The notes beneath the pieces are model-generated. The model was not told where the DNA came from, searched no databases, and saw only the letters and a list, made by a program, of their open reading frames with translations. A program made the translations under genes and the position numbers. A stretch of 64,000 bases of DNA, from assembly GCA_010645155.1 (NCBI GenBank), contig CM021316.1, positions 7,353,970 to 7,417,969 of the forward strand. The letters run 5' to 3'. Positions 1-64,000 of the stretch are shown here, in pieces (within the stretch, counting starts at the first letter, position 1; each line of letters opens with the position of its first letter). This DNA comes from Tigriopus japonicus (taxonomy: Eukaryota; Arthropoda; Copepoda; Harpacticoida; Harpacticidae).

Positions 1-325
1 CTGTCCAGAAGGAATTAAATCATGGACTTCCAAATAATCTACAAGCTTGGACTTCATAATCTTCTCAAAAACCTTTGCAACGCTGGAGGTCAGAGAAATG
101 GGCCTATAATAACTAGGGAGTGACTTATTTCCCCCTTAAAAATTGGAACGACATGAGCTACTTTTAGAGAGGAGGGAAACTTGCCCTGATCTAAAATGCA
201 ACGCATCAAATAGGAGAAAACAGGGGCAAGAATCTGTGAACATTTCATCAGAAACTGAGATGTCACACCATCAGGTCCAGGAGAACTCGAGAGCTTTAAG
301 CTCTTGATGGCCTCAAAAGCATTTG
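1..325 (-). mobile_element. LINE reverse-transcriptase fragment (Jockey/CR1-like)
   Basis: Read on the minus strand, this stretch matches about 51650-51960 of the larger LINE copy in this window. It covers the RT segment running from the 'SSPGPDG' block through the 'NYRPISL' block to 'LVEHLEAHDIIP'. The homology stops abruptly near 325, next to unrelated AT-rich sequence. It is a truncated, non-functional fragment and may extend off the left edge of the window. Confidence 0.85.
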
Positions 326-792
326 GATTTTGTGATACTTAAACTAATTATTACACATGACAAGGGATTTTCCTCTAAATCTGGTTTTGTGCACGCACAA
401 GCCAACGCTTCGCCAGGCCCAGGAGCTCCACCAAAATAATGCTAATAAACCTTTCATGTCAAATAAACGCGTAAACGCATAAATGTGTAAGCATTGAAGC
501 TCGCAATAAGTAAGTAAGAAAAAAACAAACAAGCAAACAAACTGACACGCAACTGTCGAGAAATGTGTTCTGATACCCTCAAAATGCTTACTCGTTCAAT
601 CATTGACCAATCCTCCTCCTTCGCAAATGACCTGTCCACACCCAAACGACGCATGTGCCGTACGTGTCGTAAACGCTTGTTTGTTATATGCTCAAACGAT
701 CCCACAAATAGTAAAGTATAAAATGACGATAAGATTAAGGATAAAGTTATTTAAAGCATCTTGTTCGAGCAAGACAATGCAGTCCCAGCAAT
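326..792. other. Spacer upstream of the lipase gene
   Basis: No gene is recognised here. Short open frames on both strands show no family resemblance. The sequence directly before 793 should hold the lipase promoter and 5' UTR, but I see no clear TATA box or initiator I would defend. Confidence 0.5.
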
Positions 793-1918
793 TTGAAGAA
801 AGCATTAACCAGAATGCGATCTTTGCTCTTGTGCCTCGGCCTTTTGGCTGCAGTGGTGTCGGTTTTGGCCAAACCGCATCAATCTGGAGAGCTTCAGGTC
901 AAGAAAGGCGACATCAACGATGTGAAATTCTACATGTACACCAGGAAAAATGGAAACAACGGACAAGAGTTCCCTTTTGACCTCTCAACTTTGGATGGAA
1001 CAGACTTCGACGCCTCTCGTCCCCGAACATTCGTGGTGGTCCATGGGTTTGTGAATGACATTGCATTTACCGAGCGTTTTGTTGATGGTAAGTCTTGATA
1101 ATTGCAGAAATTGAAGGGTTTCCCATCTCAAACGAGTTCGATCCAGATCTTCTTCAGAGAGAAAATTGTAACATCATTGGCGTTGATTGGGGCCTGTTGG
1201 CTAGTTGGACTAACTATTTTGAGGCAGCTGAGAATGCATTGGATGTGGGTACACGTGTGGGAGAGCTGGTTAGCAAGATTATCGCCAAGACTGGTTTGCC
1301 ACACAGCAAAATTCACGCCATTGGGCACAGTCTGGGAGCACAAGCATTGGGACATTTGGGACGGAAGGTCAAGGCTGATACTGGTTCCAAGGTGGCCAGA
1401 CTGTCAGGTTTGGATCCAGCTCGCCCTTATTTTGAAATCCTCGATCCATCTTTGCAACTGAACAAGAACGATGGAGAATACGTGGATGTGATTCACACCA
1501 ACAGTGGCAGCCTCATTGATGTAAGATCTACTGCCTAAACATGATTTCGCTCTTTGACCTGATCTCCTCTATATAGGGATGTTTGTCCTTTATGCACCCC
1601 ATGGGACACGCAGACTTTTACCCCGCTGGCGGAGATCACCAGCCTGGCTGCACTGAAATTTGTCTGGGTGACTGCACTGAGAATGACCTCATTGACTTAA
1701 TCAAAGGAGGTTGCTCTCACGATCGAGCAGTTCTTTACTTTATTGAATCGATCAATTCCAATCGAGCCTTCAATGCTGTGGAATGTAGCTCTTGGGAGGA
1801 TTTCCAAAGTGGCAGTTGCTCTGGTGGCAGTGTGGAAATGGGATTCGATCAAAATTCGGCTCACGGTACGTTCTACCTTGACGTGAACCGAGATCCTCCT
1901 TTTGCAGCTGGATTATAA
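793..1918 (+). CDS. Secreted pancreatic-lipase-family enzyme (triacylglycerol lipase / phospholipase A1 type)
   Basis: Exons 793-1087, 1108-1520 and 1577-1918 give a 349-residue protein. The N-terminus is basic then hydrophobic (about residues 1-26, ending VLA), a signal peptide for secretion. The alpha/beta-hydrolase core shows HGF (oxyanion region), VDW, the nucleophile elbow GHSLGA (Ser173), SGLDPA (Asp201) and a late CSHDRA (His284), so the catalytic triad is complete. Expected function is hydrolysis of ester bonds in dietary or yolk lipids. It is shorter than vertebrate pancreatic lipase and lacks the C-terminal PLAT domain, as in insect lipase and phospholipase A1 relatives. The protein ends just after the conserved GTFYLDVNRDPPFA block, so the C-terminus looks natural. 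The first intron is only 20 nt and is needed to restore frame; a sequencing indel or a broken gene is the alternative. It converges with the kinase gene that ends at 2219. Confidence 0.88.
1088..1107 (+). other. Putative 20-nt intron in the lipase gene
   Basis: The stretch begins GTAAGT and ends TTGCAG. Without removal, the frame hits TGA four codons later. Removing exactly 20 nt joins ...FVD to EIEGFP... in phase 1 and restores the lipase frame through VDW and GHSLGA. The next strong acceptor (ending 1157) would break the frame. Introns this short are exceptional in animals, so an assembly or sequence indel must be considered. Confidence 0.5.
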
Positions 1919-2218
1919 GCAACATATCCGGCATATCTATCCCAACAACTGGAGGAAACTACGCCTGAAAATTGCAACCATGAAGTTCAAAATGACTAAT
2001 TATTGAAAACATTACAACGTCTTTGCATTTCAAATATTATGGAAATGATCTTATTACATGAGGAAATGCGAATATAATACACCCGAAATTAGGTCATCTG
2101 CATCACATTGCTTCGATTCATAATTAATTCGCTTTGAAAAAGCTAATATCTCTGTAAGTTAGTAAGGTACTTTTGGTCATCTGTTCTCTTCAGGAACAGA
2201 AGAAAATTGAACGGCATT
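1919..2218. other. Convergent 3' region between lipase and DLK genes
   Basis: About 300 nt separate the two stop codons. The stretch is AT-rich and must carry both 3' UTRs. I see no canonical AATAAA close to the lipase stop; AATATAATA near 2070 is the nearest variant. No other gene is visible. Confidence 0.5.
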
Positions 2219-5200
2219 CTATTCTAGAATACCAGTCATGAATGGTAGGAGATTTGAATTTGGCACGTCCACAATAGAGAGGTCGTTTTGCAACGTGGTG
2301 TCATCTGACCCGTCTTCATCTTGATCGTCAATTCGTTCCCGTCTTTTTAATTGATCCACTATGTTGTCATTTTGTTTTTTACCGTCTACTGATTCAGTAG
2401 GCACAATATTTATAGCTTGGAGTCTCTCGACAATGTCTTGGTTGCTCTCCAATGTCGACCTTTGGCTTGAACAAGGATATTCCGTTGTGTTGCCTTCTTC
2501 AGAGCTGATGGTGGATATAGATTGCATCGAAACAATCGATTGGCGGTGCTTGGCGCGAATGGGCCTCCGAATTGTGCTAAAATGAGAGGAATTCAGCAAT
2601 TATTAGCCTGTCCTGCTAGATATAGAAACTGAGCGTCGTTAAAAAGTACTCGCATTAAGAAACAATCCCTACCTTCTCCGTCTGAGCATAAAACGAGGAT
2701 TATCGAGATCTGAATCGTCGCCGCTCTCCGCGGCTTCACTCCATTTTTCTTCCCCGGAAGGAAGTTCATCTCTGTCATCGCCGGAATCGGTGCTCTCTCC
2801 ACCGCCATCCTCATCATCGAATCGCACCACGTTGTCTCTCACAGCCGGGTTGTTGTTCTCGTTTGGTTGAATAAAAGTCCCGACACGCCTGGCCGAGCCC
2901 GGGGAAATGCGGGTCGAGTACTCGTAATTCAAGGACAAGGGACTGTAGTTGTTGGGCTGATTTAAATGCATATCGACGGACTCGCCATTTGTTATCATTT
3001 CCATGACTCGAGGATCCAGAGATCGGAGCAGTTCGTCATTGGTAAAAAAATCCGTCACCGGAGGGCATTGGCGTTCATCATCGTCGCTCGAAGATGTCTC
3101 AAATCTCGCCACGGAGATTGGATTTTGAGCAAGAGGGTTCTGATTCTCGTCCTGGTTCTGAATTGGATATGGGCTCGACCGCAAGTTTGTGTTGTCCTTG
3201 TCCAGAGGTACATTGGCGTTATGGTTATGGCGAGGAAGACTGAGGGGAGATGGGACATGCCCCAGGCCTGGAGATGCTGTACCATCAACCAGATCAGATT
3301 GAACCGATGGAGATCGATGTGAGAGTCTGGGACTGGCATAGCAGGAAGTGCGTCTCTCACCTTGGGGGCTATTCTGAGGTGAGGCTCCCGTAAGAGAACC
3401 AAAGTTGCTAGATCCATGGCTTCCAGATCTCCGATGTCGAGGCTTGCGCACTTTCAACTTCTCGGCTGTGGGATGGTATTGCTTGACATCGTCTGCCTGG
3501 TTCATGTTCGTTTTGGTAACCACTGAATCGTTTGAAAGGCACCTTGGGTTCATCTAAATTAGAAAAACAAATTTAAAAAATAGCTGATGTTTTTCTTTGA
3601 TAATGTTCAGCAGATATTCTCAAACGTGCAGTGTGTAGAAATCATGCGAGTTTTAGTATGGAGAAAGAAACAGGGCAGGTTACTATGCAATGGGTCATGC
3701 ATGCGTTCTATATAACTAATCAACTAATTGGGGAGACAATGAGCCCCCTTACCGGCTCCAAGAGAGTGAAGTTGCCATTTTCAACCCGCTTTACCCGAGA
3801 CCAATCAATCCCGACCGCCCCTGTTACTGGTGTTGGCTTGAGATTTGTAGTGATTTGTGCGCACAAGTTAGATTCAAGATGTGTGAGTGAGATCAAGTCC
3901 ATGGGATTCTCTCTTACCACAATGGAAGGATCGCCCCCGTCTAACGACTCGACTGGATTGGTTGAACATGGGTTTGGGTATTGGTGGCCCAGAAGCATGG
4001 TTGGTGGGGGAATTTTAAAAGGAGATTCTGGACTGGTAGACAACACCTCGGGTGTGGAAGGACTGGACTTTCGGCTTCGATTGGTGGATAGACTTCGGCT
4101 GGGTCGTTTGTGAAAACGGTCGGGTGTTTTCACGGAGAACGGTCGGTGCTTCTTTTTGTAGTGAGCCTTGCACCCTTGGTTATTAATCTGACGCTCTCGT
4201 CGAGCCAAGGCACGTTCGGCCTCCTCTAGGCGAAGTTTCCAGGCCGATAACTCCATGTAAAGGTCGTTGACCTTTTTCAGTTTTCTCTCGTATAACTCTT
4301 TCACATCTTGAGCATGCTTCAATTCTTGCTTTCTTTTCTTGACCAGAGCGTCCTGACCAACGATAGGCATGGTCACATCTTCACCTTTCATCCGTTCATT
4401 ATGCTCCCATACTTCGCGCTTCCACGATTGCTAAACAAATTATCAGAGGAAAAAGAACGCAAATTCGCAACGTTTTCCACCAAAACAAAAAAATCGACGC
4501 TTTTCTACCTGTGTTCGGAAGTAATCTTCTTGTTTGAAACTGAGGATTTCAACGGCGGCAATGTCGAGGTGCATGAGGATGTGTTTGAAAGAAGGGCGGT
4601 TCCTGGGTTTGGGAGCCCAACATTGCTTGACCAAAAGCTTAAACCCATCTGGACAACTGGATGGAATAGGAAGCTGAAGCGAGTTACTTCCGACTCCCCA
4701 AATGATGGCTGAACTGTCGACATTCTTGTACGGGATTTCGCAAGTCAGAAGCTCCCACAAACAAACGCCAAAGCTCCAGATGTCCACTTTTTCATTGCAG
4801 GGCTCATTTCTAATGACTTCAGGGGCCATCCAGGCCACTGTGCCTGCAAAACTCATGCATGTGGACTGATCTCCACCCCAAGCTCGGGATGTTCCGAAAT
4901 CGCTGATTTTGATGATTTCATTCCGTCCAATCAATATACTAAAAGATGGGACAGCGAAGGTAATTGTAAGAAACACTTTAAATCTTCGACGGTTGTACCT
5001 ATGACAATGAATCAATTCTAGCCTAGGACAAGTTCTTTCTAGTACTTACTTTGGACTTTTGAGGTCACGGTGAATGATTTTGTGATCATGGAGATACTTC
5101 ATTCCGGATGCCACTTGTCGCGTCCAATCGACAAGTCGTTTCGGAGGAACTCGGTCCTTTTCCTCTCGAAGGAAGTTAAACAGAGGTCCATGGGGACAAT

Positions 5201-7181
5201 ATTCCATAATGATGCAATAGCATGGGTTTTGGGTCGAAACACCCCGAAATTGTACGATGTTGGGATGATTGAGCTTCCGCAGATGGTGAATGTTTGTCTC
5301 AGCCACCTCTTTGACCTTCTTTACTGCCACGAGTTCAGTTTTCCAACGTCCAACAAAGACGGCACCTTGAGCACCCGATCCCAGCCATTCCAGGTCAGAT
5401 ATGGACTCAAAAGGGATCTCCCAGTTGTCTAAAAAAGAAAAGAAATTATATACTATATGACGCTTATTCTATGAGTACTACGACTTTTATAGATAGACTT
5501 TGACTGCGTGCTCTAAACATAGAGTCTTCTTTTGGGGAAATTCCCAACGAAACGTGACGGTTTCATCCAGGCCTCTTAGAGGCATGAGAAAAAGGAGAGG
5601 ACGCTTTCCTTTTCTTCCAAGCCTCTCCAAGGACCAAAAAGGCTTGCATGTCTCGAAGGGGGAAATTCCAAAAAAACAGAGTGTACGAAACGTGACAGCA
5701 AGCCAAGCTTTGCTGATTCAATTGTTTAAACAAGGGTAACGGAAATTTTTGTTAAATGGGGAGACAGGGTGTTGTTACGGAACTTACCATAGGAACACCT
5801 TGAATAAGAACTCATCTGGATGTTTTTTGAAAGGATCGAAGAACAAGATCTGTCGTAAGATAAGTTACAACTACTTCCTCTGCTTTACTCCCTCACTATT
5901 AGAGTACTGTGCTTATCTGTTTGCAGTAACCAAAAAAAAGCAATCAAGTTAACACATAAGAATTATTTTAAAGTACACCAAAATGAAGTCCGATTAACGA
6001 GCCTCAAGTATGGACTCGGCCCAACTGTTGTGTTTGAAATGCAGTAGCTGAAATTGGGGCGAATATACAATACTAGACGAACGTTAATCTGACTTGATTT
6101 TGGTATATTCTAACACAAATCTCATCTGCGTTGGCATGCAGACTAGTACATGCAGATACACGTTACTTTCAAATTGAAAACAGCTTCGTCTAGAATTCTT
6201 ACCACTCTGATCCTCAAGCTCTGCTGGTTTGGTTTTGCCGATGAAGTTCACGAAAGGCTTAAAACATCCAAGGAAGCTATCCATGATACCGGCATTGGCA
6301 GCCACTCCTCGGGCTAGAGCTCCTTCTCGATAAGCCAGATGATAATCCAATTCGAATTTTTGAGGCGAGAGTTTTGGAGGAGATGTCTCATCAACGGGTG
6401 TCAGGGGTCCAATGGGACTGGGGGCTGAAGATAAACTGAGGTGGATTGCATCTTCCGTCAAGTGGAGGGCACTGAAGTCAAACAAGGAGAAAGCCCGATT
6501 AAGGCGAAGGCCTCCACTCATTGTTCACCGAGGACCCCTGGACAGGGATGTGTATTTCTCCAAAATGAATGCGCCCTCGGTGTGGGGTCTCTTTAGTGTA
6601 CCATTTTACAGGATATTGACACCACCTGGCCAGATTAGGCACTCACTCCCACTCGTTAGAAAGGCGGAAAAACAATGACCCGATATCTCAGAATGACAAC
6701 ATGGCTAGCTGGTTTGGTTGTTTTGAGGTCCATTGGCCAAGACCAATGAAAGACGTGAACAAACTACTTCTGAGATAGTGTTTCAAACTTAAAATCTCAC
6801 ACTGGTTAGTTAGCATACATACGCCTTGACCCTAGCCTTTCAACACGGCGCAAACACACCTTTGATTAATTCGCCTTACCTGTTTTCAAAGTTAAGGGCT
6901 TCATTGTCTGAGTTGGGCAAGGACAGGATGCTGAGGGAAGTGGGCGTATTTCTTGACACCAAAGGGAAATCCCCAGCACTCTGAAGGTAAAGCTGATGTT
7001 TGTTGGCTTTGTTGAGGGTCTGAACCATCCTGTGATTAGGTAACGTATGAGACCGAGTGGCTTTGGGATGCGAGTGATTGTTCTGGGACACATCGTTCAA
7101 AGTCAGATTTGGAGGTAACGTGGTTCCACGCTGAGGCACTGGGAACGAATGTTTGGGCGATAGAGTGGTCGTCAAAACCAT
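2219..7181 (-). CDS. Dual leucine zipper-bearing MAP kinase kinase kinase (DLK/LZK; MAP3K12/13, wallenda, DLK-1 family)
   Basis: Seven exons in transcript order: 7181-6880, 6471-6203, 5428-5050, 4938-4509, 4430-3753, 3553-2673 and 2576-2219, giving 1098 residues. All junctions keep frame and have GT/AG sites. The kinase domain spans about residues 205-447: glycine loop GSGAQGAVF (207-215), VAVKK (Lys227), HRDLKSPN (Asp312, split between two exons), DFG (Asp330), MAPE (354-357). Flanking blocks such as [20 protein letters not shown] and [20 protein letters not shown] are diagnostic of DLK/LZK rather than other MLKs. A heptad-like helical region follows (about 480-535), corresponding to the leucine-zipper area used for dimerisation. 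The C-terminal ~480 residues are Ser/Pro-rich and acidic, with a basic RRRR stretch. Family role: a MAP3K upstream of MKK4/7-JNK and p38 that responds to axon injury and cytoskeletal stress. The start is uncertain; an alternative in-frame ATG lies at 6521 (see findings). Confidence 0.93.
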
Positions 7182-7394
7182 TATGGACACTAAACAAATG
7201 AGAAACAAGGAACACTTTTAGAATGGGATCAACAAAATGGGGCCTCGGTCGTTTCTCATCAGTTCACAATAGAGATCTCGTTGTTTGATTATTTTTGCCT
7301 TGCACACTTGTGTGTATGCTTAGGAATTTACGTCCTTTTCTCGTATGCTGGTTGAAATGTGGAACACGAGAGTACGGAACACGGGGAAGAAAGG

Positions 7395-7439
<45 letters not shown>

Positions 7440-10400
7440 CTTCTTTCCTTGCTTTATGGGTTGCGTGTCTCCCGCACTAGTGAGTGAAACTTCTGATATG
7501 AGGAGGATGGCAGCCGGTGATGACGCGCGGTGGTCGGTCAGGACCAAGTGGCGTGAGGTCGTTCTCGGTCTCTGAGACTCCAGCCTTCATGGGTTTTTAG
7601 AGACTAGAAGGCAAGCTCACTTTTTTGCCCTTGCAAGAGAAAGGCGACTATCACTATAGAGAAGGCACTTCGAAGACAAGGCACTCCAAACGAGGCATGG
7701 GCCAAAGTGACGTTGTGGAATCGACCAGCTACATGCTTGTGTATCCATTTTAATGCCTTAAACCAGAGAGTCGGATATGTCTTCCAGATATCATGCAAAA
7801 GTATGAATGTCAGGATGATGCAAATGGCTGGAATGTTTGCTCTTGGCCAGTCACGAAGAGATTAGAACAAATCATAATATAGTTATACCTCTAGAACTAA
7901 CGCCCTCTGTGCTCAAACATGTGAAATCGCCGTCAAATATGAATCCGTCACATTCTCCAGATAGTTCGAAGATGTCCGTGGATTATCTATCAATCTCTGG
8001 CAGGGTCTTCGAGGCTGGGAATTCCACGCACCGCAATGTGTCAAGTCAAACTCAGAACCAGCCAATGAGAAGCGGGAGCACTTAGTGAACTTGATCGGTG
8101 ACGTCAGTTTCAACCAATCAAAGAACTCGGCGAGTGTCCGACCTCGTTGTCGATTCTCGCGTGGCTCGAACGTTGCAAATGGTACCCAACTGTATCCAAC
8201 TCTAGCCTACGGTGTCGGTGGGTTTGGACGGTCTACGCCGCTGTTCAAGTGCAGCAACTTCTCAGAGGACAGTGAGCAGGAAATTCCAGGAATTCGACTG
8301 CACTCTTTCTTTCTTTGCTCTTTGGTTCAGGTTCGGTCCCATGGAAAACAAGAGAAAATAGTGCGCCAAAATACTCAACGAAACTGACTTTGGGAGTGTG
8401 TTGAGATATACTGGGAATACTATTTTCTAGAGAACGGACAACATCTTTCATAGAAAAAGGCTGAAGTTCCACGGCACAAATACGAGCGCCTTATGATGCA
8501 ATATAAAATCATTTATTGTTTTAGACTTGACCAATTTTTCTGTCACCTAGACCTATGTTTGAGCCAGATAAACAAAGAACAGTGGCGCTTAAAATAATGC
8601 AATATTTTACTACTTTCATGATTTTCAAACAATTCAAACTGTGAACAAGCTAAGGGATACCTTAAGTTTGCATTCAGGTTGCTTAAAGTGCGCGTATGAC
8701 CGGCTTCTTTCTGAAGGTTCCTCAAGTTTTCTAGGTCAACAACACACATCCTTACAATGGACCAAACTTTGTGCTAAGGAGGTTAATCTATACGGAAAGA
8801 CTTTTGATTTATTAAAGAAAACAGAGGTCATTTGTTGCAGGATCCGTCGCAAAATTGCCTTTTTCAAAACAAATTCTTGATGTGTGAACCCTCGACTGTA
8901 TTTTTTTCTGAAGCTTGCCTTTTTGCATCAACACGAGGCTCAACCTAAAGGAGGCTCAATCATAGAAAAAAATGTATCAACCTTTCAAAAAAATGGCTCC
9001 TATATCATTAACATATTTAGGAGTGAAGTTCGAGTATATGTTTGTGAAAACTAACAATTCTCTTTACAATTGACAACTAATAGAAAGAAGATCCTTCAAA
9101 TTTTCCTCAAATGAAGAAAATCATTGAAAGGTCGAGTTCGTTGGTCTTGCACATCATTTGAGTTTAGAGTGACGATACGTGAATGAGGTAGGGAGGGACT
9201 TTGTTGTGGTAAAACTTCTACAGTGTTCCAAAATTTTTACAAAGGCAGTGGAATCTTCTTTTGGTGACCAAATAAATCGCTTGAAATTTGAGGAACAAAT
9301 TTGAATATGCAAAATCGGTGGTTAAACGTATATTCTTTCTTTCAGTGTCCAAAGGTCCAATGGCTAGGTTTTCAAAGTTCGCCTTAAAATTTGGTCTTCG
9401 TCTTGTGCTATTATTGAAGACGACCAACCACGAAACCAACCACAGGTACTTGATTGCAACTGTGGTAGCCTTTCGGATTTGCCACAATACCCACACTTTG
9501 GACCGAAATCTGAGCCCGATATCATAGTCTTACCTGTCGAATAGGCTTCAAGTATGAGTTCACAAATCACTTGAGATGGCCATCATAGCCTTTCGTGGAT
9601 TTTAGTAAGTTTGTTTGGATTGAACGAAATTTTCTTCTCTTCACTTCACTCGAGGTGTCTTAAGGTGCGTTTAGTTGGCCCAGGAAGGTTTTTCAGCCCG
9701 ACTAACATTTTCAAAGCCGAGAGAGGCCGCGGTTGGAAAACGGCATGCAAGTTTGCGTCGCTCGTTCGTTCAGTTGATCTAGTGTGAACGTTCTAGAGAA
9801 CATGCAGGGCCCACCAAAACCGTCTTCAGCCAGGTGAAGGATTATCTTCATCATCATCATCATCATCATCCCATGCAGGCAGGTAGAAGAGTGGTGCCTT
9901 CTGAACCAAAGTTAGGCTCTCACACACCAAAGCCAAGCAAATGGTTTACAGGCCGGTGGTCGTCTCTCCATAGACAGTACAGGATGTGTGTGAGAACTAC
10001 TTGGTTCCACCTCAAGCTAGTAAGTAGAGACCAAAGTGCTATCCGAGCATTTGGGGACCAACTGAGCTGGAGTATCGTTGAAGATTGTACTGGATGTAAA
10101 GAGAGCGATCAGAGGAGAGAGAGAGAGAGAGCGCAGAAAGAGATTCATTCGTTGAGTGGCAGCTAACCCGCCCATTCACCTGACTCTTAGTTGGCCCTAC
10201 GGAACGATTGGTTCGCACGGCCGGCACATTCAATATCCAGGTGAGAAAACGGAGCACCTTGGTGAGAGAATATTCGCGCTTGGTCCAACCGACCAAAAGA
10301 CGATGAACCTTGGTGGGTTGGTAGCAGTTGGTTGATGGCAGCAAGTGAGCTTGTGCAAAGTGAGGTACCTGCATGTATAAAAGAATGAATAGATGTTTTG

Positions 10401-12745
10401 TTGTTGTTGGCAGGCTAGCGAGTAGAACTCATTCCATATTTCAACGGCAGTCACGGCCACAAGGTTCTCAAACCGTCGTTTCCGAATGGTTTTGAAACTG
10501 TGACGTCAGACAACAAAACAAGAGAGTCGTGGTTAGTCGTTCATAAACCACTGATAACCATTGAGGATCAGTGAGGGGTGGAACCTAGCGATGGACGCAT
10601 TTTTGGCTTTGCAATGAAATGCTCTGTGGAGGGATAGCTTTTTAATTTTGAAATTGCATAGTATAATGTTGATTGCAAAAAATCAAACTATATTCAAGGA
10701 AATTTGAGTGTCGAGGTAGGGAGAGCGGATTGGAGCAGCTCTTCCAACAGGTTTTGGGTTGCATTTCAAAACTAGGAAAAAAATCTACAATTTGCTTTGT
10801 CGCTTATTTTAGGAAAAATTAACCATAATTGATCATAGAATTGATTTATCTTACTTTAAAAAAAAATTCTGAAGCCAAGAAACTACTTCTTATGCAGGCC
10901 ACTAGGTACAGAATTATTACAAGTTGTAACATTTAGTCGGCACTTGATAATGTGGAATATCATAAATATTTGTTACTATGTAATGAATTGACTGTAAGTG
11001 TAGCTGAGTAAGCGCCTTTTACTTAAAAACAATAAAAAAAAGAAAAATCTCGAGATTGGGCGATAAGTTTATTTAAGTTCCGCTTGTGGAGTTGGCCATA
11101 TTTTCTCTTTCGATTTTTGCCAATAAAAAATTCCTTTGAAGTTTCATAATGGTTATACATGCTTGACACTTGTTCATGTTATACTCTCACAAAACTTCCA
11201 TGGCTTCTCATTGTTGTTTTGCATTGTGAACAGGTAAGATCTCTGTTTGATTGAGGCACATTTGTTTCCTTTTTCGGAAAGGAGACATATCGGAAGGCGT
11301 TTTCTAACAATTTTTCATATTGAATTGCCGATTTCTTAAATTGTTATTCAAAAAATTGGGTGAGTTGCCATTCAGGCAAAATGAGTCATTCACTGTAATT
11401 GTAAAGTGTTGACCGGACAATCGATTTACAACGACAAAGTCTTTGGCTTTGTCGACTCTTGGTTCAGTTCATCTCGCAAGCGTATTATTTTTTTGCATAA
11501 CAGAGGAAGAGGCTCCAATTATTCATGGATGGTGTCACCAAAATACGAGTATGTTCAAAGAAATTTACATTATCGGCCTGCTTATATGGAAGTGGAAGGA
11601 CTACCTACATCATGCGATCGTCAAATATCAAATGTAATCTTGTAACATCATATAAATCTCTCCAAATCCCCAATTGATCAAGCCTTTAAAATTCAGGAAA
11701 CATTACCTCATCTTTTGCGTTTTCATCTAGACAAATCTTTCGCTTAACAACAACATAAGAGGAGCTTAAGTGTTACAATCATAGTATCCATGGAGCATTA
11801 CATTGCAATATGGCTCTTGATTTTCCGCTTCTCTTTACCATTCAGGGTTCATGGGCGGAAGATTGTATTTTAAATCATCTCCATTATCTGCAAAATCTTC
11901 AAAGCCGCATGTCAATAGAGATTCGTCGAAACTTGGTATAAAAAGCGGCCCTCATAATTGCTGATCCACCAATTAGTGGTGACCGAAACGCTCTTTTGGC
12001 CGTAAATTCCGGTTCTGTGAAGTTTCTTCAAGTCCTAGTATAAGTTGGATGGAAAGGATAGGGATAAGAATAACGGTGTTAAAGTTCAAATTACAATTGT
12101 AATGAAATAAATTGTAAATGTGTGGTAACTTTTTCCATGCTCGCTTTTATTTAAAAAAGAGACAGAATCTTTAACTTTTCAAACAAATATTTGAGTGACC
12201 TGAAAATTGAACCTTGTCTTTCTTACTCACTAACTGCAACAACTAAGGGAAAAAGTCATCCGCTTAATTGAGAAAAGATGAATTGAAAAATATTTTTAGG
12301 TAATCTAAACTACAAGCGAACAGGCATTCAACAAAATTTAATTAGAAAGATTTTCGTTCCGTTTATTAGTAGACTAACCTTACAGCAAATTTTCTCAGAT
12401 TTATTTATCTTAAATTATCGCATTCATGTAAAAAAAGGATGTCATACGAAAATGTTGAAATTAAGCAAACATATGATATCACATTAGATTATGTTTTCCC
12501 AAAGCTTTTGGTTTCGGTTTCAATTAATTGCCTTTTCGGCCTACAATCACTACATATACAGATAATCAACCAACCAACTCGAGTTAAGCAAGACTTCTGT
12601 TCGGTCCTCATTTACTATCTGGTCTGACGTAGAGTACAAACGCGAAGGTGAAGTGCACAATATACACTCAGATCTCTCTCTACCTTAAAGATTCATATTT
12701 ATTTCTGGTTTGGCCTCGAGCACACGGGCGGTGAAAATCTAAATC
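7182..12745. other. Long spacer between divergent DLK and channel genes
   Basis: No protein-coding gene is recognised in 5.5 kb. The DLK 5' exon is preceded by an acceptor-like site (just above 7190, reading TTTGTTTAG on the minus strand), so a non-coding first exon probably lies further up. Visible simple repeats: a (CT)n tract at about 7398-7436, (CAT)n at about 9848-9870 and a short (GA)n near 10115-10130. The remainder is AT-rich with no strong similarity to the repeats elsewhere in the window. Confidence 0.5.
7398..7436. repeat. (CT)n microsatellite
   Basis: This is a near-perfect CT dinucleotide run, read as GA on the minus strand. It sits about 220 bp upstream of the DLK start codon, so it may lie in the promoter or 5' UTR. 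Polymerase slippage here would be expected. Confidence 0.95.
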
Positions 12746-15700
12746 ATGGACATCGGAAGAGACATCCTTACCAACACCCTCTTGGGAAGCAAGGATTGGG
12801 AAAAGGTATTTAGCCCTTGGTGGATCACAGTGCATCATTATCTCGTGTATTCGTTGGTGGTTTTGGGTGAGTACAATGAGATTGAACACATTAACACTCT
12901 AACAAAAATTATGCCATAACTTATAGGTCTGATTGCTCTTCCAATCAACTGCATGATTAGTGTTCAAGGTAACTGTTCCTATCATCCAGCTCATCCCAAA
13001 AATTACGTCCTGCCAATGAAAATTTGTAGAATAAACGTGGAGCTTGGACAACTTGTTATTGAAAAACGGTATTGCACTACGGAACAAAGGTTAGTGTTCA
13101 GGACGCCTAATATTATTTCCGAATACAATCTTGATGGTTCTTGATGTTCCAGAAATATTTTGAACGAGACTTTTGAGATTATCTCCACTCAAGAGGACAG
13201 CATTTTTGAATACCAAACCATTCGAAACGTCGAGTTCATGAGGGAAATGTGGAAGGCAGCAAAAGTAGGTAGCATATAGCATATTCCAAAATTTATTCTG
13301 AGCGATTGGAACTTTGTGGGTTGAATTCCCTGGCGCTCCGGCGACAACGACTTGATTTAGTTTTTACGTGAAGGATTCTCTTTGGATTTCTTGACTTTGG
13401 AGGTAGTGACGATTTTGCTGGCTTCAAATATCTTGAGCCTTCTGGTGCGAATGCCCGAAAAACTAGGGCATCAAATGAAAAGCACCTACGTCGACCGACC
13501 ACCTTTTAGACGATTTGCACGAGAGAAAACACATTTTTTGTACGTGTGGTACCACAATGGAACGCTTTGCCCATGAGCGTACGGAATTCTGAATCTTTGC
13601 GGAGCTTCAAGGCCGCACTTAATCATAGTTTAACGGCGAACTTTCAGGAACTCGGACTCTGATGTTACGGCACTACGCGGATTCTATCCTTATTTGAAGT
13701 CTCCTATGTCAATTTTGCTCAGAAAAAAAGACTCTCCAATTTATTGTGCTTTTTCGCGATTTGGAGATCTTTCTTTAAATTCTTTTTCCTATTCTCTTTA
13801 TATTCACCATGGGTGATTTGAGTGGATACTTCAATAAACAATATGAAATTTAGGTGGGAAAAGGCTCAACAGCAAGAATTTGGATCTTGTTGAGTACTTT
13901 ATATATTGATTTCTACTTTGACAGATTATTAACACTTGAGAAGTAACTCTTAGTCACTAGGACAATATTGTATTTCATATGATACTAATTTCAAATATTG
14001 TAGCTTTGATATATATTATTTTGAAGAAGGAATATCATCAATTGAAATTTGTAAAATTTCATCCAGTTTTATTTGCTGATTTTTTCAATCAGGAATACGA
14101 TTCCAGATTTACCTGGGTTTGGATGGTCCAGTTTAAGAAGACCCCATTATTTTGCAAATGAGACCTTGTTTGTGTTTCATAGATGCAGTATTTTGCTTTT
14201 CAGCTTTAGATTCAAATGCTACTCTCTCAACGCTTAATACGATATACGGTAAACCAAGGATGGCTCAAGCCAGGATTACTTTCAAAATACACACTGGGTC
14301 CGATTAGTACAATGAAAATTCAACGGAACAATACATTTGTTGCAAAAACCTCACATTTTAGTACAATGATCGGACCCAGTGTGTATTTTTGAAATTCGTC
14401 CTGACGTACAGTGGTTCCTGGGTAAACCCTCAAAACGCAATTAGTGTTTTCTTTTTCCTTTTTCCTTGGTCATGAAACAGCTCAGGAAAGTGTTATTTTT
14501 GGTGCTTATGGTGAGAGCAAATTGATATTTTGATTTTAACCAATCAACCAATCATCAAAAAGAATCAATCTTTCTTTTGCTAGTCGTGGACATCCTGCGG
14601 ATCAAATCACGGAAATTTTAAATAATAGATGCGAAAAACTCTTGTCCTCATCCAAAGGACACTTTCCTGGTTACATCAAAACCGAGCAAAAAGTAAAAGA
14701 AAGAAGAGCTCCATTGCTTCTTTTTTGGGCCAGAGTTAACTACACCTAATGCTGCACAAAATAAATGAGTTAGCTCTCCTTTAGCAACTAATTTAACCAA
14801 GGAGGGCAAGCATGGTTCTGAAAATCCAAGTCATTTCAATTTTAAGGTGCATTTAATGAATCAAGATTGCTCAGTTTATTGGGTAGAATATGAGATGCAT
14901 AAAATTATACACTCCGGGAAAGAAGAAATAAAACTATCTTATTTCTTTTTATGGGAAACATTTTATATTTTTATTTAATTCCATGGAATGCACTTAACAA
15001 ATATGCATCTTTGAACTATTTTTTAGATCACTGTTAAGTTTTATTTTTGCAGTATCAAAAGGCTTGCTTAAGTGCTTTTTATTCAATCATCCAGAAAGTG
15101 AATTTTGCCTATGCACCTTTCATGATACTCCTCCAAAGGTTTTCGAAAGTTTCAAGGCATATTGGGCAAGGAGAATTTTGTTGGATTTCAAAATTGAAGT
15201 TACAATATGTTCGAAGAGATCGTCTGGTCCAATGTGTCTATTATCAATAAAAGACAACGCTTAGAAGCCCTTGGCGGCCATCATGAAAATTAGGCATCGT
15301 GTATTAAATCGAATGATTGCGATCCTCTTTTTTTGGGCTTGGGGCTTAGAATTTTCAATTCAAACGAATAATTGAGTAAATTCAAAATTCAAAACTGAGT
15401 AATGTAGCATTCTAATATGGTGAGTTTGATCGTTTCTTGCGAAATCTTGCACCTCATTCATTTTGTGTTTGCTCGCCTCCTAGTAGAGCAATTCATTCTA
15501 TCAGCACGCTTTCATACTCATTCATGCTGCCACTTTGTATTCACACTTTAGGCCAAGGAACACACCATCAACTTCAATGATTGCTTGCTAAAATTGAATC
15601 CAAGGGCTTTTCCTTTTCACCTTTACTACGGTTGTGTGAACCAATTGGATGCTTTGGCTTTGTACTTCCCTTACTTGGTGCTAACTTTGGCACTCTTCTT

Positions 15701-18186
15701 GGTAATCCTGGAGAGATTGTGTACCAGGTGAGGACTTTTTACTTTCTTAAGGGGTTAACCATTAGGTTTCTAAGTCCAGCTAACTCTTCTAAAAAGCAAA
15801 TTTTTGTCTGATCGAAATAATGAAAACGGGTGCTTTTATTTCTCAACCCTGATGCAATTTGAATTGTCAAGAATAGGGCCCGGAAATATTTTTTTTACAA
15901 AATAGCAAATATTTAAAAAATATTTATCCGCTTTTCCTCGATTTTTAAAAATATTTTGACTGTTTCAAGGAAAAATAAATATTTTCTCGATTACTTGAGT
16001 CAGAAAAGATATTTCAGGCAAGATTGAGGAAAATAAGTGAATGACCAATGCTCAATAGGGCTTACCCAAAATGAACTAAAAAAAATGGGTGCAAATTCAC
16101 CAAAAAGTTTCTATTTTTCAGGTACTTTTGGACAGGTCGACGCATCGAAAAATTCTACGAACTTCTCGTCAAGGACATCATCGAAGAGGGTGGCTCGAAA
16201 TCCATAAACTCTCTTGAACAGCGCCAGAAATGCCAGCAGATCACGTACGATTTTATGAACTCATCCTTCCTTTGCGGATGTTACATCGCTCAAACGTCAA
16301 TCAAAGTGCTCGTGTGTCTCTCCGTTCTCATCTGGAGCATTATGGGAATGTGCCACTCTCTCAGAGAGAGCTTCAAAACTGACTTTGATTGCGAGGTACG
16401 AATGTTACGTCGCTTTGCATTTGTCACTAGCCTGTTGATAAGTTAAATAACCCAGAGTTTTTTCCTTGACTCAAGCAGCAGGAAAACCTTCCTAAAACAT
16501 CTTCTAGGCATAAATGATTTCTTGTTTTTTTGTTTTTAATCTCTAGCAATTCGACTATATGCATGCCTGTTCAATCACATCCAATGGCATGAACATTGTT
16601 TTATTCGACCTGTGCAATATTGTGGTGGCTCTGATTCTATTGGACGGCATTTTCAACGTACTTTGGCATTACCGATTCTTCTGCAGTACCAACACCCAAG
16701 GAACGATATTGATCCGCAAAACGAAATTGGACCGATTGATCTTGGATTTTGTGGCCACCAAAGAAGGAGCTGACAGCTCGTTTATGAACACATATTTCAG
16801 TTCACCGGACTTGCAAATGCTTATGAATCTTTTAGCGGCCAAAGAAGGGATTTGGGCTTCATTATTGGTGTTGAGTGCTTTTGATGCCAATTTCAAAAGT
16901 CAGTTCAAGGTGAAAAAAAACTCAATCAACAACGATATGTACCAATTAAGATCATCATCATCATCAGGTTGGTTCTAGGTCAGGGATTGCAAAATGAGCT
17001 CCCACTCCTCGAAGCTAAGCGGGATGAGAAAAGACGCCACAATTTCATGGAACGAACCTCATGCAGCCTCATTCATCGGAGAAAATGTGCCCACCGAACA
17101 TTTGATGTATGTTTTGGAGATCAATCCCCCCATCGACCTCTACAAACAAGGTGACAACGTGACCATGGTGCCGGCTTGTGCCGAAGACGGTGAATGCATC
17201 TTCAACCCATTGGTCGTTACCACCGATTGGGACGGGAAACCGACTTCGTCATTGGCCAATGCATTGGCCACCTTGGAGGAAGAATCGGAACAAGGGACCA
17301 AACAGATGCCCAAGTAGGGTTGGAATGTAGCTAAATTTAACACACATGCGTAGTAGGCCTTGAATATCACTTACACTCTTATTCAAGATTGGATAAGTCG
17401 AATTCAAGAGACAGCGGACTTTCAGATGGGTCTTCTCTCTCAGTGGCCCCAAGTAATAACAATGCTACCGAGGCCATTGTCAGCGGAACTCACTCCAATG
17501 GTCGCAATTTGCTGTCGGCTCATCTATACACTTCGACCGTTCAATCCAATCATCGGAAAGCGACGACCTCCAGGTCATTCAAGCATGCATTTGTGGGACT
17601 TCGAATGGACACGGGCTACAAAATCACCTTGAAATTTGTACTCTCGGGCCGAGCCTTGGCCTCGGAGGCCTTTACCATTTTAAGCCACGATAGTGGAAGT
17701 CGAAAAACATCGACCGTTTCTAATTCAGAATCGAATGTCGAGCCTTCGAGGGTGCAACGCTCTATGACCACCAATCAGTGGGTCCAAGTCAGCAATGACA
17801 CTGAGCTGACCGCAATGCTCGAAAGCTGTTCCACTCAGTCAGGTCATGTTATTTTAGATTTTGAGGCCAAGTGGTGTCCAAATTGCCAGAACTTACAAGA
17901 ATCACTGAAGGCAAGTGGACCCATATGTGTGCGTGTGTTTATGCACTCACTCCATTTCCTCTCATTCGTCTTTCAGGAATTGCCATCCAAGTGTCAAGTG
18001 GAGCAAGCCGTTTTCATCCAAGCAGACGTGGACGACTGTCCCAAGGTGTCGGCATCGTTCAAATTTTCCACTTTACCGGCCCTCTTCATCATCAAAGATG
18101 GACAAGTTGAAAATTGCATGATGGGAAAAGGAGCGTTGGAACATGGACCGGACATTATAACCAAGCTTTGCGCGCTGGATGAATAA
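12746..18186 (+). CDS. LRRC8/pannexin-type channel domain fused to FN3-like region and C-terminal thioredoxin domain
   Basis: Nine exons: 12746-12866, 12927-13089, 13153-13264, 15552-15727, 16122-16395, 16547-16909, 16979-17313, 17388-17910 and 17977-18186, giving 758 residues. All phases agree. The N-terminus resembles LRRC8: a PWW motif (24-26) before TM1 (about 30-50), then a cysteine-containing extracellular loop, YFPYLVL leading TM2 (about 168-186), a cytosolic loop, TM3 (about 244-265), a second loop with paired cysteines (DFDCEQFDYMHAC), and TM4 (about 297-322). The C-terminal half has no leucine-rich repeats. Instead there is an FN3-like pair of segments (ISWNEP...YVLEI near 423-453 and GLRMDTGYKITLKF near 584-600) separated by a disordered Ser-rich stretch. 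A thioredoxin fold follows, with WCPNC (Cys678, Cys681), ADVDDCPKV and the cis-proline loop FSTLPALF. Inference: a plasma-membrane large-pore anion or metabolite channel with a cytosolic redox module. That all nine exons form one transcript is inferred from phase and spacing; the junction 17313/17388 is the critical one. Confidence 0.82.
13265..15551 (+). other. Long intron 3 of the channel-thioredoxin gene
   Basis: At 2.3 kb this intron is far longer than the gene's other introns, which run about 60-400 nt. It is AT-rich and contains the short inverted-repeat element at 14271-14403. I see no additional exon with similarity to an LRRC8 extracellular loop, although a small missed exon cannot be excluded. 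Confidence 0.55.
14271..14403. repeat. Short inverted-repeat (MITE-like) element
   Basis: Two arms of about 44 nt (14271-14314 and 14360-14403) are imperfect inverted copies. They share TTTCAAAATACACACTGGG on the left and its complement on the right. The loop is about 45 nt. No clear target-site duplication is seen. It lies inside intron 3 of the channel gene. Confidence 0.8.
17911..17976 (+). other. GC-AG intron, 66 nt, frame-preserving
   Basis: The donor reads AAG|GCAAGT and the acceptor TTTCAG|G. The length is a multiple of three and has no in-frame stop, so the open frame runs through it. Removing it gives normal thioredoxin spacing between WCPNC and the ADVDD strand. Retaining it would insert 22 mostly hydrophobic residues into the helix after the active site. 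Confidence 0.65.
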
Positions 18187-18187
18187 A
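18182..18187 (+). terminator. Poly(A) signal AATAAA overlapping the stop codon
   Basis: The terminal codons read GAA TAA A, so the stop codon of the channel-thioredoxin gene lies within a perfect AATAAA hexamer. If this signal is used, the 3' UTR would be only about 10-30 nt. A longer UTR using a downstream site remains possible. Confidence 0.5.
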
Positions 18188-20849
18188 GTCCAAGATTAAA
18201 AACACCGCTCAATATTTATTTGCCTAAACCTGATTGATAATCGTCGTGTGGTATGATTTTTATTTTGTTTCTTCTTCATCTTGCGTTTTGTCATCGTCGT
18301 CATCATCTATTTGGTAATTCGTCATCCAATTTCGGGAACATTTAGTTAAGAGGGGAGGGAGACGCGCTTCGGATTTCTTTTCGTTTCGGCAAAAGTCTAA
18401 CACTGAATCGAAAAACAATATCTTGGTCATGGTTTTGGAGCTCTGGCGCTTTGACCAATTGTCTTTCCATTTAATTAAAAAAGCCAAAACCGACTTCACC
18501 CTTGCATTGATGGGTAAATTCGATTGTTTTCCAACTCGTGGCGCCTTCGTGGCATTGCAGAATAGTTTCTCGTTTCGGTGGCCTTGAAAATCTAGCCCAT
18601 ATGTAGCTAATCTGCTTCGATTTGGATTGCTCGATGATTCAGGGGGAGGCGAGTGATTGAACTAAAGACGGCTTTGCTTCTGAGGCAAAACTCGTACATT
18701 CAAGGGGCACGATTACAATGTGGTCAAGAGAACGACGGGAAGTGGGAAAGAAAGGCAACAAAAAACGACGGTAATTTCAAATCGATGTTTACAATAAAAG
18801 ATACGCGAGAATCAACAAGAGTGGTTTGAAGGGTGGCATCAGTGGGGAATGGAAGGACAAATGGGTGGGGATTGAGAGGATGATCTTCTGCTATTACATC
18901 AGGGGCATTGGAGGGGGAGGGGAATCAGATTGATTTATACAAATGAAAAATTGAGTGAACATGGTTGTCAACCGGAATTGAACTATGGAAATGGAAACAT
19001 TTTACAACAAACAAAACGGGCATTCATTGGTTGAGTGAATTTTGATGGCGTTCGAAGGAAAAAAACCATTAGTTTAAGTCGTCAAAGTAGTAGTAGAAGA
19101 AGTAACAGGAGTTGAAATTGAAGTAGCAAGTGAAGATGGTGGGGATAATAAAAATCATAATCATATTAGTAATTAAGACACTCTAGTCGGGATGATCTTA
19201 GGATCATGGGAGAGAAATAGGGACACTCGGAACACAAAAAGGGTTGTCTCGCCACAGTTCGGCACTGAATGAAACAGTTCTCGATTTCGTCACAGCTTAT
19301 GAATGGACGTCATTGCTACGAGACGTCGGTTGTTGTTACTGCGCTGCCACCAGTGATGATAATACAACAACAACAACAATATCAACAACCAAGAGTTGCG
19401 ATTTCTTGTTTTTCAAAAACTCTGCTTTTAGGGCAAAGGCCGACTCCCGAAGGAATATGGAGAAGGGGGCGGAACGAAGCGACAATCAAGGATAATAACA
19501 ACGTAGTAGTAATAATAATAACAATCTGACAAGGCTAAAGAGGACCAAAGAGGCGGCAAATGATGACGTTCTCCGAAACCAGCCTAAGGGACGGTTTTTT
19601 TTCACTTAAGGGTGCAGAAAAACTTGGATCAAAAGAAGAAATATTGCAAATCATCCTCTTTTCAGAATTGAAGCACACTCTCAACGCACAAAGAAGAGAG
19701 TTTAATTGAAGAAAACCAGAGCTTTCCATGGATAGAAGAGGGTCAGATGTGCCTCCTCCGACATAGTGGTTCAGACTTAATGACAGCAGAAGCCACGCAA
19801 ACTTTTTTGAGTGCCACAGTTAGTGCAGAGATTTATGGGCACAATTTGAAACCCCAACCACCAACTCATTCACTCGCGATGCTAACACGTACAGGTGATG
19901 CGCACGGGCAACGCAGCGGCCACATCGAGATGAGAATCTCCGAAAGATTATTGAGCATCATGCTTCGCGGTATACATAACCATTGGTTTTATGTATAGCA
20001 ATAACAACAATAGGAAGGCCTGATTCCGCACACACATGACCAACAAAGGGTGTGATTTTCTGGTTGGAACTGTTCAACAAGGTCAGACAGGCGTTTGATG
20101 AAGGTTAGAATGGTCTCAAATCCAACCGTTAGCTTTAAACCACATTGGGTAGTCCAGACAGCCAAGCAAACAAGCATATCCAAGTTTGGACTCCACCGCT
20201 TCGCCTTTATTCACAAAAAAGTTCACTGGATGACTAGGCGGCAACAGGTGCGATTTAGCCATTCAAACACTTGAGAACGAGCTCCATGAAATCACCCTAG
20301 GAGGCTTGAGACTGCCCGCTGTCCCTCCATACATGGAGTCCCAAAGTTATCTTGTTCTACATAGAAGACCGGGCATTATCCCACGACCTTCAACGTGGGA
20401 TTTCATCATTTCGAGGCCTTTTCAACGCACTTTCCCTAGCGCTATTCCAGACCTCAGCCAGATATCGCACAAGATTTGGTAGCCACTGCACACCATGGAA
20501 AGATTCACGAGATGGGTGGGAAGCCAAGGCACACGGAGCATAACAAAAAACGGTTCTGAAGTCAATGTCAAACTTCCTTTGAGGACAAATCACATTTGAT
20601 CAAAGGTAACTGAGCCAGTCGAGTCCGAGGTGCAACTCTTTCCCAATCGAAAGGATGAGGCGACCACTCTAAACGTCTGATGATTCACTGATATGAATAA
20701 ATAATGGATGTGTGTGTTTAAGTGTTCTCTCATCCAAGTAGTCATTGAGGGATCTCAAAAAAATCAAACTGGTGGTTGGATGGTCAAAGAAATGAAGAAC
20801 CATGAGGGGAAAGAATTTGAGACATTTGAGTTGAGGTTGCCTCCTTCTC
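18188..20849. other. Convergent spacer between channel-thioredoxin gene and LARP4
   Basis: No gene is recognised. The stretch presumably holds the LARP4 3' UTR. A minus-strand AATAAA is present at 20206-20211, about 640 nt past the LARP4 stop. The sequence includes several short trinucleotide tracts (CATCGTC near 18290, TAATAATAA near 19510), but no element with terminal repeats was seen. Confidence 0.5.
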
Positions 20850-21305
20850 TCATTTGCCTCCAGATCCCGCCGAACTGCTTGCAGTCACGGTCATTATGGG
20901 AGGGGCATTGGAAGTGTTCACAGCCGTGATGACCTTGTTGCTTTTGCCTCCTAAATTCATGTTGGTCAATGGTCTCTGATTTTGGTGCGGGAGTTGCTGT
21001 CCTTTCGTGCTAGCCACACCGGAGGAACTCACAGAGCTACTGGCAATCGAGTTGGTGTTACCGCCTCCTCCAGCGACAACCACAGCTGCTGTTGCTGTCG
21101 TAGCAGCAGGAGCAGACACGCCACTTGCGCTTTTGTTCTCCGTTGGGCCAGAGCTTCCTCTGGAGGCACTTGATGAGACCGAAACTGACGCAAGATTCTT
21201 GGTAGTGGAGGCGATTTTGGCATTCTGAGTGGCTGTTGTGGGTGCAACTAGGGCCATATCACTTTTTTTCACAGACGGAGTGGACGGCGACGTTGTAGTG
21301 GTTAC

Positions 21306-21347
<42 letters not shown>

Positions 21348-24300
21348 CGATGATGACGGCGATGATTGATGACGTCCACTCACGTTATTGGTCACAGCAG
21401 GGTTGTTGGAGGCCTCAACTTGTTTCTGGCCACTCTGATCTTTAGCCGCACCACCGGCTGGAATAGAACAAAAAGTTTCTTCAAAGTTGGACCAATGTGA
21501 CCGACCAACTCTTACATACAGCACATACCCTGGCGATGGCTCTCTTCTTTCGAGGGTTTCTTGGCACCTCTGGAGGCCAAATCTGACGTACCCTGGGGAG
21601 AACCAGATGTCGAACTCGAAGATGCAACAGTTCGTTCAGCAGCCTCACGCTCTTCTTTCTTTTGCTGCGAGATGATTTGAGCATAAGTTTTCTGCTTTGA
21701 ATCCTAAAATGGCATTCATTCCGATTTTCAATCCAAGAAAACTGATTTCATTTTCCTTGGCCAGCTTACCTCACTAGCATTCTCTCCTGCAATTTGATTT
21801 GTGTTAACCTGAGACGGAGATCTACCGACATCACCGTTGACTGTGGTATCTTTTTGATCCTTGATATTGCCCGACTCGTGGGGTGTGTTTCTACAGAAGG
21901 GAATAGAATACTCTAATGACATAACAAGTACCGAACGGTTTCGAATTAGCGAGACTTGGTGAACAAAATATTTTTGTTGTTAGATACGAACAACAATTGA
22001 AAAGCCGCCCGAGCACTTACTTGAATGCATGCGAGATCTTGGGCTTTTGATTTCGGCCATCATGAGCACCACCGCTATCTGAGGCACTCGTGGAGGGGGT
22101 AGAAGTAGTGGCGGAGATGGCGATCGAGGCATCAGCGGAATCGGTTATTGTGGTAGTAGTGATGATGCAACGACTGCCACTGCAAGTATTACTGGCAATC
22201 GTCGAAGAATTCGAAGACCTTGCCGATGCGGAAGGAACACCCGAAGAGGGGTGGCCAGTGCCCAAAGCAACTTGAGTCGAGTCAGCACTCTTTTCAAAGC
22301 CGGTAGCATCTCTTGCAATTGGAGCTGCGCTTTTGGAAGGCGCGGGCTCTTCAAATTGACTAGGACTTGAAATGGCCTTGGCTGTCGAGGAAGCTAGTTC
22401 ACTTTGATCGTGAGAAATCTTGCTTCCAAGATCGTGATCTTCCATCCCAATTGGATCAGTCGACTCTCCATGGGAAGTCTCTGAATCTTTACGAGTGGTC
22501 GAAGGCTTCGTTTTTCCCTTTACCACATCGAGAAACCTGATTACAACGGAAAAACAAAATCAAATTGGAAGTATGATTAGTTTCATGTGTCAACTGTTAT
22601 GTATGAATGCTAGTCTCCTCGCGTCTACCGCGAATAACCTAACCATTGGCATAAGTATATTTAAAAAAAAAAGTGCTCAAGTACAAAAGAAGTATTTTAC
22701 TTACGGTACACCAGTTTTGGCCAAGACATTCCCAGGAATCGGGATAGCACCATGCTCGTTCGAACCGGTTGAATCGTTTATCACGTCGTTCATTTTTTTG
22801 CCAGATGGCAATCCCGGAAAGTCGTTGTCTTTCATTTCAAACTCAGGAGGAGGCGGTCTTGGAACGGGAACTTGACCAGCGACGTTGGCAGCGTCTGGGA
22901 CAGCCATTGAACCACTTTGACTAGCCGATCCAGCCCCTAAAGGCCCCCCTTGGTACCGAGAATGTCCTCTTGGGGTTCCGCTTCCATATCCACTATTCGA
23001 TGACGCAGAACGTCCAGCATTGGGGTCATCGGCTCCACTTCGCGCTCCACCTCGCGCACCACCACGCACTTTACCGCGCCTAACAATAAAACAAGGTTCC
23101 CAAAAGGTCAATTGAATAATCAAGATTGTCGTGTTTGTCGTAACAAGACATAGCTCAAGGAACACGCATTGCTTACCTCGAAGGCGCTCCATCTCGGCTC
23201 GATGTGGAATCCATGGAAGATCTCGAAGAATAGTAGGTGTTGTTGGCATTATGTGAATTATGCGGAGCATAGGGATGTGATTGGGACTGGTCATTGCTGA
23301 AGTTTTTCACATGGCTCGATTGGCTTGAAGCTGTGGTTATTGCGACAATGGTCGGTTGTCCACCACCAGCTCCAGTTGCCGTCAACGTTGCGTTGTTGGG
23401 CCCACTATCAACGTGGGTAGACAAAGGGGGAGTGGCGTCTACTAGGACTGTGGAGGGCTGCGAAGATGTTGAAGTTTGACTAGGGTTCGAAGTGATAAGG
23501 GTAGTGGATAAGGGCACGGCTGCGACTGATACTTGTTGCAAAGGGAGAGCATTCTCCACCAGAGGCGTGGTGCCAACTGAAACACCTCCAACATTGTGAA
23601 CACTGTTGATATTCGGGTAAGCGTTGTTATAGCTTTTTTTGGTTGAATTCGCCCCGTCCCACGACCTTGGGCCACGAGAGCTGCTGTTACTGTTTGGGCT
23701 TGGGTTGTATCCACCGTAATAATTGGATTGCGGATGGCTGCCTTGATTGTATCCATGGAAGGTTCCTCCCAAAACGCCATTGCTCCCAGAAGATTGATAA
23801 GTTGAGTTGCGTAAATCATTGGCTTGTCGATCGGCTCCAGAGGTTCCTCCTCGACCACGCCTCGACTTGTAGCTTCCCCGACTTCCCATTGGCTTGTAAG
23901 GAGGCACGTACATGTTTCCATTTTCGTGGAACATCTGGGACCCTTGAGGGTTGAAGGCAGGGAGAGGGGTCGGCTGCGGATACCACGGTTGTAATAGGCC
24001 AGGTTGAGTGTAAAACCCTTGCTGTTGTTGTTGCTGTTGCGGCAAGGTCTGCAACATAATTGATGGAAATGGTGATTAATTAATTTCGTCATTTTTTCAA
24101 ACCATAAGCAGATCGTAGGCCGGAGCTTTGATTGAGCGTTTTTCATAGAAGACAAAAGTGCCAAAATGAGATTATTTCATGAAAAACAAACCGCCTCACT
24201 CGTTGCTATTGACTTACGTAAATGTGAATTTGGCCGCTATAGTTAGGTTGGGCCGGCTGCATTGTGGTGGAATTAGCCATGGAGTAAGGACTGGCCTGAC

Positions 24301-27300
24301 TCATGGGAGTTGAAACAACGGCAGTTACCATAGCTGTTTGGGCCATGGCATTGGAGTTATGCTGTTGCTGTTGATGATGGGTGTGGGGGGCCTGGTGGCC
24401 CATAACAGGAGCCCCGGAACTCATATTCGGAGGCATTCCTGAGTTTATTGTTCCATGGGGATGAAATGATGATTGAGTCGATGAACCCGCCGCATTGAGG
24501 GTGGGTTGCGACTGCTGGCCAGCGTTGGGTCTAAAGCTGTTTTTCATCACGTTAGGAGGGGCCTGGGTCATGTGGGCATTTGAAGTAGTCAAAACAGACA
24601 TTCCAGAGGTAATTTGCGCTCCTGCACTAGAAGTGGGTGAAACTTGTCCAGAGGCACCTGAACCCGAGGGCAAACGATTCATGGGTTTAGCTTTGATGCA
24701 AGCTGCGATGGGTTGACCCTAGAAAAAGATTTCATTGGAATCTCGTACACAATTTGACATATAACGCCATGACACATGAGTAAGGCGGCTGAAAAAATTT
24801 AATGAAGTATAAAATTATTTAATGCAAACGTTTTGCTGTCTTGAGCGGCTTTTAAATACGTGGACTTTGTCTTCCAAAGTAAAGGAATTTTCCCGTTTTT
24901 CATTGAATTACTTCAAGAATATTCACGATTTCAGTGAATCTCTTGAAATTTTGACACAGTCTGATCTTTCCCCAAAAAATAACGTTGTCAAAATCTCCCA
25001 ATTTGTGCATTTTTTCATAACTCTCTTAGAGGCGAACAAACTTAAATTGAAAAGAATGTGCGTAGAAAACCAATAATTGGAAAACTGTGGCTCTAACCAG
25101 AAAAAAATGATGGAAACTCTTGCTTGAATATTCAAGCAAATCAAATCTTAGGCAGTAAAATATCAAATAAATGAAGGATATGTCAAGAATAACCAATTTT
25201 CATCACTCGCTATGAATTTTCAACACCGAAGACTTTTCTTAATTGTTAATGTTGGGTGCTAGGGTCGGAGGGTTGAGCCTCACCCGGCCAGCGAAGCCAG
25301 CCATCACACCTGCATTTCCGTCATTGTCAAATTTTCATCAACAATTTTGGGTTTTAACTAAAATTTTCAAAAGAGCGTCAATTTATTTACCCTAACAAAT
25401 TACATTTTCAAGTATTTTGGCGTGATTTAAATATTTTCTTACATATATTGATGTTTTTTCTTAAGTAATACTTAAATATTTTCACCCGCTCTACACGTGA
25501 GCAAACGAATTTTGTCAAAGCGATTCTTACTTTAAATTCTTTGATTTCTTCTCTAAGGAATTGGTAAGCCATCTGAGCGTCAGAGTCACTTAGAAATGTA
25601 ATGTACCAAGCCTTGTTGTGGGCAAATTCACATGCGACTATTTTTGGGCATTTCTCATGATGAAACAAATTCTGTAAAAATGAAAACAATAATGCATTAG
25701 TTTAGCCGTAAAGTAGGAAAAATGACTGCACATCTACCTCGATTTCATGTGATTTTGTATCTTCGGGAATATCGCGTAATATCACAGTGCAACGAGTATG
25801 CTTTGGGCGCACTTTTTGGCCACTGTCGTCGACTTGCACGTTTGGACTATCTGAAAACGAATAACACACAACGGCGAGAGTACTAAAACTTCAATGATGG
25901 CGGTGAATAACCAAAGCCTCTTTCTTACCTCGTAAAACTTGTGTCACCAGCTCCTTGTCATTGGTCAACCGTTTCACTTGGTTGAAATTAGCCACCGTCC
26001 AAATGGGAACAAATTGATCCGCATCCATCTGAGACTTGAGATACGTGTCATGTGCGAGGTTTTCTCGACTGAAATAGTATTCCAACTGAACTTGTAGCCT
26101 CTTTTTTAACTCATCCAAGGGCAAAGAGGTCGGGTCTAGGTGGTTGACGACATTGGCATGGGTGGCCACAGAATGGAGATTCGATTTGAGAGTCTCCGGT
26201 GAAGATTGAATCGCGTCGAGGACCAAGGGCTGGGATGCCGGAGGGGGCGGCACACCCGTCGACGTGGTATAAGGCACGGCCTGAGACACGGACGTGTTGG
26301 GCATCATGCTTTGCGGAGGTTGCGCTAAGTGGTGCGGGGGAGGCATAGGCATCATCGGCATCATGGGTCCCATTGGCTCGTAGCTCGACACGGGCACAAA
26401 AGGCGCAGTGGTTTGACCAGGCGTGAGGTTGGGATAGCCAGTCGGATGATAACCCCCGTGTTGAGGTGGCACCACTTGCCCTTGACCCATGACACCGGCT
26501 TGGGAATTGGTTGGAACATAGGTCGAGTACAAACCATTGGGACCAGCCGCCGTTTGAACGTAATGGCCCGACGTAGGTGGACCTCCCGGGCTGGGCATGT
26601 ATTGAGATTGCGGTATAAAAGGGGCCGCACCCACAGCCATGGAGGAGTTTAAAGCGGCGGATCCGTCGGGTTGAGCGTGGGACATGGGCATCATCATCAC
26701 GTTCATGGCTGAATATTCCATGGGCGGGTACGCCATGGCGGGTAACGAAGACAAATTGGGATTGGCCGGGCCGTAATTCTCGGCCACCGCCGTGTGCGAT
26801 TGGGGATGCATTACGATTGGGCTGGAAGTGAACGACGGATCACCGAGTGAGGCCGAGCCAAGGACAGGTCTATTACAAGACGGGCTGAGTAAAGGCGGAT
26901 GGGGACGGGTCCGTCCGCCATAGAGAGACGCCGACGCCGCTGGCCGTCGAGTCAAAGCCCCGCTCTCCGGCCGGGGGGTCAACGGAGCGCCACTGACACG
27001 GCTCACGAGACGAAAGTTCCCCGAAGAAACCGCACTATTGAGCACTGAAGACGCGACAATCGGCAACGAACTGGCGGTCAAGGGCGCGGGGGGATGGGCC
27101 GAAGACACACGCGTGTTTTGACAATCACGGATGTTGGGGCCACTTTTTATCGTGGATGACGGCGTTAATGCCGGCGTTGGGCGCGAGAGTGAACCGCAAG
27201 AGGCAGCAGGACAGCTGACGGTGGCGGAATCAGATGGACCGGCATGGGCAGGGCGTGACACGGATGGCGCATGTCCGGGCGGAACAAGGGCGACTGAAAC

Positions 27301-27317
27301 GCTCGGGACGGGCCAAT
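20850..27317 (-). CDS. La-related protein 4 (LARP4/4B family)
   Basis: Exons in transcript order: 27317-25929, 25850-25738, 25671-25531, 24718-24218, 24048-23177, 23079-22705, 22536-22021, 21890-21770, 21703-21529 and 21457-20850. Starting from the first in-frame ATG (26811), the protein is 1434 residues. The La motif (about 222-295) contains [11 protein letters not shown] and [12 protein letters not shown], and is followed by an RRM (about 305-385) with [12 protein letters not shown] and [11 protein letters not shown]. Both are closest to LARP4/4B, not LARP1, 6 or 7. After [10 protein letters not shown] the protein is low complexity: Gln/His-rich, then RGG-like repeats (about 23050-23080), a DNDFPGLP block and a long poly-Ser run. 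Family role: cytoplasmic binding of poly(A) and poly(A)-binding protein, with stabilisation of mRNAs. The open frame runs upstream of 26811 to an acceptor at 27318 without an ATG, so the true start is unresolved. No convincing PAM2 motif was found. The length exceeds vertebrate LARP4 (about 720 residues), mostly in the disordered tail. Confidence 0.9.
21307..21357. repeat. (GAT)n coding microsatellite in LARP4
   Basis: This GAT-repeat run is read on the minus strand as TCA codons and encodes a run of about 17-18 serines in the LARP4 C-terminal exon. Length polymorphism would stay in frame. It lies in a region predicted by composition to be disordered. Confidence 0.9.
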
Positions 27318-28577
27318 CTAGAAGAGAGAGAGGTACAGATCACGACACGGATTAAGTCGAGGATTCAGATTCGGCCGCCGCGAAAGACGGACTCGAAAAG
27401 GGGTTGAATTGGGCCCGCCTCTTACAAACACCGCCCTCGGATTAACTTACACCCGTGGCCTCAATCAATAGCCGGACTCACGTCCATCCACCGCGACTCT
27501 AGGGCTGATGTCAGATCCGGCCGGCCATCGACTCGCTAAAATAGACGTTTCTGGGCGGGCCCGATTGGCTTACTGGGTTTGAGCGCGGCTAGCTAAGGAA
27601 CGCCTCCTCGTGTCTAACTCGAGTTCAAGTCAATGGAGAGGGGAGTACTTGAGTCGGGCCGAGGTTCAGGCCGGGATGAATCGGGTCGGTCAGTGGGCTA
27701 TTTGAGCGCGTGACACGCGGAGGGGACGGGACGGGCGGACCCAAGGAAGGACAGAGAGCGTATGTGAGCGAGAGAGAGAGAGAGAGGGGGGGGCAGGGCC
27801 AAAGTCACAACATGAAGGACCGAGGGGCGGGCCTCGACGGGGACTCGGGGGATGAACTCACTTGCGTTGGCTGATCTTCCTTCACTTCAAGAGTCCTGGT
27901 GGGACGACACCAGGATCCAACGAACGGGTCGGAATCCAAGGGCAATCCTGGGTGGGTGAATTCAGCAACTCAGCGAGCGGACCTGGCGGACCTAGCGGAC
28001 CACCGACCGAGCACGAGAACGCACCACCAGCACCACTAGCCACCACTGCCACCACTACTGCTACTACTAGTAGGACTACTACCAGCAATGCTGCTAATGC
28101 TGCTGCTGGAACTTCTACTCCTACTACTCCTACCAGCAGCACCACCACTGCGACACACGTTTGCGAGGGAGAGCAAGGGGACCGGATCGTCCCTCTCCAT
28201 CCCCACTCGTCTCATTTTTCCCTCTGCCTGACTGAGTTCCACGCACGCGTGCACGCCAGCCAAGCGTCCGTTCGGCCTATCTCAGCCCATCGGCCTTAAA
28301 TCTCTTCCTCGCGCTCTCGCTTTATTGGGTCTGAGCGGTCTGAGCCCCTTGAGCGGCCGCAATTGGCCGAGCTCGGATGGACAAAACGGCTGGCATAGCC
28401 GCCGTGCTAGCCCTGAGTCCGAACCACGTTGGCCACACACGCCATCCCGCACGCTTAGAGGGGAGGATAAACAGCCAGCCGGGCGTGCTCAACTCTTCAG
28501 AGGTGATACGGGTTGAAGCTGATCGCCAATCAGGGAGGAGTGTGTGCGTGTGTGTGTGGAAGTGAGTCCTAGCATAG
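27318..28577. promoter_or_regulatory. GC-rich 5' region of LARP4
   Basis: GC content rises sharply from about 26.8 to 28.5 kb compared with the AT-rich flanks, as in a promoter-type region. A good minus-strand donor (GTGAGT, exon edge 27862) marks a probable upstream exon. In the phase needed to join 27317 that exon meets a stop and has no ATG, so it is probably 5' UTR. Also present: (GA)n at about 27771-27786, a CTA/CTG trinucleotide stretch at about 28060-28150 and (GT)n at about 28540-28558. Confidence 0.5.
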
Positions 28578-28980
28578 CAGCGAAGCCAGAAGGTAGTTTT
28601 TGCTGCCACTTTTTCCAAAAGTGGCAGTACAGAAAACTAATTGGCAGAGGAAATTTTGATTGGAGGGAATGGCAGAAAATGGCAGTCCACCCGAAAATTT
28701 TCGACTTAAAATCCGAGATCGAAAATATTGGACATTAAAAAAACGAGATTGAATACATTCGACCGAACAAAAGAGATTGAAAATATTCGACCAAAAAAAG
28801 AGATCGAAAAATTTTCGACCTTAAACACAAGATGAATTGAACGAAAACGAGGAATTCTTTTTGCCAAAAAATGGCAGAAGATGGCAACGGGGGACTTCTA
28901 AAATGGCAGTGAGCGCCCGTAATTGCCAGTATTTTTAACAACTTTTGGCAGTGGGAGTTTGAAACCACCTGGTAACGCTG
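28578..28980. mobile_element. Non-autonomous DNA element with TGGCAG subterminal motifs
   Basis: The ends are imperfect inverted repeats of about 40 nt: the left starts CAGCGAAGCCAG and the right ends CTGGTAACGCTG. Many TGGCAG/CTGCCA motifs lie just inside both ends. The interior has a roughly 30-nt tandem motif (GAGATTGAAAATATTCGACC, about 28712-28830, 3-4 diverged copies). No open frame resembles a transposase. No clear target-site duplication was found. Confidence 0.6.
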
Positions 28981-30034
28981 AGGTCTTGAACTACACGTTC
29001 ACATGAACTGGAGGAGTCAGCCTCGTGGTCCATCCATCCAATGTTTCAATGCAAAAATCAGGTTAGCCAAAACCTGGTTCAATTTGGGGCTGAAGAATGG
29101 GAAAACATATTGAATTATAATTAAAAAAATTCACTGCTGCTTAAACACATGAGTTGAACATAGTTTGAGAATCAATGTCGAGAAATCGGGCAAAGTCGAT
29201 CAGTTCTGGCAGGCCTCCCGTCATTTTGGCTAACCTGGGACGAGCCAATCTGTCCTACGTTCAAAGGGGTGTTCTGTGTGTACTCCATGTGCTTTGGACC
29301 GGTTCGACTTGCAAGAACCCAATCCGGTGGGGGACTGGTCCTCTCCGAACAATTGGACGACAACAGTATCTGTGAACAATAGCCATAGAACGTGGAAAAC
29401 CTAAGTCCTGCCCGATTCTTCTGGCCGGCCCGGAGCTAATCTAAGGGTGATGAATTTTAGCCGCAATCACCAAATGGCTAAAATGAAAAATCCAAACTCA
29501 GCTCTCGATTCACGACGCCTAAATTTCACTGACTTTTTTAAACAACAATCAAAAGTTCGAATTTCCGACTCCGTAAGGTTAAGCTTGGGCGACCTTTTCC
29601 TCAAAAACTTTACGTCGTTGCTCTTAGGACGTCACGCCATAGGCAATTCAAGCCGTGCTGTAGAAGACTGGCAGCTAAAGGCTGCTGCTTATGCTGCTAA
29701 TACAAATGTTGCTCGATTGAGAGAGTGCGGAGAAAGCCTGGGGCCCTGGGCCAGAGGCTGACTTGCCCTTGTCATGATTTAGGATTGCCGGCTTCGATCG
29801 AAGAACTGGTTTCTTTCCATGGGATAACAAGGGACATGATGAAACCTTCGGATAGATGTTCCATATGTTGAATATTTTTTTTACAATTTTGCGCTTTCCT
29901 CCAGTTAGAATAAGGTAAATGATACAGTCACGACAAAATGTTTGCCATTTTATTTCTAATGACGTTATCCCTAACACGGTGGTTAAACGTTCTGTTTAAA
30001 TGTTTGCTCAAGTGCTAAAGGTAAAATTACACGA
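28981..30034. other. Unassigned sequence
   Basis: Open frames of up to 104 residues occur (for example 29447-29761, plus strand) but resemble no family I know and show no splice context. I see no structured repeat in this stretch. Confidence 0.4.
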
Positions 30035-30770
30035 CACTTAGATGTCCTGAAATAGATATTGGCCATCGTAGGCTAGCACACGGTGCCGATGATTCACGCT
30101 GGTGATTGGTCAAGAGCATTCCGTTGAACATTGAGCTAATTCTAACGAAGTTCAATAACAAACCAGAGTACATCTTCTTTGTTGATTTTGTAGAGATCTG
30201 ACTTGGTGCTGGGGTTGCCAATTTACTTAAGTGAAATCATATTCCCCACTGTCTACCAGCCTTCATAAACAGGTTTTTTCTTTAAGAAGCGCCATAAGGC
30301 AAGGCATCCCTGACTTTTGTGACTTCTGAGCAGGGTTGCAAATCAAACTCAAATTAGTGTTTGCTCATATACAAGAGCAAAGCACCCATTCTCTAAGAGG
30401 TAACCCTAACTTGCAACCTCCCGTGAAAAAACTTGCGCAAGCCAAGATTTCACATCACTGAGATTTTGTTGTCAATCACCCGATCATGTGAATTAATCGG
30501 CCCCTGTTTTAACTCCACACTAGTTGAAATTCACTTTTTGCATATCCGGTAAATACTTTAGACACATTTCCAGCAGACTTCAGGATTTTCAATAACCAAA
30601 CTGCCCTATCAAATGAACGAAATAGTTTAGATGTGTTTCTTAGAAGAAAAGGTTCCTTTAATCAATGAACTTCGGCTTCCCGCATGATGAATGACGTCAC
30701 AGACAGTCCGTGACTTGTCGGGTAATCATAGATTTGAGGGCCAATTTCTGCCTTTTAGTATCTCTACACA
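30035..30770 (+). repeat. Copy A of a ~740-bp interspersed repeat
   Basis: This matches 49205-49945 in reverse complement along nearly its full length, with scattered substitutions and small indels. Shared blocks include CACGGTGCCGATGATTCACG and AATTAATCGGCCCCTGTTT. No terminal repeats or coding capacity are evident. The strand label is arbitrary. Confidence 0.88.
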
Positions 30771-30784
30771 ACACATGTTTTGTA

Positions 30785-31000
30785 TTGATGTGTTTCGAGT
30801 TGGATTTTTGGCAGAGTTTTGCCATTTTGGATTTTATGGTCAAATATCTGACCACAACTAAACTCTTCAACAGGCAATAAACCTTATCTACCATAAAATA
30901 TGGCATCACTGCCAACTTGAAATTCATTTTTATAACTATCAATGGAACTCGAAATTGAACTAGTTCAAGTATTGCCAAATTGATCCTTGTTTAGGTCTTT
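30785..31000 (+). repeat. Repeat family with TCGAGTTGGATTTTTGGCAG motif, copy 1
   Basis: The segment starting GATGTGTTTCGAGTTGG is similar to about 57340-57465 in the same orientation, including CTACCATAAAATATGGCA. It is more distantly similar to about 63035-63230. The three copies differ by substitutions and indels. No coding function is apparent. Confidence 0.65.
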
Positions 31001-31069
31001 TCAAAAAGTTCTATACAACCTGCCCTATTTAACAGAGATATATTTCCAAGTCAAAAATGGCAGCACTCC

Positions 31070-32230
31070 TGGTTCAAAACACATCACTAGTGTTTTGTTG
31101 CATTTTAACGGCACTTCCGAGTTGGAACATGTTCTAATTTTGTGTGATGTGAAGCACATTTTGTGACATTTGTGTGCTATTATGGTGCAGTTACACAACA
31201 CATGTCATATTTCATTTTAACTGGAAATATGTGAGTCAAATCACATTTGAGCTACAAATATGTCACACAACCAACAATTTTTAAATTCTATTTTAGCCAC
31301 TAGCTTCTCTTTAAACACATCAATTGGATTGTTGAGTTAAAATGATTGAATATTGTCTTATATTCAGATTTGAATTTGTGGAACGTCAAAAAATGTGCTT
31401 CACACCACACAAAATTAGAACATGTTCCAAGTCGGAAGTGTGACACATTTGTAGCTCAAATGGGATGTGAATCACATAAGTGTTGTTAAAATACGACAAA
31501 ACACGTGTCGTGTAATTGCACCATGAAACGTCATGAGAAAGTTTGACGTGATCAAAAACTCTAATCTCAAAATAAGACAATATTCATTCATTTTAACTCA
31601 ACAATCCAATTTACGTGTTAAAAAAGAAGCTAGTGTTTCAAATATAACTTAAAAATAGTTGGTTGATCTAATTTTTAGATTATGATCACATCAAGGTTGA
31701 ATTAAGAAAAGACGCTTTGGTTAACTTTGCTTTTCAAAAGACATCGAGCAGTGTTGCCATATAGGTTGAAAATCAGAGGTTATATGCACCCTGTAAATAA
31801 AAATTTCAATGACTGAAAAAGTTACAAAGAATACATGAGAATGAAAGCCAAGCAAAATACAAATTAGAATATGTCTTTCAACAATGATGAACTTAAAACT
31901 TGACCCTCAAGTAAAAGGAAACAGAATTGCCATTTCAAATTCATTACTGGTAAGGTTTGTATGTTTATTAAAGAAACGCCACAAAAGCATAATGAAGTCA
32001 TATCATATGACGTTGATAAGTATAGCTCATTGATTAACCAATCTTGCAACTTTCAACACGTTTCCGTGCGTCAATAAAATTTCATTATATGGAAGCCCTG
32101 ACGGTGAGCTCTAGGATGCGGAAATCATGTTCCAAGTCGGAAATGTGACACATTTGTAGCTTAAATGCGATGTGACTCACATAAGTGCCGTTAAAATGCG
32201 ACAAAACACGTGTCGTGTAATTGCAGCATA
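31070..32230. repeat. Mosaic of interleaved inverted and direct repeats
   Basis: Four blocks recur. 31120-31170 is inverted at 31385-31432. 31178-31280 is inverted at 31437-31527. 31266-31358 is inverted at 31575-31670. The block near 31420-31530 recurs directly at 32125-32230. The arm order is A B C then A' B' C' rather than a simple palindrome, which suggests nested insertions of one palindromic element. No coding potential is seen. Confidence 0.7.
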
Positions 32231-33795
32231 GGCAAGACTGAGAAAGTGTGCGCAGAAATATGATTCTGGCACACTTGAGCTTTCAGAAATTGGGAATATT
32301 ATCACACCAGTACCATGATAGATATTGGGTTTCACGATTCGGCCCGATTCACGACATCTGGTGGTAAGAATGCGCAAAACCATTGGTGTGGAAGTCAAAA
32401 ACTAGTAAAGACATACAAGTAAGTTTGAATGGCTCTCAACGTGCTAGGGCCTTGCAATAACCGGCCATTAGATGGAAATTCTAGAAAATTGTACTGAACT
32501 TTGTTAGCATTTAAAAATATTTGGCTCATTACAATGTTATTGTTAGTTTCAACTACTACAGTAGTTTTTAGACCTACCAAGGTGATGAGAGAGAAGAGGA
32601 AAAAAGGAAAGGTCTTCTTTCCCCCTTTTTGCTACACTTGTGTGACTCAGAGTGATCATACACAATCAAAAAGGGAGAAAATGAAGTTTTTAGTAAAATG
32701 AGTTTTTTCATTTGTGTGACAAACTGCATCAATATTGGTTGATCTGCAAGACAATAAACTTCAAATTTGATTTATCTGTTGCACAATGAAATGTAAAAGA
32801 AACGTCTATTGTTTGTGAACTACTCATAGAAGGTGCAAGAACATAGTACATAAACAAGCTCTCTTAGTACTCAGTGGAACTGCAATTTTGAACCCTCAAG
32901 GTCTATTGAGGAGAGATGTCAAGTTGGGGCTGAAATCCTAGATTTGGTGATTGCTTGATTCTCAAGTACATATTTGAATATTGACAATTAAGAATGCACA
33001 AGAGGTTCAAGTGATGTCCTCAAAAATTGTATTGTGGGCGGATGAAAAAAGGGAAAAGGCTTGTGCGGCGACAGTAGTGGCAGTAACGACAGCTCATCAG
33101 AATTTGGGTAGTTTAAGGGGTTTTGCATTTTACATACTGCCTAATGACTTATGTGTTACAAACATGGTTGTATTGCAAGTTTGAACACGTTTGATTAGGA
33201 TTTTGGAAAAATATGCACAATTCATCTTTTTCATTCATAAATAGCAGGACCTTTGAAAGGACCATTGCTATTGCATGGAAACAGGTGCAAATCACCACAT
33301 TTTGGTGAAGGTCCTCATGATTTTGAACTTGGGGGGTTAAAATTTGTTTTTGAAATATCACTTCCCTTTGTGTATATGCAATAAAAGTCATCTTTGGTTG
33401 CGAATTTTTTCAAGCAAGATTTTCATTTTTGGATATTTTTCCAAAATCCTAAACAAAAGTTTCCAAACCTGCAATTTAACCATGTTCCTAACAGAAAAGT
33501 AATAAGGTTTGTTTGTTAAATGCAAAAACCCTTAAACTTCCCAAATTCTCAAGAGCCAACTACCATTGATGAACAAGCTTTTTTCCTTGTTTCCTCCACC
33601 TGTGATAAAATATTTGAAGAGATCTTTCAAACCTCCCGTGCATTCTTGATTGATCCAGAGTTCGTTTTCGTTTTCGTTTTTTTCAGGTCAACACAAATGA
33701 TAATGATGTTATTTGATAATGTGATGTTTGGCGTATCCTTGGTTGTGGATTTTGCCTTGCCTGGTTTGGTCAGCTTCTGTTTGCGGCTTCCCGCG
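32231..33795. other. AT-rich unassigned sequence next to the LINE 3' end
   Basis: No recognisable gene. The right part should contain the 3' UTR of the minus-strand LINE whose ORF2 ends at 33796. A GTTTTC-rich run occurs at about 33663-33685. I see no clear poly(A) tail or target-site duplication that fixes the LINE end. Confidence 0.45.
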
Positions 33796-36700
33796 TCATT
33801 GGGCGATGTTTTGCCTCTCGATGGGTTCTTCCTGCCCCCTTGGGGCCGCCGGATCCTCTTGCCCAGTCCTGGGCCTCATTGCCTCTCGTATCCTCTCGAT
33901 ACTCAAGGCTGACTGGAGTCTCTCCATCTCGCCCGCGTCGGGCTTCGTGGCACCTTCTACCTCCTCCCGGAGGATTTGGCATTCGGTGGCCACATGATGA
34001 AAAGTCTCTGTACCTGTGTTGCAGAAGCGACAGAGCGGGTCCGCTCTCTTTCCGCACACGTATTGGTGGTAGTTCTGGTGATTATGACCTGTAACTGCCT
34101 GTACTAACAATGAAATTGTTGCCCTATCATGCTTCATGATATTTTTAAAGTAGGCCGTGTTTGGCTGTGGCAGCCACAGCTTTGTTTGCCTGCAAGTGGT
34201 GTCTGCGCACCACTGGGCGGTCCAGGTGGACCTGGTAGTGTTCAAGGCCAACTTTTTTGCTGTCACTGAGTTCATTGGCATTTCAGTGGTACTTGATGAT
34301 TGGGCCCCCTGTCTTGCCAGGAAGTCCGCCCTGTCATGCCCACTGTTGCCCGAGTGGCCCTTAATCCACCCTACCGTGACTCTTCGGCCTTTAGATAAGG
34401 CTGTGAGTCTTTTGTGGCATTTCAGAGCAAGAAGCTCTTCGTGGGTGCCCTTATGCAACTTCCGCAGTGCGAGTTTGCTGTCTGTGAGAATGAGGATGTG
34501 ATCCCCAGTCTCCCGCATGTCCATGGCCGCATCTGCGGCCATGGTTATTGCCATGATTTCAGTTTGTTCAACCGTCGAGTAGCTGGACATGGAGCCCATC
34601 TTCTCCTTGATGGTGATGTCATTTAGAGTGAAGTTGACCCCGAAGCCAGCCTTCTCCCCCAAATGGCTCCCATCTGTGTATATGACCAATCCGGACTTGG
34701 CCACCTTCCGGTGCTCCTCCTCCGGGTAGTCCAAACACACTGTGTAAGCCATGTCCCAGACCCTGGTCGTGGGAACCCTATCCAGGGTCACATTCACGCC
34801 CAAGGCCTCGGCCTCCTTGAAGTTCAAGAAGATATGGCCTCTTTTCTGGTTGAATCCGATTCCATCCCAGCGTTCTGGGTTTCGATGCCGAATTCTAACT
34901 TGGCTGAGCGCAGCCATTTTTTGAGCCTCAGAATTAGAGGCGGTATATCCATAAGGACCTCCAGGCCCTTGGTTGGAGTACTTCTGAGAAATGAGCCCAT
35001 GCTATTGAGCCCTAATCTCTGCAATTTGGTCAATTGCTTCTCGAATTTGGTTGCTCTTTGTGCCCAAATAATGGCCCCATAGCTCACCATGGGTATGATT
35101 ACCCCTTGATACGCCCACCTCATCAACCATGGCCTGGGTCCCCAGGTCTTACCCACGGCATTGATCACCTTCACAAGGTAACCTTTTGCCGAGGCAATTT
35201 TGGTTTTGATGTGTTCATGATAGTTAAGCTTCCTGTCCAGGTAGATACCTAGGTAGTTTGCTCCGTTTGAGTACGGCAATATGCACTCTCCCATTTGGAG
35301 AGGCTTCACCCAAGCAGGGATAACCTATATAATAGTATAAATAAACCCCTTTCAGGGGTTCCTGACCCAAGGCGGTTTGCTCTTCAGTGTGAAGAGCACC
35401 ACTACGGTGTTGTCATTGCCAAATGTCAAGCCGTGATTCACGCCCCAAATGCGGGTCATGTTCATTGCCTTCTGCATCTGATCCACGAGAGCTGATGCGA
35501 CGGGGCCCGCCAGCGCGAGACACCCATCATCAGCAAATCCGTGACAGTCAATTGGAAGGGCGTCAAAGAGTCTGAGGAGGGAATCAAAGACCAGATTCCA
35601 CGCAAGTGGCGATAGCACACCTCCTTGGGGTGTACCTCTCGTCAACTTCCTCTGTACTTGTAAACCATTAAGATCTACGTGTACATATCTGTTCTTCAGA
35701 TACATACTGTACCATTGAGTTATTTCCGTTGAAATGCCTCTGTCTACCATTTGTCCTACGATAGAACTAGGTAGTATGTAATTAAATGCTCCTAAAATAT
35801 CAAGAAAAACACAAAGTGCCTATTGGCCATTAAAAATGGCTTTTTCTATTTTGTCAGTCACATCTGACAAGGCTGATTCACAACTACTACCTTTCCTAAA
35901 GGCGTGTTGGTTGTGATGCAGCAGTTCCATTACCAGGGTCGTCGTCTCGATTTCCTCAAGGACCACCCTCTCGAGGGTTTTGAAGAGGAATGAGGTCGGC
36001 GACATTGGGCGAAAAGATTTTGCTTTATTATAGGATGTTTTCCCCGCTTTCGGGATGAAGACTACTTTAGTCTCGCACCATCTCTTGGGCACGTATCCCA
36101 GGGCTACCGAGGCCCTGAATAGGGTCTGCAGTCGCTCTAGGGCGTGTCGGTCCAGGTGTTGGAGCAGAATTGGCTTGATCCCGTCCAGCCCACTGGCCTT
36201 CAACTTCCCAAAGGAGTCGATAGCCCACTTAATTCTTGCGATCGAGATAAAGTTATACTTTCCATCCTCAAGGACCTCCCGGGGTAAATATACCTCGGGG
36301 AGCTTCTCGTGGTTCCCCTCCCCGCTCCCGGGGAAGTGAGTTTCAAGAAGGTGGTCTAGAGACTTCTCAGGAGTGGCATCATGGATGTCACCCGAGAGAA
36401 GGCCCACCTCGTGGGACTTGTTCCCCTGGATCACCTTCATCAATCGGGACATGCTCTTCGGGTTCTCGCAGTTGCCTGTGAAAGCCTTCCAAGAGTCCCT
36501 CTTGCTCTTCTTGAGCAAGTTGTTATAGTCCCTTCGGGTCTGGATGTACCTTTCCCAGCTCGAGGGCGAGCATTCAGATTGGTAGCACTTCCATTCCTTC
36601 CGTTGCAACTTTCTTAGGTACTCTAATTCAGAGTTCCAATATTCTGGCCGTTTATAGCCTAACTTAATGTACGTTGGAGGGCAATCCCTCTGTAAAGCAG

Positions 36701-37536
36701 CATTTAGCTGGCTCTGAAACCTCTCGGTTTCGTCATCCAGCCATGATTGGGATATGTATCCTGGAATAGTGAAGCCGTGTCGCCTCATGCATGAATTCAA
36801 CAGATCCCAATCGGTTCTCGATAGAACCTGGACAGGCACCCTCTTGGAGTGCCCGCAGATGGGAACCGTGAATCCAATGACCAAGTGATCGGACCCGTTG
36901 TTCTCCTCGGAGACCAGCCAGTCATTCACCTTGATCTTGTCTGCAAGGGTGATGTCAATCGAAGTCTTGATTGGCATATCCCCTATGGACTTTATATGTT
37001 GGTTTTTTTCCTTGATTTTCAAGGGATAAACCATGTTCTACGATAAAGTCTTCGACTCTCTCGCCTCTGGCATTTGTTTCCTGTCCCTAACATTCGCTAT
37101 GAGCATTCGAGTCCATGCCTATAATAATGGGCAAACCCTTGTCTCTGCACTTTGCGGAGATTTTTCCCAGCGCTTCGGGAATCACCTGGTCCATGTCATT
37201 CACATCCAAATAGGATGAAACCACGTAGACCTGGGGGTACCTCTGGTCTCCAGTTTCCCAGAGACACACACAAGTATCTCGAGTCGAGAACTCTTCGTCA
37301 TACCAGAGTTTTAAGTCTGTAGTGCAGACTATAGCGGCTCTGGGCGATGTTCCATAGTAGAAACACTTAGTGTCTCTTGAAAAATATCTAATTTTCCCTT
37401 TTATTGAGCTGGGCTCTTGTATAATTGCTATACCATGTTTGGCCTTCGTAAGGCTTCTAGTAATCCCATCGGCTGCACCCTGCTGTCGGTTGAGATTGTG
37501 TTGAAATAATTGAACATGTTCAAACTTGTTTACCAT
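33796..37536 (-). pseudogene. LINE ORF2 (endonuclease-RT-RNase H), decayed
   Basis: In coding order: an AP-type endonuclease (37536 to about 36850) with GMDSNAHS and GSDHLVI motifs; an RT (about 36250-35350) with LKASGLDGI, the GTPQGGVLSPL block and the active-site block FADD; a thumb region (35309-34920); and RNase H (about 34700-34250) with YTDGS, a Glu in VEQTE, LTDSKLAL and GHSGNSGHDRAD. The RNase H domain places it with I-type LINEs. Decay is visible. The endonuclease frame is shifted near 37090. In-frame stops lie near 35820 and 35310-35350. A further frameshift sits at a T6 run near 34917-34922. It cannot encode a single functional protein as assembled. Confidence 0.85.
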
Positions 37537-37576
37537 ATAAACAAATTAAAACTTTATTAGCACAGAGACCAATAAA

Positions 37577-39397
37577 CTATTGTGACAGGAGGTCACTTGC
37601 ATGGGAATTACTTCCCTCTATGTGGTCCCTTCTTCGAGACCAACCGTACATGCTTGTCCAGGGTGGACTGGGTGGTGGATCTTGTTGTCCTCGCCCTCGA
37701 GGGTGTCTCCGCCACCTTTTCATCACCTCCTGGTAGGGGGTGGTTGTTTGTTTCCATTGGAGCATCCTCCTTCTCCTCCCCAGCGTTCTGGAGAGGTTCA
37801 TTGGCGTTTTCCATTGGCACCTTGGGGGTCTCAATTCCCTCCTCGAGGGTCTTCTTGCCCGTCTCTTGGCCTTCATCTCCCGCGTCGGAAGCCACAGCCA
37901 TCTCCATTTGCACATCTTCGTCAATGCGCATTGTCTTCGGTATGCGAGCCATATACCTTGGACGGGGGACATACAAGTCGTGTGTCCACTTCTGCCACTT
38001 CTCTTTCGAGTGTTGGACAGTTTCTCCCACTCCGCTTTGGTTGGGATTTCCTTAATCACAAAGCATTTCCCCTCCGCCGTCGGCGGCGCCTTTGCCGTCT
38101 TTGCCTTTGGGGTTTTTGTTGTCGTTGTTTTGACCTTGCTGCGCCCACCTTTCTGGGGTGGACCTTGCACCCGCTTTGGTGCGCCAGTTTGTTTGGCCTT
38201 CTTCACCACGGCCGCCGCAGGGCGCGGCAACACCTTCGAGGGCCCACCAATCGGGTCCGTCAGTTGTGGCTCTTTTGATGGGGCCACTTCCAGCTCCAAA
38301 TTAAGAGCCCTTCTGACTGCTTTCTCCTTATCGATCCCGAACCGAACGTTTACGCCACCAACGTTAAGGCAGCCATCTTCGTCCCTAGTGTTCAAGATCT
38401 CCCTCACCATTTCTAGCGAGGCAGCACAGGAGACCCAGTCATTGTAGTGAAGCTTCATCTCATGATTGTCTGGGTCTGGGCGAAGATTCGCCCGTACACT
38501 GATAATGGTGAGATTGTTCTCCCATCTGTATACCTTTTTGAGGCCATCCAAGATTTCTCTCGGCGTTGCGTCAATGCCTGTGGCGATTGTGAAGTGGACC
38601 CTTGTTCCACGTCGATCCGACCGCGTCCAGGCCTTCACTGTGTTACCATCGATCTCGCCCAAGTCTCGGAGAGCCCGAACGTAATATTCCTGGGATTTCT
38701 TGTCGACGCAGCCCATCAAACGTCGGCCCTTGCGCCAACACATGAAGGCCACCTTGTAGTTATTCTCGTAAGTACTTTCAGTCATAGATTTCCGTAGAAA
38801 CTTGCACTTAAACACGTCCCAAACTGACTCTGGGAGGAAAGTGCCATACTCGTCGCCGAGCGTGACATTGAGGAGGTAAGGCAACTTCTTCCACTTGCCA
38901 AACCTGGCCACCGCTTTCGTGGCGTATGTGATAGGTTGCGCCCCCAACTCGGGTCTCTCCTCCAGAGCGAGCCGATCCATGTCTAGATCGTCGATGTCCT
39001 GAAATTCCGGGTCATCATCGAGCTCCTCCTCCCGAGGCAATTTCCCCTGGTTCCCCAGTGGGGTCCGGGCTACCCTCTTCCTTCCTGTAGGCGGAGTGAC
39101 GTAACGATCCGAGTCAGATCGCCCAACCTCGACTTCAGAAGGAGCAGGGCTTGGGGCTCGAGACGAATCCGAATCCTCAGGTCCACTCGACACTAGCACT
39201 TTTCCACTCACCAGCCTTGCTTTCAAGGTGGCATTTAGGGCCTTTGCACCCGCTTTTGGGTTAGAGGCTGTACTTTTTCCCTTTGCAGGGGCCCCGTTTC
39301 CCGGAGCTGAGTCAGGCCTCTCGTTAAAGGCCCGATTCTCGCCTTGGCTACTCGCAATTGAGCTACCTTGGGCTGCCCCGGGAGATCCAGAGTTCAT
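37577..39397 (-). pseudogene. LINE ORF1 protein (probable RNA-binding/gag-like), frame disrupted at the end
   Basis: A 606-residue open frame lies directly upstream of the ORF2 endonuclease and in the same orientation. That is the normal LINE arrangement. It has a Ser/Pro- and Gly-rich N-terminus, a central folded-looking region and a basic, Lys-rich stretch. I see no CCHC zinc knuckles. Near 38030 the reading frame appears to switch: a different frame (38030-37608) reads as a more plausible acidic tail ending KKGPHRGK. Assignment as ORF1 rests on position more than on recognised domains. Confidence 0.65.
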
Positions 39398-40728
39398 TTT
39401 TTATCTTAAATTTAACTAACCATCACATAGTCCAAATCAAGCAAGATTGTAGGGTTTCATGCTCCAGAACTAATTCCAGGGAATCAATCACTATTTCATT
39501 GCAATAAAATGTCGGCAGAGCTCTATGTACTGTCAACATGACTCTTACAAAGATTTTCAAAAACCCATGTACCAAAGATATTGCTCAACTTAAATTACTT
39601 CAATGTTCATTCAATTTTGTTTTAAAAATTAGTTTTTTTTGCTTAACTTCATGTTAATAATCCCATATTTCAAGCCAATCAAGATGGAAGGACTTTTTGT
39701 TGGAGAACTCATATCCTGGGAAGAATTTATTTTTATATAACACAAAAATATCTGCACATTTCTATGAATCGTCATCGTGACCTAAACAACAATTGTCAAA
39801 GCTAAATTACTATACAAACCATAGTTTAGGCCAAGAATCAAAGTGTTGGCAAAACTCTCATCAAACAAGGGTGGAAAATCAAATTAAGATAAAAAATAAA
39901 AATAAACTAGGAATCAGATCATTTGAAAGCAGGAAATAATTTGCTTTACTCTCCTTAATCCAACTACAATTTTCAAAAAATGTAGAAAAAAATAAGAAAA
40001 TGAAATGTCAGGAACTTCTGCTCGTCAAACGTTGCTCGTCCCACAGAGGCGCCAATCTTCTTAAGAATCTAGAGATCTCGTTTGCAGCACATTTAGTGGG
40101 AGTATCTTGAAAAAGTCAGCACAATGAACCCTGTATAAAATGTCAGCTTATCCCTTAGATCATTTATCAAACACTAGATAGTGTCCAAGCTTTAGTCAGG
40201 CTGATTCGGCAAGTGGGGTGGAATGCGTTGAATAGGAAAATGTCGCCCTCACAACGGTTAAGTGGACAGTTAGTATGACCAAACATGCCAATTAAGACCA
40301 ACTTTTTTAAACTCAATCTTGAAGCCACAAGTTATTATTGGAACATACAGGCATGGGATTAACCCTACATAACCCAAAAGCTTAAATTTGCGTTCTTCCT
40401 ACTAGTGACTTATTCAATGTATTGGCAAAAACATTCCTAGTTGTATTATTGAGATCCAAGGCATGGTCACCTAGTGACGTCTTCCGTTCCTTCAAGAAAG
40501 TGACCACAAGCAATAACAAAAATGACCCAAAAACATTACTCAATTCCATATTTGATTCATCAATTGCATGGTTGACATTTGCCTGGTCCCTGCCTGGTCA
40601 CACATTTCAAATGTTTCCGCACTTTTGTCCGCTCAACAATTGGCGACCGGAGACAAATTTCTAGGCTTACTCTCCATCTATTATTAATAGAACACAATGG
40701 CTTGTATGCTCTGATCAGCACCTCTTGT
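39398..40728. other. LINE 5' UTR and adjoining unassigned sequence
   Basis: The stretch just above 39397 probably includes the LINE 5' UTR, but its edge is not visible. The rest is AT-rich. Short open frames here show no family similarity. Confidence 0.4.
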
Positions 40729-40906
40729 CATAGGCGTAGGAGGTGTGGTATATTTGGGAGGGCAACACCAAATTTGCCCGAATTTCACATCATTTTTCCC
40801 CTCCCCGAATGCCCGAATATCTCAACTCATTTGCCCGAATTTTAGCAGTCTCCGGAGGCCAGGGGGGGCAGTTGCCCCCCCTGCCCCCCTGCCTCCTACG
40901 CCTATG
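40729..40906. mobile_element. hAT-like MITE (CATAGGCGTAGGAGG ends)
   Basis: The terminal inverted repeats read CATAGGCGTAGGAGG on the left and CCTCCTACGCCTATG on the right. It is flanked by an 8-bp duplication with one mismatch (CCTCTTGT at 40721-40728, CCTATTGT at 40907-40914). Eight-base duplications are typical of hAT elements. At 178 bp it has no coding capacity. A G-rich/C-rich palindrome sits near the right end. Confidence 0.85.
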
Positions 40907-41454
40907 CCTATTGTGGTCAAATCGAAACACAGTTGCAAGATGTTTATTGGTAATGCCACACTTTGGGAAATCATCAAACATCTTCACAGTAAAATTTCTC
41001 CAAAATATGCAATTTTGATAACAAAATGCCACAACAAGGAAAAAATATATGAAGGAAAAATCCTCAACTTTTGCGAAAAGGTGGCATTAATACTCATTTC
41101 ACTAGCTGGCAAATGTTTCAATTTGACAGGAGGGGGCGTTGATCAGGGTATTTGTACTGACATTTACTGAAGGTTTGATTACAGAAAAATGCCGTCAGAG
41201 GTCAGGGGTTGCTTATTTTTGTTACAAATAAACCGAATTTTTCAATTTATCATGATCTTTATAGAGCCTTGCAGTTCAAAATGTGGAGTGCACGCTAGTA
41301 CTAAGAGACTCAGTCTATGTTGTAACTTCTTTTGCCTTTGATGCAATTTTTAAAGTGTTTGGTGTTTCTTTTTCATTTCATTCTGTAACCATTTATTCTA
41401 ACTTCAAACGTTGTGTTCTTGTAATGCACCAAAATTGCTTTGGTTTGTCCCAAT

Positions 41455-41560
41455 GGCAGGAATTACTAGTGATGTCATCATTTTTGGCGGGAAAAAAGTT
41501 AGGAAAACAAGTGGTTCTGATGAGCGTGAAAGGTAGCTAAAACGAAGATTTATGCAAAAT
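41455..41560 (+). repeat. Repeat segment, inverted copy at 56730-56825
   Basis: The segment containing TTACTAGTGATGTCATCATT and the following GGCGGGAAAAAAGTT matches the reverse complement of about 56730-56825. That copy reads CCCGCCCAAAATGATGACAT. The element edges are not resolved. The region to the right (to about 41760) is rich in GCAAA/TTTGC motifs. Confidence 0.65.
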
Positions 41561-41845
41561 AAATCAATATTTGCAATATTATGCAAAAATTGCAAATCAA
41601 AACAAGCTTTTGGTTACCAAAAGTTGCACAAAAATCAGCCCAAAATTGTAAAATAAAATGCAAAAAAAGGTCAAAAGCGCAAATAAAAACCAAAAAAGCG
41701 CAAATAATTTTTTGAAAATTCGCCAAAAACTGAAATTTCTGAAACAAAAAGCTTCAGATACTTTCTTGTCATCTGCTTGTTATTTTTCAATCTTGAAGAG
41801 CAAAATTTAGATATTGAAGTAGTTGTAATCAATACCATGCTAGCC

Positions 41846-42240
41846 TACACTGGGAGCCATAAAATCAGATTTAGTTTTAAAATTTGAAAAAAAATCTTCC
41901 AAAAGTAAACATTTTCAAAGGAGAAATAGCTAACTGTCAACAATTTGTTAATTTTAGGCCAAATTCGTAAAAAATGGTGCAAATAAAGGCGAAAAGTGCA
42001 AAAAGGCAAATAAATGTGTTTATGTTACCAAAAATCTTTTTACACTGGGAGCCATAAAATCAGATTTAGTTTTAAAATTTGAAAAAAAATCTTCCAAAAG
42101 TAAACATTTTCAAAGAAGAAATAGCTAACTGTCAACAATTTGTTAATTTTAGGCCAAATTCGTAAAAAATGGTGCAAATAAAGGCGAAAAGTGCAAAAAG
42201 GCAAATAAATGTGTTTATGTTACCAAAAATCTTTTTACAC
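41846..42240 (+). repeat. Tandem duplication, two 195-bp units
   Basis: Copies at 41846-42040 and 42041-42235, followed by five bases of a third (TACAC), are almost identical; I saw one difference (AAAGGAGAA versus AAAGAAGAA). Each unit starts TACACTGGGAGCC and ends AAAAATCTTTT. The near-identity suggests a very recent event or an assembly artefact. Confidence 0.92.
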
Positions 42241-43043
42241 TACTTGCCCGTCCCTGGTAATATGATATGGTAATCGCCCCCATGGTGTTCAAAAATCCAT
42301 AAGTCTGAAAGCTTACCCATCTCCTTTTTGAAGGTCTGAAATTGATCACTCTGATTTTGTCAATGCGGGTCAACGGCGCCATTTGCCTTCTCCTTTCCCC
42401 TTTTTTCTCCTTCCTCATATGTAGAGGGTGACTAATTTTGCAACTGAAATTGACATTTTAAACCTGGAATAACTTCAAAATGAGGCAAACATCCTGAGGT
42501 CTCTAAAATTTAAAATAATTTATTGATACAATAACTAACAACTTGTTATTGATTGCTGCCAATTTCAAATCACTGGGGATGTGCGAGAGGCATTTCAACC
42601 TAAGAAAGAGAAGAGCGGGTTTTAGGAATTTCTCTAACTATACACTCCGAAAAATGCAAGAAATGCCGCTTGAGGTCGCTTTATTGACTGTCATATTGAT
42701 CCATGATTAAAGATTTTTTTGGCAAACAAAAATACGCCAGAAAACATGCCCTCATTTTGGCAGTGCTGTCGTGACCATGGGAGAAGCAAAGTGGGGACAA
42801 ACAGTAACAACTGACCAGCACAAAGATTAAATGAAATGTAACAGAATCAAAAGAAATTGTGGCTTGTACTTGTAAAGTCAGTACTTGAGTACTTGGTATA
42901 GGAAAATGCGCAACAGTAATGTCCTTGTTTTGAAACATCATTTGTCCCACTTTTGAGATGGCATATTGCAAAAAGATATTTTTGCCGATGAAGTTGTGGG
43001 TCATGGATTGTTTGTCCTCACTTTTTTCCTCCATGGTCCAGCT

Positions 43044-43265
43044 CAGGGGTCTGCAACCGTTTTGTGTCAAGTCCTACCAAATTTGGTCTGGTGAAGTTAG
43101 GGCCCACCATACAGATGGTGGCAGGTTCATGGGCCCACAAGTACAAACAATACTATGGATGTCTCTTGGGCCTATTATTTAGGATTTTGCTCATAGCTCA
43201 TGGGTCAACCAATGATTACCCTTGGGCCCACATGTGGGTCGCCGCCCACCAGTTGCCAACCCTTG
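43044..43265. mobile_element. hAT-like MITE, diverged CAGGGGTC family copy
   Basis: The left end reads CAGGGGTCTGCAACC and the right end AGTTGCCAACCCTTG. The flanks GTCCAGCT (43036-43043) and GTCTAGCC (43266-43273) look like an aged 8-bp duplication (6 of 8 match). The interior carries repeated GGGCCCAC motifs, as in the better-preserved relative at 54545-54776. Confidence 0.75.
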
Positions 43266-43689
43266 GTCTAGCCTATACACCATGTTAAGAAATCCTTGTC
43301 TAGCATAAGCTCACTGTTTTTGGTCGGAAATTTGAGCCATTTAATTTCCCCTTATGGTAATTTAGCAATTCCAAAGGTACCAAAACCATTTTTATCTTAG
43401 AGAGTTGAAGGTTTTGAGTAGCGCCCACTAAAAGGGTATTTTGATGGGTGTCAAGGAAAAAACACATTTTTTGTTGCCAACACGTGGAGAAGGCTAGCAT
43501 CATTGATCAATGTATTCATTTCAAATTTCTTGATCAGTATGGTCTTTTAAATCAAATTGAAGTTGTATATCAATGTCTAGACTCCCATTTTTCAAATAGA
43601 GCTATGAATATAGAAAATGCGCATAGTTTTTGCCTTTAGCAAGACTCTGGAAGTGCATGTGCCATCTTGACCTCAGACATCCATTAGTA

Positions 43690-43920
43690 CGACATACTGC
43701 TGTGTTTTGAAGGACAACTAGCACTTGTAAATTAGAAAATGTTGCATGAAAAATTGCTAATTTTCTGAAGAGGGTTGGCTCAATTTGACCAAAAACAATT
43801 CACTCATAGCACAAGATTCTTGTTGGGAAAAACTCAATCGTCAGCTGTGACTGAACGTTTTGAAACAGCAACCACTGAATTGTCCTTCAAAATGAAACAC
43901 TTCTCCCACTTAGTATGTCG
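43690..43920. mobile_element. MITE with CGACATACT ends and TA duplication
   Basis: The ends read CGACATACT and AGTATGTCG, flanked on both sides by TA (43688-43689 and 43921-43922), the Tc1/mariner target duplication. A subterminal block (TTTTGAAGGACAA) is also inverted at the right (TTGTCCTTCAAAA). At 231 bp it has no coding capacity. Confidence 0.75.
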
Positions 43921-44334
43921 TATCTATACATGTCTGTGATCGTGATCCTGATAATCAAAATGATATTGATGTAAACTTAACCATATTTTCACCATAATCA
44001 GGCAAAGTTTATGCAAAGTGTGTAGAAAATCATGATAAAATTATCCTTTTTAAAAACCTTCCTTTTAAGAAACCTGTTGTTCTATTAGTATGACGGTAGT
44101 AAAACCATTATTTCAAAGTCAGTTCAATGGGACAAAAATCCGTGAGTGCGTGACCGCTTTTTTTCAAGTAGCGAAGGGCCTACTTTCCCGTTTTAAGAGA
44201 CTTCTATTGTAGTAATGCTTCAGTAGAAATGCAATTACATGATATTTTCGACAGTCTATTCCCAAAGTTAGGCGGAGTTCTCTTAGGGGAGATATTTATC
44301 TACGTGATGAAAGAGTCTTTGTGCAGATTGGTTC

Positions 44335-44509
44335 TTCTCGAAAAATGTATCTAGATGAAGATATTTCAAGATAGGTTGCCGAAAAAAATATCTAGATAAA
44401 GATACTTTCCCGAAAAAAGTATCTAGATAAAGATAGTTCAAGATAGCTTCCCGAAAAAACTATCTAGATAAGATACTTAAAGATACTTTCCCGAAAATAG
44501 GATCTAGAT
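44335..44509. repeat. Diverged tandem array of TATCTAGATAAAGATA units
   Basis: Units of about 33-50 nt containing ATCTAGATAAAGATA followed by a TTCCCGAAAAAA block repeat several times. Each unit is partly self-complementary. The array is interrupted at its right side by the hAT-like MITE at 44510-44743 and continues beyond it. Confidence 0.85.
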
Positions 44510-44743
44510 CAGGGGTTCTCAACCTTTTTCCGGGGGATACCCATCTTGGCAAGTGAAATATCCGATTTACCCCCCTATGTAATGACCAATATTAAAAATG
44601 TCAAAATACGTGAAGAAGAGAAAAACGTGCAATATTGGTCGAAAAAACCCAAGTTTTTTCCAATTTTTCCGGACACAAATTTACCCAACAGAAAGTCAAA
44701 TTTACCCAATTTTGGGTAAATACCTATAGGTTGAGAACCCCTG
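44510..44743. mobile_element. hAT-like MITE (CAGGGGTTCTCAACC ends)
   Basis: Perfect terminal repeats CAGGGGTTCTCAACC and GGTTGAGAACCCCTG are flanked by a perfect 8-bp duplication ATCTAGAT (44502-44509 and 44744-44751). The target is the AGATA-rich tandem array. At 234 bp it has no coding capacity. Confidence 0.93.
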
Positions 44744-44760
44744 ATCTAGATAAAGATAAA

Positions 44761-44884
44761 AGATAAACTATCTTTACCTTTTATCTAGAAAAGATAAACT
44801 ATCTTTACCTTTTATCTAGAAAAGATAAACTATCTTTACCTTTTATCTAGAAAAGATAAACTATCTTTACCTTTTATCTAGATA
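44761..44884. repeat. Four 31-bp tandem units, AGATAA/TTATCT palindromic
   Basis: Four copies start at 44761, 44792, 44823 and 44854. Each reads AGATAAACTATCTTTACC followed by TTTTATCTAGAAA, with only the end of the last copy altered. Each unit can form a hairpin and carries AGATAA in both orientations. Confidence 0.95.
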
Positions 44885-47789
44885 AGATAATTGAACAGGT
44901 CTGACAAACTCACATTGTAAGGTTCACAGGAAGCAACAGTAGGGGACTGATAAGTTTATTTTAAGGCAAAGTAATGTTTGGTTAGTTTATGTTGTTGTTA
45001 CTACACTCTTAGTTAATGGGGAAAATGCAACGTTAATAGCCTAATTTATTCTAAAACACTTAAACTAACCTAGGCTGACCAAAGCCAACCGACATCAAAT
45101 TAACCTTACTTATGGGTTTCATTGGGCTATTTTCTTGAAATAGCTTTGTAATCCCATCCACAACCTCTTCCCTGCTTATTCGTCTCTCTTCCCTTGCTCT
45201 TGGTGCTTGCACATGACAGCCTCCCCTCCCTAGCGTGTTCGTTGATCCTACTCGGAAATTACTTTTGTAACACGAGACATTTATTTCGGCATACTTATTA
45301 TTAATAAGTAAGTTTGACCTTTAAAACTGGCATGATGATGTCAGATTTTGGCAACGCTGTAAAGTTTGTTTACGAAGATTTTTTAGAAGTATAGGGCTCA
45401 TATGGATTGATTTTGCATTAGCTGATCAAGCTACAGTATCAAAACAGAAAAAGTATTCAAGCAGCTTGCAAGAAATAAGGGTTCGAGTTTTCGGCTCTTG
45501 AAAAAACTTGTTACATCAAGCTCGTCTTGACCTAAGATAGAGAGAAGGCAGATTTCAACGCACGACGCACGACGTCACCCTAATGAAATCAAAACAAGAA
45601 AAAGATGCATGGCTTACAGCTCATCAACCTCAAAATTGTGCAAGCTGTTTTGCGTTTGCTAATACTGCTCGAATAAGAAATACTCTTTATGTGGCAACAG
45701 CGCGCCAATTTCATTAGATGTGTGTATTAGTAGATAGCATGGGGGCTTTGGGCGTTCCTCGAAAAAAAGAACGGAATACACTTCCCATTCTTCTTCCAAA
45801 AATGAGGAATTAGCATCTCTTGAATTCCTTTTCAAAAAAAGAAACGATAAAAGTTATTCTTGCAAAATTTACTTTGCCATAGAGGTCCTTTAACAAATAG
45901 CTGATTGGGATGTCACCGAACATAACAGTAGGAGGTCTTTGTACCAATACAGCGCCCAAAGTTGCACCCCGGCAGGAAAGTTTGACCTGTTTTTTTTTTA
46001 CTTCTTAATATGAAGTGGACACGAAAGAACAGAAGAATTGAGTCATAACGCTCAGAGGGTGTACATTTTTTCAACAGATATTTTCTATTTCACTGGTTGC
46101 AATTTAAGGACTCTGATTTGTCGCTTTTATGCCGTCTTTTATTAAAAGTGCTCAAAAAATTAGTCTATCCAATGACCCCAGAAGATTTTTCGACATTCAT
46201 GCTTTATCTTATAGAGTTCATTAGCATCGTTTGTTGATTTGTTCAGTAAGATCAACGACATTGAAAATAGATGGGCTCAAAGGTCTCTTGAAGTTATTGC
46301 TTCATATTCACTGATCATTAGGGCCCAGTAAATTATTTGCTTAAAAGTGTCGAAATATTAAATGTTCATTTGCTTCAAAGGGCCAAAATATTTGAAAAAT
46401 AAGCTGGATACTTAAAAAATCTTTTTGACAACTCAATTACTTGGCTAGTTTGTTTGTGTGCACCACTTTTTCCAATGTGTTTTTGGTAATTTTAATGCAA
46501 TGTCTTATTTTTGAAGGCACAAAAAACACTTAAACCGATTTGACAATACAATTTTTAATTTGCTCAATAAATTTGCGCAGTTTTTTGCGTATATGGCAAG
46601 TGTTATGGTTGCTGATGTTAAACTTTAGTACAAATGCGCTTTTGTAGACATTTTGGAACATTTGGCTCATTTTGGTTAAGCCGTGTTGTCAGAGATGGCA
46701 AATGAATAAAAGCCACTTTCTATCACCTGGCAGAAATTGGTGGCAGAAAATGGCTCTTATTCATGTGAAGAAAGTGGCAGAAATGGCAGAAATTATTTTT
46801 AAGTAACTCATATAAATCAATATATTCAATAATAAAAGGGATAAAATTGGCACCTTTGATGTCTAACTACGGCCTTGCCATCCCTCTAAAAGCTCATTCC
46901 ATCGAAAAAGGATGATAAAAGTTCGTGAAATCGATCGCCTCGATTCGTTTTTGAATTTTCCTCGAAGTTAGGGTGGCCAAATTGAGCACTCTGATTTCGT
47001 CTTAAATATAAACTGAGAGTTAGTACTTGAATGCAATTTAATTATGTGATGCTCGTTTACTTTTTGAACACAATTTTTTATAATTGTAGGTTTTCAAATG
47101 TTTAAATATCGTAAGTGCAAAATGTTTTCAAAATTTAAATACTAAAGCCTAAGGTACATTTTTCACATCCAATTACAACACAGTCTAACAAAGATCATTT
47201 GAAGAAAATACTTGCTATTTTTAAGTCAAGCTTATTTACTCAAATATAAATGAAATTACACACTGACTTTCTTAGCTTTTACAATTGCAATATGTTTGAT
47301 GTATAAATTACGACTTAACATTACGTTTAATCAAAGGCTGATTTGCAGATGCTTGCCTGCTATAAACCGAATTAGTTTAAAATGAATGACTATAAAACCA
47401 AATTTTAAAAAAAAATGAAATAAAGTCCCAAACAAGTATTTTTTGCTTCCTTTAAAAAATGATATTGGGGCTTTACAAAAAGTTGTAACAAATACTTCCT
47501 GGGACGCAAATCATTAATCAATTCGTTTCATTAATTATGGTATCAATTAATAAATTATATGATAACATTAAGCATTGTAGAAGATAGGGATAATCTCATT
47601 CTTAAATCCGATTTCAACACTATTATTTAAGTGCAAGTGGAAGTGCAAGATAAATATTTTTTCAATATGATAATTATATAATCAATTTGAAATATGATAA
47701 AAGTATATCATAGGAGTTTTTCATTACCTCACATAAAGTTTCGTCATAATTTTGATTAAAGTTCTTATCTCAGCCTGAATTATTATCAC
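44885..47789. other. AT-rich unassigned sequence
   Basis: No gene is recognised in 2.9 kb. A short stretch at about 46690-46800 carries clustered TGGCAGAAA motifs like those inside the element at 28578-28980, and may be a remnant of the same family. Otherwise I see only AT-rich sequence. Confidence 0.4.
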
Positions 47790-48654
47790 TAGGGACAAGA
47801 ACTTTAGACGAATAAACTTTTTCGTCTCTTCTCATTTTTTTCGTCTTTTTTACCTTTATTCGTCACGAATTTTTCCCCCGTCTAATTGGACTTTATTCGT
47901 CTTTTTTATCTAATCGGGCAATTTCATTCGTCTTTTCTTGTTTAATCGGCAAAAAACTTGAATTTTCTTGCATTTCAAGCTCTTTAGGCGTTGTTTCAAT
48001 CTTCCAAGCAAAAATAACTTTGAAGAAAGTTCAACGCCAAAGCTTAAGGCAAAGTAATAATTTGATTGTCAGTTGAGGTTTTGCACCAACAAAATACAAT
48101 CCACACTTACAAATTAACTTGAACTCGTAGTGTTGCCCAACAGACACAGAAAGAAAAGATTACTGTTGGGTTGAAAAAGCTTTCTGGCCATGAGAACAAT
48201 TAATGTATCTGCAAATCTGACTTCAGCTCTACTGAAAACGCTCCTTAAAAAGAGGCATTTTTGAACTCTTGGTTTTCATTTGACATATACATGTCCTACC
48301 GAAAATTTCTTGCCCATTAATTACTTCCGTTTTTAAATTTTCTAGATTTCGCCGTTTTTGCATAAGCATTTTTCCACGTCAATAGGGACATACATTTCGT
48401 CTATTTTTTGGGAGCAGTTTTAAACGTCTTTTTTCGTCTATCTGGGCATTTAATTTGTCTTATTTCTTATCAACAGTTTCATTCGCCTTTTTGGGAAATT
48501 GATTCGATTTTTACGTCTTACTAGTAAGGTTTTTGTTTTCGTTTTTTTTGTCGTATGAGATCTTTCATTCGCCTTTTTTCGTCTAATTAGGTAATTCTAT
48601 TCGTCGCTTTTTGTTTAACTTGACAGTTTTATTCGTCTTAACTTCCTGTCCCTA
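47790..48654. mobile_element. 865-bp hAT-like non-autonomous element with TCGTCTTTT repeats
   Basis: The left end reads TAGGGACAAGAACTTTAGACG. The right end is its imperfect complement, CGTCTTAACTTCCTGTCCCTA. A perfect 8-bp duplication ATTATCAC flanks it (47782-47789 and 48655-48662). ATTCGTCTTTT-type motifs are strongly repeated just inside both ends, as in hAT transposase-binding subterminal repeats. No transposase frame is present. Confidence 0.92.
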
Positions 48655-48991
48655 ATTATCACTATATGGGACGCTAAAAGAATGATGGATTTTTAACCAG
48701 GAAATATCCTATGAAAAGACAAATAAGCACCTTAATTTCCTTGAGATATAGACTAAGTAATGACATTAATTCATGTGTTGAAGTGTTCAAGTGTTTTCAA
48801 ATGCAATGTGTTAGTCTAGTTATTTTAGCACCAATACTGAAGTTTTTTTATTAATTTTGAGTTAATATTTGTTATTTTGAAGTATTTTTGTAAATTTTAA
48901 TGAACCGAGAAAAATATCAGCGGAGACCTTGCGTTGCCAGACATACGTATATATCTTGCGTTGATTTCACATGATTGCCACGACATAATTT

Positions 48992-49204
48992 TTGATGCCA
49001 CTTTTTGGCAACATGTCACCCACCTATGTTTCTTCGATGACTATCAATTTTTCGAAACGGATGATTTCTCAAAATTGGGTGCCTTTTAAGCTAAATGATG
49101 CCACTCAAAAGAAGATAATCGGTCAAGGAAAAGGACTTAAGATTTTGACAAAAACTAGCATCGTACCTATATCTCGTCTTAGCAACCATGCTGGAAATCA
49201 ACGT
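48992..49204. other. Unassigned sequence before repeat copy B
   Basis: A 98-residue open frame starts here and runs into repeat copy B. Its C-terminal peptide matches one read from copy A on the minus strand near 30697. This follows from the DNA repeat and is not evidence for a gene. Confidence 0.4.
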
Positions 49205-49945
49205 AAGATGGGTCTGCCTAGAAATACTAAAAGGCAGAGATTGGCATTCAAATCTATGATTGCCCGACCCGGCACGGACTGTCTGTGACGTCATTCATCA
49301 TGCGGGAAGCCGAAGTTCATGATTAAAGGAACCTTTTCTTCTAAGAAACACATCTAAACTATTTCGCTCGTCTGATAGGGCAGTTTGGTTATTGAAAATC
49401 CTCAAGTCTGCTGGAAATGTGTCTAAGGTATTAACCCGATATGCAAAAAGTGAATTTCAACTCGTGTGGAGTTTAAACAGGGGCCGATTAATTCACATGA
49501 TCGGGTGATTGACAACAAAATCTCAGTGATGTGAAATCTCGGCTTGCGCAAGTTTTTTCACGGGAGGTGGCAGGGTAGGGTTACCTCTTAGAGAATGGGT
49601 GCTTTGCTCTGGTATATGAGCAAACACGAATTTGAGGTTGATTTGCAACCCTGCTCAGAAGTCACGAAGGTCAGGGATGCCTTGCCTTTTGTCGCTTCTT
49701 AAAGAAAAAAAACCTGTTTATGAAGGCTGATAGACAGTGGGGAATATGATTTCACTTAAGAAAATTGGCAACCCCAGCACCAGGTCAGATCACTACAAAA
49801 TCAACAAAGAAGAAGTACTCTGGTTTGTTGTTGAACTTCGTTAGAATTAGCTGAATGTTCAACTGAATGCTATTGACCAATCACCAGCGTGAATCATCGG
49901 CACCGTGTGTTAGCCTACGAATGCCAATATCTATCTTAGTGTATC
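49205..49945 (-). repeat. Copy B of the ~740-bp interspersed repeat
   Basis: This is the reverse complement of 30035-30770, with scattered substitutions and short indels. The two copies lie about 19 kb apart in opposite orientation. The strand label is relative to copy A. Confidence 0.88.
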
Positions 49946-50139
49946 TAGTGTAAAGTATAAAAATATAGTAGAGGGTCTCGGTCTCCTCTTGTTTTGAAAA
50001 TCTACCCTAAAGTACGCTCAGAGGCTGACCAATTCCTACCCCCGAGTCCAACAGTATAGGATGCAGAAACCAAATCTTTGACAAGAAAATACCTCATTTG
50101 CTATATAAATCTTAAGGGCAAACGTACTCATGAAAAAGA

Positions 50140-50500
50140 GTACACATATCAACGCCCATGCCATAAAATGCTACTTCTTGAGTGGACGTTTTTACAAGTC
50201 TTCGACTTCGTCTTTACTTCGACTTAAAAAAGTAGAACATCTCCCGAATACAATCCTTGATTTTTACTTAAACTGATCTAATTTTAATACTAGGGGTTTT
50301 CAAGGTTCAATGTGAAGATAAAAAAGGATGAAATGGGTTATATGGTTCATAGACAATGTTAGGTTTATACCACTGTATATCAATTGCCTAGTAAATGAAC
50401 GATTCATTAAGACTTGAATAATTGCTGAAACTTAAGCTTCAAACAAAAAGTCCAAAAGAAAAAGATACTAGAACATCAGCTAATTAGATAAACTTGTTCA
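50140..50500 (+). mobile_element. LINE 3' tail fragment (same family as 50740-53780)
   Basis: Blocks such as ACTTAAAAAAGTAGAACAT and the following AAGGTTCAATGTGAA parallel 53760-54080, the sequence downstream of the larger LINE copy. This shows that a second, mostly lost copy lay immediately upstream of that LINE in the same orientation. Confidence 0.65.
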
Positions 50501-50739
50501 AAGTCAATTTACTTATATTTTATTGTGTAAACCACAAATGATAAAAAGAGTATTGGTTGGGTAATTATGATTCACAATTTATGAAGAACTAAAAAAACAA
50601 GACAAGAGGCATTTTATGACAAAATGTGTATCATTTGACAGTTACATTGCATTTCACAACCATTTATTTATATTTTTATGATATTTTTATGATTATGATG
50701 ATTATGATATTTATTCCGGCTAGCATTGTAGAGTGGGAG

Positions 50740-53700
50740 GTTAGTCCGGATGGGTACATTCCCATTTCGAAAACGGCATCGTTGTCTTTCGAAAAATTGG
50801 AAGAGTTTGCGATCTTGCGTAATCTCTCTCAACACGTTGGTGTTGCAACCAGAGCAGAGAGTGTCCTGGACTTAGTTTTTTCCAATGACCCTGATCTGAT
50901 CCAGTATGTCCATGCTGCCCCATGTAGTCTTTCAGATCATCACATTCTTGAGATAGGGTCGACCATTACTCAAAAGCCGGCGAGCTCGAGAGTTAAACCT
51001 GCACAAAAGGTGGGTCTGGCAAAGTTCAAGTTCAAAGAGAAACATTGGCCTCTTATTGTTGAAAAATTGGAAGAGTTGGACTTGATTTCCATTTTGAAGC
51101 AGGAGCCATCCATAGATGACGCCATAAGTAGGCTGATTTTCATTTTTCAGGAGGTTTGTTTGTCTCTGTGTATTCCAGAAACGGCGCCAAAAGGTGGGCC
51201 ACTGTCTAGAATTCCAAAGTATAGAAAGAAGATGTTCAAAAGGCGTTGTCAGGTTTCAAATAGACTTCGACGTACTTCAAACCCATTTGTTGTAGCCAGC
51301 CTCCAAAGCAAATCGGATGTGGTCCAATCAAAGATTAGGGCCTCCATTGATTCCGATCAGTTGGAGAAGGAAAGTAGAGTGATCCAGGAGGTTAAGACCT
51401 ATCCAAAGGCGTTTTTCTCTTTTGCAAACACAAAGAGAAAAATGAAGCATCCAGTAGGACCTTTTGAGGTCGACGATAAAACCGTCAATGATAGTGAGGT
51501 TATGGCTAGTATGCTTGGAGACCAGTTCTCAAGTGTATTTTCAATTCCGAAAAGGGTAGTCAGAGCAGGCCATGACTGTAGCAATGTTGCTGATGAGACT
51601 GGCATTGACAGTCAGGATAATCGATTGGAGGATCTGGTAGTAACAGATCAAGATGCTTTTGAGGCCATCAAGAGCTTAAAGCTCTCGAGTTCTCCTGGAC
51701 CTGATGGTGTGACATCTCAGTTTCTGATGAATCTTCTTGCCCCTGTTTTCTCCTATTTGATGCGTTGCATCTTAGATCAGGGCAAGTTTCCCTCCTCATT
51801 GAAAGTAGCTCATGTTGTTTCAATTTTTAAGGGCGGAGATAAGTCACTCCCTAGTAATTATAGGCCCATTTCTCTGACTTCCAGTATTGCAAAGGTCTTT
51901 GAGAAGATCATGAAGTCCAAGCTTGTTGAGCATTTGGAAGCCCATGATATCATTCCACCTGGGCAGCATGGGTTTCGAGCTCATTTTAGTACTGCAACCC
52001 AATTGATTGACCACATTGAGCAGATCATTGAAGGGCTTGAAAGACATGAGTCAGTTGATGTAGTCTATCTTGACTTTGCCAAGGCCTTTGATAAGGTAGA
52101 TCATGGTCTTTTGCTCGATCAACTCAAAGAGTTTGGGATCCAGGGTAAGGTCCTGAATTGGATTGGTAGTTTCATNNNNNNNNNNNNNNNNNNNNNNNNN
52201 NNNNNNNNNNNNNNNNNNNNNNNNNNNNNNNNNNNNNNNNNNNNNNNNNNNNNNNNNNNNNNNNNNNNNNNNNNNNNNNNNNNNNNNNNNNNNNNNNNNN
52301 NNNNNNNNNNNNNNNNNNNNNNNNNNNNNNNNNNNNNNNNNNNNNNNNNNNNNNNNNNNNNNNNNNNNNNNNNNNNNNNNNNNNNNNNNNNNNNNNNNNN
52401 NNNNNNNNNNNNNNNNNNNNNNNNNNNNNNNNNNNNNNNNNNNNNNNNNNNNNNNNNNNNNNNNNNNNNNNNNNNNNNNNNNNNNNNNNNNNNNNNNNNN
52501 NNNNNNNNNNNNNNNNNNNNNNNNNNNNNNNNNNNNNNNNNNNNNNNNNNNNNNNNNNNNNNNNNNNNNNNNNNNNNNATATCATGTGTTTTTCTTGATT
52601 TTTGATACATGAAAACACTCTCAGACGACGAACAGACTTTGAATTTGTGATCCAAAAATTAAAATGGAACATGGGAACAGAAAAGATAGGCAAAATAACG
52701 AGCAAAACTCAAATATAGTGTTGGTTGATCATGCTTCTAGGTCAATTGCCAAGGCCTTCGATAAGGTAGATCATGGTCTTTTGCTCGATCAACTCAAAGA
52801 GTTTGGGATCCAGGGTAAGGTCCTGACTTGGATTGATAGTTTCATAAGCGAAAGGAAGCAAATAGTTAAAGTCGAAGGATCTTTTAGCGGCATGTATGAT
52901 GTCAAGTCAGGTGTTCCACAAGGTTCAATTTTAGGCCCGCTCCTGTTTATTCTCTTCATTGCTCCTCTCCAGAAGTTTAGAACAAAAGCCAGTATTTCTT
53001 CATATGCTGATGACACAAAATTAGTCTGTGGAAGGAATGGTCAGGACTCAAAATGTTTAGTTGAGGACTTTGAGAAAATCTACTCTTGGGTTGACGAGAG
53101 TAATATGGCATTAAACGGGATGAAATTCCGCACAATGACGCTTGGGACGTCAAAATTAGATGTTCCGCTCAAAGACAATGGAGGTTGTGATATTGAGCAG
53201 GTATCGTCCATGAGGGATTTGGGAGTTGTCGTCCAAGATGATGGAAAGTTTGATGAGCATATCCAGTTGAAAGTGGGGAAGGCATTTCAAACGTGCGGCT
53301 GGATCTATCGCACTTTCAAGTCCAAAGATAGTATTACGATGCTAACTCTGTACAAGTCGATTGTTCAGCCTCATCTTGAATATGCTTCCCCCATTTGGGC
53401 TCCAATGAGTTCGGCTGGTTTGCAAAAGGTCGAGCAGGTCCAAAGATGTTTCACTAGGAACATCACAGGAATGAGAGAGCTCTCGTATTGGGAGAGGCTC
53501 CAGAAGTTAGGGTTTGTACAGTACTCAGAGAAGGTATGAAAGGTATCTGATACTCTATGTCTTCAAGAGCATTCATGGGCTCTGTCCTAACCCAGGCTTT
53601 GAGATCAGTTGTAGTGATCGTAGAGGTTTTACTTGCGTTTTGAGAGCACCTCCAAATCCCAAGGAATCCAGGCTAGTTTGATCAATGAAGTCCTCCTCTC

Positions 53701-53780
53701 TTCTTTATCGGGCTCCTTCATTGTTCAATTTGTTGCCCATCCACAAAATGCAGCTTCTTGAATCGACGTTTTCTCAAGTC
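50740..53780 (+). mobile_element. Jockey/CR1-like LINE ORF2, 5'-truncated and interrupted by an assembly gap
   Basis: The left part (50740-52175) encodes the end of an endonuclease (SDHHILEIG) and the front of the RT: SSPGPDGVTSQF, NYRPISL, QHGFRAHFST, YLDFAKAFDKVDH. After 403 Ns the right part (52748-53539) resumes with AKAFDKVDH, then GVPQGSILGPLLF, the catalytic SYADD, and the thumb. A frameshift near 53535 ends the frame; the protein sense continues in another frame (RYERYLILYVFKSIHGL) to about 53750. The endonuclease N-terminus and any ORF1 are missing. The copy is dead as assembled. Confidence 0.88.
52176..52578. other. Assembly gap (403 Ns)
   Basis: Undetermined bases. The 98 bp directly before the gap (52078-52175) recur almost identically at 52748-52845. 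The scaffold therefore probably joins two LINE copies or duplicates the same segment. The true distance and order are unknown. Confidence 0.98.
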
Positions 53781-54544
53781 ACCTTGCTTTAAAAAAGTAG
53801 GACATTCTCCTGCATTCAATGCCATGATTTACACATTAAACGGTTCTACTTCAGCAATTGGAGGTTTTAAGGGTCAATGTGAACGTAAAAAGAAATAAAA
53901 GTGGTTGAATGAATAAAAGAACATGTTGAAGTGTTATCCCACTGCTTTCCAATTACCATGTAAAGAGTGTCAAGAAAAAATTTCTTCAGGCTTGAATTAT
54001 TGCTAACAATTTAGCAACTTAGGCTTAAATAGAATGTCTCTTCAACAAAAAAAAGAAAACTGACACTGAAACATCAACTAATTATTAAATTATTGTCATA
54101 GTATTTCAGGACAAAAATGTGTATCATTATGAATTTTGATTAGCATTTCTCAAGTATTAAAATGGCAAGTGAAAAAAATAAACATAACAGTTTTTAAACA
54201 ATGTAGGAATACCATCACTTGCCTAATATGCTTATGTTTCAAAAGAAAAGATAATGAATAAAATCAAACCCACTTAAGCATATAACTGAGAATAAATCAG
54301 ATTCAATATTGACAAAAGAGTCTCAGTCAATAGAATTTTGCCAAAAAGTGCAACAAAATAAATATTAATTGATCCCCATAATTTTGAAGTCCATTGAAGT
54401 CAATCATTTTTTTAGACAATATTATTGAGATGAATTAGATTTTTTTGAGGAAGCAATTTTAATTGTAATTCATTACATTTCATCAAGTAATTTACCAACT
54501 CTGACTGGAATTGACTATCTATCCCTCTCAGAAATTATTTAAAT

Positions 54545-54776
54545 CAGGGGTCGGCAACCGGTGGGCCGCGGCCCAAATGTGGGCCCCAGGGTGGTCGTTG
54601 GTGGGCCCAGGAGCTATGGAGAAAGTCCAAAATAGTGGGCACAAGAGCCATCCATAGTACTGTACTTGTGGGCCCAAAGCTCTTTGACCGCTAATTTGTG
54701 GGCCCCTGAACCTACCACTGCCTGTTTGGTGGGCAAATTTCGCGGGCCTTGACCCAAAAATGGTTGCCGACCCCTG
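54545..54776. mobile_element. hAT-like MITE (CAGGGGTCGGCAACC ends)
   Basis: Perfect terminal repeats CAGGGGTCGGCAACC and GGTTGCCGACCCCTG are flanked by a perfect 8-bp duplication ATTTAAAT (54537-54544 and 54777-54784). The interior is rich in GTGGGCCC motifs. At 232 bp it has no coding capacity. It is related to the diverged copy at 43044-43265. Confidence 0.95.
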
Positions 54777-54784
54777 ATTTAAAT

Positions 54785-56077
54785 CATTTTCTTGATTTGT
54801 CTGCCTAATTTGGATAAGAATTGAGAATTAGGAATTTCAAAAATTCAACCAAACCACGCCTTGAAAAACACAATTGAGTGAGATAAAGCAGTTTTTGTCA
54901 GAAATCCTAGCATTGAATTTAGAACAATGTCCTACTTTTTCTGTTGAGGTCATGTGACCGACTGTTCACGTCATCATATGACGTCACAAGGCCGAGGCCC
55001 AATCGCCAATAGACCGCGGATTCAAAAATTTTTCTTTCAGAGCAGAAAATCTAGATGGTTGACGCCATTAACTTTTCTCTACTGCTAGTGTTCAGCTGAC
55101 CGAGCTGACCCAAGCTGACTTACATCTTGAAACGTCTCGAACTTCTGCTCTGCAGGAAAAAAACTTTTAAATCCATAGTCTAGTAATCAATTTCATGTAT
55201 TGAGGAAATAACTTTGATTTCAATTAATTATACTTAATCAAGTAATTTACCCAACTCTAATTGGAATTAATAATCTATCCCTCTCATAAATTATCTAAAT
55301 AATTTTCTTGAGTATATGTTTGTCTAATTTGGATTAAAATTGAGAGTTAGCAGTTTCAAAAATTAAACCAATCCATACTTTTACTTGGTCATTAAGCCTT
55401 TAGCAGTGCAATTGACTGAGCTAAAGCAGTTTTTGGCAGAAATCATGGCATTGATTTCAGAACAATGTCCTACTTTTGTGTTGAGGTCACGTGACGGGCA
55501 GTCCGAGTCATCACATGACGTCACGAGGCCCACAAGGAATACTCTAAGCAAAACTTTAAATGTTGCCATCCCAAGATAGCTGATCATCTGAGAGTATACT
55601 CAAGGATTATAAATGTGACTTTACTTGGGTTAACTGTAAAAAATTAAAAAGTATAACCATGCACTTCTCAACCATTTGACCTTTTGACTTCATATAGTTT
55701 TTATTTCGTTTTTATTTAAGTGGGTAAGTGATTTCTGTTCTTTTCAACGTTTATTCAATGTTCCTTTCTATCCATAGATTGCTTTTGTTGAGTAGTATTT
55801 TATTCACATCAAAATATAAAATTGCCACTGAAAATAGTAGTCTTAAATGAAATAAGTTGAATAGTTATTCCTTGAGATAAATTTACCACGATGAAATTTA
55901 AAGTGAAATTCATTATCAATGTTTGGAACAATCAATGATACGTTGAAGTTTTACAAGCCATGCTGGCGTTGTTTGAGTAATATTTCACAGAATTTGGAAA
56001 CATTTGTTCACTTTTTTCAGCACAAAATCACGAAAGGTGCAAAAGCGGGTAAAAACGGCAAAAAGTGAAAATAAAGT
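54785..56077. other. AT-rich unassigned sequence with internal duplication
   Basis: No gene is recognised. A segment at about 54840-54990 (containing TTGAGTGAGATAAAGCAGTTT and CATATGACGTCACAAGGCC) is repeated in diverged form at about 55350-55530 (TTGACTGAGCTAAAGCAG, CACATGACGTCACGAGGCC). This indicates an old local duplication of about 500 bp. Confidence 0.5.
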
Positions 56078-56354
56078 CAGGACTCAAAATGTTTAGTTGA
56101 GGACTTGGAGAAAGTCTATTCTTGTGTTGGCCAGAGAAATATGGCATTGAACAGGATGAAATTCCGCACAATGACGTATAGGACGTCAAAATTAGATGTT
56201 CCACTGAAAAACAATGGAGGTTGTGATATTAAGCAAGTATCGTCCATGAGGGATTTAGGAGTTGTCATCCAAGATGATGGAAAGTTTGATGAATATATTC
56301 AGTTGAAAGTGGGGAAGGCATTTCAAACATGTGGCTGGATCTATTGCAATTAGC
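56078..56354 (+). mobile_element. LINE RT fragment (thumb region)
   Basis: The segment encodes MNALN-like and DVPLKNNGGCDIKQVSSMRD sequence, matching 53040-53310 of the larger LINE. It starts abruptly at GTCAGGACTC after AT-rich sequence and stops after TCTATTGC. It is truncated at both ends and non-functional. Confidence 0.85.
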
Positions 56355-57686
56355 ACTCTAGGTATGCCAAAAAAAATGCCAGAGTATTCAAGGGTCAGAT
56401 TTTCGAAAAATGTTGCATTTTATGACCAATGACAGACATGGTTAATGTATGTTAAGAAGTATTGCAAAGTAATTTAAAAACAAATGGAGAAATTGGAAGC
56501 GTTCAATTAAACAAATTATTTGTTTTTAAGTATAGTTGCCCCAGGAACCAATCTCCTCTGGCCACCTGGTTATTCAATGTCGGGCGTTCCTGATTCCAAA
56601 ATTCGGAAAAAAACTCTCAATTTAAGATAAAAGCAAGAAAACACATTTTTTTGATAAAAAATGTCAAGATTTGCTATTCTAACTTCAAGTTGTGCAAATG
56701 AGAAAGGAATTGTTGCAATTACCATGCCTGAATCTTCGTTTTAGCTACCTTTTCATACTCATCAGAAACACATATTTTCCGAACTTTTTTTCCCGCCCAA
56801 AATGATGACATTACTAGTAAGTCCTGCTTTTCATGTATCAACGAATCTAGAAAATGGTTCTTCGGCCGGCCAATCGAGTTAGCGGGGATACGGATCAGAG
56901 ACTCCAGTTTGACATTCTTGAAAAGCGTAAAACAATGAAATTCGTTTGCTTGCTACAAAAGTTAAAATCAAATTTGAAGTGAAGAAGGAGTGCCCATGGA
57001 TTGGCTACAAAGAAGCAGATTAATAATAGGTAAAAATAGAATAGAACCAACTTTTGGTGAAAAAATGTATTATATGGTGCATACCCTGTGACACAATGTT
57101 GAAACTGTGGAAACACTTATGACATCTCGTTGGCCAGGGCACATTTTTACATTTCAAGCTCAATAATTTTGACTTAAACGATGTTATTGTCGAAAATTAG
57201 AAGTAAAGCCAATCAGACAAAGGTCTTTGAGATTTTGATGTTGCATTAACCCGATGAGATACTAATATAGTCGCTTCAATTGACTTCAAAGTTAGTCTGT
57301 TCAAAATTTAGCATTTCGAGGTGGATACTTCAGGTTACTGATGTGTTTCGAGTTGGATTTTTGGCAGAGATTTGCCATTTTGGTTTTTAAGGTTTAAAAT
57401 CTGAACTTTTCAACAAGCAATAGACTTTATCTACCATAAAATATGGCAGCACTGCCAACGCGAAACCCAGAAGTGTAAATACAGCTTCATAGAACGATAT
57501 AAATTTTCTTCTCTGTCCCTTCACCGAAAACTTTCACACCTTGTCTAGTAAACTGCACATTTTGGGGCAGGTTTGTGCGAAAATTTTGACACTGTATGTT
57601 GTAAATTGCGCTAATTTGAAAAATATTGGCGCTTTTCTCTTTCATCTATATGGAGGCACTGACGGTAACGCAGCTTGCATCTGATC
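56355..57686. other. Unassigned sequence upstream of the eIF1-adjacent element
   Basis: It contains the inverted partner (about 56730-56825) of the repeat at 41455-41560, and copy 2 (about 57340-57465) of the TCGAGTTGGATTTTTGGCAG family. The last 50-100 nt before 57677 may be the original upstream flank of eIF1. No open frame is recognised. Confidence 0.45.
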
Positions 57687-58579
57687 AGGGCTGCCAGATG
57701 GCGGTTTGGGACGCCAGATTTTGGTGTTTCTGGCGGTTTGAAGCTTCGTCTAGCGGCGAGATTTTTTTTGGGCGGGACAGAAAAATCTGGCGGCACTCTG
57801 GCGGTTTACGCTATGGTTTGGCAAAAAGAAATTTTAGTTTGGCGGTCAAGAACATTGTGACAGGTTTCTGGCAGTTTTTACAAGCAAATCGTGAAATTTG
57901 GCGTATTTTATTTGGAATTTTAGGATAAGTTGAAACACAATTTGTCACGCTGATTCTAGCAGGATTCAACAAAACGGGGTCCACTCCTCAACGGACTTTG
58001 GAAGTTACAACATGAGTCATAAAAAATTGTCATTACTCATTGTCTTTAGGGTAATTTTCTTGCCAATTCACACAAACAAACAAAAAGTTGCTTTTGTATT
58101 AGAGAGTGTTGGGTTCTGGATATTGGATATAGATATAGTTCTTTTTTAGGTAAGCCTGAAGTTTTAGGCAAATGAAGGATACTTTTCAAGGTCAAAAAGG
58201 GGAAAACAAAATGCGCTGAAATGGAAATTAAAATGTTTTGGCATCGTAAAATTATATGTAGGGACGAAAAAAATGTGTTCGAATCGAAAACAAAATGTGC
58301 TGGAAAGTGCAAATGAATTTTTTGATTGACAAACTCAAATGGTAAGGAAACTGAAAACTTTTCAGAAAATTCAAAAAAGCTTAAAAAATGGATTTAGCTT
58401 TTTTCTTTCCTGGCTAAAAAGAGCTTTCGAAGTTGAAGAAATTGCAAACATACATGGAGAAAAGGCCAAATAATAATTCTGGCGTTTTTTGGAAAAAAAA
58501 ATCTGGCGGTTGATTTCGATATTTGGCGTTTTTGACAGGTTGATCTGGCGTTTTTTGTCTTCGATTCCCTGGCAGCCCT
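57687..58579. mobile_element. 893-bp non-autonomous DNA element with TCTGGCG subterminal repeats
   Basis: Terminal repeats AGGGCTGCCAG and CTGGCAGCCCT are flanked by a 10-bp duplication with one mismatch (GCATCTGATC at 57677-57686, GCTTCTGATC at 58580-58589). TCTGGCGG/TGGCGTTTT motifs cluster just inside both ends. The class is uncertain: the duplication length fits Mutator-like elements better than hAT. No transposase frame is visible. It lies 56 bp from the eIF1 start codon. Confidence 0.85.
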
Positions 58580-58635
58580 GCTTCTGATCCTGTCTGAAGC
58601 TGTCGTGCTTTCATCTGTGCAGTTTAACGTTTGCC

Positions 58636-59404
58636 ATGTCCATCGAAAACCTGAAAGGCTTTGGTAAGCACCGAAGGCACGCCCCTTCAGCCCCCGCCCA
58701 TTCCCGCCCCTCTGTCACTGTCACTCTGGCCTTGTCCCTCCATCGGGGCCCCGCCCAATGTTAGGAATTTCGATTCGCTCGGCTTCTGAAGGCCCACGTG
58801 GCTGTCTGGTTGGTTTAGCTTGCGGGCGACTTGGCTGATCCGTGACCGAGATGTCGGCTCATGTCTCTGTTTTCCTCCTCGAGGCTTGAACCGGTGGTTT
58901 CCTAACCATTCGTTCGCGGGTGGCACTGAACTAATCGTTGATTCCGATTGCGGCGTGTTCAATCGCCAATGGATTCACGGTATGTTTTGGCTTTGTATGT
59001 TCCAGATCCGTTCGCCGATGCAGCCAAAGGTGACGAGGAGAGTGTTCAAGATGGTTTAGTCCATATTCGTATTCAACAGCGTAACGGCCGTAAAACCCTC
59101 ACCACCATTCAAGGACTGTCTGCCGAGTATGATCTTAAAAAGATCGTCCGAGCCTGCAAGAAAGTACGCCCATTGAATTTGGGGACCAGTCACATTGCCA
59201 TACTGGAACTCGTTCTCTTAATATCAGATGTGAAAATTCGTTCCGTTATTGTTCTAGGAATTTGCCTGTAATGGCACAGTGGTAGAGCATCCCGAGTACG
59301 GAGAAGTGCTGCAACTCCAGGGTGATCAGCGCACCAAGATTTGCGACTGGCTCGTCAAGTGTGGATTGGTAAAGGCCGACCAACTGAAGGTCCATGGTTT
59401 TTAG
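58636..59404 (+). CDS. eIF1: Translation initiation factor eIF1 (SUI1 family)
   Basis: Exons 58636-58663, 59006-59163 and 59258-59404 give 110 residues, close to the usual 113. The start ATG opens MSIENLKGF; its last codon is split by a good donor (G|GTAAGC) and completed by the exon beginning DPFADAAKGDEE. The strongly conserved core follows: HIRIQQRNGRKTLTT, then EFACNGTVVEHPEYGEVLQL, ending in the invariant DQLKVHGF. eIF1 binds the 40S subunit near the P site and enforces AUG selection during scanning. A pyrimidine-rich stretch ending TGTGCAG just before the start region could be a 5' UTR acceptor. All residues fit a functional single-domain protein. Confidence 0.96.
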
Positions 59405-59492
59405 ACCCATTTCATGCTCGTGGTGGAACCCTGCCTTTCCCAGTCGAGACAAAAACGTAAACTCTCATTCACCAGACTCGAACCGACCTTGT

Positions 59493-59498
59493 AATAAA
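59493..59498 (+). terminator. Poly(A) signal of eIF1
   Basis: A perfect AATAAA lies 89 nt past the eIF1 stop codon, the expected place for a short 3' UTR. Confidence 0.75.
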
Positions 59499-59726
59499 AT
59501 GCTAACACGATGCTAAAACTATATTCGTTGTTCAATCATTCCATAGATAAATTCAAGGGGGTTAGCTACCTTTGAACCAGTTGGATGAAACTTTTACTCT
59601 AAAAATACGCCACTCCCTTAGAAAGAGGATTGTTTTTGCTTATGTTCTGCACTGTTCTCGATTGCTGTTTTCTACTTAATTGTCTACTTGGTCATACCTC
59701 TTCAAGTAGGATCATTAGGGACGGGC

Positions 59727-59830
59727 AAATAGTGCAACAATATTTTTGGTAACAACACCTTTTTCTGTCTTTTTGCACTTTTACTTAAAAATTTGGCCCA
59801 AATTGACATATTGCAAGAAGGTTTTTGGCT
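59727..59830 (+). repeat. Solo end of a GGGACGGGCAA repeat family
   Basis: TTAGGGACGGGCAAATAGTGC followed by ATATTTTTGGTAACA parallels the reverse complement of the sequence at about 42205-42260 (ending TACTTGCCCGTCCCTGG). Both look like ends of one family of DNA elements. The opposite end was not found for either. Confidence 0.55.
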
Positions 59831-60243
59831 TTGAGAGTCTCTAAATTTTTGAAAGATTTTTTAGTTTCAATATCAAATTTTGAAGTTGGAAAAACAGCTT
59901 CCATTTGCAATCAAACATTCTCACCACCTGGATGAAATTGCATTTCAGACACAAACCTCACGGTGTATTTTCCAGATTGGCTTTAACAAGACCATCTCAC
60001 TCCCTGACTCAAAATCTCATTGCATGCAACTAGGGCTTCCTGGATGGATCCATATTTGTAATATTCGGATTAAGGATTAATCCACTAAAATGGATTAATT
60101 GTATAATCGTTGATAAACCAATGACAACCGAAGTTTTTGGTTCAGTAATAACTGGGTCATTGAAACTGTCTTCAAACAATGTTGATGTTAGAGTGGATTG
60201 ACGAAATTTTAAGACAAAGAACTTGCGTCAATGACGGTAAATA

Positions 60244-61884
60244 CAGTCAGGAGCAAAAGTATTCGTAACCTCGAAAATTTTATTGATTTTTAAATGATAC
60301 TCGATTTTTGAAAAATACATTTAAGAACCATTTTGCTCCTTAGTTATTCTTTTATCATTTAAAAGCTATGATACTTTTCTTTTTAAAAATTTACAAGATT
60401 TTGGTTAAAAAACTGCTCAGAACATGTTTTAGACCAAGAGCAAAAGTATTCGTAACATTTTGTCAATAGTTTATTGAATGCCCTTTTTGCTGAATTACAC
60501 TTAAGAGACGTTTTTTATAATCATTTACAAGATTTTTACATACATCTGAAGGAATGTTAGCCCATTCTTCATAACAGATTTGCTCCAGTTCGTCAATTGT
60601 CTTTGGACGTCTTGCACGGATACGGACTTTTAATTCTCTCCAAAGGTTTTCAATTGGATTAAGGTCCGGATTCATGGAGGGCCAGTACAAGACCTTAATC
60701 TGATTGTCCTTCAACCATTTCTTGACCAAAATGCTGTTTTGCTTAGGGTCGTTGTCATGCTGGAAGACGAACTGTCAACCAAGCCGAAGTTTCCGCGCTG
60801 AACTCTGGAGATTCTCAGCCAAGATATCCCGATAGTCTTCTTTTTTCATTGTCCCATGAATTCTCACGAGGTTACCGGTGCCTTTGGCGGAAAAGGAGCC
60901 CCATAACATGATCGATCCTCCACCGTGCTTGACCGTAGGGATGGTGTTTTTTGGATGAAACGTTTCTCCTTTACGTCGCCAAATCCTTTGAACATCGTTG
61001 TGACCAAAAAGCTCAACCTTTGTCTCATCTGACCAAAGAATCCTAGACCAAAAGTCACTGGTCTTGTCAAGGTACTTCTTGGCAAATTCCAAGCGAGCCT
61101 TCAAGTGTCTATCCTTGAGCAAGGGAGTCTTCCGTGGGCGACAAGACTTCAATCCTGCTTTGTGAAGTGAGCGAGCAACAGTAAACCTCGAGATGGACAA
61201 TCCATTTTCACTGAGACTGTTCCGGATGTCCTTGACCGTTGTTCGAGGATTATTTGTGACCTCTCTGACAATCTTCCTCTCAAGTCTGGCTGACAGTTTC
61301 CTTGGACGACCGGATCTTGGGAGGTTCTCAACCGTTCCGTTCTTTTGTGCCTTCTTCACGACGTACTGAATCGTTGAAATCGGGATGTCCAGAAGCTTCG
61401 AAATGGCTCTGTAGCCCTTGCCTCCATGATGAAGACTTACTATCTTCAACTTCAAGTCCTTGTCGAGTTCCTTGACCTTGGTCATGATTGGCTGACTGTG
61501 AAGCAATTGTTCAATTCCGTAAAATTTATAAGATCCAAGAAAGATCTAGAACATCTTGGAAAAAAGGAGACTAAATGACTTTTCTCCGGCTTTCCAGAAT
61601 GTTCTACATCTTTCGATCAATTTTTTCTGATGAAAAATCTGTTTATAAACCTATTTTGTTAACTTTTTTGCGCGTTACGAATACTTTTGCACTATCTAAA
61701 ATTTTAATTTTAATAATTAAAAGTTAGTTTCAGACATTTTTATAAAACAATTGCGGGAAACTGGTATTATTCTTAATCGGAAAAAAATATTACATTCTTA
61801 CAAACTTCTTAGCATAGTATTTAATTGGATATAAAGGATTTTCTGGTTTTCTCGTCACGTTACAAATACTTTTGCTCCTGACTG
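60244..61884 (-). mobile_element. Tc1-family transposon with IR/DR ends
   Basis: The 1641-bp element is bounded by CAGTCAGGAGCAAAAGTATT and its complement, with TA on both sides (60242-60243, 61885-61886). A second copy of the core motif GAGCAAAAGTATTCGTAAC lies inside the left end (60438-60456), and a slightly shorter one inside the right end (61674-61690). This gives the inverted-repeat/direct-repeat arrangement known from several Tc1-like elements. The transposase is encoded on the minus strand. Confidence 0.95.
60463..61485 (-). pseudogene. Tc1-like transposase, one in-frame stop
   Basis: The frame begins MTKVKELDKDLKLKIV and spans 341 codons including the end. N-terminal helix-turn-helix DNA-binding domains (GYRAISKLLDI; a second near 70-115) are linked by a GRPR hook (RSGRPRKL). 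The DDE domain shows WSDETK, the QHDNDPK aspartate and NPDLNPIENLW, with 34 residues between the last two acidic residues, so DD34E. The only visible lesion is a TGA at 60772-60774 (codon 238), where relatives have a coding residue just before FVFQHD. The frame continues intact afterwards. As assembled it encodes an inactive protein. Confidence 0.93.
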
Positions 61885-61886
61885 TA

Positions 61887-62264
61887 CATCTTTTTTACTT
61901 TCCTAAGTTTTGTGACAACCTCCAAGAAGCATAAATCTGACTGAGGAAATCACCTTCGTCAATTGATCATCGACTATCCATCCTTACTTGGGATGATTGT
62001 TTAAGATATACCAATGCACTTGACAAATGTTTTTTTCATTAAGCTACAATAAGAAATGGAACAACGTAACGGCTCTACATGCAACTAAATCATCAAACCT
62101 AAAGAAATTCAAGTTATGGTAATGAAAAGGATCTGAGGAATAATGTAGCTTGTAGGCTTACGTTTGATTGCCTTCTAAGTTCGTTATTTCTACGTAAAAC
62201 AAGGCCCTTTTAAACTTGGAAACATCAAGCTAAGGAGATGTCAGTGTAAAGGTACACGGAGCTG
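61887..62264. other. Unassigned sequence right of Tc1
   Basis: Nothing is recognised. AT-rich sequence continues up to the LINE fragment that starts near 62265. Confidence 0.4.
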
Positions 62265-62716
62265 AAATCAAAGAGTTTGGGATCCAGGGTAAGTTCCTGA
62301 CTTGGATTGGTAGTTTGAGTGATGGAAAGCAAATGGTTAAGGTTGAAGGATCATTTAGTGACATGTATGATGTCGAGTCAGGTGTTCCAAAAGGTTCAAT
62401 TTTAGGTCCGCCCCTGTTTATTCTCTTTATTGCTCCTCTCCACAAGTTTAGTGCCTAAGCCAGCATTTCATCATATACTGATGACACAAAATTAGTTTGT
62501 GGAAGGAGTGATCAGAACTCAAAAAGTCTAGTTGATGACTTGGAGAAGGTCTACCTTTGGGTTGCAAAGAGTAACATGGTTTTAAACGGGATGAAATTCC
62601 GGACAATGACTTATGGGGCGTCAAAATCTGATATTCCATTCAAAGACAATAGAGGTTGTGATATTGAGCAGGTATCGTCCATGAAGGAATTAGGAGTTGT
62701 CATCCAAGATGGGGGA
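62265..62716 (+). mobile_element. LINE RT fragment (palm to thumb)
   Basis: The segment matches 52795-53245 of the larger LINE copy and includes the GVPKGSILGPPLF and SYTDD blocks. It carries a stop near 62456, and YADD is changed to YTDD, so it is dead. It ends abruptly at a T-rich run (62717-62726). Confidence 0.88.
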
Positions 62717-63449
62717 TTTTTTTTTTAATACCGCCACGAGGAATGGGATTCCCTGGAAAGAGAGTTAATGATTCATGACTAATCGAGGGATTTTGAATTT
62801 CACTTCTGCGAATTACAACAGGGATGCGATCACCATATCGTTGATGATCCTTCTCAGAATAAGGAAAAGACGCCGGAATCATTTCCAGTTCGATCATAGT
62901 CGACCAACTGATCAAGAGAATGAGGACCAGTGTGCTTCAAAAACCCACACTTGTTGCATCCTTCTGGACCCAAACTTGATTCTTTTCGTCCTCGTGAATG
63001 ACTTCGACCTCTTGAACTCAGGTTTCATATGTACTGATGGATTTCGAGTTCGTATTTTGCTATCCTTTTGCAATTTTGGTTCTTTAAGGGTCACAAAGCT
63101 TACCACTACTAAACTTCCCACAGGACAAGATGCCTAATCTCCAAGTGAAAAACTCGAAATCCATTTTTATCACCACCGATGGAACTCGAATTCGATATAG
63201 TTCGAGTTGGGGCAAAGATTTCTCCTTGTCGATAAACTATGGTTATTTTGTCTTGAGACTTGACACAAACAAGGTAGACCAATTATGCTTAAAAACATAT
63301 ATTTTTCTGGCTCGATTGCGTCAGGTCAGCTCGTTCAATTCGTACTTTTCCAATTAGTTTCTGTGCTTGTCAAACCACTTTCTTAACTGACCAGCATTCA
63401 TCAGTATCACCAAGCATGAAGATAAAGAAAAAAAAGCCATGATCTTCCT
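62717..63449. other. Unassigned sequence with distant repeat copy
   Basis: About 63035-63230 resembles the TCGAGTTGGATTTTTGG family (GGATTTCGAGTTCGTATTTT; ACCGATGGAACTCGAATTCG). No gene is recognised. Confidence 0.4.
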
Positions 63450-63660
63450 TATCAGAGGCCTTGGCAAAGTCAAGATAGACTATATCAAGTGACTCATGTC
63501 TTTCAAGCCCTTCAATGATCTGCTCAATGTGGTCAATCAATTGGGTTACAGTACTAAAATCGGCTCGAAACCCATGTTACCCAGGGGGAAGGATATCATG
63601 GGCTTCCAAATACTCAGCAAGCATGCACTTCATGATCTTCTCAAAGACCTTTGCAACACA
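63450..63660 (-). mobile_element. LINE RT fragment
   Basis: Read on the minus strand, it matches about 51890-52085 of the larger LINE: the region from the VFEKIMK block to YLDFAKA. It is interrupted and truncated, and belongs to the same family as the fragment at 1-325. Confidence 0.85.
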
Positions 63661-64000
63661 CCCTGACATGAAAGTTTTGTCGTAATTTTGAACCAAAATA
63701 TTTTCATTATATAAGAATAGATTTGAACGACTTGACATCCAATCTGTCCCCAGCTAGTCTCTTCTTCCTCGGAAATGATATTTGGGATGCTATCGACCAA
63801 AGTGGAAAGTGTGTACGGCTCAAAGTTTTCCCGCACGTTTTCAGGTGTCTTCCCTTTGCCTAAAATTTTGATGAACAGTTGAGATTTTATGAGCTCTGGA
63901 ATTAGGACGGACAGTAATATTTCCCGTTATTTTTGGTTAGAGGTGTCCCAAAACTAGTCTTCTTTCTCCAAAACCGAGTGAAATTTGATTCCCGCCATTC
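63661..64000. other. Unassigned right edge
   Basis: Short open frames only. Nothing recognised. Confidence 0.4.

Follow-up and report, generated by a model that had tools for sequence, protein, structure and literature searches.

Innexins have four transmembrane (TM) helices and belong to a superfamily of large-pore proteins. Another such four-helix TM region, topped by a cap, is found in LRRC8A-E (VRAC, SWELL1; PF12534), which end in leucine-rich repeats (LRRs). Two reviews (PMC9399500; PMC3928549) describe LRRC8 proteins as a chordate fusion of a pannexin-like pore with LRRs and treat LRRC8, pannexin, and innexin, which share the four-helix plan, as one superfamily. PMC9399500 places the origin of LRRC8 at the base of chordates, reports LRRC8-like genes in Nematostella, and presents redox control of vertebrate LRRC8 as an effect of oxidants. 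The gene described here has the same four-helix TM region and cap but differs from LRRC8A-E in its C-terminus, where a β-domain and a thioredoxin are present and no LRRs were found, and in its host, a copepod as opposed to the chordates in which PMC9399500 roots LRRC8.

The window, i.e., the whole stretch of 64,000 nt that was analyzed (Tigriopus japonicus GCA_010645155.1, CM021316.1:7,353,970-7,417,969, forward strand), carries on its + strand, where all features below lie, nine exons (12746..18186; a coding gene span of 5,441 bases) that join into an open chain of 758 aa. Exon 1 (12746..12866; residues 1-40) supplies the start codon, an N-terminus with the PWW motif, and the first part of TM1; exon 2 (12927..13089) completes TM1 and begins extracellular loop 1, with C57, C74, and C90. 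This loop continues through exon 3 (13153..13264) into exon 4 (15552..15727), which holds its end (C143, C160) and TM2 with YFPYLVL. Exon 5 (16122..16395) encodes the TM2-TM3 loop, TM3, and the start of extracellular loop 2 (C281), and exon 6 (16547..16909) encodes C290, TM4, and the intracellular linker helices. The first half of the juxtamembrane β-domain (FN3-like) and the start of a variable linker lie in exon 7 (16979..17313); the rest of that linker, the second half of the β-domain, and the first half of the thioredoxin lie in exon 8 (17388..17910); exon 9 (17977..18186) contributes the second thioredoxin half, P723 at the cis-Pro position (18076-18078), and the stop. The three junctions named in the original prediction, 16909/16979, 17313/17388, and 17910/17977, all fall at usable splice sites, the donor at 17910 being GC, not GT.

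Could the channel and the thioredoxin nevertheless belong to two adjacent genes that the predicted model has joined? Since exon 8 carries half of the β-domain together with the thioredoxin active site, only junction 17313/17388 could split the parts. An in-frame TAG at 17315-17317 would terminate a 515-residue protein there, the next donor is the GC at 17910, and three proteins of the clade stop before the thioredoxin: P0007, P0009, and P0010 end shortly after the MPAC motif, each MPACSV or MPACTV being followed at once by a differing tail; such tails may reflect intron retention, genomic readings, or genuine short forms. The TAG, however, sits just within intron 7, and seven homologues (P0001-P0006 and P0008) continue through this junction; the β-domain itself straddles it; and a paralogue at locus C21 repeats the layout. 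The two-gene reading is thus extremely improbable and was set aside on the strength of the homologues and the paralogue. The proposed single chain, with an LRRC8-type TM region, a β-domain, and a thioredoxin, is almost certainly correct, as judged from sequence comparisons. P0001 (source 'lgn') matches the window protein over its full length with one difference, A573V; this protein lends weaker support if it is genomic with a spliced prediction than if it is a transcript, and length is compatible with either, since its contigs reach 5,955 bases and the coding gene 5,441. The same domain order is kept in P0002 and P0005 of T. californicus and in P0008, the last of which lacks its first part (TM1). 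Two members depart from the full plan: P0006 has WCSIC and then, where the intron falls in the alignment, ceases to follow the thioredoxin sequence, probably through intron retention, and T. californicus isoform X3 (P0003) skips exon 6 and with it TM4.

The pore region bears every LRRC8 landmark that had been claimed for it (PWW, YFPYLVL, and the loop-2 cysteines), and a Pfam search of the window protein finds the pannexin-like TM region PF12534 at 8.1e-6, with 25.6 bits against a Pfam cut-off of 25. All seven clade members searched match PF12534 at E<=10 (best 1.4e-8); in whole-protein scans of five, P0002 (25.3 bits), P0006 (31.6), and the window protein (25.6) exceed the 25-bit cut-off, and P0005 (19.6) and P0008 (14.4) lie below it. 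Against PDB, the window clade matches LRRC8 weakly (best E 0.0088). In four sister genes of the same genome, whose proteins carry fibronectin type-III (FN3) repeats and share a homologous TM region and juxtamembrane domain with the window protein, PF12534 reaches 42.6-59.8 bits, and the sister-family profile finds LRRC8 alone in PDB: in the two alignments shown, three collinear stretches run from TM1 to TM4, loop-2 cysteines included. Structural superposition of a sister model gave 50 listed matches at a first look (Foldseek), FN3-bearing or similar and none of them LRRC8; at a second look, LRRC8 accounted for 26 of the 50 matches listed. The window clade's own likeness to LRRC8 is modest, and the strong evidence comes via the sister family.

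Given the shared four-helix plan and the single superfamily, the region might instead be a divergent innexin or pannexin. Innexins (PF00876) resemble the copepod protein in their four TM helices and in the large-pore superfamily to which PMC3928549 assigns them; they differ from it in that no profile match was found in either direction and that separate innexins exist in the same genome. PF00876 is absent from 7/7 clade members at E<=10, a search in which 5/5 innexins of the same genome match, and these five match solely PF00876 and innexin-6 and reach 0.6% probability against the sister profile. Innexin membership was therefore set aside. Together with the sister profile's exclusive choice of LRRC8, these negative tests, which used profiles of innexins, leave an innexin- or pannexin-type TM region highly unlikely, and comparison of sequences and profiles supports an LRRC8-type assignment.

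What, then, occupies the place of the LRRs? According to the original prediction, thioredoxin replaces them. The thioredoxin is present, and neither the window protein nor eight further proteins show LRRs among their Pfam matches at E<=1; the LRR position, however, is held by a β-domain common to a large copepod family, and the thioredoxin is an extra C-terminal module that one clade adds on top. In the sister model, strands follow one another at 350-450, but Pfam does not confirm the description of this juxtamembrane domain as FN3-like: PF00041 matches the domain at E<=10 in 0/6 proteins (the window protein, T. californicus paralogue P0005, and four sister genes). FN3 superposition matches of the sister model start at 447 or later, and in the AlphaFold model of P0001 pLDDT is under 40 across most of the β-domain. 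Variable linkers flank its second half on both sides.

The family, whose TM regions are of LRRC8 type and in which LRRs were not found, occupies ~13 loci in the T. japonicus genome. The members examined outside the clade carry no thioredoxin and end in either FN3 repeats or a short tail, and the scan of four complete FN3-type sister genes found none. Unlike the window protein, the TM plus FN3-repeat proteins have a C-terminus made of more FN3 repeats. These relatives (e.g., P0011; 58 of the 91 listed are in alignment A4) are uncharacterized, some being named 'Fibronectin type-III domain-containing'. A short group consists of frames at loci C9, C7, C13 (two), C5, and C1; no Pfam family rises above cut-off in 6/6 frames (the best match, from the C1 frame, is fn3 at 0.027), and kinship comes from tblastn and a tree in which branches reach 1.89, a length that makes its placement unsure. 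A single origin of the thioredoxin fusion is supported, though short of proof.

The thioredoxin assignment itself is borne out by PF00085 (1.4e-12), and WCPNC (17872..17886; residues 677-681) and the cis-Pro loop (TLP, with P723 called cis by its position) are where they had been placed. Pfam, a fold search of the P0001 model, and alignment all indicate a whole fold, and WCxxC is kept in 5/5 inspected sequences that reach the region (P0001, P0002, P0005, P0006, and P0008). As in other thioredoxins, the fold is entire, with WCxxC and the cis-Pro position; unlike them, the copepod copy is the C-terminal domain of a membrane protein, and between its cysteines PN, GL, or SI replaces GP, the dipeptide of L006 from the same genome. 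In a midpoint-rooted tree (12 rows, 108 columns), the fused domains group with L006 (WCGPC) and apart from the six WCGHC domains, at a fork of 91/88 that is not starred; another WCGPC domain, L007, falls on the opposite side. A PDI-like origin was set aside because of this grouping, although the tree is small and the fork unstarred. The P0001 model is poor (mean pLDDT 51), so no distance from CxxC to candidate partner cysteines can be given; its listed fold matches are thioredoxins or thioredoxin-bearing entries, and the absence of LRRC8 from them is no argument against the pore, because one domain fills the matches listed.

The thioredoxin diverges more than the pore: its identity is 22.5% to the paralogue and 80% to T. 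californicus, versus 52-86% and 90-100%, respectively, in TM segments, a pattern that agrees less well with a strictly conserved control role. Such drift, and the branch of 2.36 leading to the two window-type sequences, would suit a fold that persists for its shape or binding and does little redox work; preservation of WCxxC in every inspected sequence speaks against this, and we regard it as unlikely. Retention of the CxxC and cis-Pro positions while the remaining domain diverges would also suit a membrane-anchored enzyme or docking module, which the channel part localizes to serve other clients or assembly without gating the pore; the variable linkers would let it act far from the pore, and complete sister genes do without it. 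This possibility, itself doubtful, has to be weighed against two cysteines.

C228 (16231..16233) lies in the TM2-TM3 loop, for which LRRC8 suggests a cytosolic position, and C470 (17177..17179) in the MPAC motif of the β-domain. Counts and a TM tree cover eight of ten clade proteins (P0003, an isoform, and P0004, a partial model, were left out), 33 of the 91 listed FN3-type relatives, and five short loci (C1 was left out). Cysteine fills the C228 column in 8/8 clade proteins, 0/33 FN3-type relatives (all R), and 0/5 short ones; for C470 the counts are 8/8, 0/33 (31 gaps), and 0/5 (2 gaps). Invariance in the clade and absence from these columns in 38 relatives hint at intramolecular partners, a hint tempered by a cysteine four columns past C228 in 32/33 FN3-type relatives, since a TM2-TM3 loop cysteine is thus not peculiar to the clade. 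Among the cap cysteines, C281 and C290 occur in 46/46 aligned sequences, C143 and C160 in 8/8 clade sequences, and C57 and C74 in 5/5 members that reach that region.

Under the favored explanation, the product would be a subunit of a large-pore channel of LRRC8 type, its topology read from LRRC8 by analogy: four TM helices and a putatively disulfide-bearing extracellular cap would form a conducting pore, probably a hexamer; a β-sandwich-like juxtamembrane domain would take the place of LRRs below the membrane; and a flexible linker would tether the thioredoxin, which may reduce cytosolic cysteines in its own or neighboring subunits or enter mixed disulfides with them (C228 and C470 being candidate targets), so that cytosolic thiol state would set channel opening. 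Taken whole, redox gating included, this explanation falls somewhat short of an even chance. We propose only tentatively that copepods evolved a self-contained redox-gated LRRC8-type channel, in which the tethered thioredoxin would read or set the C228 and C470 thiols and open or close a large pore for anions or osmolytes, glutathione perhaps among them. This channel would be part of a copepod radiation of LRRC8-type pores, in which β-sandwich domains either replaced the LRRs or stood there from the start. That copepods have a family with TM regions of the LRRC8 type in which no LRRs were found bears on the origin of the pore and on the role of its cytosolic domains. In the thioredoxin clade, a chimera of natural origin, redox control of LRRC8-type channels becomes testable by point mutants.

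The window gene lies on C2 of the 194.9-Mb genome, and its nine exons (12746-12866, 12927-13089, 13153-13264, 15552-15727, 16122-16395, 16547-16909, 16979-17313, 17388-17910 and 17977-18186), joined in silico, encode 758 uninterrupted residues followed by a stop; seven introns are GT-AG and the last is GC-AG. The three junctions of the original prediction (16909/16979, 17313/17388 and 17910/17977) are exactly exon borders of this model. Do the pore and the thioredoxin belong to one chain, as had been proposed? They do: exon 8 encodes WCPNC together with the last part of the juxtamembrane β-domain; seven homologs (P0001-P0006 and P0008) continue across the 17313/17388 junction, at which translation without splicing would terminate; and a paralog in the same genome (C21:1161025-1172104) has the same layout, with a phase-0 intron splitting its thioredoxin at the aligned residue. 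Exons 8 and 9 both fall inside one open frame of 281 aa in the frame listing.

Several features of the introns deserve mention. The last one (17911-17976; 66 bases, GC donor) has no in-frame stop, so read-through stays open, and a form retaining it would add 22 residues within the thioredoxin. Intron 3 contains an inverted repeat (14284-14389; 34-nt arms, 82% complementary, spaced by 38 nt). A stretch resembling it can be recognized by eye in the intron that splits the C21 paralog's thioredoxin (L038, about 4555-4670), and the element may be a small mobile one. Also within intron 3, two open frames that overlap each other (13361-13662) seem to resemble the end of a retrotransposon protein; a Pfam scan of these frames found no family.

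Against 5.8 billion proteins, the window protein matched eight rows: P0001 (758 aa, source 'lgn') differs at residue 573 only; P0002 is T. californicus TCAL_11511 (85% identity); P0003, RefSeq LOC131885667 isoform X3, is without exon 6 and has eight added residues at the 17313/17388 junction; P0004 is an incomplete T. californicus model that bears a thioredoxin H name; P0005 is T. californicus TCAL_07398 (44%); and P0006-P0008 complete the set. Exon 6 is in-frame, and skipping of its equivalent in P0003 would delete TM4. A profile search brought in P0009 and P0010, which, like P0007, stop upstream of the thioredoxin. Protein databases already contain these proteins and the FN3-type relatives described below, labeled uncharacterized or hypothetical.

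The pore was predicted to be LRRC8-type, and profile searches support this: in scans of the TM regions alone, all seven clade members examined match PF12534, the Pannexin-like TM region, at E ≤ 10, with 1.4e-8 as the lowest value, and innexin is matched by none of them. The window protein is barely above the Pfam cut-off (25.6 bits against 25), whereas whole P0005 and P0008 are below it. In the TM tree, built by a quick method with a midpoint root and long-branch warnings, a single branch (SH-aLRT 100) separates the thioredoxin clade from all other sequences, and the clade sits beside the short relatives rather than with the FN3 clade.

Could the thioredoxin gate its own pore? The TM2-TM3 loop cysteine C228 and the β-domain cysteine C470 would be natural partners of a tethered CxxC; each is a cysteine in 8/8 clade members, 0/33 FN3-type proteins and 0/5 short relatives, the C470 column being a gap in most FN3-type relatives. 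A thiol-controlled pore is plausible by analogy, because vertebrate LRRC8 channels respond to oxidants (LRRC8A/E activity goes up, LRRC8A/C and A/D down, according to a review, PMC9399500) and pass glutathione (PMC6895240). Gating becomes slightly less likely because relatives have a cysteine near C228 (four columns past it in 32 of 33 FN3-type proteins) and three clade proteins end before the thioredoxin; nearly as likely, the thioredoxin is a membrane-tethered enzyme serving other clients. Searches of open-license papers, judged by titles, abstract openings and passages (the latter from PMC9399500, PMC6391747, PMC3928549 and PMC9573974), turned up no account of an LRRC8-type channel that carries a thioredoxin or an FN3 domain, or of one occurring in a copepod.

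A PF12534 search across the genome gave ten places; those read out comprise three tandem single-exon TM + FN3 genes (G000:C10:4703928-4720211), another single-exon gene (G000:C9:6656500-6662500) and a further TM + FN3 gene needing more than one frame (L020, G000:C7:3325300-3332300), which aligns with T. californicus P0030 in three frames. The breaks near L020:2600 and L020:3805 may be introns, sequencing errors or marks of a pseudogene. All four complete genes have fn3 and PF12534 above cut-off, with no LRR row in Pfam. Thirteen loci were counted (C2, C21, three on C10, two each on C9, C7 and C13, C1 and C5), some of which may not be intact genes. On C9, innexin matches (6667851-6680596) lie about 10-23 kb from the TM + FN3 match at 6658014, making the two channel families neighbors.

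How far does this sister family extend? The FN3-type protein P0011 as query returned 91 rows, itself among them; the 12 with an organism name are all from copepods (Tigriopus, Lepeophtheirus, Caligus and Eurytemora), a placing checked for three of the four genera, with one Lepeophtheirus row also bearing an inherited bat name. In an alignment of 58 of these rows, fn3 matches 58/58 and PF12534 51/58 at E ≤ 0.1, and innexin is not among the best 25 of 28 families listed. This copepod TM + FN3 family seems to be undescribed, and may perhaps be of wider interest than the window gene.
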